Virus record (IMG/VR): IMGVR_UViG_3300022169_000004
Span: 1 to 49,658 of that record
Length of the DNA stretch: 49,658 bases
From: a virus
Reading direction: 5' to 3' (one strand)
A model generated the notes under the pieces. It saw only the letters and a program-made list of their open reading frames with translations, was not told the origin of the DNA and did not search any database. Every line of letters starts with the position of its first letter. Within the stretch, counting starts at the first letter, position 1. Shown one piece after another: positions 1 through 49,658 of this stretch. The position numbers and the translations under genes were made by a program.

Positions 1-12
1 ACTACAACTCAA

Positions 13-204
13 ATGACTAGTGCTGCTTTATACGAAATCTCATTTGAAACCCAAGAGCGAATGTGTATGGAAAAAGCTAGAAAACTTGAATCTTTAGGTC
101 TCAAGGAATATACAGTAATAACAGCTGATACTGTATACTATGTAGTAATACCTCTTGATAGTGCTGTTAACCACAGTACTTTTGTTAAATACTTTGAAAA
201 GTAA
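13..204 (+). CDS. Small hypothetical protein, possibly 5'-truncated
   Basis: 63 aa from the first ATG. I do not recognise the family. The frame stays open back to base 1 (codons ACT ACA ACT CAA precede the ATG), so the gene may begin outside the window. It has a charged N-terminal half and a beta-rich C-terminal half (VITADTVYYVVIPL). It is the first of a run of small early genes read rightwards and is followed by a 51-base AT-rich gap that carries a promoter-like motif. Confidence 0.55.
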   Translation: MTSAALYEISFETQERMCMEKARKLESLGLKEYTVITADTVYYVVIPLDSAVNHSTFVKYFEK

Positions 205-217
205 ACTTTATTTATAA

Positions 218-239
218 ATACGATTACTTATATATAATA
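218..239 (+). promoter_or_regulatory. Early promoter motif copy 1 (ACGA-N9-TATAATA)
   Basis: ATACGA at 218-223, nine bases, then TATAATA at 233-239. The preceding TTTATAA is also shared with the copy at 2539. There is no TTGACA-like -35 box. The -10-like box lies 17 bases before the ATG at 256. The motif recurs at 1826, 2548 and 3626 with exactly the same 9-base spacing. Its promoter function is inferred. Confidence 0.6.
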
Positions 240-255
240 TCTTAAATAATAAATC

Positions 256-495
256 ATGACAACTAAAAATGCAATTATCTCTTTAATTAAAAAGCGAAAC
301 GAAGGTTACAGTAGCACTAATGTTAAATGGAACTACGAGGTATCAAAGACACCGTGGTCAAATCACGAAGTAATAAACGTAAAAGGCTTTGAAGTATCAA
401 AAGTCTTTTCATGCATGTCTATGTTAATAGAGCCTATGGTTGCTAGCGTAGAAATTGTAAATGACAGAGAAGTTAATCTAAGAATATCTAGATAA
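256..495 (+). CDS. Small hypothetical early protein
   Basis: 79 aa, basic, not recognised. It has no transmembrane segment and no recognisable motif. It lies just downstream of the first ACGA/TATAATA promoter motif. Its TAA stop overlaps the next start (TAATG), so the two are probably translated from one message. Such small, fast-evolving proteins at a phage early end often target host functions; that is inference from position only. Confidence 0.6.
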   Translation: MTTKNAIISLIKKRNEGYSSTNVKWNYEVSKTPWSNHEVINVKGFEVSKVFSCMSMLIEPMVASVEIVNDREVNLRISR

Positions 496-725
496 TGACT
501 GATACAACAAACCCCTGGGATATGCTATGGGCAATACAAGAAAAGCATGAATGCTTTTGGAGAAACAAGTGGAACCATGTAAGTGAGGAATGGGATAGTG
601 TACCATTTACAAAAGACGACATCGACAACATGGAGCTTTATGAAGTAAGTGAGTTGCTTAACGACCACCTGGAAGGCCTAACTGACGAGTTAATGTATTT
701 TTCATTTTCTTTGCGAAGAATGTGA
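495..725 (+). CDS. Small acidic hypothetical early protein
   Basis: 76 aa, acidic and rich in Trp and Glu (WDMLWAIQEKHECFW near the N-terminus), predicted mostly helical. Its start is coupled to the upstream gene through TAATG. I do not recognise a family. The 59-base gap after it holds only a 13-codon ORF at 731-772, which I do not call. Confidence 0.6.
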   Translation: MTDTTNPWDMLWAIQEKHECFWRNKWNHVSEEWDSVPFTKDDIDNMELYEVSELLNDHLEGLTDELMYFSFSLRRM

Positions 726-784
726 TTAAGATGAGCAATCAAAAAATAGTTGGTTTTTTCAAAATTAAATAACTACAAAAATAA

Positions 785-1123
785 ATGGTAACAATAAGCA
801 GAATAAAAGAAGATGAAGCTGGCTTGGCTAACGGTACAAGTTATCACGGCCACGGTGTTTGGTGTAGTCTAAATGAAATAGTATCAGTGTTTGGAAAACA
901 ACATTATACTGGTCCTAAATCTGAGAAAGCTCAAAACGAGTGGTTACTTGAAACTTCTGAAGGAAATATAGTAACGATTTACGATTGGAAACAACACAGA
1001 AACTTCGGCGATGACGAAGTTATATCATGGCACATAGGATCTCACGGTCGTCAAGTGTCTAGGTTAGCAAAAGAATTAATAATTAATGAGTTAAACATAT
1101 ATAAATTACTAAACAATGGTTAA
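785..1123 (+). CDS. Hypothetical early protein
   Basis: 112 aa, unrecognised. The fold looks mixed alpha/beta. One segment (TIYDWKQHRNFGDDEVISWHIG) has the look of small phage proteins that bind a protein partner, but no catalytic motif is visible. It starts after an A-rich leader and ends overlapping the next gene by 8 bases, where the ATG sits inside the last codons (AACAATGGTTAA). Confidence 0.6.
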   Translation: MVTISRIKEDEAGLANGTSYHGHGVWCSLNEIVSVFGKQHYTGPKSEKAQNEWLLETSEGNIVTIYDWKQHRNFGDDEVISWHIGSHGRQVSRLAKELIINELNIYKLLNNG

Positions 1124-1379
1124 AAAACAAGCACAATTCCAAATACTTCAAGTATTAGTAGACAGCTACTGGCTCACAAGTATTGATCCTAAAAATCTTT
1201 CAGAAGATTTAATAGATGAGCAGAACGCTATATTCGAACATCTATTATATAATATGGATTATGACTGCGAGGGTGATGAAGAGATGTCTAGTTATATGTT
1301 AAGGGCAACTCACTCAGAATCAGCAAATTATTACTTAGAAGTGTTTTTACCTAAATTTAAAATACAGTATCTAAAATAA
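1116..1379 (+). CDS. Hypothetical early protein
   Basis: 87 aa, acidic in the middle (DCEGDEEMSSYM), unrecognised. It begins inside the tail of the upstream gene, so it is translationally coupled. The overlap ATGGTTAAAAAA is nearly the same as the one at 9795. It is followed four bases later by the DnaA-like gene. Confidence 0.6.
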   Translation: MVKKQAQFQILQVLVDSYWLTSIDPKNLSEDLIDEQNAIFEHLLYNMDYDCEGDEEMSSYMLRATHSESANYYLEVFLPKFKIQYLK

Positions 1380-1383
1380 ATAT

Positions 1384-1836
1384 ATGGAAGACATACTAAA
1401 AGAGATAACTGATAAGCAAAAAGAAATAAGTTTGCTATACACCAGACTCAGGCGTACTATGCGCTTATATCAACACGACACTCAATTACTTAGTGTTCAA
1501 AAAATCCGTAGAGCTACAGAAGATCTTAAACATGTATGCGAAACGCTAGATGTAACAACAGATCGGGTTTGCTCTAAAGAAAGATCGCTAGACGTATTGA
1601 TTGTAAGACAATCTTTAGCTTATATTTTTAATGAAAAATATGGTATGACACTGTCTTCTATAGGTTTAATGTTCAATAGAGATCACTCTACTATAATAAA
1701 CAATGTTAATAGAGTTAAAGATGCCATATGGTTGTACGAACATAAAGGCATTGATAGCGGACTAATAATAAAAAGTTTAAACAGTATATGCGAAATAGTA
1801 GGCGTAAAAGAAATACAATTTAAAAACGAAGAATAA
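1384..1836 (+). CDS. DnaA domain IV-like DNA-binding protein
   Basis: 150 aa. Residues about 55-113 match the C-terminal DNA-binding domain (domain IV) of the bacterial initiator DnaA: a helix that begins CSKERSLDVLIVRQSLAYIF, then SSIGLMFNRDHSTIINNVNRV, which carries the DnaA signature RDHST at 99-103. In DnaA this helix-turn-helix reads the DnaA box. The AAA+ ATPase domain is missing. Residues 1-50 are helical and charged instead, possibly for dimerisation or partner binding. It may direct phage origin recognition, or occupy host DnaA boxes and block host initiation; both roles are inference. It is followed immediately by promoter motif copy 2. Confidence 0.8.
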   Translation: MEDILKEITDKQKEISLLYTRLRRTMRLYQHDTQLLSVQKIRRATEDLKHVCETLDVTTDRVCSKERSLDVLIVRQSLAYIFNEKYGMTLSSIGLMFNRDHSTIINNVNRVKDAIWLYEHKGIDSGLIIKSLNSICEIVGVKEIQFKNEE

Positions 1837-1846
1837 TATATAATAA
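1826..1846 (+). promoter_or_regulatory. Early promoter motif copy 2, leaderless arrangement
   Basis: ACGA at 1826-1829, nine bases, TATAATA at 1839-1845. It overlaps the end of the DnaA-like gene. The hexamer TATAAT ends at 1844 and the ATG of the next gene starts at 1851, leaving six bases. A normal start site about 7 bases after a -10 box would fall on the A of the start codon and give a leaderless mRNA. Confidence 0.55.
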
Positions 1847-1850
1847 TGAT

Positions 1851-2156
1851 ATGGAAAATAATTTAACAAGATATTTAAAAGACATGGTATCAAAAAAGAA
1901 TAAAGAAATAACCTTCAACTACGACGAGGTCGTTGAGATAATGTCAAACACTCTTAATAACTTAACTGAAACAATTGACATAAGTGATTGCATTGAACTT
2001 GGTGATTATACTTTACGTATGGACTACGATAATTACGTTCATATTGAGGATGCTGAGTTTACTGCCGACGATTTATTAGATGAAATTGGTATTCATTTTA
2101 AAGATAACTTAGATAGTTTAAAAGATTACAAAATTGAACAAAATGAAGTGGCTTAA
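1851..2156 (+). CDS. Hypothetical acidic early protein
   Basis: 101 aa, acidic, especially towards the C-terminus (HIEDAEFTADDLLDEIG). Unrecognised. The start lies six bases after the -10-like box of promoter motif copy 2. It overlaps the next small gene by 14 bases. Confidence 0.6.
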   Translation: MENNLTRYLKDMVSKKNKEITFNYDEVVEIMSNTLNNLTETIDISDCIELGDYTLRMDYDNYVHIEDAEFTADDLLDEIGIHFKDNLDSLKDYKIEQNEVA

Positions 2157-2292
2157 AAAAGAAACAAATCAAGATAAAATAGAGTTTTATTTAAACGTGC
2201 TTTTAGTTTTATCAAAAAATACTAAACTTAGTTCTTATGAAAGAAATAAGTACATTAAGATATTAAACAATATTACTGAAAATATAAGCTAA
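2143..2292 (+). CDS. Small basic hypothetical protein (49 aa)
   Basis: 49 codons plus TAA, with Lys-rich ends (starts MKWLKKETNQDKIEFYL) and a predicted amphipathic helix. It starts 14 bases inside the upstream gene and ends TAATG on the next, filling what would otherwise be a 135-base gap. The overlaps on both sides are the pattern used throughout this operon and are the main support. Function unknown. Confidence 0.55.
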   Translation: MKWLKKETNQDKIEFYLNVLLVLSKNTKLSSYERNKYIKILNNITENIS

Positions 2293-2537
2293 TGAATTAT
2301 ACAACAGAAAAAGGTAGTTTCAAAAAATGGTCATATGTAGTAACTATACCAGATGAGATATTTGGTATTGAATACGGATCATTTGAATACTGGGATAACG
2401 AAACAAATGGTTATGATGATTATGAAGAGGGCCAATTAACATTTGAAGATGGCGAGTTCTTTGACTACGACGGTGTAAGTACACTACCCGATTTTATAAT
2501 AAAAGAAATAGCTAAACATAGAAAAATAAACATCTAA
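2292..2537 (+). CDS. Acidic hypothetical protein, possible DNA mimic
   Basis: 81 aa, very rich in Asp, Glu, Tyr and Gly (DNETNGYDDYEEGQLTFEDG) and predicted mostly beta. Its strong negative charge resembles phage DNA-mimic proteins such as inhibitors of restriction enzymes or polymerase, but this is only a composition argument. It starts at TAATG on the preceding gene. Promoter motif copy 3 lies right after it. Confidence 0.55.
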   Translation: MNYTTEKGSFKKWSYVVTIPDEIFGIEYGSFEYWDNETNGYDDYEEGQLTFEDGEFFDYDGVSTLPDFIIKEIAKHRKINI

Positions 2538-2545
2538 ATTTATAA

Positions 2546-2568
2546 ATACGACGCTTAATATATAATAA
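2546..2568 (+). promoter_or_regulatory. Early promoter motif copy 3, leaderless arrangement
   Basis: ATACGA at 2546-2551, nine bases, TATAATAA at 2561-2568. The 13-base stretch TTTATAAATACGA at 2539-2551 is identical to 211-223. TATAAT ends at 2566 and the next ATG starts at 2573, the same six-base gap as at 1851, so transcription probably starts at or beside the start codon. Confidence 0.6.
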
Positions 2569-2572
2569 CAAC

Positions 2573-2893
2573 ATGAAAAATAATAAATATAATGGTTATG
2601 CTAACTACATGACATTTAGAATAATGCATGATTTTTTAGATCAATTAGTTGTAGATGAGTTTGATGCGGCTGTATCAAGGCTACACCGACACGAAGACTT
2701 TTATGCTAAAAAGTTTGATGCTGAAAAAGTTGCGAGATATGTTAGAGAATCACTGCAATCAATGTGTGATGTTGAAGCTGGTAAATTACATTATACAGTA
2801 TGGGATTACGCAATGACCGCACTTATCCATGTAGACTGGGAAGAACTTGCTATACACGTCAATACAGACTTAGAAGAAAAAATGAATGACTAG
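2573..2893 (+). CDS. DUF7249-like phage protein
   Basis: 106 aa. The N-terminus YNGYANYMTFRIM resembles a small phage and plasmid family that begins YNGWxNYxTWNV, which I know as DUF7249-like; its function is unknown. The body has helical segments and ends acidic. It is led by promoter motif copy 3 and overlaps the next gene by 8 bases. The family match is by eye. Confidence 0.6.
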   Translation: MKNNKYNGYANYMTFRIMHDFLDQLVVDEFDAAVSRLHRHEDFYAKKFDAEKVARYVRESLQSMCDVEAGKLHYTVWDYAMTALIHVDWEELAIHVNTDLEEKMND

Positions 2894-3161
2894 TAAAGAA
2901 TTAAAACACCTAAAATCTTTAAGGCGCATATTTGAAATAGCAGAAAGCAGTAATGATTACTCTTTATCTGATGCCGAAATGGATTACTTTGGTTATCTTA
3001 TACTTAAAGATGAACTGAGAAAAACTAATAAAATAATAAAAGAATACGAAAGCCTAGAAAAATATGAAGCAGCACACGAACTACTTCAATCAGTTAACAC
3101 ATTAAAAGAACATATAAAAGAAATAGAAGAAGACAACAACTTTAATAAAATTAAAATATGA
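2886..3161 (+). CDS. Helical hypothetical protein
   Basis: 91 aa, almost entirely helical with charged heptad-like stretches near residues 38-85 (KIIKEYESLEKYEAAHELL), likely coiled coil. Unrecognised. It is linked to both neighbours by overlaps, ending ATGA with the next gene. Confidence 0.55.
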   Translation: MTSKELKHLKSLRRIFEIAESSNDYSLSDAEMDYFGYLILKDELRKTNKIIKEYESLEKYEAAHELLQSVNTLKEHIKEIEEDNNFNKIKI

Positions 3162-3367
3162 GAACGTTTAACAAGTACAAACAAAATCTAAGACAGCAAG
3201 GCGATAAGATATGGTCTTACTCTACACATGTTGCAACGATAATGTATGACAAAGAATACCATCCATCCCATTTAGAACAGCTCGGGTATTGGAGTCAAAC
3301 AACTCAAAAGCATATTAACTATGCTGCATCTGAGCTAGGATTAGCAGTAGTTAAATCAGCAGCATAA
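3158..3367 (+). CDS. Hypothetical basic early protein
   Basis: 69 aa, basic, unrecognised. The N-terminus is rich in Lys, Arg and Gln (FNKYKQNLRQQGDKIW). The segment HPSHLEQLGYWSQTTQKHINYAASELG looks like a small helix-turn-helix or winged-helix arrangement, but I cannot name the family. The start overlaps the previous stop (ATGA). Confidence 0.55.
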   Translation: MRTFNKYKQNLRQQGDKIWSYSTHVATIMYDKEYHPSHLEQLGYWSQTTQKHINYAASELGLAVVKSAA

Positions 3368-3378
3368 TTTATTTAAAA

Positions 3379-3564
3379 ATGGACTATAAAAAAATAAACA
3401 ACATTGAAGTAGATGGAATAGACACTAAAGACTATCCTGATTTTTGTGACGCATTTATATCAAGTGCTGATTATTATGGTAAAGAAATGACTGAAGAACA
3501 ATTAGATGAATTAAATGAAGATAGTGACTTTGTCTATGAATGTGTGCAAAATCATTTGTTTTAA
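3379..3564 (+). CDS. Conserved small acidic phage protein
   Basis: 61 aa. The pattern D-x-K-D-Y-P-D-F-C-D-A-F-I followed by EEQLDELNED is one I associate with a widespread small phage family of unknown function. Acidic, helical, no membrane segment. A 115-base stretch follows that holds a duplicated fragment and promoter motif copy 4. Confidence 0.6.
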   Translation: MDYKKINNIEVDGIDTKDYPDFCDAFISSADYYGKEMTEEQLDELNEDSDFVYECVQNHLF

Positions 3565-3565
3565 T

Positions 3566-3634
3566 TATAAAGCTATGAAAGCAATATTGATAACAATAGC
3601 ATGGTGCTACAAATACAGAAATAATACGATCTAA
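3566..3634 (+). pseudogene. Remnant duplicate of the 5' end of the 3D-domain gene
   Basis: Bases 3566-3590 match 4113-4137 at 24 of 25 positions. They cover the leader and first codons (ATGAAAGCAATATTGA) of the 3D-domain gene downstream. Here the frame runs only 19 codons (3575-3634) before TAA, and similarity fades after about 40 bases. It is best read as a decayed partial duplication. A short leader peptide is a less likely alternative. Confidence 0.45.
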
Positions 3635-3646
3635 AAAGTATAATAT
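3624..3646 (+). promoter_or_regulatory. Early promoter motif copy 4 (ACGA-N9-TATAATA)
   Basis: ATACGA at 3624-3629, nine bases, TATAATAT at 3639-3646. It overlaps the end of the remnant fragment and stands 34 bases before the ATG at 3680. Geometry is identical to the copies at 220, 1826 and 2548. Confidence 0.55.
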
Positions 3647-3679
3647 ACTAAACAATAAACAAATGAAACTAATCAAATC

Positions 3680-4117
3680 ATGAGAACAATAGAAACAAAA
3701 GTTTACACAATAGATGAACACCCTGATCAAGATAAATGCTTTGAGTGGATGAAAGATAATATGTACGACTTGAATGAACATTCAGTATATGAAGTAGTAG
3801 ATAGCTTGAAAGCATTACAAAAAGTAATTGGTGGAGATTTAGATTATTCAATCGGTCAATCACCAGATAGAGGAGAATTTATAACATTCAAAAACTACGG
3901 TGAGGATTCGCTTAAAGAGCTTAATACTGATGAATGTCCACTAACTGGAGTATGTTGGGATGCTGACTTAATTAAAAGTATGCAAGCAAATGGAGATGCT
4001 TATGGTGTATTGCGAGCATTGCATGAAGACACTGAGTACGTTTATTCAGATGAAGGATTAAAAGAACTTTGCGAAGCAAACGAGTACGAATTTACTGAAG
4101 AAGGTGAAAAAATATAA
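3680..4117 (+). CDS. Conserved phage protein, unknown function
   Basis: 145 aa, acidic. The start RTIETKVYTIDEHPDQDKCFEW resembles a common phage and prophage family that begins RTIExxVYxFDEL and contains a Trp-rich helical core; no biochemical role is known to me. It has no visible catalytic motif and no membrane segment. It is led by promoter motif copy 4 and its stop sits four bases before the next ATG. Confidence 0.6.
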   Translation: MRTIETKVYTIDEHPDQDKCFEWMKDNMYDLNEHSVYEVVDSLKALQKVIGGDLDYSIGQSPDRGEFITFKNYGEDSLKELNTDECPLTGVCWDADLIKSMQANGDAYGVLRALHEDTEYVYSDEGLKELCEANEYEFTEEGEKI

Positions 4118-4121
4118 AACT

Positions 4122-4457
4122 ATGAAAGCAATATTGACAATGGTGCTTGTAACAGCTACAATATATCACGCTGACCCAAAGCAGTGTAATGCTGACTACC
4201 TAACTACAGCGTCAATGAAAAAAATTGACGAATCAAATCCACAAGGACACCGTTGGATTGCAGTTTCGCGCGATCTGGAGGCCTTAGGGTTTACGTTTGA
4301 TACAGATGTTGCAATTGAATGTTGTTGTCCGTTAGACGGCGTGTGGACCGTTCAAGATCGAATGAATAAAAGATGGACTAAACGCATAGACTTCCTTGTA
4401 AACAAAGATGTTACTGGTGGCATATGGTATGATGTAGAAATAACTAAATTAAAATAA
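4122..4457 (+). CDS. 3D-domain (double-psi beta-barrel) protein
   Basis: 111 aa from the ATG at 4122; a GTG at 4104 would add six residues inside the previous gene and is less likely. It matches the 3D domain, named for three Asp residues: VTATIYHADPKQCN (10-23), RWIAVSRDL (44-52, Asp51), VQDRMNKRW (77-85, Asp79) and KRIDFLV (87-93, Asp90). The fold is shared with MltA-type lytic transglycosylases and spore cortex proteins, so peptidoglycan cleavage is the likely activity. No clear signal peptide: the hydrophobic start appears to be the first beta strand. It sits in the early region, far from the lysis genes near 17 kb. Confidence 0.75.
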   Translation: MKAILTMVLVTATIYHADPKQCNADYLTTASMKKIDESNPQGHRWIAVSRDLEALGFTFDTDVAIECCCPLDGVWTVQDRMNKRWTKRIDFLVNKDVTGGIWYDVEITKLK

Positions 4458-4459
4458 TT

Positions 4460-4669
4460 ATGAGTAACATGAGCTACTGCAGGTTTGAAAACACTGCTAG
4501 AGACTTTCAAGATTGCCTAAATGCACTTGAAGAATTGATTAACAATCATGGCGTTGACGAACATGGAGATAAACTAAGTAAAACAGAATATCATGCTATG
4601 ATAGACATGGCTAGTACCGCTGAAGAGTATCTTAATACGTGTGAAGAATTTATTGAAATGATAAACTGA
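4460..4669 (+). CDS. Conserved small phage protein (SNMSYCRFENT family)
   Basis: 69 aa. The N-terminus MSNMSYCRFENT followed by DCLNALEEL is a hallmark I recognise from many phage and prophage small proteins without known function. It is helical and acidic. The stop overlaps the next start as TGATG. Confidence 0.65.
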   Translation: MSNMSYCRFENTARDFQDCLNALEELINNHGVDEHGDKLSKTEYHAMIDMASTAEEYLNTCEEFIEMIN

Positions 4670-4815
4670 TGAAAAAACTTCAATTGTATAAATTAATTTT
4701 GCGTTTAATAACCCGCGCGGTTGCTATACATGATACATCTGTTATAAAAGAAAGCAGGTTAGCAAAACGTTTAAACATTAACAAACCAAAAATAAAAAGA
4801 AATGAAAAGGACTAA
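4669..4815 (+). CDS. Small basic hypothetical protein (48 aa)
   Basis: 48 codons plus TAA, strongly basic, beginning MKKLQLYKLILRLITRAV and ending in a Lys-rich tail. The N-terminal 20 residues form an amphipathic or membrane-associating helix. Support comes from the TGATG coupling at its start and a 14-base overlap with the next ORF. Function unknown. Confidence 0.5.
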   Translation: MKKLQLYKLILRLITRAVAIHDTSVIKESRLAKRLNINKPKIKRNEKD

Positions 4816-4933
4816 GGATATAGCTTTAGAAGAAATGCAAAAAGATAATGATAAGCTTGACGAGTACAATAAAATATTTAATGAAGCTCTTAATTTATTT
4901 GAAGAACTTTTTGAACAAGATTTAAAAGGTTAG
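4802..4933 (+). CDS. Small acidic helical protein (43 aa)
   Basis: 43 codons plus TAG. It is helical and acidic (FNEALNLFEELFEQDL near the end). It starts inside the end of the basic 48-aa gene, so the two may form a coupled acidic/basic pair. A folded RNA element follows at 4944. Function unknown. Confidence 0.5.
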   Translation: MKRTKDIALEEMQKDNDKLDEYNKIFNEALNLFEELFEQDLKG

Positions 4934-4943
4934 TTTTTAAAAC

Positions 4944-4990
4944 TGGGACATTAGGCCTTTAAGATCCCTTAGTAAGGGGCTATTGTCCCA
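4944..4990 (+). promoter_or_regulatory. Nested hairpin element upstream of the HTH gene
   Basis: Outer stem TGGGACA (4944-4950) pairs with TGTCCCA (4984-4990). Inside it CCCTT (4966-4970), loop AGT, AAGGG (4974-4978) forms a second hairpin. There is no U-tract, so it is not a standard terminator. It ends 11 bases before the ATG of the HTH gene and could control its translation or stability, or be a small structured RNA. It does not match a riboswitch I know. Confidence 0.5.
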
Positions 4991-5001
4991 CATTGTATTT
5001 G

Positions 5002-5619
5002 ATGTCAGATAGAAAAAATTTAGATTGGTTAAACCGTAAGCGTATATGCTACGTACAATACCCTATAACAGATAAACCAACAGAGGTTTACAATTGGGGT
5101 TGGTACTATGAATGCGGTACTTACCAATGTTACGAGTTATTTAGATCTAAAGCTAAAATAAACTCTTTAAGATCTTTTAAGTGGCATTTATATGTTCTTT
5201 TATATATTAATGATGGTATACTCTTTGATCAGTTTAAAGATTTAGTTTACTTTTTAGCTACAAAAGATAATAATTTTGTTAATATAGATTTATCTGTATC
5301 TTTACTCGATAATTTGATTAGTGAAATGCATGGCAATGAGATTAAGTTTGCACCTAAAAATAAACTTAGAAAAGTTATATTTAAAATAGGTACAGGTCTT
5401 GAAATTCATGAAAAGCTATCTATAGTTGGAAAGCTAATAGGTAGATCAAAGAAAATATCTGAACAAGATATTTATGAATGTATGTTAGATATTAATGCAG
5501 CGGGTAAAAAAATAACCATTACACTATTATCTAAGTTACTATGTTGTTCTACAAAGACCATTCATAGAAACATAACTGATCAGTTGATTGAAGAGAAAAA
5601 AATACTAAATGAAAGTTAA
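5002..5619 (+). CDS. Putative regulator with C-terminal helix-turn-helix
   Basis: 205 aa from the ATG at 5002; an upstream in-frame TTG at 4993 is possible. I do not recognise the N-terminal 150 residues, which are rich in Trp, Tyr and Lys. The C-terminus, about 165-200, reads KKITITLLSKLLCCSTKTIHR, a typical helix-turn-helix in which the second helix begins at CSTKTIHR. The gene is preceded by a folded RNA element and its stop overlaps the sigma factor start (TAATG), so it is probably a transcription or replication regulator made with it. Role inferred. Confidence 0.6.
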   Translation: MSDRKNLDWLNRKRICYVQYPITDKPTEVYNWGWYYECGTYQCYELFRSKAKINSLRSFKWHLYVLLYINDGILFDQFKDLVYFLATKDNNFVNIDLSVSLLDNLISEMHGNEIKFAPKNKLRKVIFKIGTGLEIHEKLSIVGKLIGRSKKISEQDIYECMLDINAAGKKITITLLSKLLCCSTKTIHRNITDQLIEEKKILNES

Positions 5620-6368
5620 TGAAAAACTATCACGTGAAGAATTATATACGATATAAGGACGATTTAAAAGAGTCTATGCCTGACGGTAAGTTTTGGGACG
5701 AATATAATAGAGATGAATTAATTATAAAGTTTTTACCGTTGGTTGAAAACATTGCAAGAGGTTTTTCAACAGATGATAAAGCATCAGGTATATCTAATAT
5801 ATGTGACATGATACAAGAGGGTAGTATAGGTTTAATAAGAGCTGTTGACAAAATAGATATTGAGTTTTCCTTATCTAAAATTGATCCTGAAAAATCTATT
5901 AAGTCTTTTTTATCTAAAAGAATAAAAGGTGCAATAAGAAGAGCAGTTGATACAAACAGGGGATCGATGAGAATACCTGAGCATAGACTAACTGATATAA
6001 GAAGCGATGATCAAAATACAGAAAAAGTGGCGATGTTTTTTAACTCTATATTTAAAAGTATAGACGAATATGACTACAACGGAAACAACCCTTACTATAA
6101 CATACCTGATTTAAATAAAGAATATAGAGTAGAAATGTTGAACTCTTTACTAATCAACATTATAAATAAAAACTTAAAACAAAAAGAAGCTTTTATATTA
6201 AAAGCAAGCTACGGATTAGAAGGTAGAAAAATGTCAGCAAATGACATAGCTAAAGAGATTAACATAAATGGTAGCAGCGCACATATAAGAGTATCACAAC
6301 TAAAAAGACAAGCAATAGATAAGTTAATTCACTTTGTAAATATTTCGCAAGTGATTGATTTTCTTTGA
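5619..6368 (+). CDS. Sigma-70 family RNA polymerase sigma factor
   Basis: 249 aa. Region 2 is at about 34-110: LPLVENIARGF, then DMIQEGSIGLIRAVDKID (core-binding 2.2), then FLSKRIKGAIRRAVD (2.3-2.4). Region 4 is at about 186-240: LKQKEAFILKASYGLEGRKM and the helix-turn-helix SANDIAKEININGSSAHIRVSQLKRQA. Region 3 is short or replaced by an Asn/Tyr/Asp-rich linker at 145-170. It should redirect host RNA polymerase to phage promoters. Candidate targets are the ACGA/TATAATA sites or the TAnnTTTG sites in this window. It follows the HTH gene with a TAATG overlap. Confidence 0.85.
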   Translation: MKNYHVKNYIRYKDDLKESMPDGKFWDEYNRDELIIKFLPLVENIARGFSTDDKASGISNICDMIQEGSIGLIRAVDKIDIEFSLSKIDPEKSIKSFLSKRIKGAIRRAVDTNRGSMRIPEHRLTDIRSDDQNTEKVAMFFNSIFKSIDEYDYNGNNPYYNIPDLNKEYRVEMLNSLLINIINKNLKQKEAFILKASYGLEGRKMSANDIAKEININGSSAHIRVSQLKRQAIDKLIHFVNISQVIDFL

Positions 6369-6386
6369 TTTAAATTATTATATTTG
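6355..6386 (+). promoter_or_regulatory. Bacteroidetes-type promoter before the ERF gene
   Basis: -33 element TTG at 6355-6357, 21 bases, then -7 element TATATTTG at 6379-6386, which fits the Bacteroidetes consensus TAnnTTTG. It overlaps the last codons of the sigma factor gene and lies 31 bases before the ATG at 6418. The minus-strand site at 46228-46260 has the same spacing. It would start the replication and recombination operon. Confidence 0.65.
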
Positions 6387-6417
6387 TAAAACAAACAACA
6401 ATTAAAAACCAAATACC

Positions 6418-6942
6418 ATGACAACCTTAAATGACAAGTTGGCTTATATGCAAGCTAATTTCAAGTCCAAAAAAAGTAGATTTAACTCTTTTGGCAAATA
6501 CAACTTCAGATCAGCAGAAGACATACTAGAAGCTATTAAGCCTTATTTAACAGAGCTAAATATATCTGTTAGGCTAGAGGAAGAGTATGTAAGTGGTGTA
6601 GTACCTATGTTAAAATCTGTAGCAATATTCAGCGATGGTGTAGATGCTATACATGCAACAGCAATTGTTGGCGTAGACCTTAATCAAAAAGGTATGCAAG
6701 TTCCTCAACAATTTGGCAGTGCCTCTTCGTATGGCAAGAAATATGCTCTTGGTAATCTTCTACTTATAGATGACACGCAAGACAGTGATGCTACTAACAC
6801 TCATGATAAGACGGCAAAGCCTAAATTATCAGGCGAAGCTTTAAATAAAGCTAAAGAGTATATTAAGAGTGGTGGTGATATAAATACCATTAAGTCTAAG
6901 TACAGTATTACACCAGCTGTTGAAGCTCAATTGAAAGCATAA
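6418..6942 (+). CDS. erf: ERF-family single-strand annealing recombinase
   Basis: 174 aa. The ERF signature is clear: YNFRSAEDILEAIKPYL (residues 29-45) and QFGSASSYGKKYALGNLLLIDDTQDSDA (about 99-126). ERF proteins form rings that anneal complementary single strands in phage recombination and genome circularisation. The C-terminal 45 residues form a small helical tail. It starts after a Bacteroidetes-type promoter and is coupled (TAATGA) to the exonuclease gene, the usual annealase and exonuclease pair. Confidence 0.9.
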   Translation: MTTLNDKLAYMQANFKSKKSRFNSFGKYNFRSAEDILEAIKPYLTELNISVRLEEEYVSGVVPMLKSVAIFSDGVDAIHATAIVGVDLNQKGMQVPQQFGSASSYGKKYALGNLLLIDDTQDSDATNTHDKTAKPKLSGEALNKAKEYIKSGGDINTIKSKYSITPAVEAQLKA

Positions 6943-7673
6943 TGACAGAAGCTAAAATAATAGAACGTCTTCGCAATGATGAAGACTATTACGGTAAGTT
7001 TGGTAAACAATATATGTCTAATTCAGATATAGGCACATTACTAAAAGATCCTTTATCATTAGGTGTTAGTCTTACTAAGACTGTACCAATGCTAATAGGT
7101 GGTTACTTTCATACAGCTGTTCTTGAACCAGATAAGTTACATCAGTTTACAATAATTGAAGCATCAACGCGTAACACTAAAAAGTACAAAGAAATATCTG
7201 GTGGTGAAATGTGCTTGTTACAGCATGAGGTTGATATGATAAATGTAATGTCAGAGAAGCTATTAGCTAATAATGTAATTAAAGACTTAATTCAAAACTC
7301 TAATAATGAGTATGAGAAACCAGGTCTTACAAAGCTAAATGATCTAACTTGGAAAGGCAAAGCAGATATACTCAATCATGACGACAAGCTCATTATAGAC
7401 TTAAAAACAACTAATGATATAGATGCTTTTAAGTATTCAGCCAAAAAATATAACTATGATTCACAAGCATATATCTATAGTAAAATATTTGGCTATGAGT
7501 TCTTGTTTATTGCAATAGATAAAAATACTCATAAAATAGGTTTATTTGATTGCTCACCAGAGTTTTACCAGCGTGGTGAAGACAAGGTTGCTAAAGCGTG
7601 TGAAATATATAATCTGTTCTACAATAATGATAACTTCGATAAAAATCAATACTTTATAAACAATACACTTTAA
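6942..7673 (+). CDS. PD-(D/E)XK exonuclease (RecE/DUF3799-like)
   Basis: 243 aa. Family features in order: GGYFHTAVLEP (53-63), a hallmark of the DUF3799/RecE-like group; GKADIL (139-144) with Asp142; IIDLKTT (151-157), the D-x-K core with Asp153 and Lys155; and DSQAYIY (173-179). It probably resects DNA ends for the upstream ERF annealase. The start overlaps the ERF stop by one base. The size fits phage members of the family. Confidence 0.85.
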   Translation: MTEAKIIERLRNDEDYYGKFGKQYMSNSDIGTLLKDPLSLGVSLTKTVPMLIGGYFHTAVLEPDKLHQFTIIEASTRNTKKYKEISGGEMCLLQHEVDMINVMSEKLLANNVIKDLIQNSNNEYEKPGLTKLNDLTWKGKADILNHDDKLIIDLKTTNDIDAFKYSAKKYNYDSQAYIYSKIFGYEFLFIAIDKNTHKIGLFDCSPEFYQRGEDKVAKACEIYNLFYNNDNFDKNQYFINNTL

Positions 7674-7684
7674 TTAAATTAGAT

Positions 7685-8005
7685 ATGGCAGGAATAATCA
7701 ACACAAGCATTAACTTAAATGCAATACCTAAGGACAAAATTGTTCAAGGTAAAAAAGGTAAGTATTTACCTATAACAATCACAATCAACGATGATCTTGA
7801 CAACTTCGGTAATCAAGGTCCAGTAGTAGTTTCTCAGTCTAAGGAAGAGAGAGAAGCTAAAGCACCAAAAACATACCTTGGCAATGTCAAAGTAGCGTGG
7901 ACAAACGGTGAGTTTCCATCACCACCACCTCGTGAAGACAGACAACAGCAAGCGCAGCCACAACAACAAGCTGCACCTGCTATGCCAGACGATCTTCCTT
8001 TTTAG
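7685..8005 (+). CDS. SSB-like protein with acidic C-terminal tip
   Basis: 106 aa. A beta-rich N-terminal 75 residues is followed by a Gln/Pro/Ala linker (QQQAQPQQQAAPA) and the tip MPDDLPF. That layout, including an acidic ending in Pro-Phe, matches single-stranded DNA-binding proteins, whose tip recruits repair proteins. The OB-fold itself is not obvious by eye, so the call rests on the tail and on position between exonuclease and primase-helicase. A strong terminator follows. Confidence 0.65.
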   Translation: MAGIINTSINLNAIPKDKIVQGKKGKYLPITITINDDLDNFGNQGPVVVSQSKEEREAKAPKTYLGNVKVAWTNGEFPSPPPREDRQQQAQPQQQAAPAMPDDLPF

Positions 8006-8029
8006 TTGTTGTTTATTTATTCGTTCGAT

Positions 8030-8057
8030 AAAGCCCCTGCAATGGTGGGGGCTTTTT
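8030..8057 (+). terminator. Rho-independent terminator
   Basis: AAAGCCCC (8030-8037), loop of 10, GGGGCTTT (8048-8055), continuing as a T run to 8057. A GC-rich stem with a U-tract, 25 bases after the SSB-like stop and 30 bases before the primase-helicase start. It ends the recombination operon, or reduces read-through into the genes beyond it. Confidence 0.9.
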
Positions 8058-8086
8058 AATACAACAAACTTTTTAGAAAACTATAT

Positions 8087-9802
8087 ATGAATAAGGAAGA
8101 AATAAATGGGTTTCAAATAGACAATTATAATCAGTATGATCTAAAGGAAGGTGCGAAGCAAGGTGTTTGTCCTTTATGCTCTGAAGATCGTAAGCAGTCT
8201 AATAAAAAAGCTCAATGCGCCAGTTACGACTGGGAAAGAGGTTTAGGCACATGCCACAACTGTAACACAACTTTTCAAATGCACACTTACCAACGCAAAG
8301 GTGCTAGCGAAAAAGCTTATGTGAGACCTGGTTTAGACACAATAATGAAGATCAGTTCTACTAAGGTTGAGGATTGGTTTAAAAGCAGAGGCATATCAAA
8401 GAATACTTTAATAGAGCTTAAAGTAAGCGAAGGTATGGAGTGGATGCCTCAAACTGGTAAATCAGAAAACACCATAAGGTTTAACTACTGGATGGGTGAT
8501 CAGTTGATTAATATTAAATATAGAGATGCTCGCAAGAACTTTAAGTTATTTAAAGGAGCAGAAAAAATATTCTATAATATTAATAGTGTTGTAGGACATG
8601 AGTCTGTTATAATTGTAGAAGGCGAAATGGACGTGTTAGCATTCCACGAAGCTGGTGTTAAAAACGTTATATCAGTACCTAACGGAGCTACATTAACGTC
8701 TAACAACTTAGATTATCTAGATAACTGTATTGACTACTTAGATGATAAGAAAATAATATTAGCTCTAGATGCAGATGAACCTGGTCAAGCTTTAAAACAA
8801 GAGTTTATAAGAAGGCTAGGAGCTGAAGCTTGTTTTTTAATTGATCTTGAAGGATGCAAGGATGCTAATGAATGCTTAACAAAGTGTGGCCCTGAAAAGC
8901 TTAGGTCTAACGTTGAAAAGGCTAGGCCTGTACCCCTTGAGGGTGTTTCAACTCTTAAAGACGTTGAAGATGAGCTAGTTGACTTTGTTAAGAATGGTTT
9001 TAAACCTGGCTTTCAAATAGGCTTAGAAAACTTTGATAAAATATTTTCAACCTATACAGGTCAATTTATAACAGTAACCGGTATACCTAGTTCAGGTAAG
9101 TCAGACTTTGTAGATCAAATGTGTGTAGGCTATAATAATGAGTATCAATGGAAAACAGCTTTTGCGTCTCCGGAGAATCAACCTACATATCTACATGCTC
9201 ATAAGCTGATGCGTAAAGTATGGATGGATATGCCTAATGCTTCAGATGTATACAGTGAAAAATGGAATAAAGTTGCAGATCATGTAAATGATAACTTCTT
9301 CTTTATAGACATGGATAAGTATACGCTTGAATCCGTACTTCGTAAAGGTGCAGAGCTTGTTAAGCGCAAAGGCATTAAGTGTCTTGTCATTGACCCATTT
9401 AATAAAGTAAGAGATATTAATGGCAATGAATCAGGTGATGTTAATGTTTATACATTAGAGTATCTAAGCAAAATAGAAATATTTGCAAAGAAGTATGATG
9501 TATTAGTTATCGTAGTAGCTCATCCTACTAAAATGTATAAAGGCACCGATGGTAAGATTGAAGAACCTACTATGTATAACATAAAAGGTGGTGGCGAATG
9601 GTACGATGCTAGCTACCATGGCTTGTTAGTACATAGAGACTATGAAGCACAAACCGTAAAAGTTAAAGTGTTAAAAGTTAAATTTCAAAACCTTGGTGAA
9701 AACGGCGCGGAATCTCATTTTACATGGGAACGCAGATCAGGTAGTTTTATTCCAATAGCTGACGTAGGTGAAGAAGATCCAATGCCCTGGGAGCATGGTT
9801 AA
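8087..9802 (+). CDS. DNA primase-helicase (T7 gp4/Twinkle type)
   Basis: 571 aa, complete domain order. Zinc-binding primase domain: Cys28, Cys31, Cys56, Cys59. TOPRIM: VIIVEGEMDVL (174-184) and LALDADEPG (225-233). RecA-like DnaB-family helicase: Walker A TGIPSSGKSD (331-340), Walker B CLVIDPFNK (432-440), and the His motif VVAHPTKM (476-483). It primes and unwinds DNA at the phage fork. No DNA polymerase gene is seen in this window, so either it lies outside or the host enzyme is used. It overlaps the next gene by 8 bases. Confidence 0.93.
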   Translation: MNKEEINGFQIDNYNQYDLKEGAKQGVCPLCSEDRKQSNKKAQCASYDWERGLGTCHNCNTTFQMHTYQRKGASEKAYVRPGLDTIMKISSTKVEDWFKSRGISKNTLIELKVSEGMEWMPQTGKSENTIRFNYWMGDQLINIKYRDARKNFKLFKGAEKIFYNINSVVGHESVIIVEGEMDVLAFHEAGVKNVISVPNGATLTSNNLDYLDNCIDYLDDKKIILALDADEPGQALKQEFIRRLGAEACFLIDLEGCKDANECLTKCGPEKLRSNVEKARPVPLEGVSTLKDVEDELVDFVKNGFKPGFQIGLENFDKIFSTYTGQFITVTGIPSSGKSDFVDQMCVGYNNEYQWKTAFASPENQPTYLHAHKLMRKVWMDMPNASDVYSEKWNKVADHVNDNFFFIDMDKYTLESVLRKGAELVKRKGIKCLVIDPFNKVRDINGNESGDVNVYTLEYLSKIEIFAKKYDVLVIVVAHPTKMYKGTDGKIEEPTMYNIKGGGEWYDASYHGLLVHRDYEAQTVKVKVLKVKFQNLGENGAESHFTWERRSGSFIPIADVGEEDPMPWEHG

Positions 9803-10046
9803 AAAAGCTACAAGAATTATAATGGGTAGTTATTTACCTACTAATAAGGAGCTTGATGCTGCTGAATGGTGTATAAAGAATAAAATATATATAATACCTG
9901 TTCAAGTGTCTTATGGAGTTGGTTTGTGGTACATTGAAATAGAAGTAAATAATAAAAAAACAAAAAGTAAAGACAAGTTTAAACCAGTAGAAGTTTGGCA
10001 AAAGAAATATGAATACTGCTCATACTACTACGATAAATATAGATAA
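9795..10046 (+). CDS. Hypothetical protein after primase-helicase
   Basis: 83 aa from the ATG at 9795, which overlaps the primase-helicase stop (CATGGTTAA). A GTG at 9768 is possible but lies deeper in that gene. It is basic and Tyr/Lys-rich at the C-terminus (KKYEYCSYYYDKYR), and unrecognised. Its stop is one base before the start of the thymidylate-synthase-like gene. Confidence 0.55.
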   Translation: MVKKATRIIMGSYLPTNKELDAAEWCIKNKIYIIPVQVSYGVGLWYIEIEVNNKKTKSKDKFKPVEVWQKKYEYCSYYYDKYR

Positions 10047-10047
10047 C

Positions 10048-10704
10048 ATGTACGACAACACTTTTAATAATGCTCAAGAAGCATTTGAGTATTACTACGA
10101 TATGATACCAAGACATGGTGTAGATTTTTCTGATACAAAGGCTTTATTTAATGTAGGCTTTACCATAATTAATCCATTAGATAACGAGATAAAAACTAGT
10201 TATAGAAAATGGAATGCAAGATATGCACACAGTGAATGGTTGTGGTATACTACTACAGACAGGTCTGTAAAAATGCTTGGCGATATATACGGTAAGGTTC
10301 CTAAAATATGGGATCGCATGAAAGATGAAAATGGTAACGTTAATTCTAATTATGGTTATCAGTGGTATAGAAATGACCAAATAAACAAGGTTATAGAAAT
10401 TCTTAAATCTAACAACCAAACAAGGCAAGCTGCTATTAGTATATATGACGGTAAAGAAATAGACGATTATAAGCTTGATACGCCTTGCACTTATGCTATA
10501 CACTTTACGGTATTAAACAAAAAGCTAAATATGTCTGTTATGATGCGATCTAATGATCTGTGGTTCGGCTTTTGTAACGATCAGTATTGTTTTTCATTAT
10601 TACAAAAATATGTCGCAGAATGCATTAATATTGATCCAGGCACGTATTTTCATTTTGTAAATAATATACATTTGTATAATCGAAACTTAAATGCACAAAA
10701 ATGA
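10048..10704 (+). CDS. ThyA-family dCMP-type (hydroxy)methyltransferase
   Basis: 218 aa from ATG 10048; an earlier ATG at 10009 lies inside the upstream gene. Thymidylate-synthase motifs: Glu63 (HSEWLWY), YGYQW (102-106), nucleophile Cys147 (DTPCT), RSND (167-170), and HLY (208-210). These align with E. coli ThyA C146, R166-D169, H207 and Y209 at a constant offset of one. At the position of ThyA Asn177, which selects dUMP, this protein has Asp178 (GFCND). Asp there is the hallmark of dCMP hydroxymethylases such as T4 gp42. So the product is probably 5-hydroxymethyl-dCMP, or methyl-dCMP, for modified phage DNA. The C-terminus is shorter than in ThyA (264 aa). Confidence 0.8.
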   Translation: MYDNTFNNAQEAFEYYYDMIPRHGVDFSDTKALFNVGFTIINPLDNEIKTSYRKWNARYAHSEWLWYTTTDRSVKMLGDIYGKVPKIWDRMKDENGNVNSNYGYQWYRNDQINKVIEILKSNNQTRQAAISIYDGKEIDDYKLDTPCTYAIHFTVLNKKLNMSVMMRSNDLWFGFCNDQYCFSLLQKYVAECINIDPGTYFHFVNNIHLYNRNLNAQK

Positions 10705-11474
10705 TTTACTACCTTTATCATATACCAGGCAAGAAAATAGGAGTTACAACTAATCCAGACATTAGAATATCTAAGCAGCAAGGCTACAAGCCTGGCGAGT
10801 ATGAAATACTAGAAGTATCTGGAGATATAGATCATATCTCTGAAAGAGAGCTTGATCTTCAAAAGCAAATGGGATATAAAATAGATTTAAATAAATACAG
10901 TCAAACAATTAAAAACAAAAACAAGAAAAGTATGAATATAAATGTAACAGAACAAACAACTACATTTCCATGCAGCGTAAACGAACTACCTGCTAGGTTA
11001 ATGGATAACAAAGATTTCATGTGGGAAACAGATCATGGAACATTTGAACTTAACATGCATACCATTAATTGGATAATGTCTAATGTACAAACATCTCAAT
11101 TTAGCTCTGAACGATGCTTTATATATAACAAAGCTTTTTCAATTGCTATGAGTGTGGAAAAGCTTAATGATGAAGATGCTACTGTGTTTGATAATATTAG
11201 AGATTGGGCGGGTACAAGAGGTATATATGAAAAAGGTAATGCTCACACCCAATATGTTAAGCTACAAGAAGAAGCAGGCGAACTAGCTAAAGCATTATTA
11301 CAAAATGATCAGCCAGAAGTAATAGATGCTATTGGAGATATAGTTGTAGTACTTACTAATCTAGCTCATCTAAAAGGCTTGCGTATTGAAGACTGCGTTA
11401 ATTCAGCTTATGGTGTAATATCTAAACGAACTGGCAAAATGATTGATGGAACGTTTGTTAAAGACAAGCTATGA
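10701..11474 (+). CDS. GIY-YIG-like domain fused to MazG pyrophosphohydrolase
   Basis: 257 aa. The C-terminal ~100 residues are MazG-like: KLQEEAGELAKAL (E-E-x-x-E metal ligands), DAIGDIVVVLTNLA (GD motif), then ISKRTGKMIDGTFVKD. MazG enzymes cleave NTPs or dNTPs to monophosphates, so this one could feed the neighbouring ThyA-family enzyme with dCMP. The N-terminal 75 residues (MIYYLYHIPGKKIGVTTNP) resemble GIY-YIG/T5orf172-type domains seen in phage proteins, but catalytic residues are not certain. The middle 80 residues are unrecognised. It overlaps both neighbours (ATGA). Confidence 0.75.
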   Translation: MIYYLYHIPGKKIGVTTNPDIRISKQQGYKPGEYEILEVSGDIDHISERELDLQKQMGYKIDLNKYSQTIKNKNKKSMNINVTEQTTTFPCSVNELPARLMDNKDFMWETDHGTFELNMHTINWIMSNVQTSQFSSERCFIYNKAFSIAMSVEKLNDEDATVFDNIRDWAGTRGIYEKGNAHTQYVKLQEEAGELAKALLQNDQPEVIDAIGDIVVVLTNLAHLKGLRIEDCVNSAYGVISKRTGKMIDGTFVKDKL

Positions 11475-11752
11475 ACAAGAAAGAAATAACATTTAGAGAT
11501 CCTATAGTAGAACGTGTTGTTGATTCATTCATTCAACGATCAGATACAGGCTTTAAAAAGTATGGTCAGACATTACATGATGAGCGCACACAAGACGTAA
11601 AAGGCTTATTCAAGTATGTTAATGATGTTCAGGAAGAGTTGATGGATGCAATACTATATCTTCAAGCTGTTAAAGAAGAAATTAAAGACTTAAAAGATGA
11701 GGCATTGATCAGAAAAGCTAGTAATCCAAACACAGATTTTCCTTTATTCTAA
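11471..11752 (+). CDS. MazG-like all-alpha nucleotide pyrophosphohydrolase
   Basis: 93 aa, helical. Layout: DPIVERVVDSFIQRSDTGFKKYG, then YVNDVQEELMDAILYLQAVKEE with the EExxD metal-binding pattern. It matches small phage MazG-like proteins often called dATP/dGTP pyrophosphohydrolases. It overlaps the GIY/MazG gene by 4 bases and the resolvase gene by one, so it belongs to the nucleotide operon. Confidence 0.65.
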   Translation: MNKKEITFRDPIVERVVDSFIQRSDTGFKKYGQTLHDERTQDVKGLFKYVNDVQEELMDAILYLQAVKEEIKDLKDEALIRKASNPNTDFPLF

Positions 11753-12207
11753 TGATTAACAGAAGAAAAAAGGGTAGTCGAGGTCCAGTAAGATCTAAAA
11801 AAGTGGTGTATGATGGCATCACTTTTGCTTCCGGACTAGAGCGTCATATGTATCAAGCGCTAAAAAAAGCTAAAATAAAATCTGAGTATGAAGGCGAAAC
11901 TTTTACTCTACAAGAAGGCTTTATGTTTGAAAATGATGCTTATGAAAGGCAGGCTAATAGTAAGGGTGATATGATTAATAGAGGTTGTAAAAAAATACTA
12001 CCTATTAAATATACACCAGACTTTATAGGTACTGACTTTATAATAGAGACAAAAGGTCGAGCAAACGAAAGCTTTCCAATGCGATGGAAAATGTTCAAGT
12101 TGTATGTAACTTGTAACCTGGTTGGTGTGACTTTATATAAGCCACAAAACAAAAAAGAATGTGACGAAGTAATTAACTTAATAAAACAAAAACGAAATGG
12201 AAAATAA
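11752..12207 (+). CDS. Endonuclease I-like Holliday junction resolvase
   Basis: 151 aa, close to T7 endonuclease I (149 aa). Catalytic set by position: Glu30 (GLER), Asp90 (KYTPDF), Glu99 and Lys101 (IIETKG), the same order as T7 Glu20, Asp55, Glu65, Lys67. The N-terminus is basic (NRRKKGSRGPVRSKK). It should cut branched DNA before packaging and may help degrade host DNA. DUF1064-type nucleases share this core and are the alternative label. It overlaps the next small gene by 11 bases. Confidence 0.8.
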   Translation: MINRRKKGSRGPVRSKKVVYDGITFASGLERHMYQALKKAKIKSEYEGETFTLQEGFMFENDAYERQANSKGDMINRGCKKILPIKYTPDFIGTDFIIETKGRANESFPMRWKMFKLYVTCNLVGVTLYKPQNKKECDEVINLIKQKRNGK

Positions 12208-12346
12208 AACAGACTGGGAATTAAGCTTAGGATTATATCCTGGAATTTTAACAGGGTTTAGAACTTATAACGAAGAGAATCAAACAACTCATGTGCTATA
12301 CATACCTTTTATAGATGTGTGTTTAACTATATTTAATAATGAATAA
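12197..12346 (+). CDS. Conserved small phage protein (49 aa)
   Basis: 49 codons plus TAA. The sequence WELSLGLYPGILTGFRTY followed by VLYIPFIDVCLTI is a pattern I recall from small phage proteins of unknown role. It overlaps the resolvase gene by 11 bases and the next gene by 8, and fills the gap between them. Predicted beta-rich, no signal peptide. Confidence 0.6.
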   Translation: MENKTDWELSLGLYPGILTGFRTYNEENQTTHVLYIPFIDVCLTIFNNE

Positions 12347-12527
12347 ATTTATATATACAATTATTGTGTTGTGTAACTCCCACAACCCAGAGCACCCGCA
12401 TGAAACTAAATATACTAATCTTAGTAAAACTGAATGCTCACATATAATTAATTTTTATGACACTTTAACCACAAATAAAGTTTACACTTACAAAGTTGAT
12501 AGCACTTATTTAAATAATAAAAATTAA
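12339..12527 (+). CDS. Small hypothetical protein
   Basis: 62 aa, unrecognised. A hydrophobic start (NKFIYTIIVLC) precedes a His/Pro/Glu segment and a Thr/Tyr-rich C-terminus. The short hydrophobic stretch is too short to be a clear membrane segment. It ends one base before nrdB, so it is part of the same message. Confidence 0.5.
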   Translation: MNKFIYTIIVLCNSHNPEHPHETKYTNLSKTECSHIINFYDTLTTNKVYTYKVDSTYLNNKN

Positions 12528-12528
12528 T

Positions 12529-13491
12529 ATGGGATTATTTGATAATAGAATAGAATACAAGCCATTTGAGTATCCTGAATACTACACAGAGGGGTGGTTA
12601 AAGCAAGCACAAGCATTTTGGTTGCACACCGAAATAAGTATGTCTGGTGATGTTAAAGACTGGAACGAAAACCTAACTACTTCTGAAAAGAATTTAGTTG
12701 GCAATGTATTGTTAGGATTTGCACAAACAGAATGTGCGGTATCTGACTACTGGACACAAAAAGTAGTGTCTTGGTTTCCTAAACACGAAATACAACAAAT
12801 GGCTATGATGTTTGGATCACAGGAAACCATCCACGCTGTAGCATACTCATACTTAAATGAAACACTAGGACTTAATGACTTTAAAGGATTTTTGCACGAA
12901 AGTGCTACTGCCGACCGTATTAACAACCTCATGGTTGTGGATTCCAATAGCCGTGTTGACATGGCTAGATCACTTGCAATATTCAGCGCCTTTGCCGAGG
13001 GTGTTAGCCTTTACTCTGCTTTTGCCGTTTTGTACAGTTTTCAGTTACGAGATTTACTTAAAGGTATTGGACAACAAATGAAGTGGAGCGTGCGTGATGA
13101 ATCATTGCATAGTCGCATGGGGTGTAAGCTTTTTAATCATATGTGCTCTGAAGATCCCACACTAAGATCAGCGGTTATGGAAGATGTAATACTAGCAGCC
13201 GAAACAATGATAGAGCTTGAGCACAAGTATATTGATAAAATGTTTGAAATGGGTGATCTTGAAAATTTACAGGCTAAAGATCTTAAGAACTTTATAATAA
13301 AAAGAACTAACGAAAAATTGCATGAGCTTAATTATGATTATGGCTTTGATTACGATGCCGACTCAGCTAGGAAACTTGATTGGTTTTATCATTTAACTGG
13401 TGGCCACACCCATACTGACTTCTTTGCGATACGCCCAACAGACTACAGTAAAGCTAACGAAGGACAGGATTTTGAAGACATTTGGGAATAA
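12529..13491 (+). CDS. nrdB: Ribonucleotide reductase small subunit, class I
   Basis: 320 aa. Di-metal ligands by position: Glu68 (QTECAV), Glu99 and His102 (QETIH), Glu157 (FAEGVSLY), Glu191 and His194 (RDESLH). Tyr106 in ETIHAVAY aligns with the radical tyrosine Y122 of E. coli NrdB, so a tyrosyl-radical mechanism is likely. The first ligand is Glu rather than E. coli Asp84. It works with NrdA to make dNTP precursors. Its last 10 bases overlap an upstream in-frame GTG of nrdA, but the better nrdA start lies 11 bases after this stop. Confidence 0.92.
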   Translation: MGLFDNRIEYKPFEYPEYYTEGWLKQAQAFWLHTEISMSGDVKDWNENLTTSEKNLVGNVLLGFAQTECAVSDYWTQKVVSWFPKHEIQQMAMMFGSQETIHAVAYSYLNETLGLNDFKGFLHESATADRINNLMVVDSNSRVDMARSLAIFSAFAEGVSLYSAFAVLYSFQLRDLLKGIGQQMKWSVRDESLHSRMGCKLFNHMCSEDPTLRSAVMEDVILAAETMIELEHKYIDKMFEMGDLENLQAKDLKNFIIKRTNEKLHELNYDYGFDYDADSARKLDWFYHLTGGHTHTDFFAIRPTDYSKANEGQDFEDIWE

Positions 13492-13502
13492 AAATAAATA
13501 TA

Positions 13503-15224
13503 ATGAGTGTTAGTAAGTGGAAAAAAGGAGAAGACTATCCAAATTGGGCAGATTCTGAAACATACAAAAAAACAATAAACGGCGGCTATTTATTAGAAGG
13601 TGAAACCCCTAAAGACGCTTATTGGAGAGTTGCAAATACGGTAGCGATGAATTTAGAAAGGCCTCAGCTAGCCGAAACATTTTTTGATTATATATGGAAA
13701 GGTTGGCTATGTTTAGCCTCTCCTGTTCTATCCAATGTTGGCACAAACAGAGGTTTGCCTATTAGTTGTTTTGGTATTGATGTTGCTGACTCTATACATG
13801 ACATAGGCTCTAAGAATCTAGAAATGATGTTGTTGGCTAAGCACGGCGGTGGTGTAGGCATTGGTATTAATCAAATTCGGCCTGCGGGTTCTAATATTAA
13901 AAATAATGGCACATCAGATGGCGTAGTACCGTTTTGCAAAATATATGATTCTAGTATTTTAGCTACAAGCCAAGGATCAGTTAGAAGAGGTGCTGCTAGT
14001 GTTAATATAAACATAGAGCATGGAGACTTTGAAGATTGGCTAGAGATCAGAGAGCCAAGAGGCGATGTTAATCGTCAGTCTTTGAATTTACACCAGTCTG
14101 CTATAGTCGGTGATAAATTTATGCGTAAGCTATTAGATGGCGACAAGGTTGCAAGAAGAAAATGGAGCAAGTTGTTACAGAAGCGTAAAGCTACTGGTGA
14201 GCCTTATATCATGTTTAAAGGCAATGTAAATAAGCAAAATCCTCAGCAGTATAAGGATCTTGGTCTTAAAGTACACATGACAAACATTTGCTCTGAGATT
14301 GTTCTACATACAGACGAAAACCATAGCTTTGTATGTTGTTTGTCTTCTTTGAACCTAGCTAAGTATGATGAATGGAAAGGCACAAACATCATACATGATG
14401 CTACGTGGTTCTTAGACGGCGTCTTAGAAGAGTTTATACAAAAGGCCAAGGGCAAGATCGGGTTTGAAAATTCTGTGCGATCTGCGGAGAAAGGAAGAGC
14501 TTTAGGTTTAGGCGTTCTTGGTTGGCATACATATTTACAAAACAAAGGAATACCTTTTGAAGGATTATTAGCACAATATGAAACTAGAAAGATTTTTAGT
14601 CAAATTAAAATTGAAACTGAAAGAGCGTCTATGGCGCTTGCAGAAACATTTGGTGAGCCACTTTGGTGCGTTGGAACGGGCATGCGAAATACTCATCTAC
14701 GGGCCATTGCTCCTACTGTTAGCAATAGCAAGCTTAGTGGTAACATCAGTCCTGGTATTGAGCCTTGGGCTGCTAATGTATTCACGGAACAAAGTGCGAA
14801 GGGTACGTTCATTCGTAAAAACCCAACTTTAAAGCAAATATTAATAGAAAATAAATTAGATACAGATGAAGTTTGGAATAAAATTTTGGAAGATGGTGGT
14901 TCAATACAGGCTATTGACAAGCTTAATGGTATTTGCCATGGATCGCATGATATACCAGTTAAAGAAATTTTTAAAACGTTTAAGGAAATAAACCAACTTG
15001 AAATAATAAACCAAGCTGGTATACGTCAACAATATATTGACCAGAGTGTTTCGTTGAACTTAGCTTTCCCTGCAGATACTGATCCTAAGTTTATAAACAA
15101 GGTTCATTTAGATGCTTGGAAGAAAGGTATAAAAACTCTATATTATGTTAGAACTGAATCTGTTTTAAGGGGAGATATTGCTGCTAGTGTTACAGATGAG
15201 AACTGTATTAGCTGTGATGGTTAA
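13503..15224 (+). CDS. nrdA: Ribonucleotide reductase large subunit, class I
   Basis: 573 aa from ATG 13503 (an in-frame GTG at 13482 lies within nrdB). Active site: Cys89 (PISCFG), Asn261-Cys263-Glu265 (NICSE), and the Tyr pair in LYYVRTES near the C-terminus that relays the radical. The C-terminal CISC pair re-reduces the active site. The N-terminal ATP-cone regulatory domain is absent, so overall activity is probably not shut off by dATP, as in many phage enzymes. The GGGVGIGINQIRP loop contributes to the specificity region. Its stop shares TTAA with the converging minus-strand gene. Confidence 0.93.
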   Translation: MSVSKWKKGEDYPNWADSETYKKTINGGYLLEGETPKDAYWRVANTVAMNLERPQLAETFFDYIWKGWLCLASPVLSNVGTNRGLPISCFGIDVADSIHDIGSKNLEMMLLAKHGGGVGIGINQIRPAGSNIKNNGTSDGVVPFCKIYDSSILATSQGSVRRGAASVNINIEHGDFEDWLEIREPRGDVNRQSLNLHQSAIVGDKFMRKLLDGDKVARRKWSKLLQKRKATGEPYIMFKGNVNKQNPQQYKDLGLKVHMTNICSEIVLHTDENHSFVCCLSSLNLAKYDEWKGTNIIHDATWFLDGVLEEFIQKAKGKIGFENSVRSAEKGRALGLGVLGWHTYLQNKGIPFEGLLAQYETRKIFSQIKIETERASMALAETFGEPLWCVGTGMRNTHLRAIAPTVSNSKLSGNISPGIEPWAANVFTEQSAKGTFIRKNPTLKQILIENKLDTDEVWNKILEDGGSIQAIDKLNGICHGSHDIPVKEIFKTFKEINQLEIINQAGIRQQYIDQSVSLNLAFPADTDPKFINKVHLDAWKKGIKTLYYVRTESVLRGDIAASVTDENCISCDG

Positions 15225-15496
15225 CGCTTTTTCTTTTTCTTACGGCTAGCACCGCAAGGTGCGCCAGTTGCTACGTTGATCCAGTTTTCTTTTTCAAACC
15301 AATCACGTAATGTAGCACCTTTTTTTCTAGCACCTTTGACATTACTTTTACTAGATCGTTTGTACTTACCAGATGATGCGGCAGATCGTTTAGCTCTAAC
15401 TACAGCTTCACGTTCTGCTTTGCTCATCGACTTTACTTTAGCAGCGGGTAAACAAACTTTTTTGGTGCCACCACCTTTGACTTTACTTTTAGCCAT
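15221..15496 (-). CDS. Very basic DUF5872-like protein
   Basis: 91 aa, with more than a third Lys and Arg and a C-terminal run of six Lys. The core ATLRDWFEKENWINVATGAPCG resembles DUF5872, found in marine phages and giant viruses, whose members carry a W-V/I-x-V...PCG pattern. The role is unknown. The composition suggests nucleic acid binding, perhaps in the virion. It is the last gene of the late arm and its stop overlaps that of nrdA. Confidence 0.6.
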   Translation of the reverse strand: MAKSKVKGGGTKKVCLPAAKVKSMSKAEREAVVRAKRSAASSGKYKRSSKSNVKGARKKGATLRDWFEKENWINVATGAPCGASRKKKKKR

Positions 15497-15512
15497 TTTT
15501 TTATTTGTTTAG

Positions 15513-15893
15513 TTAAAACTTTCTACCAAACGGTTTTTCTCCTTTTTTATACTTTACCTTTTGTGTAGTAACTTCTGGGACTATACTACCGTTTTGCTTG
15601 ACAATGTTTTTGTATGACTTTACACTACCGTCCCTGTATCTTTTTGTAACCTCTTTTTCTATTATTTTATTCCTTGGTGATGTAGGGGTTCTGTATTCTA
15701 TGTCTCTCTCTACAACCTTGCTTAGACCACGAGATGGTCTGTATGTAGCAACAACGGTTTTCCTACCTTGCTCCGTTGAACCAGATTCTTCACTTACAGT
15801 CTTTCTGTATCCCCGGTATTTTTTCTCTTGATTTTCTCTAAAGGAACCAGAAGTATTTTTATTCCTAGAACTTATTTCTTGTATATAAGCCAT
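15513..15893 (-). CDS. Basic hypothetical protein
   Basis: 126 aa, basic, rich in Arg, Lys, Ser and Thr, low in hydrophobic residues and likely disordered or made of extended beta strands. A pattern of short charged repeats (RPSRGLSKVVERDIEYR, then NKIIEKEVTKRYRDGSVK) is visible. No known family. It is separated from the next upstream gene by no gap, since the start is directly beside that stop. Confidence 0.55.
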   Translation of the reverse strand: MAYIQEISSRNKNTSGSFRENQEKKYRGYRKTVSEESGSTEQGRKTVVATYRPSRGLSKVVERDIEYRTPTSPRNKIIEKEVTKRYRDGSVKSYKNIVKQNGSIVPEVTTQKVKYKKGEKPFGRKF

Positions 15894-16088
15894 TTAGTTT
15901 AAGCTTTTTTTGCACTTAGCTTTAGGATTTATTTTGCTTTGAATTGCTTTTGGTAAATCTTTATAGTGAAATAGTTTAACGCTTTCCTCGCTCATTGACT
16001 TGCCAGTCATCATAGTTCCATCGTCATGCTTATGCAGTTTTCCACAGTGCAGCGATCCATTTTTTTTGTAATGTGGTACTCCTTTCAT
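15894..16088 (-). CDS. Small basic phage protein with MTGKSMSEES motif
   Basis: 64 aa. The segment GSLHCGKLHKHDDGTMMTGKSMSEESVKLFH resembles small marine-phage proteins with a PHY...DGxxMTGxxH pattern; function unknown. Two Cys and several His could bind metal. It overlaps the stop of the upstream 47-aa gene by one base, so this group is tightly coupled. Confidence 0.55.
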   Translation of the reverse strand: MKGVPHYKKNGSLHCGKLHKHDDGTMMTGKSMSEESVKLFHYKDLPKAIQSKINPKAKCKKSLN

Positions 16089-16231
16089 TATTTTTTCTTT
16101 TTACTCATTTTACCCGGACCGCCAGCTTTAGTACATTTGACTCCAAATCCTGAGGCATACGCGCTAGGCCATACTTTAAATTTCTTTTTAGCTAAAGCTT
16201 TACATGCTGGTGATATTTTAGTGCTTTTCAT
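16088..16231 (-). CDS. Small basic protein with PSAYASG motif (47 aa)
   Basis: 47 codons plus TAA. The segment KKFKVWPSAYASGFGVKC followed by KAGGPGKMSKKKK matches a short motif (PSAYAN/SG...K) common in marine phage and giant-virus small proteins, including DUF5872-like ones. Very basic. Overlaps of one base with both neighbours support it as a real gene. Confidence 0.6.
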   Translation of the reverse strand: MKSTKISPACKALAKKKFKVWPSAYASGFGVKCTKAGGPGKMSKKKK

Positions 16232-16389
16232 TACTTATATTTTTTAGGAAAAAGTGCATTCATAGCTTTTTGACGGCCTTCGCATCCGCAAGGTATGTTA
16301 AGACCTTCAGACATATACTTAACCGCTTTTTGTATACCTGTAGCCTTAGTAAACTTAGCTACATCATCTCCTAATCCTCTTGATTTCAT
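16231..16389 (-). CDS. Small conserved protein with CGCEGR motif (52 aa)
   Basis: 52 codons plus TAA. It reads GLGDDVAKFTKATGIQKAVK, then IPCGCEGRQKAMNALFP. I know this GLGD...TGI...CGC..R...LN.LFP layout from small Bacteroidetes-phage proteins of unknown role. The Cys pair may bind a metal. It is coupled to the downstream 47-aa gene by a one-base overlap of stop and start. Confidence 0.6.
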   Translation of the reverse strand: MKSRGLGDDVAKFTKATGIQKAVKYMSEGLNIPCGCEGRQKAMNALFPKKYK

Positions 16390-16394
16390 AACTA

Positions 16395-16694
16395 TTAATA
16401 TTTGCCTCTCACCCCTTTAGGTGATGATTTAGTAGATTTACCTTTGCCGCCCCATAATTTTTTGCATGACCAATATCTTGCAGTTAGCTTATCGTTAGCC
16501 GTATCACATTTGTGTCTAGCCTTAAAGCTTTTACGTGCCGCAGCGCTATAGTTGTGCCCATAACCGCTTGCTCCAAAATGAATTAGTTTTTCTTTGCCGT
16601 TTGAACAGCCTTTAACCATCATTTTTTTGCCTGCCTTAGTCGATCTTTTCGGTGTATTGCAAGCCATTTTAGATTTGTCTACCCTAGTGGCCAT
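16395..16694 (-). CDS. Basic Cys-containing protein, RHKC family
   Basis: 99 aa, strongly basic, five Cys. The core ARKSFKARHKCDTANDKLTARYWSCKKLW resembles small proteins of marine phages and giant viruses with an F.ARHKC...YWSC.W pattern; function unknown, probably metal binding. Its start overlaps the end of the spanin gene by 16 bases. Composition again hints at a virion or nucleic-acid role. Confidence 0.6.
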   Translation of the reverse strand: MATRVDKSKMACNTPKRSTKAGKKMMVKGCSNGKEKLIHFGASGYGHNYSAAARKSFKARHKCDTANDKLTARYWSCKKLWGGKGKSTKSSPKGVRGKY

Positions 16695-17185
16695 ATTGAT
16701 TTTTTTATAATTTTAAATGCTATTAAAGCAGCTATTATAAGTAATGCTATACACAACGTTACAAGTAACATTGTTTTTAAATTTTTACTAAGCTGTTCTA
16801 TTATACCTTGCTTTCTTACTACTATTCTTTCAACAGGTATCTCAATCGTTTGTACAATCGTGTCACTCTTGCATTCACCCTCAATATATGTTGTATCACC
16901 AACTCTAATATACTTAATTCTAAGTTTATCCTTATAAATATAAGTTGTATCTGAAGTTGTGTCAATAAACGATGTATCATGTTTAACTGAAGAAGTTATA
17001 ATGTTAAATGTGTCTTTAACTGTATCACGCTTTAAAAGCTGCGGGTATTTAATAGTAAGCTTTTCTATTTTTCGTTCTGCCCTACGCTGTTTGTTTTCTA
17101 GTCTTTTTTCTAAAGAACAAGAATTACAAATAAGTAGTATTAAGAATAAATAGAATAAACTGTTTTTCCTTTTACTTTGTTGCAT
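16679..17185 (-). CDS. Unimolecular spanin candidate
   Basis: 168 aa. The N-terminal signal SLFYLFLILLICNSC has a lipobox-like ending at Cys23 (N-S-C; position -3 is Cys, not the usual Leu). The middle is a Thr/Asp/Lys-rich periplasmic stretch with beta-like repeats (KDTFNIIT, DTSFIDTT, DTTYI). A transmembrane helix at about 138-160 ends in a short basic tail. An outer-membrane lipid anchor plus a C-terminal inner-membrane helix is the u-spanin layout, which fuses the two membranes at the end of lysis. It follows the endolysin gene with a 46-base overlap. Confidence 0.75.
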   Translation of the reverse strand: MQQSKRKNSLFYLFLILLICNSCSLEKRLENKQRRAERKIEKLTIKYPQLLKRDTVKDTFNIITSSVKHDTSFIDTTSDTTYIYKDKLRIKYIRVGDTTYIEGECKSDTIVQTIEIPVERIVVRKQGIIEQLSKNLKTMLLVTLCIALLIIAALIAFKIIKKSIWPLG

Positions 17186-17604
17186 TTTAGTATTTGCTTT
17201 CTGTTACCTCTTGTTTTATAAGAAACGTGTACCCAGTCAGGATTTTCATCTGTTCCAAACTCCCATATAAGTTGGTCAAAATCTAGATTATCTTTTACAA
17301 ACTCAAACATATCAGCGTTTGACATGTTACCATAAGTATCATCAATGTCCATAGCTGCCCCATTATTTGCGCAGTGTTGTGATGATGCTGCACCACCGAT
17401 AGCTATATTAAGTTGTGGACTTCTAAATAGGCTATTGATAGCTATAGGACCTCCTACGTGCTTTCTAAGAGGCTCAAACACCTTCTCACACAGTAGCTTA
17501 ATTTTTTCCATTTGCTCACCGCTAGGAATGTTTTCTATACCTTTCCTTGTAGCTGTGTTGCTTTTGATTACTTCCTTGTAAGAAACATGTTCAGTCACCT
17601 TCAT
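17140..17604 (-). CDS. Endolysin, M15-family D,D- or L,D-peptidase
   Basis: 154 aa from ATG 17604; an earlier start at 17664 would add a 20-residue hydrophobic stretch read through the holin gene, which I reject. Peptidase M15 signature: SLFRSPQLN (58-66), SSQHCANNGAAMDID (74-88, ligands His77 and Asp86), and WVHVSY (124-129, His126). It should cleave peptidoglycan peptide stems. No signal peptide, so it needs the holin to cross the inner membrane. It overlaps the holin gene by 14 bases. Confidence 0.85.
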   Translation of the reverse strand: MKVTEHVSYKEVIKSNTATRKGIENIPSGEQMEKIKLLCEKVFEPLRKHVGGPIAINSLFRSPQLNIAIGGAASSQHCANNGAAMDIDDTYGNMSNADMFEFVKDNLDFDQLIWEFGTDENPDWVHVSYKTRGNRKQILKCNKVKGKTVYSIYS

Positions 17605-17839
17605 TTTTGTTTTCTTTTTTATTATTAAAAATAGCGCCTGCTTCAGCAATGCCAAAAGCACCAAGTGTTACTATAACAAATGAGTTAAATATAGTATCAC
17701 TGTGTACTAATTCTTTACCTAGTATACCGGTAATAATGTCAACCGTTGCAAACACAGACATCACTGCAAATGACAAGAAGCCAACGATGTTTTTTTCGTT
17801 GTACCTATTTCTTGTTTTAAATATATCCCAAAAACTCAT
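17591..17839 (-). CDS. Putative holin, two membrane helices
   Basis: 82 aa. Two hydrophobic segments, about 19-37 (VGFLSFAVMSVFATVDIIT) and about 50-69 (FNSFVIVTLGAFGIAEAGAI), with charged N- and C-terminal tails (NNKKENKNEGD). Length, topology and position directly before the endolysin fit a class II-like holin that forms the inner-membrane lesion. The sequence family is not one I can name. Confidence 0.7.
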   Translation of the reverse strand: MSFWDIFKTRNRYNEKNIVGFLSFAVMSVFATVDIITGILGKELVHSDTIFNSFVIVTLGAFGIAEAGAIFNNKKENKNEGD

Positions 17840-17844
17840 TTTAT

Positions 17845-20800
17845 TTATCTTTTAGTTGCTTTTCTTTCAGTTGCTTTTCTTTCAGTTGCTTTTCTGCGAC
17901 CAACTGGTTCGTCATCTCTTTTTTTGTTTTGCTTATCGGCTTTTGCTTGAGCTTTTACTTGAGCCTTTACTTGCTCAAGTTTTTCATCTTCAATTCCAAC
18001 ATCCCACTTGCTCCAACCTAATATCAAAGCCACTCTTTCCCATGTTCTATTTTCATTATCTAAAGCACCTTGTACGTTTTGAATCTTCCTAATAACCCTG
18101 TCAATAGGTACGTTGGTCGCGGCAGAAACAAGATTTGAAGCAGCATTTAAAGCTGGGTTGTTTATATCAAATCCATACTCTTCCATATACTTTCTGTTGT
18201 ACTTCCAAGTATCTAAAGCGTTTTTAAGTTTACGTGCTTTTGATCCAATTGGTGGAGATAGGTTTAAAGCTTCTACAACAACTGATCCAGAATCAAAGTT
18301 ATAGTCTTTTTCATTTTGCTCCATAAACTCTAGTATTAAGTTTTTAGTAGTTGCAACTATAGCACCAGCCACGCCAGTTCCTCTTAATATAGAGTCAATC
18401 ATACCATTTATAACTCTTTCTTTTTTTATACCAAGCTTTTCTTCTTCTTCGTCATCGTCAAACAACGCAGAGAATAAAGCTGTTTGTAATGTATTAAATA
18501 TTAAGTTTTGTACCGCACCGTAGTAAACTATCTTAGATATATTAGTTTTCCAGTCCCCTCGGCCATTTATAAGATCAAGAGAGGCTTTTTTCATCTCTCT
18601 AGCATATTGTGCCGGAGTATTTGAAAAAGCTAGTATTAAACGGCCAAGCGGCCCAGCTTGTTGCTGAGATACTTTATCAGGTCTTGAAGACTGCTGTGCC
18701 GTCTCCGTTAAAGCTTGGAAATCAGTAAACGCTTTTTCTTGAGCTTCCTTAAGAGATAATCCCGCGTTTTCATAGGATTTTAATCTATTTCGATAAAAAG
18801 TTGAACCACCAATAGCGATAGCAAAGCTATCTGCTATTTGAGTAGGAGTAAAACCTTTTTGAAGTAACCAACTTACAGCAGCTTTTGCTTTATTACTTTT
18901 ACCAGCAATTGCATTCTGTAGTTCAGCTAAGTTTATATCACTTTGTAAACCTGATCGACGTTCTTTTAAGTAATCAGAGTTGAATAAAAAAGTAAAGTCT
19001 GACCAAAACTGTTTTTGATTAGCAAATGATTTAGCAGCAGCTAGCATGTTATTGTCAGACCAATTTATATAGTTTATAGCAGATATAGTTTGAAGCACTG
19101 CTGATCTTGTATTTAAGAACATTACAGTGGCAACAGATGAGTTGATCCAGTTATTAAATTGATTTAACAGTTTGTTTTTTCCAAAACTTCTGTTGCTACC
19201 AGTCTCCATACGGTAAAGCATGTCTTCCATAGCACTTCTAAAACCAGAGCCATACTCAGCTTCTATTTTATTTAAGTTTTGCTCAGAAAATATTTCATCT
19301 TTATTTTTCTTCCAATTAGTGTTCTCTAAAAACTGTTTTCTATTAACTTTTTGAGATATTTCGTAAAGCTCGCTAGCCAAAGTATCGTTAACCCAAGACT
19401 CTCCAGGCTTCTTAAACCCTCCTTCAACACCTGTTATGCTTTTAATTCCATCTGCAAATGCTTTTACATCTGGATTATTAGCAACAAATTTTATAATAGA
19501 TTTAAGCTCTTTTTCGTTTAAACCCTTTGGTTCAAATCCAGCAAGATCATATAAATAAACTCTTATAGCTTGGTCGTAGGTAAAATCCATGTTGGGTATT
19601 ATATCGTAAAGTTTTTTCCTTACAACAGGATGTTTCTTTTTCAACGCTGTATATTTTTTATTTAGCAACTGCCTAGCGGCTGCTAAGTTATTCATCGCAA
19701 CATTAAAAGGATCTATAAGATTATTTTTAAAGAATTTATATTGCTCTTCACCAATCTTGCCAGGGGCTAGAAAAGCATACAAGAGACCAACAAAATCTTC
19801 TGCTGAGGGGGGTATAAAAAATGTTCTACGTTTTTTCTTCTGTGCTTTAGCGGCGGCTTGAGTTTTAGAAAACTTTTTAGATCTATCTACGCCTTTTGTT
19901 ATTTCTAATATTTTATTAAAAACTTGTGAGTTAACAGTTTCAGCTTTTTTATCTTTATTTTTATCTTTAACAAATTCGTTATCATCTACCGCAGATTGAT
20001 TTAGAAAACTATTTAAAGACTTAGTTTCTTTTGCTGGTTGGATAGGTTTTTTTGGTGAACCAGTTCCTTTAGAAAACCTTCGACTCGTTTCGTTAGGGTA
20101 TTCTAACCTATCTTTTGCATTTTGCTTATCTACGATTTGTAATGCTCGAGCTCTACTTAGTTGATCTTTTCTGTTTATTTTTTCTCCTTTAAAAAACTCA
20201 TCTTCAAGCATTAGTCTATTTCTTCTTTCTTCTTCTGTTAAGAAAGCTCTTTCAAAAACGCTTTCAGCTTGAACTTCTCCTGCTACTTTTTTATAAATTT
20301 CAAAGGCTTTTGTATATAAAGGATTGAATTCTTTTGTAAGATTTTCAATTGTGGCTTCAAGCATTTTCTTATCATCTAGCTGCTCTGCGTCTAACGCTTC
20401 AATTTTTAAATCAATAATTCTTTGTCTAAGGTATTCTGCTCTGTCAGTTAAAAACATTTCTGCGGAGGCTCCAGATACAAAATCTTCGTGAAGTTGTATT
20501 ACATGTTGAAGCTCGTGTACTAATGACCCAGTCATAGCAATAACAGGATCATCAGCACCTTCAGTCAAAACAGCATTTGCCAGGCCTTTAATTCCTGATT
20601 TTCTATTATTTAATAACCCCTTAGTTCCAATTACAATAGAACTAATTCTTGGAGCACCTTGTCTATAAACATCAGGATCGCCATAGAATATTGTCGAACC
20701 TTCGCCAACTACATAGTCCTCTGAAAAACGAACATCAATATTCGCTATTGTAGGATAATACTCAAAATATCTTTCTGGCAATAAATCACCTAAAGTTTTA

Positions 20801-23800
20801 ACAATGTCCTTGTCCGGGTTTGTTAAAGATAAAAATGAAGATAAATCTGCAGTAGATGATGACGAAGTTAAAGACTTAATAGCATTTTTTTCAATGCCAT
20901 AAGCAACCGTTTCAACGGCATTGATTATAGTATCTATTTCTGGATTTATTTCGTAACCCCATTTACCGTCGGTTGCTTCTCCTGTCATTGGGTTGATTTC
21001 TCCTGAAGCTACTATTTCCCAACCGGTTTTTTGCTTTATAGTTAAAGCATCAACACCATTTTTATTCATTTTTATAGCCGTACGCTTGTCTCTCTTGTTT
21101 TGCCCGGTTAGGTTAGCATTACGACCTACAACGCTATATCTACGTTTGTTTTTTCGTTTTGTTTCTTCTTTTAATCTTTTATCTATGTAGTTTACTAACA
21201 GCTCATCATAGTTGTTATCCCAATTGTGATTTGCAAAAACTTTATCAAATGCTTTTCTTATTTCTTTTTTACCATCTTTAGGAGTAAGTTCTTTTGTTAA
21301 CTGAGCTACTTTACTTGCGAATGCTTTCTTATCGCTAGGACTAGCATACTTACTCCATCTAACAGATCTTGGATCTCGCTCTAATATTTTTCCAATCTCA
21401 GCTAACGTATTATCAACAACAGTTTTACCTTGTATCTCTAGTATTTCATTATACTTATCTATTAAATCGTAATCTTGTAGAGCTACAATAGTGGCATCAA
21501 AAGCTATTTCAGTAGAAATTCTATTTATTAAAGATTTTTTTCTATTTTCATTTTTTAAAAAGAACTTATTAAATTGCTCTTGCGTAACACTTAGTGGTTC
21601 ATATATATTGTTTCCAGCCGTAAGAGATACTGATTCTTTTACATACTGACCTTTTGCCAATGCCTCTCTTATCGCAGTTGGATTTGCGTTTTTCTTAACT
21701 AATTTTGCAAATATTTTTTCATCCGACTTCATTTCCATTCGAACAAATTCTCTTAGTGGTACTTTTTCTAAGATAACTTCCATGTTGTTGTTTAAGAAGT
21801 CTTTATAAGACTTGCTACCTACCGACCCACCAAGTATTGCTGAAATTTGAGGCTCAATGTCTGAGCGATATTGTTCAATTAATTTTTGTCTAAGTCCAGT
21901 TCTATTAGCTATTCTGTATCCTACTTTGTCTGGTTTCACTTGATCTAAAGCAGTTCCAAAAACTTTTGTTACAGAATGAAATATGCTATTATAAGTTGGG
22001 CTATCTTCTTCTATAATACCTAACTTCTCTCTAAATGTTTTTTCTTCAACCTTAGCTTCTTCCTGCATCTTAATGTCAAGCTGCTCTTCTTGATTTACTT
22101 GATCACTAGCTACTTGCATTGGTTGAGAACCTTCTCTAGATTCATCCAGGCTTCTAGTCGGAACATCAACATCTTCGCTAACAATCTTACCTTGTTTTTT
22201 GTATTCCTTAATAATGTTTGGAATACTATAGCTAGTCAACTCTTTAATAATAAAGCCGCCAAAGTCATCGTTTTTTTCAGGATTAAACCTCATTATAGAT
22301 CTCTCCATTAAGTTTGACTTAACGTCTTCTAAAAACCCGTCGACAACCTGGTCCTCCATTATACCACCTTTATTCCTAAGCTGTTTTTCGATCACGTTGT
22401 GTAGCATGCTACCAGCTACTAATCTTTGGTAGGCCTCTATTAAGTTAAAAGTATCGTATTCATCTTTTGTAGTTCCGTCTGGAACTATTGACTTTATTTG
22501 GTCTCCTATAGGCGCGCCCTTTTTAGAAAACCTTACTTTTTCTGATCTTCTTCTTTTAGTTTCTTTTTTAGATCTTTGGTTAATATAGTTTTCATAATTA
22601 ACATCGACTTCTCTAGCAGTTTTATACTTGTCTTTAAAGAGTTCAGCAAATTCTTTTTTAGTTAAAGCAGCAATGCTACGCATGTCAGTAGCCGCTTGTC
22701 TACGTGGAGAAACCACAGGCTCTTCTTTAGCTTCAACTTTCTTAGTAGCCGGCTTGCGCTGTCTTTTTTGTTTTTGCTTTGTTTCTGGTGTAACAACTTC
22801 AGCTTTAACTGGTTCTTCTTCTTTAGTAACAGTTTCAACTTTTTCTTCTTCTTCTTTAGTAACAGCGGCAACACTTCCTGTTGGAACTATTTCATCTAGC
22901 TGAATATTTATACCACTTACACTACCGCCAGTTGCGGCAATAAACGACTTATGTAGTTTTCCTGATTTAATACTTTTTTGATATTCTTTCATGAAGTTAT
23001 AGACGTCTTGTCCATCTTTAAACTTCAGTTTTTTCATACCAAACATTCTAAACATAGGTGTAAAATAATCACCTAGTTGTTCAAACGTGGTTTCGTTAAA
23101 TTCTATTTCACCATTGTTTATTAAATCACTAAACTGTGTTAAGTATTCATCAGGGTTTTTTTGTAGATAATCTTCACTATAAATTCTTTCACCTTTTTTA
23201 TCTTTAACTTCTATAGTGTCGGTTAGTTTTTTCCGATCAGCAGTGCTAAGTGTACTTAAGAAGCTATTAACAAGCTCTACTTTAGAGTCTATACCTGTTG
23301 CTTCGTTTATGTTTTTAAACACAGAGGTCATTATACCATGCAATAACTCGTGCGATCCAACGTTTACGTCTACTTGGTTTAAAGCAGCAAGCTTGTTTAT
23401 TACTATTTCGCCAGTGCCATCGTCAATAAAACCAGCAACAGTTTCAGTTTCTTCTTTAGTTAAAGAATACTTATCCATTAATTCTTCTGGGGTTAAGTTA
23501 TCTATAACTTTTAAGTTAAAAAACTTAGCATATCGCTTAGCGAAGTCAATGTTTTTGCCAAGCTTTTCGTTAACATAACCTTTCTTTACAGACTCTAATA
23601 AAGCCGCAGATTCTTGTAGGTTAGTGTTTCTACTTTCTATGCCTTCTTTTAAGGACTTTATTTTATCTAAAGTATTTGCTTGTTGTTCTTTTGTAGTTTC
23701 TGTTGGTTGTTGTTCAAACAAAGAGACTTCATTGTTGTACTCCTCTTCCGTAAGAGCTACCTCACCTTTACCGTCTTGTCTGTTTACAGTCCCATATCTT

Positions 23801-25350
23801 TCACTTGTTGGGGTCGTAAATACTGTTGGCTTGTCGTATGCTGGTTGTTTTGGGCCTTCCTTTAACGTGCTTCTTAATTCTTTTATTTTAGCTTCGTCAG
23901 CTTTGTTATCTATGTCAACTTGTTCTTGTATTTCAGTTTGCTTAGCTTCAAAAGCCTCTGATTTTTCTTTTAACTCTGTTTTTCTTTTCTCAACTTTTTC
24001 TTTTAAAGCCGGATTATTTTTAATGTCAAAATTAGTCTTAGCAAAGTCTGTATCTTCAAACTTATCTATAGCACTATTTATTTCTTCTTTACCTACGGTT
24101 TGTCCTTCTATTTTGTATTCACCGGGTAGCATTGCTTGTAGTGTAGTCTTAGCTATATTGACACCAGCACCAGGCGCTTCACCAAGCGTTTCTAAAAATA
24201 CTTCTTTAACTTCTAGTTCACCCTCTGTTAGTAATTGAGCTGCAGCTTCACCACCGCCACCTCCAGCACTTTCTATAACAACTTGTGCACCAACGTTTTT
24301 AAGCGTGCTTGCTCCAAGCTTAGCTCCTACTTTAGCACCCACCCCCGCTGTCATTCTATCAACAGCACCTATAATAATTCCCCTAGAAGCGGCTTTTGCC
24401 CTAGCAGCTATAACAAAGTCGTCGTCTTCTAGTAAAGTTTTAACATTTTCTTTATTGAGCTTTAAGCCTCTTTCTTGTAGCTCTTCATCTATATATCCAG
24501 AGAAAGACATACCTGCTTCTAAAACAGCTCCAGCGGCTGCATAAGCAGTCGGTATAGATGCAATAGCGCCTGCAGTTGCTGTCCCTGCCGACAGAACGCC
24601 AAGTCCTCCAACCGCACCTATAGCAGTACCTGTTCCAACAACAGTACCCCCGGTTGCTAAAGCGGATTCGCTACCCAACATTTGAGCAACACTTTGTATC
24701 ATTATTTCAGGAGCAACTTTAAGTAAACTTTGCTTTTCAGTTATAGCCTTTGTAACAAAAGCCCAAACACCTTCTTCGTCTGCAATTCTATTGAACTCAG
24801 CCATTTCATCTGACTGTTGGTATTTAGACGATGCTTCATGAGCCTCTATCCATTCCTCTATGTCTTCTTCACTCGTAAAACCCGACAACAAATCTAGCGC
24901 TTCATCTGAAACGTCACCTGCAACAAAGCCACCAGCAGCAGCTCTATACATATCACCTGCAAATTCCGTTAATGGATTTCTATCAAAAGTTCTTTCAATC
25001 CAAGTTTGGTTGTTTAATTCATACTCTCTAGCTTTTCTTGTGGCTTCCATAGGATCCTCTTCCGGTGATCCTTTGAAACCATTTTCTAACTGAGTTGTAT
25101 ACTTTGTAGTATCGGCTTGCTCTTCCCCCGGTGCCGCAGTCACAACCGCATTCTGAGCACCTTGTGGCTTTCCCATTTGAAAACCAAATTGTTGCTTAAA
25201 GTTATCCTGACTTTTTGTATATTGTCCGGATGAATGAAGATTGTTGTAAAGCTTGTTTACAGACTCTTCATTGTTGAATTGAACTTTAAACTCTTCAAAC
25301 GATTTAGTATAAAGGCCTTGTTCGTGTAACTTATTATAAAGTTTCTCCAT
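17845..25350 (-). CDS. Giant ejection (internal virion) protein with two HExxH motifs
   Basis: 2501 aa, the T7 gp16 analogue by size and order. The N-terminus has two copies of a ~28-residue repeat (LYNKLHEQGLYTKSFEEF and LYNNLHSSGQYTKSQDNF). Residues 233-285 are Gly/Ala-rich and membrane-like. HELLH at 667-671 follows a stretch typical of zinc peptidases; a second HExxH, HELQH, is at 1612-1616. A helical stretch near 1030-1090 (NLMERSIMRFNPEKNDDFGGF) recalls sigma region 2, weakly. A low-complexity Lys/Glu/Val region lies at about 815-870. The last ~500 residues resemble the ends of large polyvalent phage proteins. It probably enters the cell with the DNA. It ends in a short repeat rich in KATER. 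Confidence 0.8.
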   Translation of the reverse strand: MEKLYNKLHEQGLYTKSFEEFKVQFNNEESVNKLYNNLHSSGQYTKSQDNFKQQFGFQMGKPQGAQNAVVTAAPGEEQADTTKYTTQLENGFKGSPEEDPMEATRKAREYELNNQTWIERTFDRNPLTEFAGDMYRAAAGGFVAGDVSDEALDLLSGFTSEEDIEEWIEAHEASSKYQQSDEMAEFNRIADEEGVWAFVTKAITEKQSLLKVAPEIMIQSVAQMLGSESALATGGTVVGTGTAIGAVGGLGVLSAGTATAGAIASIPTAYAAAGAVLEAGMSFSGYIDEELQERGLKLNKENVKTLLEDDDFVIAARAKAASRGIIIGAVDRMTAGVGAKVGAKLGASTLKNVGAQVVIESAGGGGGEAAAQLLTEGELEVKEVFLETLGEAPGAGVNIAKTTLQAMLPGEYKIEGQTVGKEEINSAIDKFEDTDFAKTNFDIKNNPALKEKVEKRKTELKEKSEAFEAKQTEIQEQVDIDNKADEAKIKELRSTLKEGPKQPAYDKPTVFTTPTSERYGTVNRQDGKGEVALTEEEYNNEVSLFEQQPTETTKEQQANTLDKIKSLKEGIESRNTNLQESAALLESVKKGYVNEKLGKNIDFAKRYAKFFNLKVIDNLTPEELMDKYSLTKEETETVAGFIDDGTGEIVINKLAALNQVDVNVGSHELLHGIMTSVFKNINEATGIDSKVELVNSFLSTLSTADRKKLTDTIEVKDKKGERIYSEDYLQKNPDEYLTQFSDLINNGEIEFNETTFEQLGDYFTPMFRMFGMKKLKFKDGQDVYNFMKEYQKSIKSGKLHKSFIAATGGSVSGINIQLDEIVPTGSVAAVTKEEEEKVETVTKEEEPVKAEVVTPETKQKQKRQRKPATKKVEAKEEPVVSPRRQAATDMRSIAALTKKEFAELFKDKYKTAREVDVNYENYINQRSKKETKRRRSEKVRFSKKGAPIGDQIKSIVPDGTTKDEYDTFNLIEAYQRLVAGSMLHNVIEKQLRNKGGIMEDQVVDGFLEDVKSNLMERSIMRFNPEKNDDFGGFIIKELTSYSIPNIIKEYKKQGKIVSEDVDVPTRSLDESREGSQPMQVASDQVNQEEQLDIKMQEEAKVEEKTFREKLGIIEEDSPTYNSIFHSVTKVFGTALDQVKPDKVGYRIANRTGLRQKLIEQYRSDIEPQISAILGGSVGSKSYKDFLNNNMEVILEKVPLREFVRMEMKSDEKIFAKLVKKNANPTAIREALAKGQYVKESVSLTAGNNIYEPLSVTQEQFNKFFLKNENRKKSLINRISTEIAFDATIVALQDYDLIDKYNEILEIQGKTVVDNTLAEIGKILERDPRSVRWSKYASPSDKKAFASKVAQLTKELTPKDGKKEIRKAFDKVFANHNWDNNYDELLVNYIDKRLKEETKRKNKRRYSVVGRNANLTGQNKRDKRTAIKMNKNGVDALTIKQKTGWEIVASGEINPMTGEATDGKWGYEINPEIDTIINAVETVAYGIEKNAIKSLTSSSSTADLSSFLSLTNPDKDIVKTLGDLLPERYFEYYPTIANIDVRFSEDYVVGEGSTIFYGDPDVYRQGAPRISSIVIGTKGLLNNRKSGIKGLANAVLTEGADDPVIAMTGSLVHELQHVIQLHEDFVSGASAEMFLTDRAEYLRQRIIDLKIEALDAEQLDDKKMLEATIENLTKEFNPLYTKAFEIYKKVAGEVQAESVFERAFLTEEERRNRLMLEDEFFKGEKINRKDQLSRARALQIVDKQNAKDRLEYPNETSRRFSKGTGSPKKPIQPAKETKSLNSFLNQSAVDDNEFVKDKNKDKKAETVNSQVFNKILEITKGVDRSKKFSKTQAAAKAQKKKRRTFFIPPSAEDFVGLLYAFLAPGKIGEEQYKFFKNNLIDPFNVAMNNLAAARQLLNKKYTALKKKHPVVRKKLYDIIPNMDFTYDQAIRVYLYDLAGFEPKGLNEKELKSIIKFVANNPDVKAFADGIKSITGVEGGFKKPGESWVNDTLASELYEISQKVNRKQFLENTNWKKNKDEIFSEQNLNKIEAEYGSGFRSAMEDMLYRMETGSNRSFGKNKLLNQFNNWINSSVATVMFLNTRSAVLQTISAINYINWSDNNMLAAAKSFANQKQFWSDFTFLFNSDYLKERRSGLQSDINLAELQNAIAGKSNKAKAAVSWLLQKGFTPTQIADSFAIAIGGSTFYRNRLKSYENAGLSLKEAQEKAFTDFQALTETAQQSSRPDKVSQQQAGPLGRLILAFSNTPAQYAREMKKASLDLINGRGDWKTNISKIVYYGAVQNLIFNTLQTALFSALFDDDEEEEKLGIKKERVINGMIDSILRGTGVAGAIVATTKNLILEFMEQNEKDYNFDSGSVVVEALNLSPPIGSKARKLKNALDTWKYNRKYMEEYGFDINNPALNAASNLVSAATNVPIDRVIRKIQNVQGALDNENRTWERVALILGWSKWDVGIEDEKLEQVKAQVKAQAKADKQNKKRDDEPVGRRKATERKATERKATKR
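17854..17895. repeat. 15-bp tandem repeat in the end of the giant gene
   Basis: AGTTGCTTTTCTTTC occurs at 17854-17868 and 17869-17883, then 12 bases of a third copy to 17895. On the coding (minus) strand it encodes RKATE repeats at the extreme C-terminus of the 2501-aa protein. It was probably made by slippage. Copy number may vary between relatives. Confidence 0.85.
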
Positions 25351-25359
25351 TGTTTTTAT

Positions 25360-26784
25360 TTAAATATCGTCATATTCTCCTCTGACTCCGCCTGTGCTTT
25401 GACTTCCTTTTTGTTCTAAGCTGTAGTGTAATTCTATCTCCCCAGCATCGTTAACAATAAAAAACGGATCTTGTATTGGTATATATCTATTGTTAATTAT
25501 TGTATTAGAGCCTTGTAATATTCTAGCGGTATTAGCATCTGTTCCATTTTTAAGAGACTTAATGTAGTCTTCCGCTGCTAAAGCAGCTTTATCAATATCG
25601 GCTTGACTTTGCGTAAATTTTTTACCACCTGATATTATGTCTAATAGTTTAGACTCAATAGATTCCTTGGCGGCCTTTGCTTTATCTGGATTAAACTTAC
25701 CACCTTTCATTAGGTTTTGATCTAAAACTACAGTGGCCGCTGGTCTAACTCCATATTCACTGCCACTATTGCTACCCCCGCTTCCTGTACTACCTGTTGA
25801 CTTTGGTACATATATAGCTGGTTTTGGTTGCATTACTTTTTCATCAAATTGGTTAGTTATATAACCGAGTAGTTCCTTGTCTTGCTCCGCCCAATAAGAC
25901 TTCATCTCATCTTCACTTTCAAAATCAAAGCCGTCTAATGATTCAGGGTGATAGTCGATGCCTTTGTTTACCCTGTTTTGATATATTAATGCTTTGGTAT
26001 CATGCTCCATCGCATTTAAAAACTTCGGCGCTTGCTCTGCTATAATGTCTCTTTTAGAGTAACGGTTTGCGTCTGAGTTGACTATGTTTTGTTGTAGCTT
26101 AGCATTTGCCGTAGTAGCACTATCAAAAGCTTCTAATTCTGGTGTTATATTTTTTAACGTAGATAGCTCTGCTAATATATCTCTTTGCGTAACAATTGTT
26201 TTTTCTCCAGTCTCTGGGTTAGTATATTCGTAATCAGCGCCAATTCTACCATCTGTATAAGCAATAGACTTAACGGCGTCCATATCTCCTTTCATCCAAG
26301 AGTTAACTATCTTCATAGAAGGCTTATCAAGGTCCATTATATCTATCTCGTAAGATCCTATTTCTTTCATAGTTTTATCTATGATTTTATTCTTACTATT
26401 GAACTCTTCTACACCTCTTAGTGTTTCCGCTTGCTGTCTTTGATCTAAATCTAAAAAGTTATCAAAAGACTTTAGGTTTTCGTTTAGTTCATCTTGGACC
26501 ATATCACCAAGAGATAGCGAAGTATTTATTGCAGCTGATTCTAAATACTTACTATAGTTTTCTTTTATTTCATTTTCAAATTTAAGCCTAGCATCTTGCT
26601 TCGCCATTACGGCACTTGAAATATTTCTAGCGGCAGCATCTCCTGCTTTTTGTATTACCGTATAGTCTACGTAGGATACCGCTGGATTAGCATAAGCCCC
26701 AGTCGATCTATAAGAGCCGGCTTTAACGTTGCTAGCAGGATCGTGATAAATTCTTGATCTATAATCTTTTTGTTCTTCAGCCAT
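25360..26784 (-). CDS. Internal virion (ejection) protein, gp15-like position
   Basis: 474 aa, hydrophilic and mainly helical up to about 300, then a Gly/Ser/Thr linker (STGSTGSGGSNSGS near 329-342) and a C-terminal domain. No catalytic motif seen. It lies between the 225-aa and 2501-aa proteins, the same order as T7 gp14, gp15, gp16, so it probably forms the middle part of the DNA-ejection channel. The linker suggests two separately folded parts. Confidence 0.6.
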   Translation of the reverse strand: MAEEQKDYRSRIYHDPASNVKAGSYRSTGAYANPAVSYVDYTVIQKAGDAAARNISSAVMAKQDARLKFENEIKENYSKYLESAAINTSLSLGDMVQDELNENLKSFDNFLDLDQRQQAETLRGVEEFNSKNKIIDKTMKEIGSYEIDIMDLDKPSMKIVNSWMKGDMDAVKSIAYTDGRIGADYEYTNPETGEKTIVTQRDILAELSTLKNITPELEAFDSATTANAKLQQNIVNSDANRYSKRDIIAEQAPKFLNAMEHDTKALIYQNRVNKGIDYHPESLDGFDFESEDEMKSYWAEQDKELLGYITNQFDEKVMQPKPAIYVPKSTGSTGSGGSNSGSEYGVRPAATVVLDQNLMKGGKFNPDKAKAAKESIESKLLDIISGGKKFTQSQADIDKAALAAEDYIKSLKNGTDANTARILQGSNTIINNRYIPIQDPFFIVNDAGEIELHYSLEQKGSQSTGGVRGEYDDI

Positions 26785-26796
26785 TTTGTTTTTTTA

Positions 26797-27474
26797 TTAA
26801 TAACCCCCACCTGAAGCAAATCCTGCACCCATAGAAGCGGTATTAGAAGCGGTACTAGATATTGCACCCATCATTTGTTGTTGGTATTGTGCTTTTAGAA
26901 ATTCAGCATTTTGTTGTTGACCAGCTATTCTATCTAATTGAGTCATTTCTCTTTGTTCTTGCGCTCCAAACATATACTGGGCTCCTGCCATTTGGGCATT
27001 TTGTACTCTAGCTTGTTCTCCCAAAACTAATTGTTGTCTTTGTTGTTCACCCTGAGCTCTTAGTCTAGCGTTTGCGGCTTCCTGAGACTCTATGCTAGCT
27101 GAAACTTCTCTTTTACTTTGGGCTGCTGCTCTAGCTAAAGCAGTTGCTCCACCCGCACCAGCGCCAGTAGATCTTAAAGAGTCTAGTGTGTTTGCTAATG
27201 ATATGTCAGCTTGTGTAGCTTGCATTTCCGCAGCTTGCGTGGCTACCTGCAAATTAGCATAAGGATTTTGTATTTGGGAGCTCATGTCTTTAACGGCATC
27301 AGCTGGATTTATTATTTCCTGTCTATTAGCCTCTAAAGAAGCTAATTGCTCAGCGTATTTTTTTCCTTGCTTTTTAGCCTTGTTAGATTGCACACCTGCC
27401 ATAATAGCAGTTGTTCCGCCAGCGGCAACGGCAACTGATGCACCAATAATTATTGCGCCTGCTATAAAACTCAT
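26797..27474 (-). CDS. Internal virion protein, gp14-like
   Basis: 225 aa. A hydrophobic N-terminal segment (residues 3-27, Ile/Ala/Gly-rich) is followed by a long Ala/Gln-rich helix with the run NPYANLQVATQAAEMQ and GAGGATALARAAAQSKREVSA, a pattern shared by many podovirus internal proteins. T7 gp14 has a similar size and a membrane-inserting role at the outer membrane. The 3' end of the cupin gene overlaps its start by four bases (27471-27474). Confidence 0.75.
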   Translation of the reverse strand: MSFIAGAIIIGASVAVAAGGTTAIMAGVQSNKAKKQGKKYAEQLASLEANRQEIINPADAVKDMSSQIQNPYANLQVATQAAEMQATQADISLANTLDSLRSTGAGAGGATALARAAAQSKREVSASIESQEAANARLRAQGEQQRQQLVLGEQARVQNAQMAGAQYMFGAQEQREMTQLDRIAGQQQNAEFLKAQYQQQMMGAISSTASNTASMGAGFASGGGY

Positions 27475-28070
27475 TCTTTATTTGTTTTTAGTAAATTAAT
27501 CTCTTCTATTGATATTACAGGATCGTCAAAGTTTTTAGCAATAACTTCTTCTTCAACTTCCTGTGGTGTTTTTTTGTTTGTTCCGTGTACTGTAATAAAT
27601 ATACAATCTGTATGTGTATAAATTATTCTTTTAGTGCCCGGCTTTGTTATACCATTGTGAGGAGCTTCTATTTTAACTACTCCATCTTCGGTTAAAATGG
27701 ACATTGTACCTTTCATTAAAAAAAAAGGATGTTCTTTTTTATGTATTTTAGTTACAATTATTTGTCCAGCTGGATTAAATATTTCTCTAACGTAACAATT
27801 ATCTGCAAATGTGTGCTTTACCGGGTTGTAAGCATGCAGCTCTTCACCCGTCATTGCTTTTTCATTTTTTTCCAGCGCTTCATGGGCTAAAGTAATTTCA
27901 TCTCTAAACTTTTTTTTCTTTCTTAGCTCAGCCGCCGTTTCCCACATTTCATCAAACGTAAAAGAATGCTTTATATTCATGTTTTCAGTAGCTCTTACCC
28001 ACTGCTTTTTCGCTTGCTCTTTTGTTAAAGGTGAATTTAATACCTGCTCGTTAATATCCTGCTCTGTCAT
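27471..28070 (-). CDS. Virion-associated cupin-fold protein
   Basis: 199 aa. The helical N-terminal ~85 residues are rich in Lys and Glu. Residues about 90-165 form a cupin-like beta barrel: REIFNPAGQIIVTKIHKKEHPFFLMKGTMSIL, then PGTKRIIYTHTDCIFITVH. The His residues (HKKEHP and YTHTD) could be metal ligands. Such proteins are common beside podovirus tail genes, but the role is not established. It overlaps both neighbours by four bases. Confidence 0.65.
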   Translation of the reverse strand: MTEQDINEQVLNSPLTKEQAKKQWVRATENMNIKHSFTFDEMWETAAELRKKKKFRDEITLAHEALEKNEKAMTGEELHAYNPVKHTFADNCYVREIFNPAGQIIVTKIHKKEHPFFLMKGTMSILTEDGVVKIEAPHNGITKPGTKRIIYTHTDCIFITVHGTNKKTPQEVEEEVIAKNFDDPVISIEEINLLKTNKE

Positions 28071-29446
28071 ATAGAAGAAACTTTTGCTTCCGAAGATACA
28101 GTAAAAAGTGATACAGGACCTTCTTGGGCAGCTGTTGCTCCGTTAATATTTCTGGTTGACATGGTTAGGTCTAAATAATGTCCTTTTAAACCACTTGTGT
28201 GAGAAAACTCAAAATCGTGATAGAAGTCATTATTTTTGTTTATTAAACCCGCATTGTATTCACCTTCTTTATTTATAAATCCAATGTTTACGCTTATACC
28301 ATCATCACCTTCCATCTGCGATCCGCAGACAGGTATGTCATATGCTTCTTCTAGTGTTTCTGTATAACCAGCCAAACCATTTACGGGTCCATATTTTTCA
28401 GAATTTATATCAGTAGCCGTCCACCCGTGAGAACCTTCGTAGTTAACGGTTAAAAAGTTTTTAACGTTAGATGGCTGGTCGTTTATTATTAATTGAATAT
28501 AAGCAGGATCATTACCACTTCCGTAAAAATTGCATCTAGGAACATTTTGGCTATAATGTTGCCATAAATTATAATTGTTATACGTAAAAAAATTGTTTTT
28601 ATAGCTAAACCCAAAACTTGGCTTATATGAATATATTGAAGTCCATCCGTTGTTTTTTTCGTAAAAGCCCATTGTAATGAATTTCATTTCATCACTTTCC
28701 TCAGTTAACGTATTAAACTTCTTACCGATAGATATATCACTGTCTGTTTCATCTGTGTTACCTATAGATAGTACGTACTCAGATCTTCTTGCGTCATACA
28801 TACCTCTAATAAAATCAGCATTAGCTAAGGCTTCCCTACTAAACGTCTTCATTCCATACTCAGATATTTCAGTGATACCATCTCTACTCAACCGTAAAAT
28901 AGCGCCTCTATCTTTATCTGCAAAATACTGCCTGCCGTTGTGGTAAGAGTGAGTCTCAGGGTGTTGTGAAATACCGTTAGCGTGTAAGTAAGGCGTTATG
29001 CTGCCAATTACTTTATTGCTAGTTGCTATCAGCTCACTACCAGTAGCGGTATAAATAGCATCTTTATCTATTAACGCCGAATGCACCTTCGCTTCTTGGA
29101 AAATGTTTAAGCTATTGTCTTCAGCAAATAACTTTTGTATGGAGCCATATTTTGGATCAAGCGCTCGAGTTATATCACTACCAGTAGGAAATTCATTAGT
29201 TCTGTTAACACCTGTTTTTTTGTTGTATATTCCAGAGTATATTAATTCATTAGACTTCCTCTGTGGTTCGTAGTCAGTGTCGGTCATGTAAGCCTTCACA
29301 CCATAGTCAACTTGCGTCCCGTTATACTTACCTTTTATTCTAGACTCTTCCACATACCAAATCCCCTCTATAGCATCTCTATCACTAGTCGCCGAGTTTG
29401 ATATAATGAATGTATTGAAGTACGATATTTCTAATTTTATAGGCAT
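28067..29446 (-). CDS. Tail structural protein, propeller-like
   Basis: 459 aa from the ATG at 29446, just past the stop of the upstream gene; a longer reading from 29536 would overlap it by 86 bases and is rejected. Beta-rich. One region (IYTATGSELIATSNKVIGSI, then HNGRQYFADKDRGAILRLSRDG) has the Tyr/Phe-x-D-x-x-x-G-x-I-x-R-L pattern of beta-propeller blades seen in podovirus tail hub proteins. It probably continues the tail nozzle begun by the 1197-aa protein. Confidence 0.6.
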   Translation of the reverse strand: MPIKLEISYFNTFIISNSATSDRDAIEGIWYVEESRIKGKYNGTQVDYGVKAYMTDTDYEPQRKSNELIYSGIYNKKTGVNRTNEFPTGSDITRALDPKYGSIQKLFAEDNSLNIFQEAKVHSALIDKDAIYTATGSELIATSNKVIGSITPYLHANGISQHPETHSYHNGRQYFADKDRGAILRLSRDGITEISEYGMKTFSREALANADFIRGMYDARRSEYVLSIGNTDETDSDISIGKKFNTLTEESDEMKFITMGFYEKNNGWTSIYSYKPSFGFSYKNNFFTYNNYNLWQHYSQNVPRCNFYGSGNDPAYIQLIINDQPSNVKNFLTVNYEGSHGWTATDINSEKYGPVNGLAGYTETLEEAYDIPVCGSQMEGDDGISVNIGFINKEGEYNAGLINKNNDFYHDFEFSHTSGLKGHYLDLTMSTRNINGATAAQEGPVSLFTVSSEAKVSSI

Positions 29447-29450
29447 TTGT

Positions 29451-32400
29451 TTATTTTTTAAATTTATACCATCGTTTCCAATTAGCATCAGTGTCGTCGT
29501 CAGTCCATAGGGTGTTCTCATATGTACCGCCTCCATTGTAAGGCGCTAATGCCGCGGCTATAGTGTCGTTTTGGCCAGCTTCCCAAGCCATACGGTCTGA
29601 TTTATATTTCCCCGGCTTGCCTGAAGACCTTAATATAGCTAAAGTATTCGGAGTATAAAATTCACTCTTATATATAATTACAGAAGTATCCCTATGTATA
29701 ACTACGTAGTCATACTTAGCTTCGACATTTTCATTGCCGCTACCATTTATACCTGCTATGGGATAACCGAGCTTAGTATACTTGTAAATTATCATTATAT
29801 GTCTATTATCCGCGTAGTAGTTAGTAAAACCGCTTCTTTCAGCTATTTTATCAGCTAAAAGTGTTTTGTTCTTGTCGGAGTACATTATATTACCAACTCT
29901 AGGATTACTTGCATCAACCGTTTTATTAACGCTGCCTCTTCCTATGTATGACGTAAATGTCTTAGCAAGCTGGTTTATATCTTTATTTGGTTCTTTAACA
30001 TGCGCCGTAAACCTTCTGTGAATGATTTTTTTAAGTTCCTCTTTTTCAGCTATAGTTATTCCCACTGTGTCGGTTAAACCACCACCGTCGGTTACGGTAA
30101 CTGTCGCCACTTTATTTGTGGAATCGAAGAAAGCGGCCTTATTGACCTTCCCGGTCTGCTCAAGACCTGGTAAACCGTACTGGTCCCATTTGTCATTTAA
30201 CTCATAAACCCAAGTTGTTTTTAAGACCCACTTGTCGTTCTGTTGAACAACTTTAAATGCTTGATTAGCCCAAGCTTTAACAATATCACTACTAGCAGCG
30301 TCTCGTGCTGTTAACGTAGCAAAGTCAATATCAAATGTTAGACCATTATTTTTTTCAACAGCATTCAAGCCCCCATTATCGGCAGAGCCTGTGTAAATCT
30401 CACCTGTAGCAACAACGTCGGTATCAAACCTTTCATCATATAATACTTCAACGTTGCTAACAGACTGAGCACTTATGTTGGGTGCTACATTATTAACTGA
30501 TAATTGCAACGTCCTTATGGCACTACCCGTGTAAGCGCCTCCAGAGGTGTATTCACTAACTAATGTTACTAAATCATACTCATCATACGCACTGTTGCGA
30601 TGTGCAAAACCAACGCCTGTTGCTGTTAGAGCACCAGCGGTGGACAAACTGACCCTATTCTTTATATCTACTTGGTTGTTGTTGAGATATGACCAGAGAT
30701 GCAATATTTCAAATTGTAAGCTATTTGAGGCATTACCCTTAGTTGCTTCAACTGTGCCAATTGCTGTTGTGTCAGCTATGTCTTCATCAATACTAGTGCT
30801 AAGTGAACCGCCGGTGAACTGTATACTCTCTTCAGTTGGTGCAGATGCGGGTGGGGCATAATTCAAGCTGTAGTTTAAATCGGTTACTAATCCGCATGTA
30901 GATGTTTCATAGTATACATCTAACTTAGATTCGAATGGCTCCGTTTCAAATACCGTTAATCCTTCATAATCAGCAGGTGTTGAAGTTGGGTTTGTTGTAT
31001 CGTAGAATACGTTTAAATTAAGTATCTCAGCTAGTAACGGATTTTTATTCTGATTAAATACAACATCAGGTAAACTTGGAGATGATGCGGTATCAAATTG
31101 GCTAACGGTACCTAAGTTAACGACGTCGATTAAAGTGCTATTGTCGTGCGTTTGCATGATAGACTCCGTATCGGTTGCTCCAGACTGTATGACCTTAGGA
31201 AATAACAACTCATCCGACCCAGATAAATTGTTTTTGTTAATATCTACTTCTAATATGCTTCTAGGTACCTTATTGATGTTATCACCAAATAAGCTTATGT
31301 AAGATGGGCTACTAGAATTAGCATCCTCTGTTGCTGGGTGTGATGCGTATATGTTATAGTAATCCTGTTGAGTTTGCTTTACAACTAACCTATAAGAATA
31401 CCAACCTAATACATTATTACTACTATATGCTTGTTCTAATGGAACTATGAATGAGTCTTTAAACTCTATAGTGAGTAGCTTACCAATTATATTGTCCTCT
31501 TCAGAAGACCAACTGAAATTACCGCTACCCCCTGGGCCTGCGCTAAATCCGAGGGTGCTATTCCAACCAGGATCATTTGCCACGGTTACCGTATCGCTAA
31601 CGTTGTATAATGCTCTATTCTTGCCTTGTTTGACTGAAGATAAAATCACGGGTGATTGCCTTCCATATCTATCAGATAATACAATACCAACTTGATATGT
31701 TCTACGTTGTTTTATTGACGCGTATCTATGCGCAAATTCGGCATGTTGTAGATTTAACCAATCATTAGGAACCGAGCTAGTTATTTCCTGAGCACCTTTT
31801 GCGGACGAAGAAACAGTATAACTTATACCTTTATTACCAGCGGCATCTGTTGGATATTGGTAGCTTGATAGATAGTTACCATAAACAATTCTATTAGATA
31901 CTACTTCCTGAGACTTGGCTTGTATCGGTATTTTATCACTAACTCGAACTATATCCCCCTCTGGTAGTACCTTGTAAGGGTTTTCACTTTTGTAATTAAA
32001 TACAACACAGTGCCTCCAAAATGTTGGTTGGTTAGACCATACTTTATGCGGGTATATATCTACGTTGTCATAAAAACTTCTTAAGTCTTTAACGTCTATT
32101 TCGCCAACAACTCTAACAGCGGCATCGTCAGACTCTTTAACTAATATTTCAATACTTTTTAAGTTGAAAGCATTTTCCCACATGGGTACAAAAGCAAGTT
32201 GATCGTTATCACTGCCTGATGCAGTTCCGCTAGCTGTTGTTACAGTTATGGGAGTGCCGGACTGATTGCTAGTGAATATAACTTGGCATATACCATCAGT
32301 TGTTGCACTATCATCAGCACCTTTGATTATATATGTGCCAGCAGCCAATGTTCCGCCATCTACATCAAACGAACTAGAAGCGCTAACGGTACCATCAAAT

Positions 32401-33044
32401 CTTCTTGTATAACCAAGATTTATGTCGTTAGACATTGGTAGAGGCACCCTAAGCTGAACGTTGTTTATTGAGTTTTGCATAACTGGCAACCTACCAGTTC
32501 TAAAAGCATTTTTTGCTCCGTACTTAGCTAGCGCAACTGTCTCATTGGTGATGAGGGTGCTGGCGTTAGGATCTGTTTCAGCGCTATCCGCAATTATGCA
32601 ACCATTGTTTTGTGGTGCAAATACCACTTGGGTGAATGGTGCTATTAGTGAATACTCATTATCGTGAAACTTATACCTATAAGAGAATCTCAAAAAATTC
32701 TCTTTCATGTACTCTGACGATATACTTGACTCGTTTGTGAGCGTTCTAACGTTTGTTACAGTTGATGGGTTTTGATGCTCGACCAATATAGGCGCCGCAT
32801 AAGGGGAATACTTAGCAACAGATATTTTATCCTCGCTATCGTAATAGCTAGTATCATTTATTGCTTTGTTAATATTTATCTTTCTAGGCTGGTTTCGGTT
32901 ATCAGTCCAAAATAAAAGGTCCTCAATAACGTTGATACCGGTTATTAAGTTATTTTGTGAAAAGTTTAAAAAGTCACCACTAACAATTACAACTGGTTCT
33001 GCCATCGTTGACAGATCCTGCATTATGATTTTATTTGCTGCCAT
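29451..33044 (-). CDS. Tail stabilization protein, main part, with cadherin-like insert
   Basis: 1197 aa. The start region GDFLNFSQNNLITGINVIEDLLFWTDNRNQPRKININ is the second segment of crAss-like and cyanophage tail stabilization (nozzle) proteins, which normally continue from a start like the 110-aa ORF upstream. Residues about 733-1005 form a Thr/Val/Asp-rich insert with two cadherin/Ig-like repeats (SLSTSIDEDIADTTAIGTVEA, then VTVTDGGGLTDTVGITI), likely exposed on the tail. The C-terminus is mixed. Separated from the 110-aa ORF by a TAA and 11 bases. Confidence 0.65.
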   Translation of the reverse strand: MAANKIIMQDLSTMAEPVVIVSGDFLNFSQNNLITGINVIEDLLFWTDNRNQPRKININKAINDTSYYDSEDKISVAKYSPYAAPILVEHQNPSTVTNVRTLTNESSISSEYMKENFLRFSYRYKFHDNEYSLIAPFTQVVFAPQNNGCIIADSAETDPNASTLITNETVALAKYGAKNAFRTGRLPVMQNSINNVQLRVPLPMSNDINLGYTRRFDGTVSASSSFDVDGGTLAAGTYIIKGADDSATTDGICQVIFTSNQSGTPITVTTASGTASGSDNDQLAFVPMWENAFNLKSIEILVKESDDAAVRVVGEIDVKDLRSFYDNVDIYPHKVWSNQPTFWRHCVVFNYKSENPYKVLPEGDIVRVSDKIPIQAKSQEVVSNRIVYGNYLSSYQYPTDAAGNKGISYTVSSSAKGAQEITSSVPNDWLNLQHAEFAHRYASIKQRRTYQVGIVLSDRYGRQSPVILSSVKQGKNRALYNVSDTVTVANDPGWNSTLGFSAGPGGSGNFSWSSEEDNIIGKLLTIEFKDSFIVPLEQAYSSNNVLGWYSYRLVVKQTQQDYYNIYASHPATEDANSSSPSYISLFGDNINKVPRSILEVDINKNNLSGSDELLFPKVIQSGATDTESIMQTHDNSTLIDVVNLGTVSQFDTASSPSLPDVVFNQNKNPLLAEILNLNVFYDTTNPTSTPADYEGLTVFETEPFESKLDVYYETSTCGLVTDLNYSLNYAPPASAPTEESIQFTGGSLSTSIDEDIADTTAIGTVEATKGNASNSLQFEILHLWSYLNNNQVDIKNRVSLSTAGALTATGVGFAHRNSAYDEYDLVTLVSEYTSGGAYTGSAIRTLQLSVNNVAPNISAQSVSNVEVLYDERFDTDVVATGEIYTGSADNGGLNAVEKNNGLTFDIDFATLTARDAASSDIVKAWANQAFKVVQQNDKWVLKTTWVYELNDKWDQYGLPGLEQTGKVNKAAFFDSTNKVATVTVTDGGGLTDTVGITIAEKEELKKIIHRRFTAHVKEPNKDINQLAKTFTSYIGRGSVNKTVDASNPRVGNIMYSDKNKTLLADKIAERSGFTNYYADNRHIMIIYKYTKLGYPIAGINGSGNENVEAKYDYVVIHRDTSVIIYKSEFYTPNTLAILRSSGKPGKYKSDRMAWEAGQNDTIAAALAPYNGGGTYENTLWTDDDTDANWKRWYKFKK

Positions 33045-33055
33045 TCGTTATTCAA

Positions 33056-33388
33056 TTAAGTTCCGGCTGGAATGGTTGGTAAAGTCGCTGTTACATCAGA
33101 TAAGTTAGTTCCTTTTGATTCACCAGTTTGATCTGTTACGAACCAATATACTTTTTGGTTTAGCTCGTCCACATAATAACCAATAACGTCAGAACCGGAG
33201 GCGTAGGCTAAGGGTGTGTTGTAATTTAATTTATTACCTAGTATAGGCTCTGCAGACCCAACACCTTCGTCATTTGATTCTGGTATAGATATATTTTGCG
33301 CTTCTCTATACTCGTTTTTTGGTAGAATTTTTTTGTCTACGTCTTTATTAATTTTAGCCCCAGTAAAATTATTTTTTAGTTCAGCCAT
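33056..33388 (-). CDS. Tail stabilization protein, N-terminal part
   Basis: 110 aa. KNNFTGAKINKDVDKKILP and NEYREAQNISIPESNDEGVG match the conserved start of podovirus stabilization proteins (pattern NKDxDxRxxPxGEYRDAxNI...G). It ends at TAA; the next ORF begins 12 bases on in another frame, and that frame also has a TAA just before its ATG. So the family protein is divided here into two coding units rather than joined by a simple slip. Confidence 0.65.
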   Translation of the reverse strand: MAELKNNFTGAKINKDVDKKILPKNEYREAQNISIPESNDEGVGSAEPILGNKLNYNTPLAYASGSDVIGYYVDELNQKVYWFVTDQTGESKGTNLSDVTATLPTIPAGT

Positions 33389-33392
33389 TTAA

Positions 33393-34487
33393 TTAATGTT
33401 TTATGTGCTTAGACTTACCCCTCATTGATTGTATCAACTCTAAAGGCTTGAAGTTTTGCAACCTAAGTTTAGCGTTACGCATTGCTGCTTTCCTTTCTTT
33501 TCTATACCGATTTACTATGTACTCTGGCACATTCATTTTAGCACTAAGTACATTTAAGCCTATGTGCTTATATATAGCCTCTTCTGCAAACTTATGTACT
33601 TTCATTTCGCCATCAGTACCTAAACCATCAGATATATATTTAAGTGTTATTATTTTTCCCGACAAGTCGCTGCTAAAAGCAATGCTGCCTTCAGCTTCGT
33701 TTATCATGAATATCCCAGTATTAGCCGATGCACCTGCATCTAAGCCAAATCGTCCACCCATGTGTGCACTTCTTTCTACCTCATACACTTGAGAAGAAAA
33801 ATAAGCGTTGTTCTGAATATTAGATGTGTCTCTGCTATCAAACCTATCTTGTTGTATTGAGTCGCCTAGCAACAAGTTTCCTTCGTTGTCAAATAAATAA
33901 CTATAGTCATTACCTTGAAGTATTGGTATATTAGGCCTAGAGCTGTGCTGATATGGTAATATAACGTTTTCAAATCCTGCGTCATCTATCCAAGAGAACT
34001 TAACGTAGTTGACATAGTCCTGGGGCATGTCCATTATTAATGTTGGGCCTAACTCTATCTCTTGTATTTTTTCTACCCTAGCTATTTCGTATGAAAACTC
34101 TTGTATGCCTCTTTTACAATGAAACAATATATCAGAGCGCTTTACATCGTCTATTAGTTTACCATTACCTACGTAAGCAATCATAAAGTTGTTTACAATG
34201 TCATCAATAGATATAAACTGATATTTGCCCGTTTTAGCAAACACATACCGTATCTCTACATTTTGACCGGCATTTACTGTATATCCAGCAAGGGATACCG
34301 TGGGACTTGTGTATGTATAAAAACTTGGATCTACTTCAACGTTATCAACATAAACTCTTATATCCGATTTAAGTGCTGGTACTGGGTCGAAGGTTAAGTC
34401 TATTGTTAAGGTAGTCGTTAACGCAGCATTAAAGTAACCTTGTACTCCTGTGTAATACTGTGAAGCTGTTTCTTTAATTAATCCCAT
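33393..34487 (-). CDS. Tail or neck ring protein (crAss-like)
   Basis: 364 aa. The N-terminal ~90 residues are beta-rich (a small Ig-like or fibre-attachment domain). The central ISIDDIVNNFMIAYVGNGKLI followed by KRSDILFHCKRGIQEFSYE is characteristic of a crAss-like head-tail connector or tail tubular family. The C-terminal helix is basic (YRKERKAAMRNAKLRL). It probably forms a ring under the portal. Five bases separate it from its upstream neighbour's stop. Confidence 0.65.
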   Translation of the reverse strand: MGLIKETASQYYTGVQGYFNAALTTTLTIDLTFDPVPALKSDIRVYVDNVEVDPSFYTYTSPTVSLAGYTVNAGQNVEIRYVFAKTGKYQFISIDDIVNNFMIAYVGNGKLIDDVKRSDILFHCKRGIQEFSYEIARVEKIQEIELGPTLIMDMPQDYVNYVKFSWIDDAGFENVILPYQHSSRPNIPILQGNDYSYLFDNEGNLLLGDSIQQDRFDSRDTSNIQNNAYFSSQVYEVERSAHMGGRFGLDAGASANTGIFMINEAEGSIAFSSDLSGKIITLKYISDGLGTDGEMKVHKFAEEAIYKHIGLNVLSAKMNVPEYIVNRYRKERKAAMRNAKLRLQNFKPLELIQSMRGKSKHIKH

Positions 34488-34492
34488 TTATT

Positions 34493-35515
34493 TTATTGTT
34501 TAGTTGCTTCGTTTGATTGTATTATTTGAGATGCCATTTGAGTTATGCTTGGGTCTCTTATAACAATGCCACTGTATGCTAATATCCCTGTAACCAAAGC
34601 CATTTCTTCAGATGGATGTAGCTCAAAGTTTGTTGAACCAGTTGTTGTGTATCTTTGTATAGCGTGATTACCAATAGTTAGAGTGACGTCAACTGAACCG
34701 CCAACTACTGACGTAGATATAGTAAGTACATCACCTATTTCGTATCCAGAGCCAGCTTCTTGTATTGACACTGAATCCACATTTCCGCTACCATCTGTTG
34801 TTAGATAAAATGATGCACCTACACCACTTCCGCTGTTAGTTGCAATTGTAACATTTTGAAGATCTAAGTTAACTGTTCTACTGCCCGCATCAGTGACCAT
34901 ACTAAGATCAACTAAGTCAGCTAGCACAACTAAACCAGTTTCCACAAATGTGTTTAAATCATATATTTTATTGCCATATTGAGAGTTAATTGTATAACCC
35001 CATCTTGGATCATCTGGCTTTTTTATATAATCAACAGTAACTGTCGACGCATCAGCTAAAGCTGGCAGCGTTGTTATCGATGTACCCGCAGTTTCTTGAT
35101 AGTACACAGGAAAAGTTGATGATGGTGCAGTCAACGGTGAAGACTGCATGTAGGTAATCTCGTGCTTTTTAACTTCCTCATATGTCCTTAATCTATCATT
35201 ACTTACAATGTTGATTATTTTATATATGTCGGCTGGTAAATTGGCAGACCCAGAAGTAAATGTTGAAGTATCTGTTTTGTATAACGTGTCAAGCTTTTCT
35301 TGAACATTATTAGTAGTATCAGCAACTCCTTGGTTAACAAGACCTCTCGCTTTATAGTTTAATGTTTTATTTAAATCATAAAACGTTTTGTCTACAAGGC
35401 TTAATTGAACTTGCTTAGCTATCTTATTAAACTCATCTGGAGTAAGATAGCCTCGCTGTTCCTTATTCATTATAGATAAAACGGTTTTGTAAACAGTATT
35501 TATGTTTATAGCCAT
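34493..35515 (-). CDS. Neck/adaptor protein with GxGYxxGD insert
   Basis: 340 aa. The N-terminus NTVYKTVLSIMNKEQRGYLTPDEFNKIA is typical of a Bacteroidetes-phage head-tail adaptor family. Residues about 230-278 form an insert with the pattern VSIQEAGSGYEIGDVLTI, as in repeats of T4-type baseplate and fibre proteins. The C-terminal LHPSEEMALVTGILAYSGI belongs again to the adaptor family. Role inferred from order after capsid genes. Confidence 0.6.
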   Translation of the reverse strand: MAININTVYKTVLSIMNKEQRGYLTPDEFNKIAKQVQLSLVDKTFYDLNKTLNYKARGLVNQGVADTTNNVQEKLDTLYKTDTSTFTSGSANLPADIYKIINIVSNDRLRTYEEVKKHEITYMQSSPLTAPSSTFPVYYQETAGTSITTLPALADASTVTVDYIKKPDDPRWGYTINSQYGNKIYDLNTFVETGLVVLADLVDLSMVTDAGSRTVNLDLQNVTIATNSGSGVGASFYLTTDGSGNVDSVSIQEAGSGYEIGDVLTISTSVVGGSVDVTLTIGNHAIQRYTTTGSTNFELHPSEEMALVTGILAYSGIVIRDPSITQMASQIIQSNEATKQ

Positions 35516-35527
35516 TTTATACTTATT

Positions 35528-36049
35528 TTAATATGTTCGCTTTTTACCTCTTTTTTCTATTCTTGAACCCCTCTTAGCAAAACGCTCTTGTTTCCGGTTA
35601 GTTCTATCAACTTGCCTTCCTTCTTTCATAGCACCTTTGTAATCAGCAATATTATCAAAACCAGCTTTTTCCGCTTTCGCTTGACGCTTTTTACCAATGG
35701 CTTTTCCCCATGCGTATCCCATATCCCAAAAACTATCACCGCTTTTTGATATATACTGATCCTCAAACATTTTTGCTATTTTATCTTGGGCTTTAGATTC
35801 GTTGCTTTGTCTAGGCGGGCCTTGAGAAACATCTTTAATGTAGTTAGCATCAGCGTTGCGGTGCGGCAGTTCTTCAACCTTCATAACATTTTCTGCAGAT
35901 TGCTTACTTAATAAATCCGAGGCTGTTTCAAAACTGGCCGTATCCATTAGTTTAATGTCTTCACCGCGGGAAGACTTACTACTACTAGGCGTACTAGTCT
36001 TTGTGCTTTTGCCCACTTCTTTCTGTTTAAGATCAATAGGTACTCCCAT
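35528..36049 (-). CDS. Basic structural-region protein
   Basis: 173 aa, unrecognised. Ser/Lys-rich at the N-terminus (STKTSTPSSSKSSRGED), with a helical middle and a very basic C-terminus (NRKQERFAKRGSRIEKRGKK). The first 35 residues look disordered. It starts directly at the stop of the upstream basic 230-aa gene. It may be packaged with DNA or act in head completion; inference only. Confidence 0.5.
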   Translation of the reverse strand: MGVPIDLKQKEVGKSTKTSTPSSSKSSRGEDIKLMDTASFETASDLLSKQSAENVMKVEELPHRNADANYIKDVSQGPPRQSNESKAQDKIAKMFEDQYISKSGDSFWDMGYAWGKAIGKKRQAKAEKAGFDNIADYKGAMKEGRQVDRTNRKQERFAKRGSRIEKRGKKRTY

Positions 36050-36741
36050 TATCGCTTTGCTTTATTTGCTCTGTTATTAATCTTACTGCTTTTTTTCTCA
36101 AATTTAGTTGATTTGTTTTGTTTTTTAATACCAGCTTTATGATCTTTCACCTGCCCTTTAACGGTCTTTCTGTAATCCTTTAAAGTTGATCTCATTTCTT
36201 TAACACTAGCACCATCTTCAGCCATTTTAGCAAAGTTAGGGGCTTTGGCAATATTACTAGCCGCACTGGTATTAAATGTGCTAGGTGTTTCTACTTCTTT
36301 AGAACCCATCAACATAGTGTTTCCAGATCTTGGTAAGCCAGCTATTTGCATTTTTGACGGAGTGCTTTTTACACCTGCTGCTATTTCAGAGCTAGTACGT
36401 AGTCTAGACTTTGGCTTAGACTTTGGCTTTGGCTTTAGCTTTCCTGTAACAAACTCTGACGCGCGATTAGGATTGTTTTGCACAGCGTGTGCTTCTCGCG
36501 CTAATTCATTATTTGATTTTGCTGTTTTAGTTGCTTTAGTTGACTTTGGTCTATTTCGTTCATCTAAATCCTTCATTTTCCAATCAGGTCGAGGATCCGG
36601 ATTAGTTGTTGGCGTCCATAGGTTGCTCCACCAGTCGTTACTTGGGAAACTATAATATTTAGCTTTGCTAACGTTTTGTTTTGAACCTTTGTTATCTGCT
36701 TTTGCTTTATTTTCAGGTGTTATTTTATTGTTAAATGGCAT
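36049..36741 (-). CDS. Very basic, low-complexity structural-region protein
   Basis: 230 aa, rich in Lys, Asn, Ala and Ser with a (KPKS)n-like run near residue 105 (GKLKPKPKSKPKSRLRTSS). A Trp/Pro patch (NDWWSNLWTPTTNPDPRPDW) near the N-terminus could be a docking motif. The C-terminal 60 residues are almost all Lys, Asn and Arg-type. Probably disordered and DNA-binding. A perfect 9-bp hairpin lies just upstream. Confidence 0.5.
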   Translation of the reverse strand: MPFNNKITPENKAKADNKGSKQNVSKAKYYSFPSNDWWSNLWTPTTNPDPRPDWKMKDLDERNRPKSTKATKTAKSNNELAREAHAVQNNPNRASEFVTGKLKPKPKSKPKSRLRTSSEIAAGVKSTPSKMQIAGLPRSGNTMLMGSKEVETPSTFNTSAASNIAKAPNFAKMAEDGASVKEMRSTLKDYRKTVKGQVKDHKAGIKKQNKSTKFEKKSSKINNRANKAKR

Positions 36742-36760
36742 AATCGATTTGTTGTGTTAT

Positions 36761-36789
36761 GGTAGCCACGATTTATTTATGTGGCTACC
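36761..36789. other. Perfect 9-bp intergenic hairpin
   Basis: GGTAGCCAC (36761-36769), loop of 11 bases, GTGGCTACC (36781-36789). It lies between the stop at 36808 and the start at 36741 on the minus strand. No T-run follows on the minus strand, so it is probably a processing, stability or attenuation element. On the plus strand TTAACGGGTTTTT follows, too distant for a good terminator. Confidence 0.7.
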
Positions 36790-36807
36790 TTAACGGGTTT
36801 TTAATTG

Positions 36808-37551
36808 CTATTCTTTTAATCTTTTTTCAATAGTTTGGAATACTTCTATTCCTTCATCTGTTTTAAACCAAGCGGCCAAAGCAGAATATGGGTTTTCATC
36901 AAACGGCACTGTCATTAATTTTCTACCGTTACTTGCCCATTTAAAAGTTCTTTGATCTGAGGCTAGTTTTATAATCCCCTGTTCTTGAGCTTTTATACCT
37001 ATATTCCTAACTTCTACATTATCATCAGAGGCTAGTTCTAAGAACATACTTGGATTATTCCTTGCCATAATCATAACATCTCGCTTAACCTCCTTAGAAG
37101 TCATCTTATTGACCTTAGAGCCTATTTCTACACGTAGTATAGCTTCAGCCTTGTCAATATCCATAGATTTAGCGGTATTTAAAGCATCTAATTCTATTTC
37201 TAAATAATCAAGATCATCTTCAGCTTCTTTTACGTTATCTTGTTCTTCATAATACTTATCCTTAGAAGGGTGATATAAAGAAAGAAACTTTTGAAGTGTA
37301 ACCTTTTCTTTTGGCACAGCTAAAACACCTTCTCTAAAAGCAACGTGCTCTAAAACACCATCACCTTTAAATTCATCTACAAATAATGTTCTTTGGTTTC
37401 TAGTGTACTTTAATTCTCTTTCGTATCCTTTTTCTTCATCGAAATAGTAAATACCTCTTGTTTTGAGCATATAAACTATTGGTGACTTATTTCCTTTTAA
37501 CTGGTATAATCTATCTTTAATTTCCCAGTTCTTTTCTAAACTTGTTGACAT
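36808..37551 (-). CDS. Structural-region protein after the capsid gene
   Basis: 247 aa from the ATG at 37551; the longer reading from 37593 would start inside the terminator hairpin. I do not recognise the family. It begins STSLEKNWEIKDRLYQLKG and is hydrophilic and helical, with acidic stretch KEAEDDLDYLEIELDAL near the middle. Position between the capsid protein and neck proteins suggests a head protein (head-tail connector or capsid cement). Confidence 0.55.
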   Translation of the reverse strand: MSTSLEKNWEIKDRLYQLKGNKSPIVYMLKTRGIYYFDEEKGYERELKYTRNQRTLFVDEFKGDGVLEHVAFREGVLAVPKEKVTLQKFLSLYHPSKDKYYEEQDNVKEAEDDLDYLEIELDALNTAKSMDIDKAEAILRVEIGSKVNKMTSKEVKRDVMIMARNNPSMFLELASDDNVEVRNIGIKAQEQGIIKLASDQRTFKWASNGRKLMTVPFDENPYSALAAWFKTDEGIEVFQTIEKRLKE

Positions 37552-37569
37552 AATATAATTTAATAAATA

Positions 37570-37614
37570 AAAAAAGTAAAAACTTGAGGCCACACAATTA
37601 TGACCCCAAGTTTT
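37570..37614 (-). terminator. Terminator after the major capsid gene
   Basis: Read on the minus strand, AAAACTTGGGG (37614-37604) pairs with CCTCAAGTTTT (37589-37579) as an 11-bp stem, one pair being G-U. It is followed by TTTTTAC and a T-run into 37571. It lies 12 bases after the capsid stop, so capsid transcripts end here in part and downstream genes get less message. Confidence 0.8.
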
Positions 37615-37626
37615 AATTAATTGCTA

Positions 37627-39087
37627 TTAAGCATCTGTTGCGTTAAACAATATGAAGTTATTAGCAGCTTGTGTTACGAGACATCTCTCTGACAAGTAGT
37701 GAATCTCCATAGCATCAAGATCGCTATTAGAAGCTCCAACAGATCCAGTAACCCAAGACTTCATGCGTCGGTTATCAGTTTCAGAAGCTCTGTAACGAAC
37801 GTGAAGGAATGGACGACGGATGTTCTTACCCATCATTTGATCATACACTGAAGATGTTCCAGCAGGAACTAAAACTCCCTCAATACCACCAACAGCAGCA
37901 CGAGTAGCTTGATCATTCAAATATTTCCAGTCAGTCTTATAAAAATCATAAGAACCTCTTCGGAAACCAGAGAAACCAAGGTTAAGAGCCATATCTTCAC
38001 TGTTCTCAAACACACCATAAGATGTTCCAGTAGAGTATCCACCGTTCATGAGGGCTAACCCAGTATCAATACCTAAGGCAGCAGAACGATTCAAGAAAAG
38101 CATGTTTTCTTCAATAGCGCCTTGCTTGTCCAGCTCAATACACATGTTATCCATAGAGGCTTGAAAATCAGCAGCAGTTGTTGTAACTATGTTAGCAGCA
38201 CCAAATCCTTCAGATACAATACCTCTATCAGAGATAGCAGCAAATAAACCTTCAGTACCTGCAGTACCTGCGCCACCATCAGTTGGTAAAGCAATAGTAG
38301 AATCTGCGTGTACAAGCTCGCCTTCAACCATAGCCATTTCAAGATAATCTTCGAAACGAGTTCGGGTATCACCTTCAGCCTTCATATACCATAAGTAACC
38401 AGCTTGGCCAGCTTCTCCTGAAACTTCAACCCAACCAATTTGAGCGGCATCAGATCCTGATACTTCAAACTTGTCCTTGATAATAATAGGCTTATTGCTA
38501 AAGCTCTTGAATTCAGGCTTAACAGAGCCAGACATTCCAGCTGATCCTTTTGCAAATTCAGAACCGTAAACAAACAATTGAATTGGCTCGGTGTCAACTG
38601 CGCCCATGTTGCTCAACGCAGCTCCTCCATAAGGAAGGATAGTAGCCGTGTCATTAGCAACAGCGCTAACATAAGCTTTGATTACTTCACCACCAGTCAT
38701 TAGCTTTGCAACAACCGTTTGACCTACTCTAAGAGCGTGAGCCCCTAAACCGCTAAGAGTGTTGGCAGATGCATCGGCAACGATTGCTGATGAACTTGCT
38801 GTTCCAGCTAATCCATAAGCTAAGTGAAGACGGCCTTGCTCAGACCAGATAATCTGATCGCCTGACATAGGCATTTCAGCTCCTACTAGTCGTAAGAAAG
38901 ATGAAATTGATCTGTTTCCGTATCGCTCAACTTCTTGTTCGTAAAGCTCAGGAAGATACTGCTGACCCCAAGTATCAAAACTTGAATCAGCAAAATTAAT
39001 ATAGTTACTTGATAAAGTAACTTTCGAATGTGCGGGATCTACAAACCCCGTTGCTGGGGTAGTAAATTCGACTATACTTTGTGCCAT
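37627..39087 (-). CDS. Major capsid protein (HK97 fold, crAss-like)
   Basis: 486 aa. After a short N-arm it reads PELYEQEVERYGNRSISSFLR, a long helical start typical of HK97-fold capsid proteins of Bacteroidetes phages; later AGYLWYMKAEGDTRTRFEDYLEMAMVE matches the P-domain spine helix of crAss-like capsids. A beta-rich insert (VVAKLMTGGEVIKAYVSAVAND) sits at about 125-160. It follows the scaffold gene, and a terminator follows it. Codon use looks more GC-rich than its neighbours, consistent with high expression. Confidence 0.85.
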   Translation of the reverse strand: MAQSIVEFTTPATGFVDPAHSKVTLSSNYINFADSSFDTWGQQYLPELYEQEVERYGNRSISSFLRLVGAEMPMSGDQIIWSEQGRLHLAYGLAGTASSSAIVADASANTLSGLGAHALRVGQTVVAKLMTGGEVIKAYVSAVANDTATILPYGGAALSNMGAVDTEPIQLFVYGSEFAKGSAGMSGSVKPEFKSFSNKPIIIKDKFEVSGSDAAQIGWVEVSGEAGQAGYLWYMKAEGDTRTRFEDYLEMAMVEGELVHADSTIALPTDGGAGTAGTEGLFAAISDRGIVSEGFGAANIVTTTAADFQASMDNMCIELDKQGAIEENMLFLNRSAALGIDTGLALMNGGYSTGTSYGVFENSEDMALNLGFSGFRRGSYDFYKTDWKYLNDQATRAAVGGIEGVLVPAGTSSVYDQMMGKNIRRPFLHVRYRASETDNRRMKSWVTGSVGASNSDLDAMEIHYLSERCLVTQAANNFILFNATDA

Positions 39088-39099
39088 TTTTTATATGTT

Positions 39100-40245
39100 T
39101 TAGTAATTTTTAAGTTTTATTTTCAATTTAGAACTGTTATCACCATCCATTACTCTGACCTTGGTACCATTTGCATTTATAACTCCTGGATCAGATTTTC
39201 TACCATTAACATTAATGTTTTTGGCCTCTGACGTCATTTGTCGCACTGCATCTGCTTTACCTTGCTCATAAAAATGATTGGCTAAACCATCGGGATTGCT
39301 AGCAGCAAAAAGGGCTTTATGATAACCTTTAGCGTCTGCTAATACGTTATCTTTAATGTACTCACTGAATACATTTAATAAATCACTTTGTGTTTGCTTA
39401 ACGCTATCAACATCTTTAACGTTGTATCGATACTTCTTTTCTCCTACTTCAAATTCAAAACCTTTGAATTGTTCGTTAAAAAGATTATTCGTTACGTTGT
39501 CAAAATGTTCCTTTTGGCGAGATGATAGTTCTTTACCGCTTTTAACTTGCTCTTGATGCTGGTTGTAAAACTCAACTGCTTCTTTTTGCTCTGGACTTAA
39601 CTTTGAACCCAACTTGACTTCATCGTAATATTTGTCTTTAAGCGAATTAAGAAACCCTTGAGCCTCTGAAACAGCTTCTTTGTGAGCTAGTTTTTTTCGG
39701 CGTACATCTCTTTCTTCATCAAACTCTTCGTCAAAAGAAAATTTGTCTTCAATTAAGAAGTCTATTTCTTCATTAGATAAGTGTGACTTAGTTTGTTTAT
39801 AATACTCACGTAGTAGTGAATCACCATCTACGTTGCTATAATCTGCGTTTAATCTAACATAGTCATCTAGAGTTCCACCAGTCTCGTTCATAAACTCAAC
39901 GACTTTCTGTATGTTCTCCGGTAGATCTATGCTATTCTCTTGTATTTCTTTTACTACAGCCTCTTTTGTTACCTCTTCAACAAGCTCAACAACTTCGTCT
40001 GTAATTTCTTCTAATACTTTTTGGTCTTCTCCTTCGTTGGCTTCTTCTTTTTCGGTGTTTTCTTCGTTGTTAGCTTCTTCTTTGATCCGTACATTTTCTT
40101 CGTTATTTATTTTTGCTAAATCTATTTTATAACCGTCTTCGGTTTTAGTTGTAACTTTATTTGGCTCAACTTCTTGCACGTCAACTTGTTCTACCTGTGT
40201 TGGCTCCGTGTTTTCTACTACTTCTGTGTTTTCTTCGTTATCCAT
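39100..40245 (-). CDS. Capsid scaffold protein
   Basis: 381 aa, extremely acidic in the first 110 residues (runs of Glu such as EEANNEENTEKEEANEGED), helical in the middle and basic at the end (SSKLKIKLKNY). Acidic helical protein with a basic C-terminal tip between portal and capsid genes is the classical scaffold pattern; the tip usually touches the capsid protein. No protease motif seen. Confidence 0.75.
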   Translation of the reverse strand: MDNEENTEVVENTEPTQVEQVDVQEVEPNKVTTKTEDGYKIDLAKINNEENVRIKEEANNEENTEKEEANEGEDQKVLEEITDEVVELVEEVTKEAVVKEIQENSIDLPENIQKVVEFMNETGGTLDDYVRLNADYSNVDGDSLLREYYKQTKSHLSNEEIDFLIEDKFSFDEEFDEERDVRRKKLAHKEAVSEAQGFLNSLKDKYYDEVKLGSKLSPEQKEAVEFYNQHQEQVKSGKELSSRQKEHFDNVTNNLFNEQFKGFEFEVGEKKYRYNVKDVDSVKQTQSDLLNVFSEYIKDNVLADAKGYHKALFAASNPDGLANHFYEQGKADAVRQMTSEAKNINVNGRKSDPGVINANGTKVRVMDGDNSSKLKIKLKNY

Positions 40246-40267
40246 AATATAATATAAAAAATTTGGT

Positions 40268-42664
40268 TTATAAATTAAAACCTCCTAGTAAGTCATTACC
40301 AGATGATTCAAAGTCTTTAGGTGGTTTGTTATTTTTTCTTTGATCTATAAGTTCGCTTTGTTGTGAAGCTTGAATTTTAGTTCTTTTATCTTTACGATCT
40401 TCCTTGTACTCTTCTCTACCGTTAATCACCTGTAAATCTAATTGTTTAAGTCCTTGATTAATTTCAAACTCAAACCTCATTAATTCTCTTTTAAGATCAA
40501 CCTCTCTTTGCATTTTTTCTAAATCAAAACTATGCTTAACCTGCATCAATTGAGACTTAGTAGAAGCAAGTGCTTGTTCTTTTTGCATTTCAACTTCAGC
40601 GGATGCTTGAGCGGCCTGAGCGTTAGATTGTGATTGAGCTTGTATGTTTTGCATTTGTTGAGCTCTATCTTGTTCACCCTTTTTTCTTCTTCTCAGCTTT
40701 AGCAATTGATTAGCTAACTTTAAGTTCTTAACTTCTCTTATGTCTATGACGTCATCTAGAGTTATTTGGTCTCTTTGTAAAGCGACTTGTATGTTGTTTT
40801 CTAGTAATTGCTTTTCTTCTTCGTCCGGTGCTAAGCTTATATATACGCCAAAGTCGTGAAGATGCATGCTATGTAGTTCTTGTAGCGTAGCCACATTAAA
40901 CTTGCCTAACGAATTTATAAAAGAGCTTCTAGTATTAGAATATTCTATAGCATCTGATAATCTTAAAGAAGTAACCTCAGCCATGCGCAGTGTTAAGTAC
41001 AAACCAGCCTGCAATATGTGTTTCGTGGCTGTATTTGAATTTGCAGCTGCCATTTTCTGCAGACCAACTAATGCGTTGGAATCGGGTTTGCTACCGTCTC
41101 TAGCCTCGTTTAGGCCAGTAACATCGCGGAGCATTTGCATGTAGTAATTGTATGTAGTTATTAAGCTTTGTATCTTAGCACCACCAGAACCACTTTGTAA
41201 CTCAGTTATAGGTACTCTAGCTGGATTCATATCTCCATCTGCTGTCATTGACCTTCCGATAACACTACCAGTTTGGAAATACATATTCAATGCCTCCTGT
41301 GGGTTGTAGTTTGTTCCGGTACCTAAGTCTATTTCGGCTAGGCCATCTGCATCCATATATATACCGTCAGGAACTAATCTTGACATAACTTGCTGCAACT
41401 TCAAGTGTGTTAACTGCACCATGTCTGCAAAAGAAGTCATTCTCGATACTAAAGATTCTGGTCTACCTTGATATATTCTAGGGGCAACTATGCAATAGCT
41501 CATATTAACCTTAGTTATATCTGACTTAGGCCTGGTCATATTTTCAGACAACCTCCACTTAAGAAGTTTTTCCATGCCTACTATCTTTGCCCCCTCATAT
41601 AGTACCTCTATAGATCTTTGTACTTTTTCAAACTGAGACTTTGCGTCTTTAGGTGGATTAAACTCATCTGTTTTTTCAATAGCTTTTTTAGCACCTGATG
41701 CTGTGTTTTTTATTTTATATACTTGGTTGTTAAACGTTTTATATTCAAAAAACAGTACATCTACAAAGTTGTCTTGACTTGTTGCTGAATATTTTTGTGA
41801 TCTATAAACAGAACCGTCGTAAGCCATATCCTCAACTTCTTTTATGTCATCATTAGTTAGTTGTGGAAAAAACTTCTTTAGCTCAGATATAGTCATTCTT
41901 TTAACTTCGCCCACATAGTAAAGATCATCAAAATATGGTGAATCAGTGTATGAGTATACTATATCAACAGGATCTACATATTCTATACGTATTCCTTCCG
42001 CGGTGTTAAATGTGCTTTTAGCGCATGACATACCTATAACAACTTGATCATAATCGCACCTGCGCTTTACTAAGTCAAATTTGTTTAAGTCAAACACGTT
42101 TGATATTGCCTCTTCCTGAGCAATCTCTATGGATGGCTTGTATTCAAGCTGCATCTTTACTGATAACTCTTCTTTTGTTTGTGGTAATTCTTTAGGATCA
42201 TTCTTGAACATATTGATACCAGTTGTTGTATCAATTTTTTCAAGTAATATTCGATTATTCATGTCTCTTAGCATAGACTCTACATAATCGGTTTTTTGTT
42301 TTAAAGAATCTGGATCTTGGCTGTAAGTTTTTATATCAAAAACTCTATCAGACATACCATTAACAACTATGTCGACAAACTTTGGTATGATAGGTACTGG
42401 CTTCCAGTCTAGATTTAAATAAGATAAGTCACCATTTATAGCTAACTCATCTTTGTATTTTTGTATAGATTGTTCCCCTCGAGCATACAGTCTTAATCTA
42501 TGAAAGTTGTCTTTAGTAGCTTGGTATTTGTCGCTACCGTTGTCTTTTCTAAACCACTCAGATTCTATGGCTTTTGCCACTTTCATACCATATTCATTTC
42601 CAGACTTTTCTACGTCAAGCACTGACTGACTAGGAAAAATCCCTTTAGATGGTTTGTTCTGCAT
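40268..42664 (-). CDS. Portal protein (crAss-like)
   Basis: 798 aa. The motif SYLNLDWKPVPIIPKFVDIVVNGM (about 99-122) is a portal clip and wing region I recognise from crAss-like and related phages. Residues 300-600 hold the stem. The C-terminal ~110 residues form a long Gln/Glu/Lys coiled coil (SAEVEMQKEQALAST) that may extend into the capsid as a barrel. It lies 12 bases after TerL in the usual order TerL, portal, scaffold, capsid. Confidence 0.85.
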   Translation of the reverse strand: MQNKPSKGIFPSQSVLDVEKSGNEYGMKVAKAIESEWFRKDNGSDKYQATKDNFHRLRLYARGEQSIQKYKDELAINGDLSYLNLDWKPVPIIPKFVDIVVNGMSDRVFDIKTYSQDPDSLKQKTDYVESMLRDMNNRILLEKIDTTTGINMFKNDPKELPQTKEELSVKMQLEYKPSIEIAQEEAISNVFDLNKFDLVKRRCDYDQVVIGMSCAKSTFNTAEGIRIEYVDPVDIVYSYTDSPYFDDLYYVGEVKRMTISELKKFFPQLTNDDIKEVEDMAYDGSVYRSQKYSATSQDNFVDVLFFEYKTFNNQVYKIKNTASGAKKAIEKTDEFNPPKDAKSQFEKVQRSIEVLYEGAKIVGMEKLLKWRLSENMTRPKSDITKVNMSYCIVAPRIYQGRPESLVSRMTSFADMVQLTHLKLQQVMSRLVPDGIYMDADGLAEIDLGTGTNYNPQEALNMYFQTGSVIGRSMTADGDMNPARVPITELQSGSGGAKIQSLITTYNYYMQMLRDVTGLNEARDGSKPDSNALVGLQKMAAANSNTATKHILQAGLYLTLRMAEVTSLRLSDAIEYSNTRSSFINSLGKFNVATLQELHSMHLHDFGVYISLAPDEEEKQLLENNIQVALQRDQITLDDVIDIREVKNLKLANQLLKLRRRKKGEQDRAQQMQNIQAQSQSNAQAAQASAEVEMQKEQALASTKSQLMQVKHSFDLEKMQREVDLKRELMRFEFEINQGLKQLDLQVINGREEYKEDRKDKRTKIQASQQSELIDQRKNNKPPKDFESSGNDLLGGFNL

Positions 42665-42676
42665 TATATGTTCATT

Positions 42677-44905
42677 TTAATTTTTCTTCAACTCTGAAGT
42701 GTATCCAGTATTATCGTATCTTTTAAATCCAAAGTCAATGACTTTTTTTCCAATCTTTTTAACGGGCATGTACAGGTTTCTATTGCAGGCCATTATAGCT
42801 AAACCTGAACTAATAGATGCATCATGCTTAGTTCTATTATTTATATTAAATTTAGACCAATCGTTTAGCGTTTTATTAAAGTAAACGCTACCGTATTCTG
42901 CTTTTTCCGTTAAGCCTACGTGGTTAGCTATATAGGTTTCTATTGCAGCGGCATGAGCCTGCTTAACATCTTCACTAGAATTTGGTATGCCACCAATTTC
43001 TTTTTCTGTTATAGATAGCTTTTTCCAAGCTCTATCTGGTCTATTCATTGAGAATCCTCTATAACCTCTATTTTTGAAATGATACAGCAATCTTGGTTTA
43101 TTGTTTTCAACCAGTATAGGCATGCCATAAAAAACACACGCCATTAACACATCTTCAAAAAATATTTCAGCAGTTTGTGGTCTAGCTATATATTCTAAAA
43201 AAATGTGGTTTGTAGGCACATCTTCCATAGAGAATTTTGTTACTCCGTGTAAAGCGCCATTAGAACCTCTACCGTCTACAGTTCCAGATATATCATAAGG
43301 GTCACAACCAAAAGCACCTATGTGCTCGTTACCTGGGCACTTAACTCCATTCTTACTTATTACTCGATTTTGAAGATCTTTACTTGGTAACCAAGATAAA
43401 TAAAATCTACCACCTCTATCTGGTATAAAAATAACTTTAGTGTCTATAGCCCCATTTTCCCACTGAAAGCTGCCTTGGGTTATTAAATTAGAACTATACG
43501 AATCGCCGTTAAAATCAATTTGCTCGTATATTTTTGCTAAATTAAATAAGCTATTTTTAGTTTCGTCTCTAAACGCGTGCTCTTCCGTCCTTGGAAACTG
43601 TCGATAAAACTCATTTAAAGCGTCCTGATCGCCCTTAAGACCTTCTACTTCGTTGTCCCAATGTTCTATAACCCCAACATCTATTTCGTCGCCGTGTGGA
43701 TCTTGTTTTGGTTTGTCTGGTGTATCAAACACTGGCAAGCCAAACTTATCTATAAAGCCTTCGTAGTTCCACTCCATCGGTATAAACAAGTTATATAGCC
43801 CGCTTTTAGTTTGGCCGTTCTTGTTTCTCTTTAACGTGTCAGACGCATCATACAGTTTGCGAAAATTTTCGCCCCCTTTGTCTAAAGCATTAGAAGTAGA
43901 GCCCATCATACACTTGCCTACGATTCTGCTACCCAACCTTAAACAAGTTTTTGTAACTCGCCAATTGTTTAGTATATTATCAGGTCTTTCCCATTTTCCA
44001 GACTCATCGTGTACTAATAACTTAAGCTTTTCACCGTCATAAGAGTTGTCTCCAGTGTTTTTCCAGTCTATAGAAGTATCAAGACCTTCTAAATCAGAGC
44101 TTTTGGCTTTGCTTTCTATTTTTCGTCTTGTTAGCTTAGATGCTGGCACTCTAAAAGAAAGCTCTGTTTTAGGCCTATCCATACCATCTTGTATGGGCTT
44201 AAAAAAGAAGGGTAGGTTAACAGACATTGGTACAACCTTATCTGTAAACATTTTTTTAGCGTCGCTACCACTTTTTGATAGTATACCAAACCTAGCATCG
44301 TTCGTCATTGTGGCTAGATTGACAATTTCACCAGACGCCATAAAAGAAAAACCAGATCTTCTATTTTTTAGGTAGCACATTCCGTAACACCTATTATCTA
44401 GCTTACACGCCTCCCAATATAAAAAGAACAGCCGGTTAGCCTCTCTAAATTCCGCTTCTCCAACATCTATTTTACACCACTGCAAGTACATGTAGTGCGT
44501 ACCTGTTATGTATGTGCTTACCCCATTGTTTTTAAACCAAAAACCATTTTCACGCCTATTAAATTCTTCGTCTATATAATCGTGATACTTTGACTTAAAT
44601 TGCTCTGGACAATCTAACCAATCAAATATTGTTTTAATTTTTTCAAGCTCTTTGTGCTTGTCTAGTCTTTTCCAATATTGTTCTTGTTTGTCGCTAGATC
44701 TAGAGTAAACATCTTTAGGTTCTTTTGGTAAAGCTATTTTTAAACCAGATATTTCGTACACATCTCCTATTTGACCGGTGCCACTTAAAGAAATAATATC
44801 ATCTTCACTATTATAACCTTTTTTCCAGCTTTTAGATTTATTTAACCTATGAAGCCTATTAAGATTCACAGGTTCTACTATTTTATATAACGTTTGGTTA
44901 TACAT
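42677..44905 (-). CDS. terL: Terminase large subunit (crAss-like)
   Basis: 742 aa. The segment TYITGTHYMYLQWCKIDVG (131-149) is typical of crAss-like TerL. ATPase: a deviant Walker A at KNRRSGFS (180-187), Walker B LLVHDE (296-301), coupling motif GSTSN (335-339). Nuclease RNase H-like domain: Asp535 and Asp538 (GCDPYD) and KHDAS near the C-terminus. The long first 100 residues are typical. It packages DNA through the portal. Overlaps the start of the possible TerS gene by one base. Confidence 0.9.
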   Translation of the reverse strand: MYNQTLYKIVEPVNLNRLHRLNKSKSWKKGYNSEDDIISLSGTGQIGDVYEISGLKIALPKEPKDVYSRSSDKQEQYWKRLDKHKELEKIKTIFDWLDCPEQFKSKYHDYIDEEFNRRENGFWFKNNGVSTYITGTHYMYLQWCKIDVGEAEFREANRLFFLYWEACKLDNRCYGMCYLKNRRSGFSFMASGEIVNLATMTNDARFGILSKSGSDAKKMFTDKVVPMSVNLPFFFKPIQDGMDRPKTELSFRVPASKLTRRKIESKAKSSDLEGLDTSIDWKNTGDNSYDGEKLKLLVHDESGKWERPDNILNNWRVTKTCLRLGSRIVGKCMMGSTSNALDKGGENFRKLYDASDTLKRNKNGQTKSGLYNLFIPMEWNYEGFIDKFGLPVFDTPDKPKQDPHGDEIDVGVIEHWDNEVEGLKGDQDALNEFYRQFPRTEEHAFRDETKNSLFNLAKIYEQIDFNGDSYSSNLITQGSFQWENGAIDTKVIFIPDRGGRFYLSWLPSKDLQNRVISKNGVKCPGNEHIGAFGCDPYDISGTVDGRGSNGALHGVTKFSMEDVPTNHIFLEYIARPQTAEIFFEDVLMACVFYGMPILVENNKPRLLYHFKNRGYRGFSMNRPDRAWKKLSITEKEIGGIPNSSEDVKQAHAAAIETYIANHVGLTEKAEYGSVYFNKTLNDWSKFNINNRTKHDASISSGLAIMACNRNLYMPVKKIGKKVIDFGFKRYDNTGYTSELKKN

Positions 44906-45183
44906 TATTTTTTAGCTCTTTTTTCAGCAAAGCCGCTTATCGAATCTTGATTTTTGTCTTCTAGTACAACCCCGTTTAAAGCGGCATCTTCTTGCTCAAT
45001 CCTAGACAATATTTCAAAAGCATCAAATATAGCTAGCTTTTTTGTTGCTGCGGCATTTTTTAGTCTGTCTGCGGATACGTCTTCGTCTGTATCTACAATT
45101 GGTTCTTCAGCAACTTTAATTAGTTCTTTTACTGCTACCCGCCCAGCTTGGATTATATGCTTCCTCGTTTCCTCCGTATTCAT
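44905..45183 (-). CDS. Putative terminase small subunit
   Basis: 92 aa from ATG 45183; a longer reading from 45231 would lie fully within the upstream gene. The helical sequence RKHIIQAGRVAVKELIKVAEEPI, then ADRLKNAAATKKLAIFDAFEILSRIEQE, directly before TerL fits a small helical terminase subunit, but there is no clear helix-turn-helix. Its stop overlaps the TerL start by one base. Confidence 0.5.
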   Translation of the reverse strand: MNTEETRKHIIQAGRVAVKELIKVAEEPIVDTDEDVSADRLKNAAATKKLAIFDAFEILSRIEQEDAALNGVVLEDKNQDSISGFAEKRAKK

Positions 45184-45751
45184 ATTTAATTGAAATATCT
45201 TGGTTTCGCACTCTATATAAACGCTTGCCATCTATTAAAAATTCAAATTGGCTCTTAGGGCCTATGCCCACTAAATCACCTACTTCAAGCCCTTTACTAC
45301 TAAGACCACTATTTGAATATATCAATATACCAACCAGCTCATTCTCGATATTTAGCTCGTACTTGTCTTTATTCTTTATTGGCTGCACAAAACAGTAATC
45401 TTCTAATGCCTGCCAACGTTCTTTGCGATCACCATTTGTAAACGGCTTGTAAGCATATACTTGATCTATTTGACAAGAATACAATTCTTCTTCTATATAG
45501 CCAGCACTATTTTTTTCAACGCCTTTAATGTTATGCCACCTTCTAAATATATTGTGGTGTACTATTACTTTATCACCCTTTACTATTGGTGTGTTAAATG
45601 CAAGAGGTGTAGATATTACTTCGGCTTCTCTGCTAACACTTTTATGATCAAATATATCCGTGTTCGTGATCAGCTTTTTACCATCTATGTTAACTTCGTT
45701 GTTATATCTACTGCCCGTGGGTTTTATTAAAAAATTAAAAACACTTCTCAT
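45116..45751 (-). CDS. GroES-like double-domain protein
   Basis: 211 aa. Two chaperonin-10-like units can be seen. The first (about 40-105) has ISTPLAFNTPIVKGDKVIVHHNIF and returns to CQIDQVYAYK. The second (about 117-192) has LVGILIYSN, GLEVGDLVGIGP and FEFLIDGKRLYRVRNQDI. In each, G-D-x-V-x-x precedes a long loop, as in GroES before its mobile roof. It may help fold the capsid protein with host GroEL. No enzyme motif. It overlaps the next gene (45183) by 68 bases. Confidence 0.55.
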   Translation of the reverse strand: MRSVFNFLIKPTGSRYNNEVNIDGKKLITNTDIFDHKSVSREAEVISTPLAFNTPIVKGDKVIVHHNIFRRWHNIKGVEKNSAGYIEEELYSCQIDQVYAYKPFTNGDRKERWQALEDYCFVQPIKNKDKYELNIENELVGILIYSNSGLSSKGLEVGDLVGIGPKSQFEFLIDGKRLYRVRNQDISIKYEYGGNEEAYNPSWAGSSKRTN

Positions 45752-45972
45752 TAATAGTCTAAGTTATATTCAACGGACACAGACATGTTTTTATTAAAGT
45801 CTTTCCACCGCTTTACATCACCCTCTGTGTCTTGTATATAAATAATATACTTTTCTTCAGACTCTTGTATATCTACAATTTGGTGCTTACCGTACACTTC
45901 TTGGCCAACCGAATAGTGCATTGCATTTTCTTTGTATTCTTTGCCTATGGTTATTTTACGGATTAATGACAT
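45751..45972 (-). CDS. Small structural-region protein
   Basis: 73 aa. LIRKITIGKEYKENAMHYSVGQEVYG followed by WKDFNKNMSVSVEYNLDY is a pattern I recall from a gene beside GroES-like and terminase genes in Bacteroidetes phages. Beta-rich. It overlaps the upstream coiled-coil gene by 17 bases. Function unknown. Confidence 0.6.
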   Translation of the reverse strand: MSLIRKITIGKEYKENAMHYSVGQEVYGKHQIVDIQESEEKYIIYIQDTEGDVKRWKDFNKNMSVSVEYNLDY

Positions 45973-46210
45973 CAGCTTCGGGTTCTTTTATAGTTCCATC
46001 TACAATACTAATACTGACCTTGCCATACTTATCCATAAGTTCTTTTTGAATAACTTGAAAGTTATCTTGGAGTCCGGCTAATCTAGCCATCAAGCTGTAT
46101 TTGTGCATTTCTGCGTCTGATATACTTATTTTACAAGAATTCATTTCATTAGAAATGCCTTGCAATTTGACTAGCTCGTCTTGACTTATTTTGTTTTCTA
46201 CTTTTTTCAT
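45956..46210 (-). CDS. Small coiled-coil protein
   Basis: 84 aa, helical with heptad repeats at about 10-65 (LVKLQGISNEMNSCKISISDAEMH), then a short beta end KVSISIVDGTIKEPEAD. It is the first gene after the late promoter at 46228-46260; the leader is only about 10 bases. No function known. Confidence 0.55.
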   Translation of the reverse strand: MKKVENKISQDELVKLQGISNEMNSCKISISDAEMHKYSLMARLAGLQDNFQVIQKELMDKYGKVSISIVDGTIKEPEADVINP

Positions 46211-46227
46211 TTTATTAAATTTATTTG

Positions 46228-46260
46228 CAAATATAGTTAAATATCTTCTTCAGGTTCAAA
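46228..46260 (-). promoter_or_regulatory. Bacteroidetes-type promoter for the head operon
   Basis: On the minus strand: -33 TTTG at 46260-46257, 21 bases, -7 TATATTTG at 46235-46228, matching TAnnTTTG fully. The expected start is near 46221, about 10 bases before the ATG at 46210. The same spacing is found at 6355-6386 on the plus strand. It would drive the terminase, portal, scaffold and capsid genes. Confidence 0.7.
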
Positions 46261-46273
46261 TTCGTATTCTTTT

Positions 46274-46477
46274 TCAATCATCAGTTTCGGGAAAAAATGT
46301 TATTTCAGATTGATTGATCGTATCGAGTTTATCGGTATCTAGTTTCGTTTTTATCGATTCAGAGATCACCAGAGGATAGATGAATGAATCGGCAGGAATC
46401 ATCACCTCTCGCCCATGAATGCGAAGGGATGCTACGGCTTCTGATTCTGCTCTATCTAGTATTATAAATTCCATCAA
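46274..46477 (-). CDS. Hypothetical protein in the fibre region
   Basis: 67 aa, acidic at the end, unrecognised. It begins MEFIILDRAESEAVASLRIHG, partly beta. Base use is visibly richer in G and C than the head genes, as in the next gene, which suggests the pair was acquired together. Its start overlaps the stop of the upstream fibre gene by four bases (46474-46477). Confidence 0.5.
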   Translation of the reverse strand: MMEFIILDRAESEAVASLRIHGREVMIPADSFIYPLVISESIKTKLDTDKLDTINQSEITFFPETDD

Positions 46478-47298
46478 ATTGCTGCTATAAATGTGTCAAT
46501 GTCCGCTATCATTAGATCGACCTCCGCTGTTGTCATTCCTGTTGCCGCTACTTTGCAGCACCATTTTCCATTGGTGAAAGTGTCGATCACTCCTTGTTTG
46601 TTTCTTGCTCCAAAGGCGAAATCATAAGCGATTCCCGTGGTCGGTCGGGTTTGTGTCCTTGTCGTTCGAGTAGCCCCAACGGTTATATGAAGTTTGTTGG
46701 TTGCGCTTCTATGCCCGATTATCATTTTACCATCGGTTAAAGCTGTGCCACTTTTAGCGAAAGACGAAGAGTGACCATTACCGTAAACAGCCACATCGAA
46801 GGAAGCACCGTTTTGTGCCTGTAGCATTATTCGAGAAGCAGAGGTGTTCATCGCTCCGAGAATGTTGCGCGTTCCCGTTCCTACAAATCCACTAATATGA
46901 TATGCCCCAACTAACCAATCTGAACCTGAATTAAAGTCGGTGTTCAAGTCAATTTGAGTATCTGCCCATTGAGTTACACCATCCCAAGTTACCCCGATTG
47001 AACTATCAATTGTCGGTGAGTTTTTATAAATGTCATCCTTCGTTCCAGGACTAACCATATTGATTTCAGCCGATGCCTCCACCCCTCCACCAACGGGCAT
47101 GAATTGAATCAACTTTGAATAATATCCATTCGATTTTGCAGCTACAAATAAATCTGAGCAAGCAGCCTTGAATCCATTAGACAAAGCCCCTCCAGCAGCT
47201 ACTACAGCAGCAAAGTAAGTCACAGCGTCCGTGTCGTAACTTGGTGGCGGCCCTACATCTCCACTTGAGCTTGTTGCTCCTAGATTTAATCCAAACAT
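46474..47298 (-). CDS. Putative receptor-binding fibre protein, lectin-like
   Basis: 274 aa. TYFAAVVAAGGALSNGFKAACSDLFVAAKSNGYY resembles a small domain found in Bacteroidetes-phage fibre proteins; the rest is beta-rich (SIGVTWDGVTQWADTQIDL, then WLVGAYHISGF and TNKLHITVGATRTTR), like a LamG/concanavalin sandwich. It may form the tip that binds a host surface glycan. Base composition is higher in GC than neighbours. It lies directly after the large fibre gene. Confidence 0.6.
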   Translation of the reverse strand: MFGLNLGATSSSGDVGPPPSYDTDAVTYFAAVVAAGGALSNGFKAACSDLFVAAKSNGYYSKLIQFMPVGGGVEASAEINMVSPGTKDDIYKNSPTIDSSIGVTWDGVTQWADTQIDLNTDFNSGSDWLVGAYHISGFVGTGTRNILGAMNTSASRIMLQAQNGASFDVAVYGNGHSSSFAKSGTALTDGKMIIGHRSATNKLHITVGATRTTRTQTRPTTGIAYDFAFGARNKQGVIDTFTNGKWCCKVAATGMTTAEVDLMIADIDTFIAAI

Positions 47299-47301
47299 AT
47301 A

Positions 47302-49658
47302 TTATATTTTACCAACAATTATCCAGTTGTCTACTGTTATTTGTTTCAATGTTGCCCCACCCCATTGCGCTGTAATTGCGATTGTTGCAATTCCCCCATT
47401 TAAATTAACACCTGTTCCTGGGGCTACCGTTACCTGACCACCTCCCGCTTGAATCATATCAATCTCTGTGCCTACAGGAAATGCTTGGGTTGAATTTGGA
47501 GGAATATTTACAGCTACTGCAGCTACATTATCAGAGTATATAAAAGTACCCTCGTGTGTACCTAGTGTTAAGTCTATATTTGTGGTTGTGTCAGTAACTA
47601 TTGGTCTTTTACCTGTTATATCTTGGTTGCCAGTTATAGCACCTGTCATTGCCCCACCCGCTTTTGGTAATGCAGCATCGGCTGTTAATCCTTGAGCTGC
47701 AGTAGCATAATCGGTGGTAGCAAAAGCTTTTACATCCGCAAGGTTAGTTACTTCAGAATCCATCAATGCACCCGCGGCAGTAACGTTTGTTGCGTCTGTT
47801 ACATCCGCTAAAGCCTCTATACCGTCTAGCTTTGTTTTATCACCGTTAACAAACGCACCTTCGCTTGGTGGTTGTTGTGCTGTTGCGCCTAAAGCTGCCC
47901 CTGCTGTTACTGTGGCTACCGCAACTGAATTAATAGTGCCTACCGTTGTTGCGCCTGTGTTGCTAATTGTAACGTCACCTGACATTGCAACAGATACCGA
48001 TTGATTTGATGAATTACCCAAAAACATCTTTGCAGAGTCAAGGTTTGGTGTTGCATTCGTTCTACCAGCACCGCCTACTTTGATAGTCATATTGGATGTT
48101 GGAGTGGCCCTTTCTATCTTACCGATGTTTTGTATCAAGTTAGCCTCTCCTGATGGAGGAACATTTGTTAGTTTTCCAGCTTCAGTAGATGAAACATAAA
48201 CTGTATCGCCTACAGAAAAAATAATACTGGTTTCGCCAAAGTCAGTAACATCTAATCCTTTGACACTTCCAAAAGTAGCAACCTCACCTGTGTTATTCTC
48301 TGCAATATCAGCTAAAGCTATCCCAAAAGCTGGCATTGTAGCCGATGAATTTGATTGTGCTAATTGAATCTCTGGTGTGTTGCCTGATATACCTGAGATA
48401 TAAACAACCTCTCCTTTATCAATTGCGCTACCTATTGCTTTTGCATCAAATCTAACCGCACCATTCAAGTCACCGATAAAGTCAGGTGCTGTTATGGCTC
48501 CAGCGTCGTCTATTGTAGCAGAGGAGTTTTGTAGTAGCTTACCTGTGGTTGTGTCAAATCTAGCAATCGCGTTATCTGTTGCCGAAGATGGGCCTACTAC
48601 ATCACCACTGCCTCCGCCACCACTTACTGTAGCGAATGATAACTCCCCTGCTCCGTTGGTCTGAAGCACTTGTCCTCCTGTTCCATCTGTTTGTGGGTAC
48701 TTAATGCCATCAATAGTAACATTACTTGTAATAACATTACCTGGCCCACTCGGTGTTATTGAAATGTCTCCACCACCTGATGACACAATACTGTTACCAT
48801 TGACATCTAGGTCTCCACCAAGTATTGGTGCGGCATCACCGCCAACACTACTTAACTTATTGTTAAATGTGTTCCAGTTAGTTGAGCTTAGATAACCGTC
48901 TACTGATGTAGTTGCCGCAGCCATTGATATAGCAGGTGTTGTTCCACCTGAAGAAACTACTGGAGTTGTTCCCGTAACACTTGTTACTCCACCACCTACT
49001 GTAGTAAATGATAACTGCCCAGCACCATTTGTTTTTAGTACTTGGTCTATTGTCCCATCTACTTTTGGGTAGCTGATGCCATCTAATACAACATTACCCG
49101 AAGCATCAGGTGTTATTGAAATATTTCCACCTGATGACACAATACTGTTATTATTGACATCTAAATCACCACTAAGCGTAGGTACAGGGTCACCCGAAAC
49201 ACTAGTTAATTTGTTGTTGAACGTGGTCCAATCAGTAGAAGTTAAATACCCATTAACCGATGTAGTTGCCGCGGCCATTGATATATCTGGCGTTGTTCCG
49301 CCTGAAGAAACTACAGGGGCTGTTCCTGTAACACTTGTTACGCCAGAAGTTGTAACGTAGCCTTGTGTGGAATGATCTCCCCAACTATAAGCAGTGTTCC
49401 AGTTTGTTGAATTATCTGTTAGTATACTATAAGTGCCGCTACTAGCACCTCTAAGCATAATTCCTTGTGATGTAAAATCACCATCAACAACAACGTCAGC
49501 ATGAGACGTTTCACTCGTAATATATCCTTGAGTAGAATGATCACCCCAGCCATAAGCTGTATCCCATTGACCAACTTTAGCGTCGGTAATGGTATTAGCT
49601 CCCATGTCAATTATTTGACTATTAGCATCTAATGTACCACCCAGCTGGGGAGTAAGGT
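47302..49658 (-). CDS. Tail fibre protein, 5'-truncated by the window
   Basis: At least 785 codons: 767 aa from the ATG at 49605 plus 17 whole open codons to the edge (they read LTPQLGGTLDANSQIID), so the true start is outside. Two WGDHSTQGY repeats, then two ~120-residue repeats (TSVTGT..PVVSSGGTTP, NNSIVSSGG, NGAGxLSF). The middle has IAENNTGEVATFGSVKG, a common marine fibre domain. The C-terminus is a beta-rich region with GTFIYSDN and VNIPPNS. It is likely a trimeric beta-structure fibre with variable repeats. Confidence 0.75.
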   Translation of the reverse strand, partial: LTPQLGGTLDANSQIIDMGANTITDAKVGQWDTAYGWGDHSTQGYITSETSHADVVVDGDFTSQGIMLRGASSGTYSILTDNSTNWNTAYSWGDHSTQGYVTTSGVTSVTGTAPVVSSGGTTPDISMAAATTSVNGYLTSTDWTTFNNKLTSVSGDPVPTLSGDLDVNNNSIVSSGGNISITPDASGNVVLDGISYPKVDGTIDQVLKTNGAGQLSFTTVGGGVTSVTGTTPVVSSGGTTPAISMAAATTSVDGYLSSTNWNTFNNKLSSVGGDAAPILGGDLDVNGNSIVSSGGGDISITPSGPGNVITSNVTIDGIKYPQTDGTGGQVLQTNGAGELSFATVSGGGGSGDVVGPSSATDNAIARFDTTTGKLLQNSSATIDDAGAITAPDFIGDLNGAVRFDAKAIGSAIDKGEVVYISGISGNTPEIQLAQSNSSATMPAFGIALADIAENNTGEVATFGSVKGLDVTDFGETSIIFSVGDTVYVSSTEAGKLTNVPPSGEANLIQNIGKIERATPTSNMTIKVGGAGRTNATPNLDSAKMFLGNSSNQSVSVAMSGDVTISNTGATTVGTINSVAVATVTAGAALGATAQQPPSEGAFVNGDKTKLDGIEALADVTDATNVTAAGALMDSEVTNLADVKAFATTDYATAAQGLTADAALPKAGGAMTGAITGNQDITGKRPIVTDTTTNIDLTLGTHEGTFIYSDNVAAVAVNIPPNSTQAFPVGTEIDMIQAGGGQVTVAPGTGVNLNGGIATIAITAQWGGATLKQITVDNWIIVGKI
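48616..49344. repeat. Two diverged ~360-bp repeats in the tail fibre gene
   Basis: Copy A is 48991-49344 and copy B is 48616-48990, adjacent and in the same orientation. They encode TSVTGT, VSSGGTTP, SMAAATTSV, TFNNKL, GDLDVN, SIVSSGG, DG, QVLxTNGAGxLSF in the same order. A shorter repeat (WGDHSTQGY) occurs twice upstream of them. This suggests expansion by recombination between copies. Confidence 0.8.

Follow-up and report, generated by a model that had tools for sequence, protein, structure and literature searches.

Repeated ACGA-N9-TATAATA elements as probable promoters of a phage-encoded sigma factor in Bacteroidota phages

Here we report that four repeats of the form ACGA-N9-TATAATA, located near one end of a viral contig, are most likely the cognate promoters of a sigma factor encoded by the phage itself (5619-6368, + strand), which would act on the core RNA polymerase of the host. 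The contig, IMGVR_UViG_3300022169_000004, was analysed in its entirety (49,658 bases, hereafter the window) and represents a Bacteroidota-type podovirus, with small genes and replication genes on the + strand up to about 15.2 kb and a structural region on the - strand. Matches to phage families that also occur in phages of Flavobacterium, Cellulophaga and Tenacibaculum were obtained for the terminase, the portal and the structural proteins. A sequence-only reading had left two options for the repeats, a promoter of the phage sigma factor or a host promoter with an unusual upstream contact. The first is now well supported by the phage-only occurrence of the motif, its complete linkage to the sigma gene, a sigma-type geometry and a sharp signal at the predicted transcription start, and these phages probably redirect host RNA polymerase with a promoter code of their own.

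Searching both strands of the window returned exactly the four copies listed by that reading, at 220, 1826, 2548 and 3626 and all on the + strand, where 0.05 would be expected by chance and at most one occurred in any of 100 shuffles. TATAATA by itself is found 30 times against 24 expected, which is chance level, so that the signal lies in the paired ACGA/TATAATA geometry. Zero further exact matches exist in the whole window, in agreement with the earlier claim that the late region holds no copy with the same spacing; with one mismatch allowed, the + strand gains a single candidate (11111, within a gene) and the - strand two, which lie within late genes. Three of the sites read ATACGA, as noted before, and the fourth (1824) reads AAACGA. 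Their supposed restriction to the early gene cluster is correct insofar as all four fall within the first 3.7 kb, 'early' resting on position only. The proposed lack of a -35 box is correct as regards TTGACA. At -37/-32, however, TACAAT is present in site 1826 and TACAGA in site 3626; they represent the upstream element that the family conserves and that is degenerate at sites 220 and 2548.

Each site is indeed followed by a start codon within 35 bases (ATG at 256, 1851, 2573 and 3680, or 17, 6, 6 and 35 bases past the last A of TATAATA). All four predicted promoters lie on the + strand. Promoter 1 (204-245) comprises AAATACGA at 216-223, the -10 TATAATA at 233-239 and a predicted +1 at 245, with a degenerate -35-type element, and is predicted to drive the genes from 256 onwards. 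These include the gene at 1384-1836 in the first array operon, for a small protein that ends in a DnaA-type DNA-binding domain at its C-terminus (Bac_DnaA_C, 5e-14); DnaA-like genes are also present in phi10:1 and MW202828. In promoter 2 (1814-1851), TACAAT (1814-1819), ACGA (1826-1829) and the -10 TATAATA (1839-1845) place the predicted +1 at 1851, the A of the ATG of the gene at 1851-2156, and in promoter 3 (2536-2573), with AAATACGA at 2544-2551, TATAATA at 2561-2567 and a degenerate -35-type element, the predicted +1 at 2573 is likewise the A of the ATG of the gene at 2573-2893; both transcripts would be leaderless. Promoter 4 (3614-3651) consists of TACAGA (3614-3619), ACGA (3626-3629) and the -10 TATAATA (3639-3645) with a predicted +1 at 3651, and the next sizeable gene starts at 3680. 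Read-through from it could extend to the sigma gene.

Related phages were first collected through the primase-helicase (80 contigs); the sigma gene by itself retrieved few relatives, and the enlarged set required an alignment of the sigma family. The motif search over related phages, which had been named as a check, then gave 607 sites, arranged as arrays, in 132 non-redundant sigma loci. A weight matrix at a threshold of at least 16 bits recovered 231 sites on the gene strand of 81 relatives (1.33 Mb) versus none on the opposite strand, which served as the control for a matrix trained on the same loci that it scored. The family consensus is T[A/G]CA[A/G]A-N2-AAATACGA-N9-[G/T]ATAATA. Across whole records the array sites group on one strand, and 14 of the 607 lie within long genes. 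The base 25 past the ACGA 'A' is an A in 320 sites, a G in 279, a T in 7 and a C in 1, making a purine in 599/607 (98.7%). Exactly at this base an ATG opens 70 genes of at least 40 codons in the enlarged set, and a second, broad group of gene starts lies at 34-49, i.e. 9-24 bases beyond it. With the purine as +1, the upstream block falls at -37/-32, AAATACGA at -29/-22 with ACGA at -25/-22, and [G/T]ATAATA at -12/-6 ([G/T]ATAAT at -12/-7). From this arrangement we infer that the array element is a promoter giving leaderless or short-leader transcripts. If the -10 were instead the TATAAT at columns 18-23, the +1 would lie downstream of the leaderless ATGs, and this alternative was rejected on that ground.

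Repeated intergenic sites can also be operators, and an array of operator or replication sites rather than promoters would be a further reading. It is extremely improbable here, since the orientation of the sites strictly follows the genes and the near-invariant purine sits at the +1 distance, exactly where the leaderless start codons peak. Variants of the motif are uniform among the copies of one genome and differ from genome to genome, as a coevolving reader predicts. The first -10 position, for example, is T in the window and in its nearest array-bearing relative of the first set (L022) versus G in most others; T also occurs there in L182 and in L248, which has six TTGCAGAT...ACG[A/T]-N9-TATA[A/T]TA copies. 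We found no report of this motif in the literature searched.

Host RNA polymerase, with either a housekeeping or an alternative host sigma factor, might instead read the sites as strong immediate-early promoters. T4 early promoters are many, strong and placed before small genes, the array has the same appearance, and its -10 resembles TATAAT. Housekeeping promoters of Flavobacterium and other Bacteroidota, in turn, need the -7 element TAHHTTTG (PMC6847099), which none of the four window sites contains. No such promoter class is seen in Bacteroidota genomes either: every motif match in a 5.2 Mb Saprospiraceae bin was on one phage contig (C160), and 246 other Bacteroidota genomes gave ten scattered single matches, not above a reversed-pattern control. 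Moreover, relatives without the sigma factor have no motif, and the ERF promoter in the clade of the window uses TATATTTG, so host-type promoters are usable elsewhere in these phages. Reading by the host holoenzyme is therefore quite unlikely, and these results speak against the earlier option of a host promoter with an unusual upstream contact. By its distribution, the array motif is real and widespread, a phage-specific class and not a host promoter class. One relative of the window phage, L248 (CALKXE010000160.1; sigma factor 64% identical), belongs to this 5.2 Mb Saprospiraceae bin, a hint that hosts may be found in that group, with bin contamination being possible.

The proposed reader at 5619-6368 is a sigma-70-family factor with regions 2, 3.0 and 4. 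It matches Pfam Sigma70_r2 (8e-7) and phrog_351 (1e-15), TIGR02937 covers its residues 31-236, its fold matches in the PDB are sigma-A and FliA, and it could be aligned to FliA of A. aeolicus over its full length. Among 36 family members Sigma70_r2 was detected in 28 and Sigma70_r4 in 24 (best 2e-8), the window protein itself giving no Sigma70_r4 match. In our reading of the alignment the family has G and R where sigma-70 has Q437 and T440, and region 3 is poorly conserved. None of the phages in INPHARED has this sigma factor. As in other sigma factors, region 2 would contact the -10, and the -37/-32 block would be bound by region 4.

Linkage between motif and sigma gene was assessed in contigs picked by the motif alone, ignoring sigma. 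At least 118 stretches matched the pattern, versus none when its spacing was shifted by one base. The sigma factor was encoded in 23 of the 32 motif-picked contigs of at least 45 kb and in all 18 of those of at least 57 kb; in the other 9 of the 32 the contig breaks off within the array, at the end facing sigma. Conversely, MW202828 (TerL 64%) and Flavobacterium phage elemo (TerL 46%) have neither sigma factor nor motif, and no site above 2 bits, the scoring of elemo covering the first 50 of its 61.7 kb. Relative to the sigma gene, 577 of the 607 sites lie upstream; the other 30 are downstream on the same strand, where some directly precede replication genes. Motif distance was compared with the distances of sigma, the upstream gene, ERF and the helicase in Mantel and partial Mantel tests; these did not set sigma apart from the controls, motif distance correlating equally well with helicase distance, and mutual information between motif and protein columns did not single out sigma over helicase, ERF or the upstream gene. 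Such covariation tests fail here because the phage proteins share one history and the motif is highly conserved. In about three clades, inspection by eye pointed to a possible link of an altered ACGA with a G-P-S triplet in region 4 of sigma. One sigma subclade (L014, L024, L025 and L035) has no array in the 2-8 kb upstream, and the recognition helix of L014, L024 and L025 is altered to VKxSK; either the motif has changed in this subclade or its sigma factor serves another role. A tRNA-like sequence was observed upstream of the sigma operon in L014 (4740-4945), L024 (2350-2550) and L035, where there is no array.

The terminase and portal place the window phage near crAss-like/phi38:1-type podoviruses, and the window encodes a protein of virion size (2501 residues), so a virion-packaged single-subunit RNA polymerase of the N4 or crAss-like type might be considered as the reader. 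Contacts reaching to -37 together with a -12/-7 block nevertheless suit a sigma holoenzyme better than single-subunit promoters. The 2501-residue protein has no Pfam polymerase match, and the giant proteins of the window and of a relative (G019) were free of D-x-D-G-D-type motifs in a motif test that was crude and applied to an incomplete window contig; G005 gave one D-rich match, which its homologue lacks. We consider a virion polymerase very unlikely.

Directly upstream of the sigma gene, and co-conserved with it, is a gene for a protein of 205 residues from the ATG at 5002 (5002-5619, + strand). A C-terminal helix-turn-helix (HTH) was found in 31 of 34 members; no solved fold matches the protein, and outside the HTH its fold is unmatched. 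It is possibly an accessory factor and a candidate reader of the middle ACGA block. The one clade that lacks the gene (L057, L064, L079 and L080) has its ACGA block relaxed or lost, which fits an accessory role. The relaxed block of that clade, the co-conservation, the adjacency to sigma and the HTH in most members would also be compatible with a stronger proposal, in which the HTH protein does most of the reading, or is required as an activator at the ACGA block, with sigma as its partner. That proposal is rather unlikely, as the clade without the gene keeps the -10 and an upstream block, so the protein is not obligatory everywhere, and as L038, L040 and L085 possess the gene yet have an altered ACGA.

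The operon of these two genes is preceded by a hairpin (4944-4990, + strand) of the form GTGACAATAGCC-N~18-AGTAAnAGGCTAATGTCAC, an element present in about 100 of 132 relatives (e.g. L213 9244-9310 and L185 9341-9407). Its 3' arm contains the start codon of the upstream gene in most relatives; in the window there is a paired change, GGGAC/GTCCC, and the ATG is shifted. RNAalifold gave four pairs and no covariation support. The element may control translation, and with a local stem it could form a pseudoknot.

If the sites are promoters of the phage sigma factor, its initial supply needs explaining, since small genes like those of the array region are often the first to be expressed, whereas known phage sigma factors serve middle or late genes. 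We propose that the host enzyme would transcribe the sigma operon first, and that read-through from array promoters may later feed it in a positive loop. TAHHTTTG elements occur nearby in the window clade: host-type TAATTTTG precedes the sigma operon at -305 in the window and at -106 in L248, which suggests that the host enzyme starts this operon. Outside the array, the host-type element TATATTTG (6379-6386, + strand) precedes the ERF recombinase gene (6418), and it occurs at the ERF operon throughout the window clade (window, L005, L022 and L248). The gap between sigma and ERF in other relatives (e.g. L210 and L209) contains a promoter-like TGTAAAA-N~12-TGTGTAATTATATTAATA, once per genome; the window clade has TATATTTG in its stead, and L010, L012 and L013 have the array motif. 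Elsewhere, TTTAATTATATTATATCATG was observed at 40246-40254 (- strand) of the window and in L092, L105, L111, L163 and others; in relatives it follows a terminator-like hairpin and immediately precedes a structural gene that lies downstream of the portal gene, and sigma-less relatives have a TAnnTTTG element in its place.

Taken jointly, a distinct sigma family, an HTH partner, an RNA element, a three-block promoter and a self-amplifying loop might form a take-over module of Bacteroidota phages, which we put forward tentatively. Sigma and its partner would be expressed under the conserved RNA element at the start codon of their operon, the contact blocks would lie about one helical turn apart (-35, -24, -12), the middle ACGA would be read either by the partner or through an unusual contact of sigma, and the array and sigma operon would together amplify their own expression.

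T4 late promoters consist only of TATAAATA and require gp33/gp45. The phage sigma proposed as reader here would resemble the T4 late sigma gp55 in reading an A/T-rich -10-type element, whereas upstream and middle elements are conserved as well. SPO1 gp28 (with gp33/gp34) provides the precedent of phage sigma factors with their own middle and late promoters (PMC9429907). As in SPO1, a phage-made sigma would redirect the host core polymerase to a repeated, phage-only promoter class, in our case as judged from sequence; the host phylum differs, the promoter sequence is unrelated, an extra ACGA block lies between the -35 and -10 regions, and the array occupies a small-gene region upstream of the sigma gene. 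Sigma-28/FliA promoters (TAAA-N15-GCCGATAA) likewise contain GATAA in the -10 and have a similar spacing of the upstream block, but the array has no GCC before GATAA, possesses the middle ACGA block and is assigned to a phage-encoded factor with a poorly conserved region 3. With the Bacteroidota housekeeping promoter (-33 TTTG / -7 TAHHTTTG, sigma-ABfr) the array shares its predicted hosts and an A at -11, yet its sites have no TTTG at -8/-5 and their sequence class is absent from host genomes. SPO1 and T4 already exemplify the principle, while the sigma family, the promoter and the host group appear to be undescribed in the literature searched. The pairing proposed here provides a testable sigma-promoter pair for a widespread group of uncultured marine Bacteroidota phages, with transcription starts predicted at single-base precision for about a hundred genomes. 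In a phylum with promoters unlike those of E. coli it offers a system for orthogonal expression, and the motif can serve as a marker to find these phages and their host-takeover genes.
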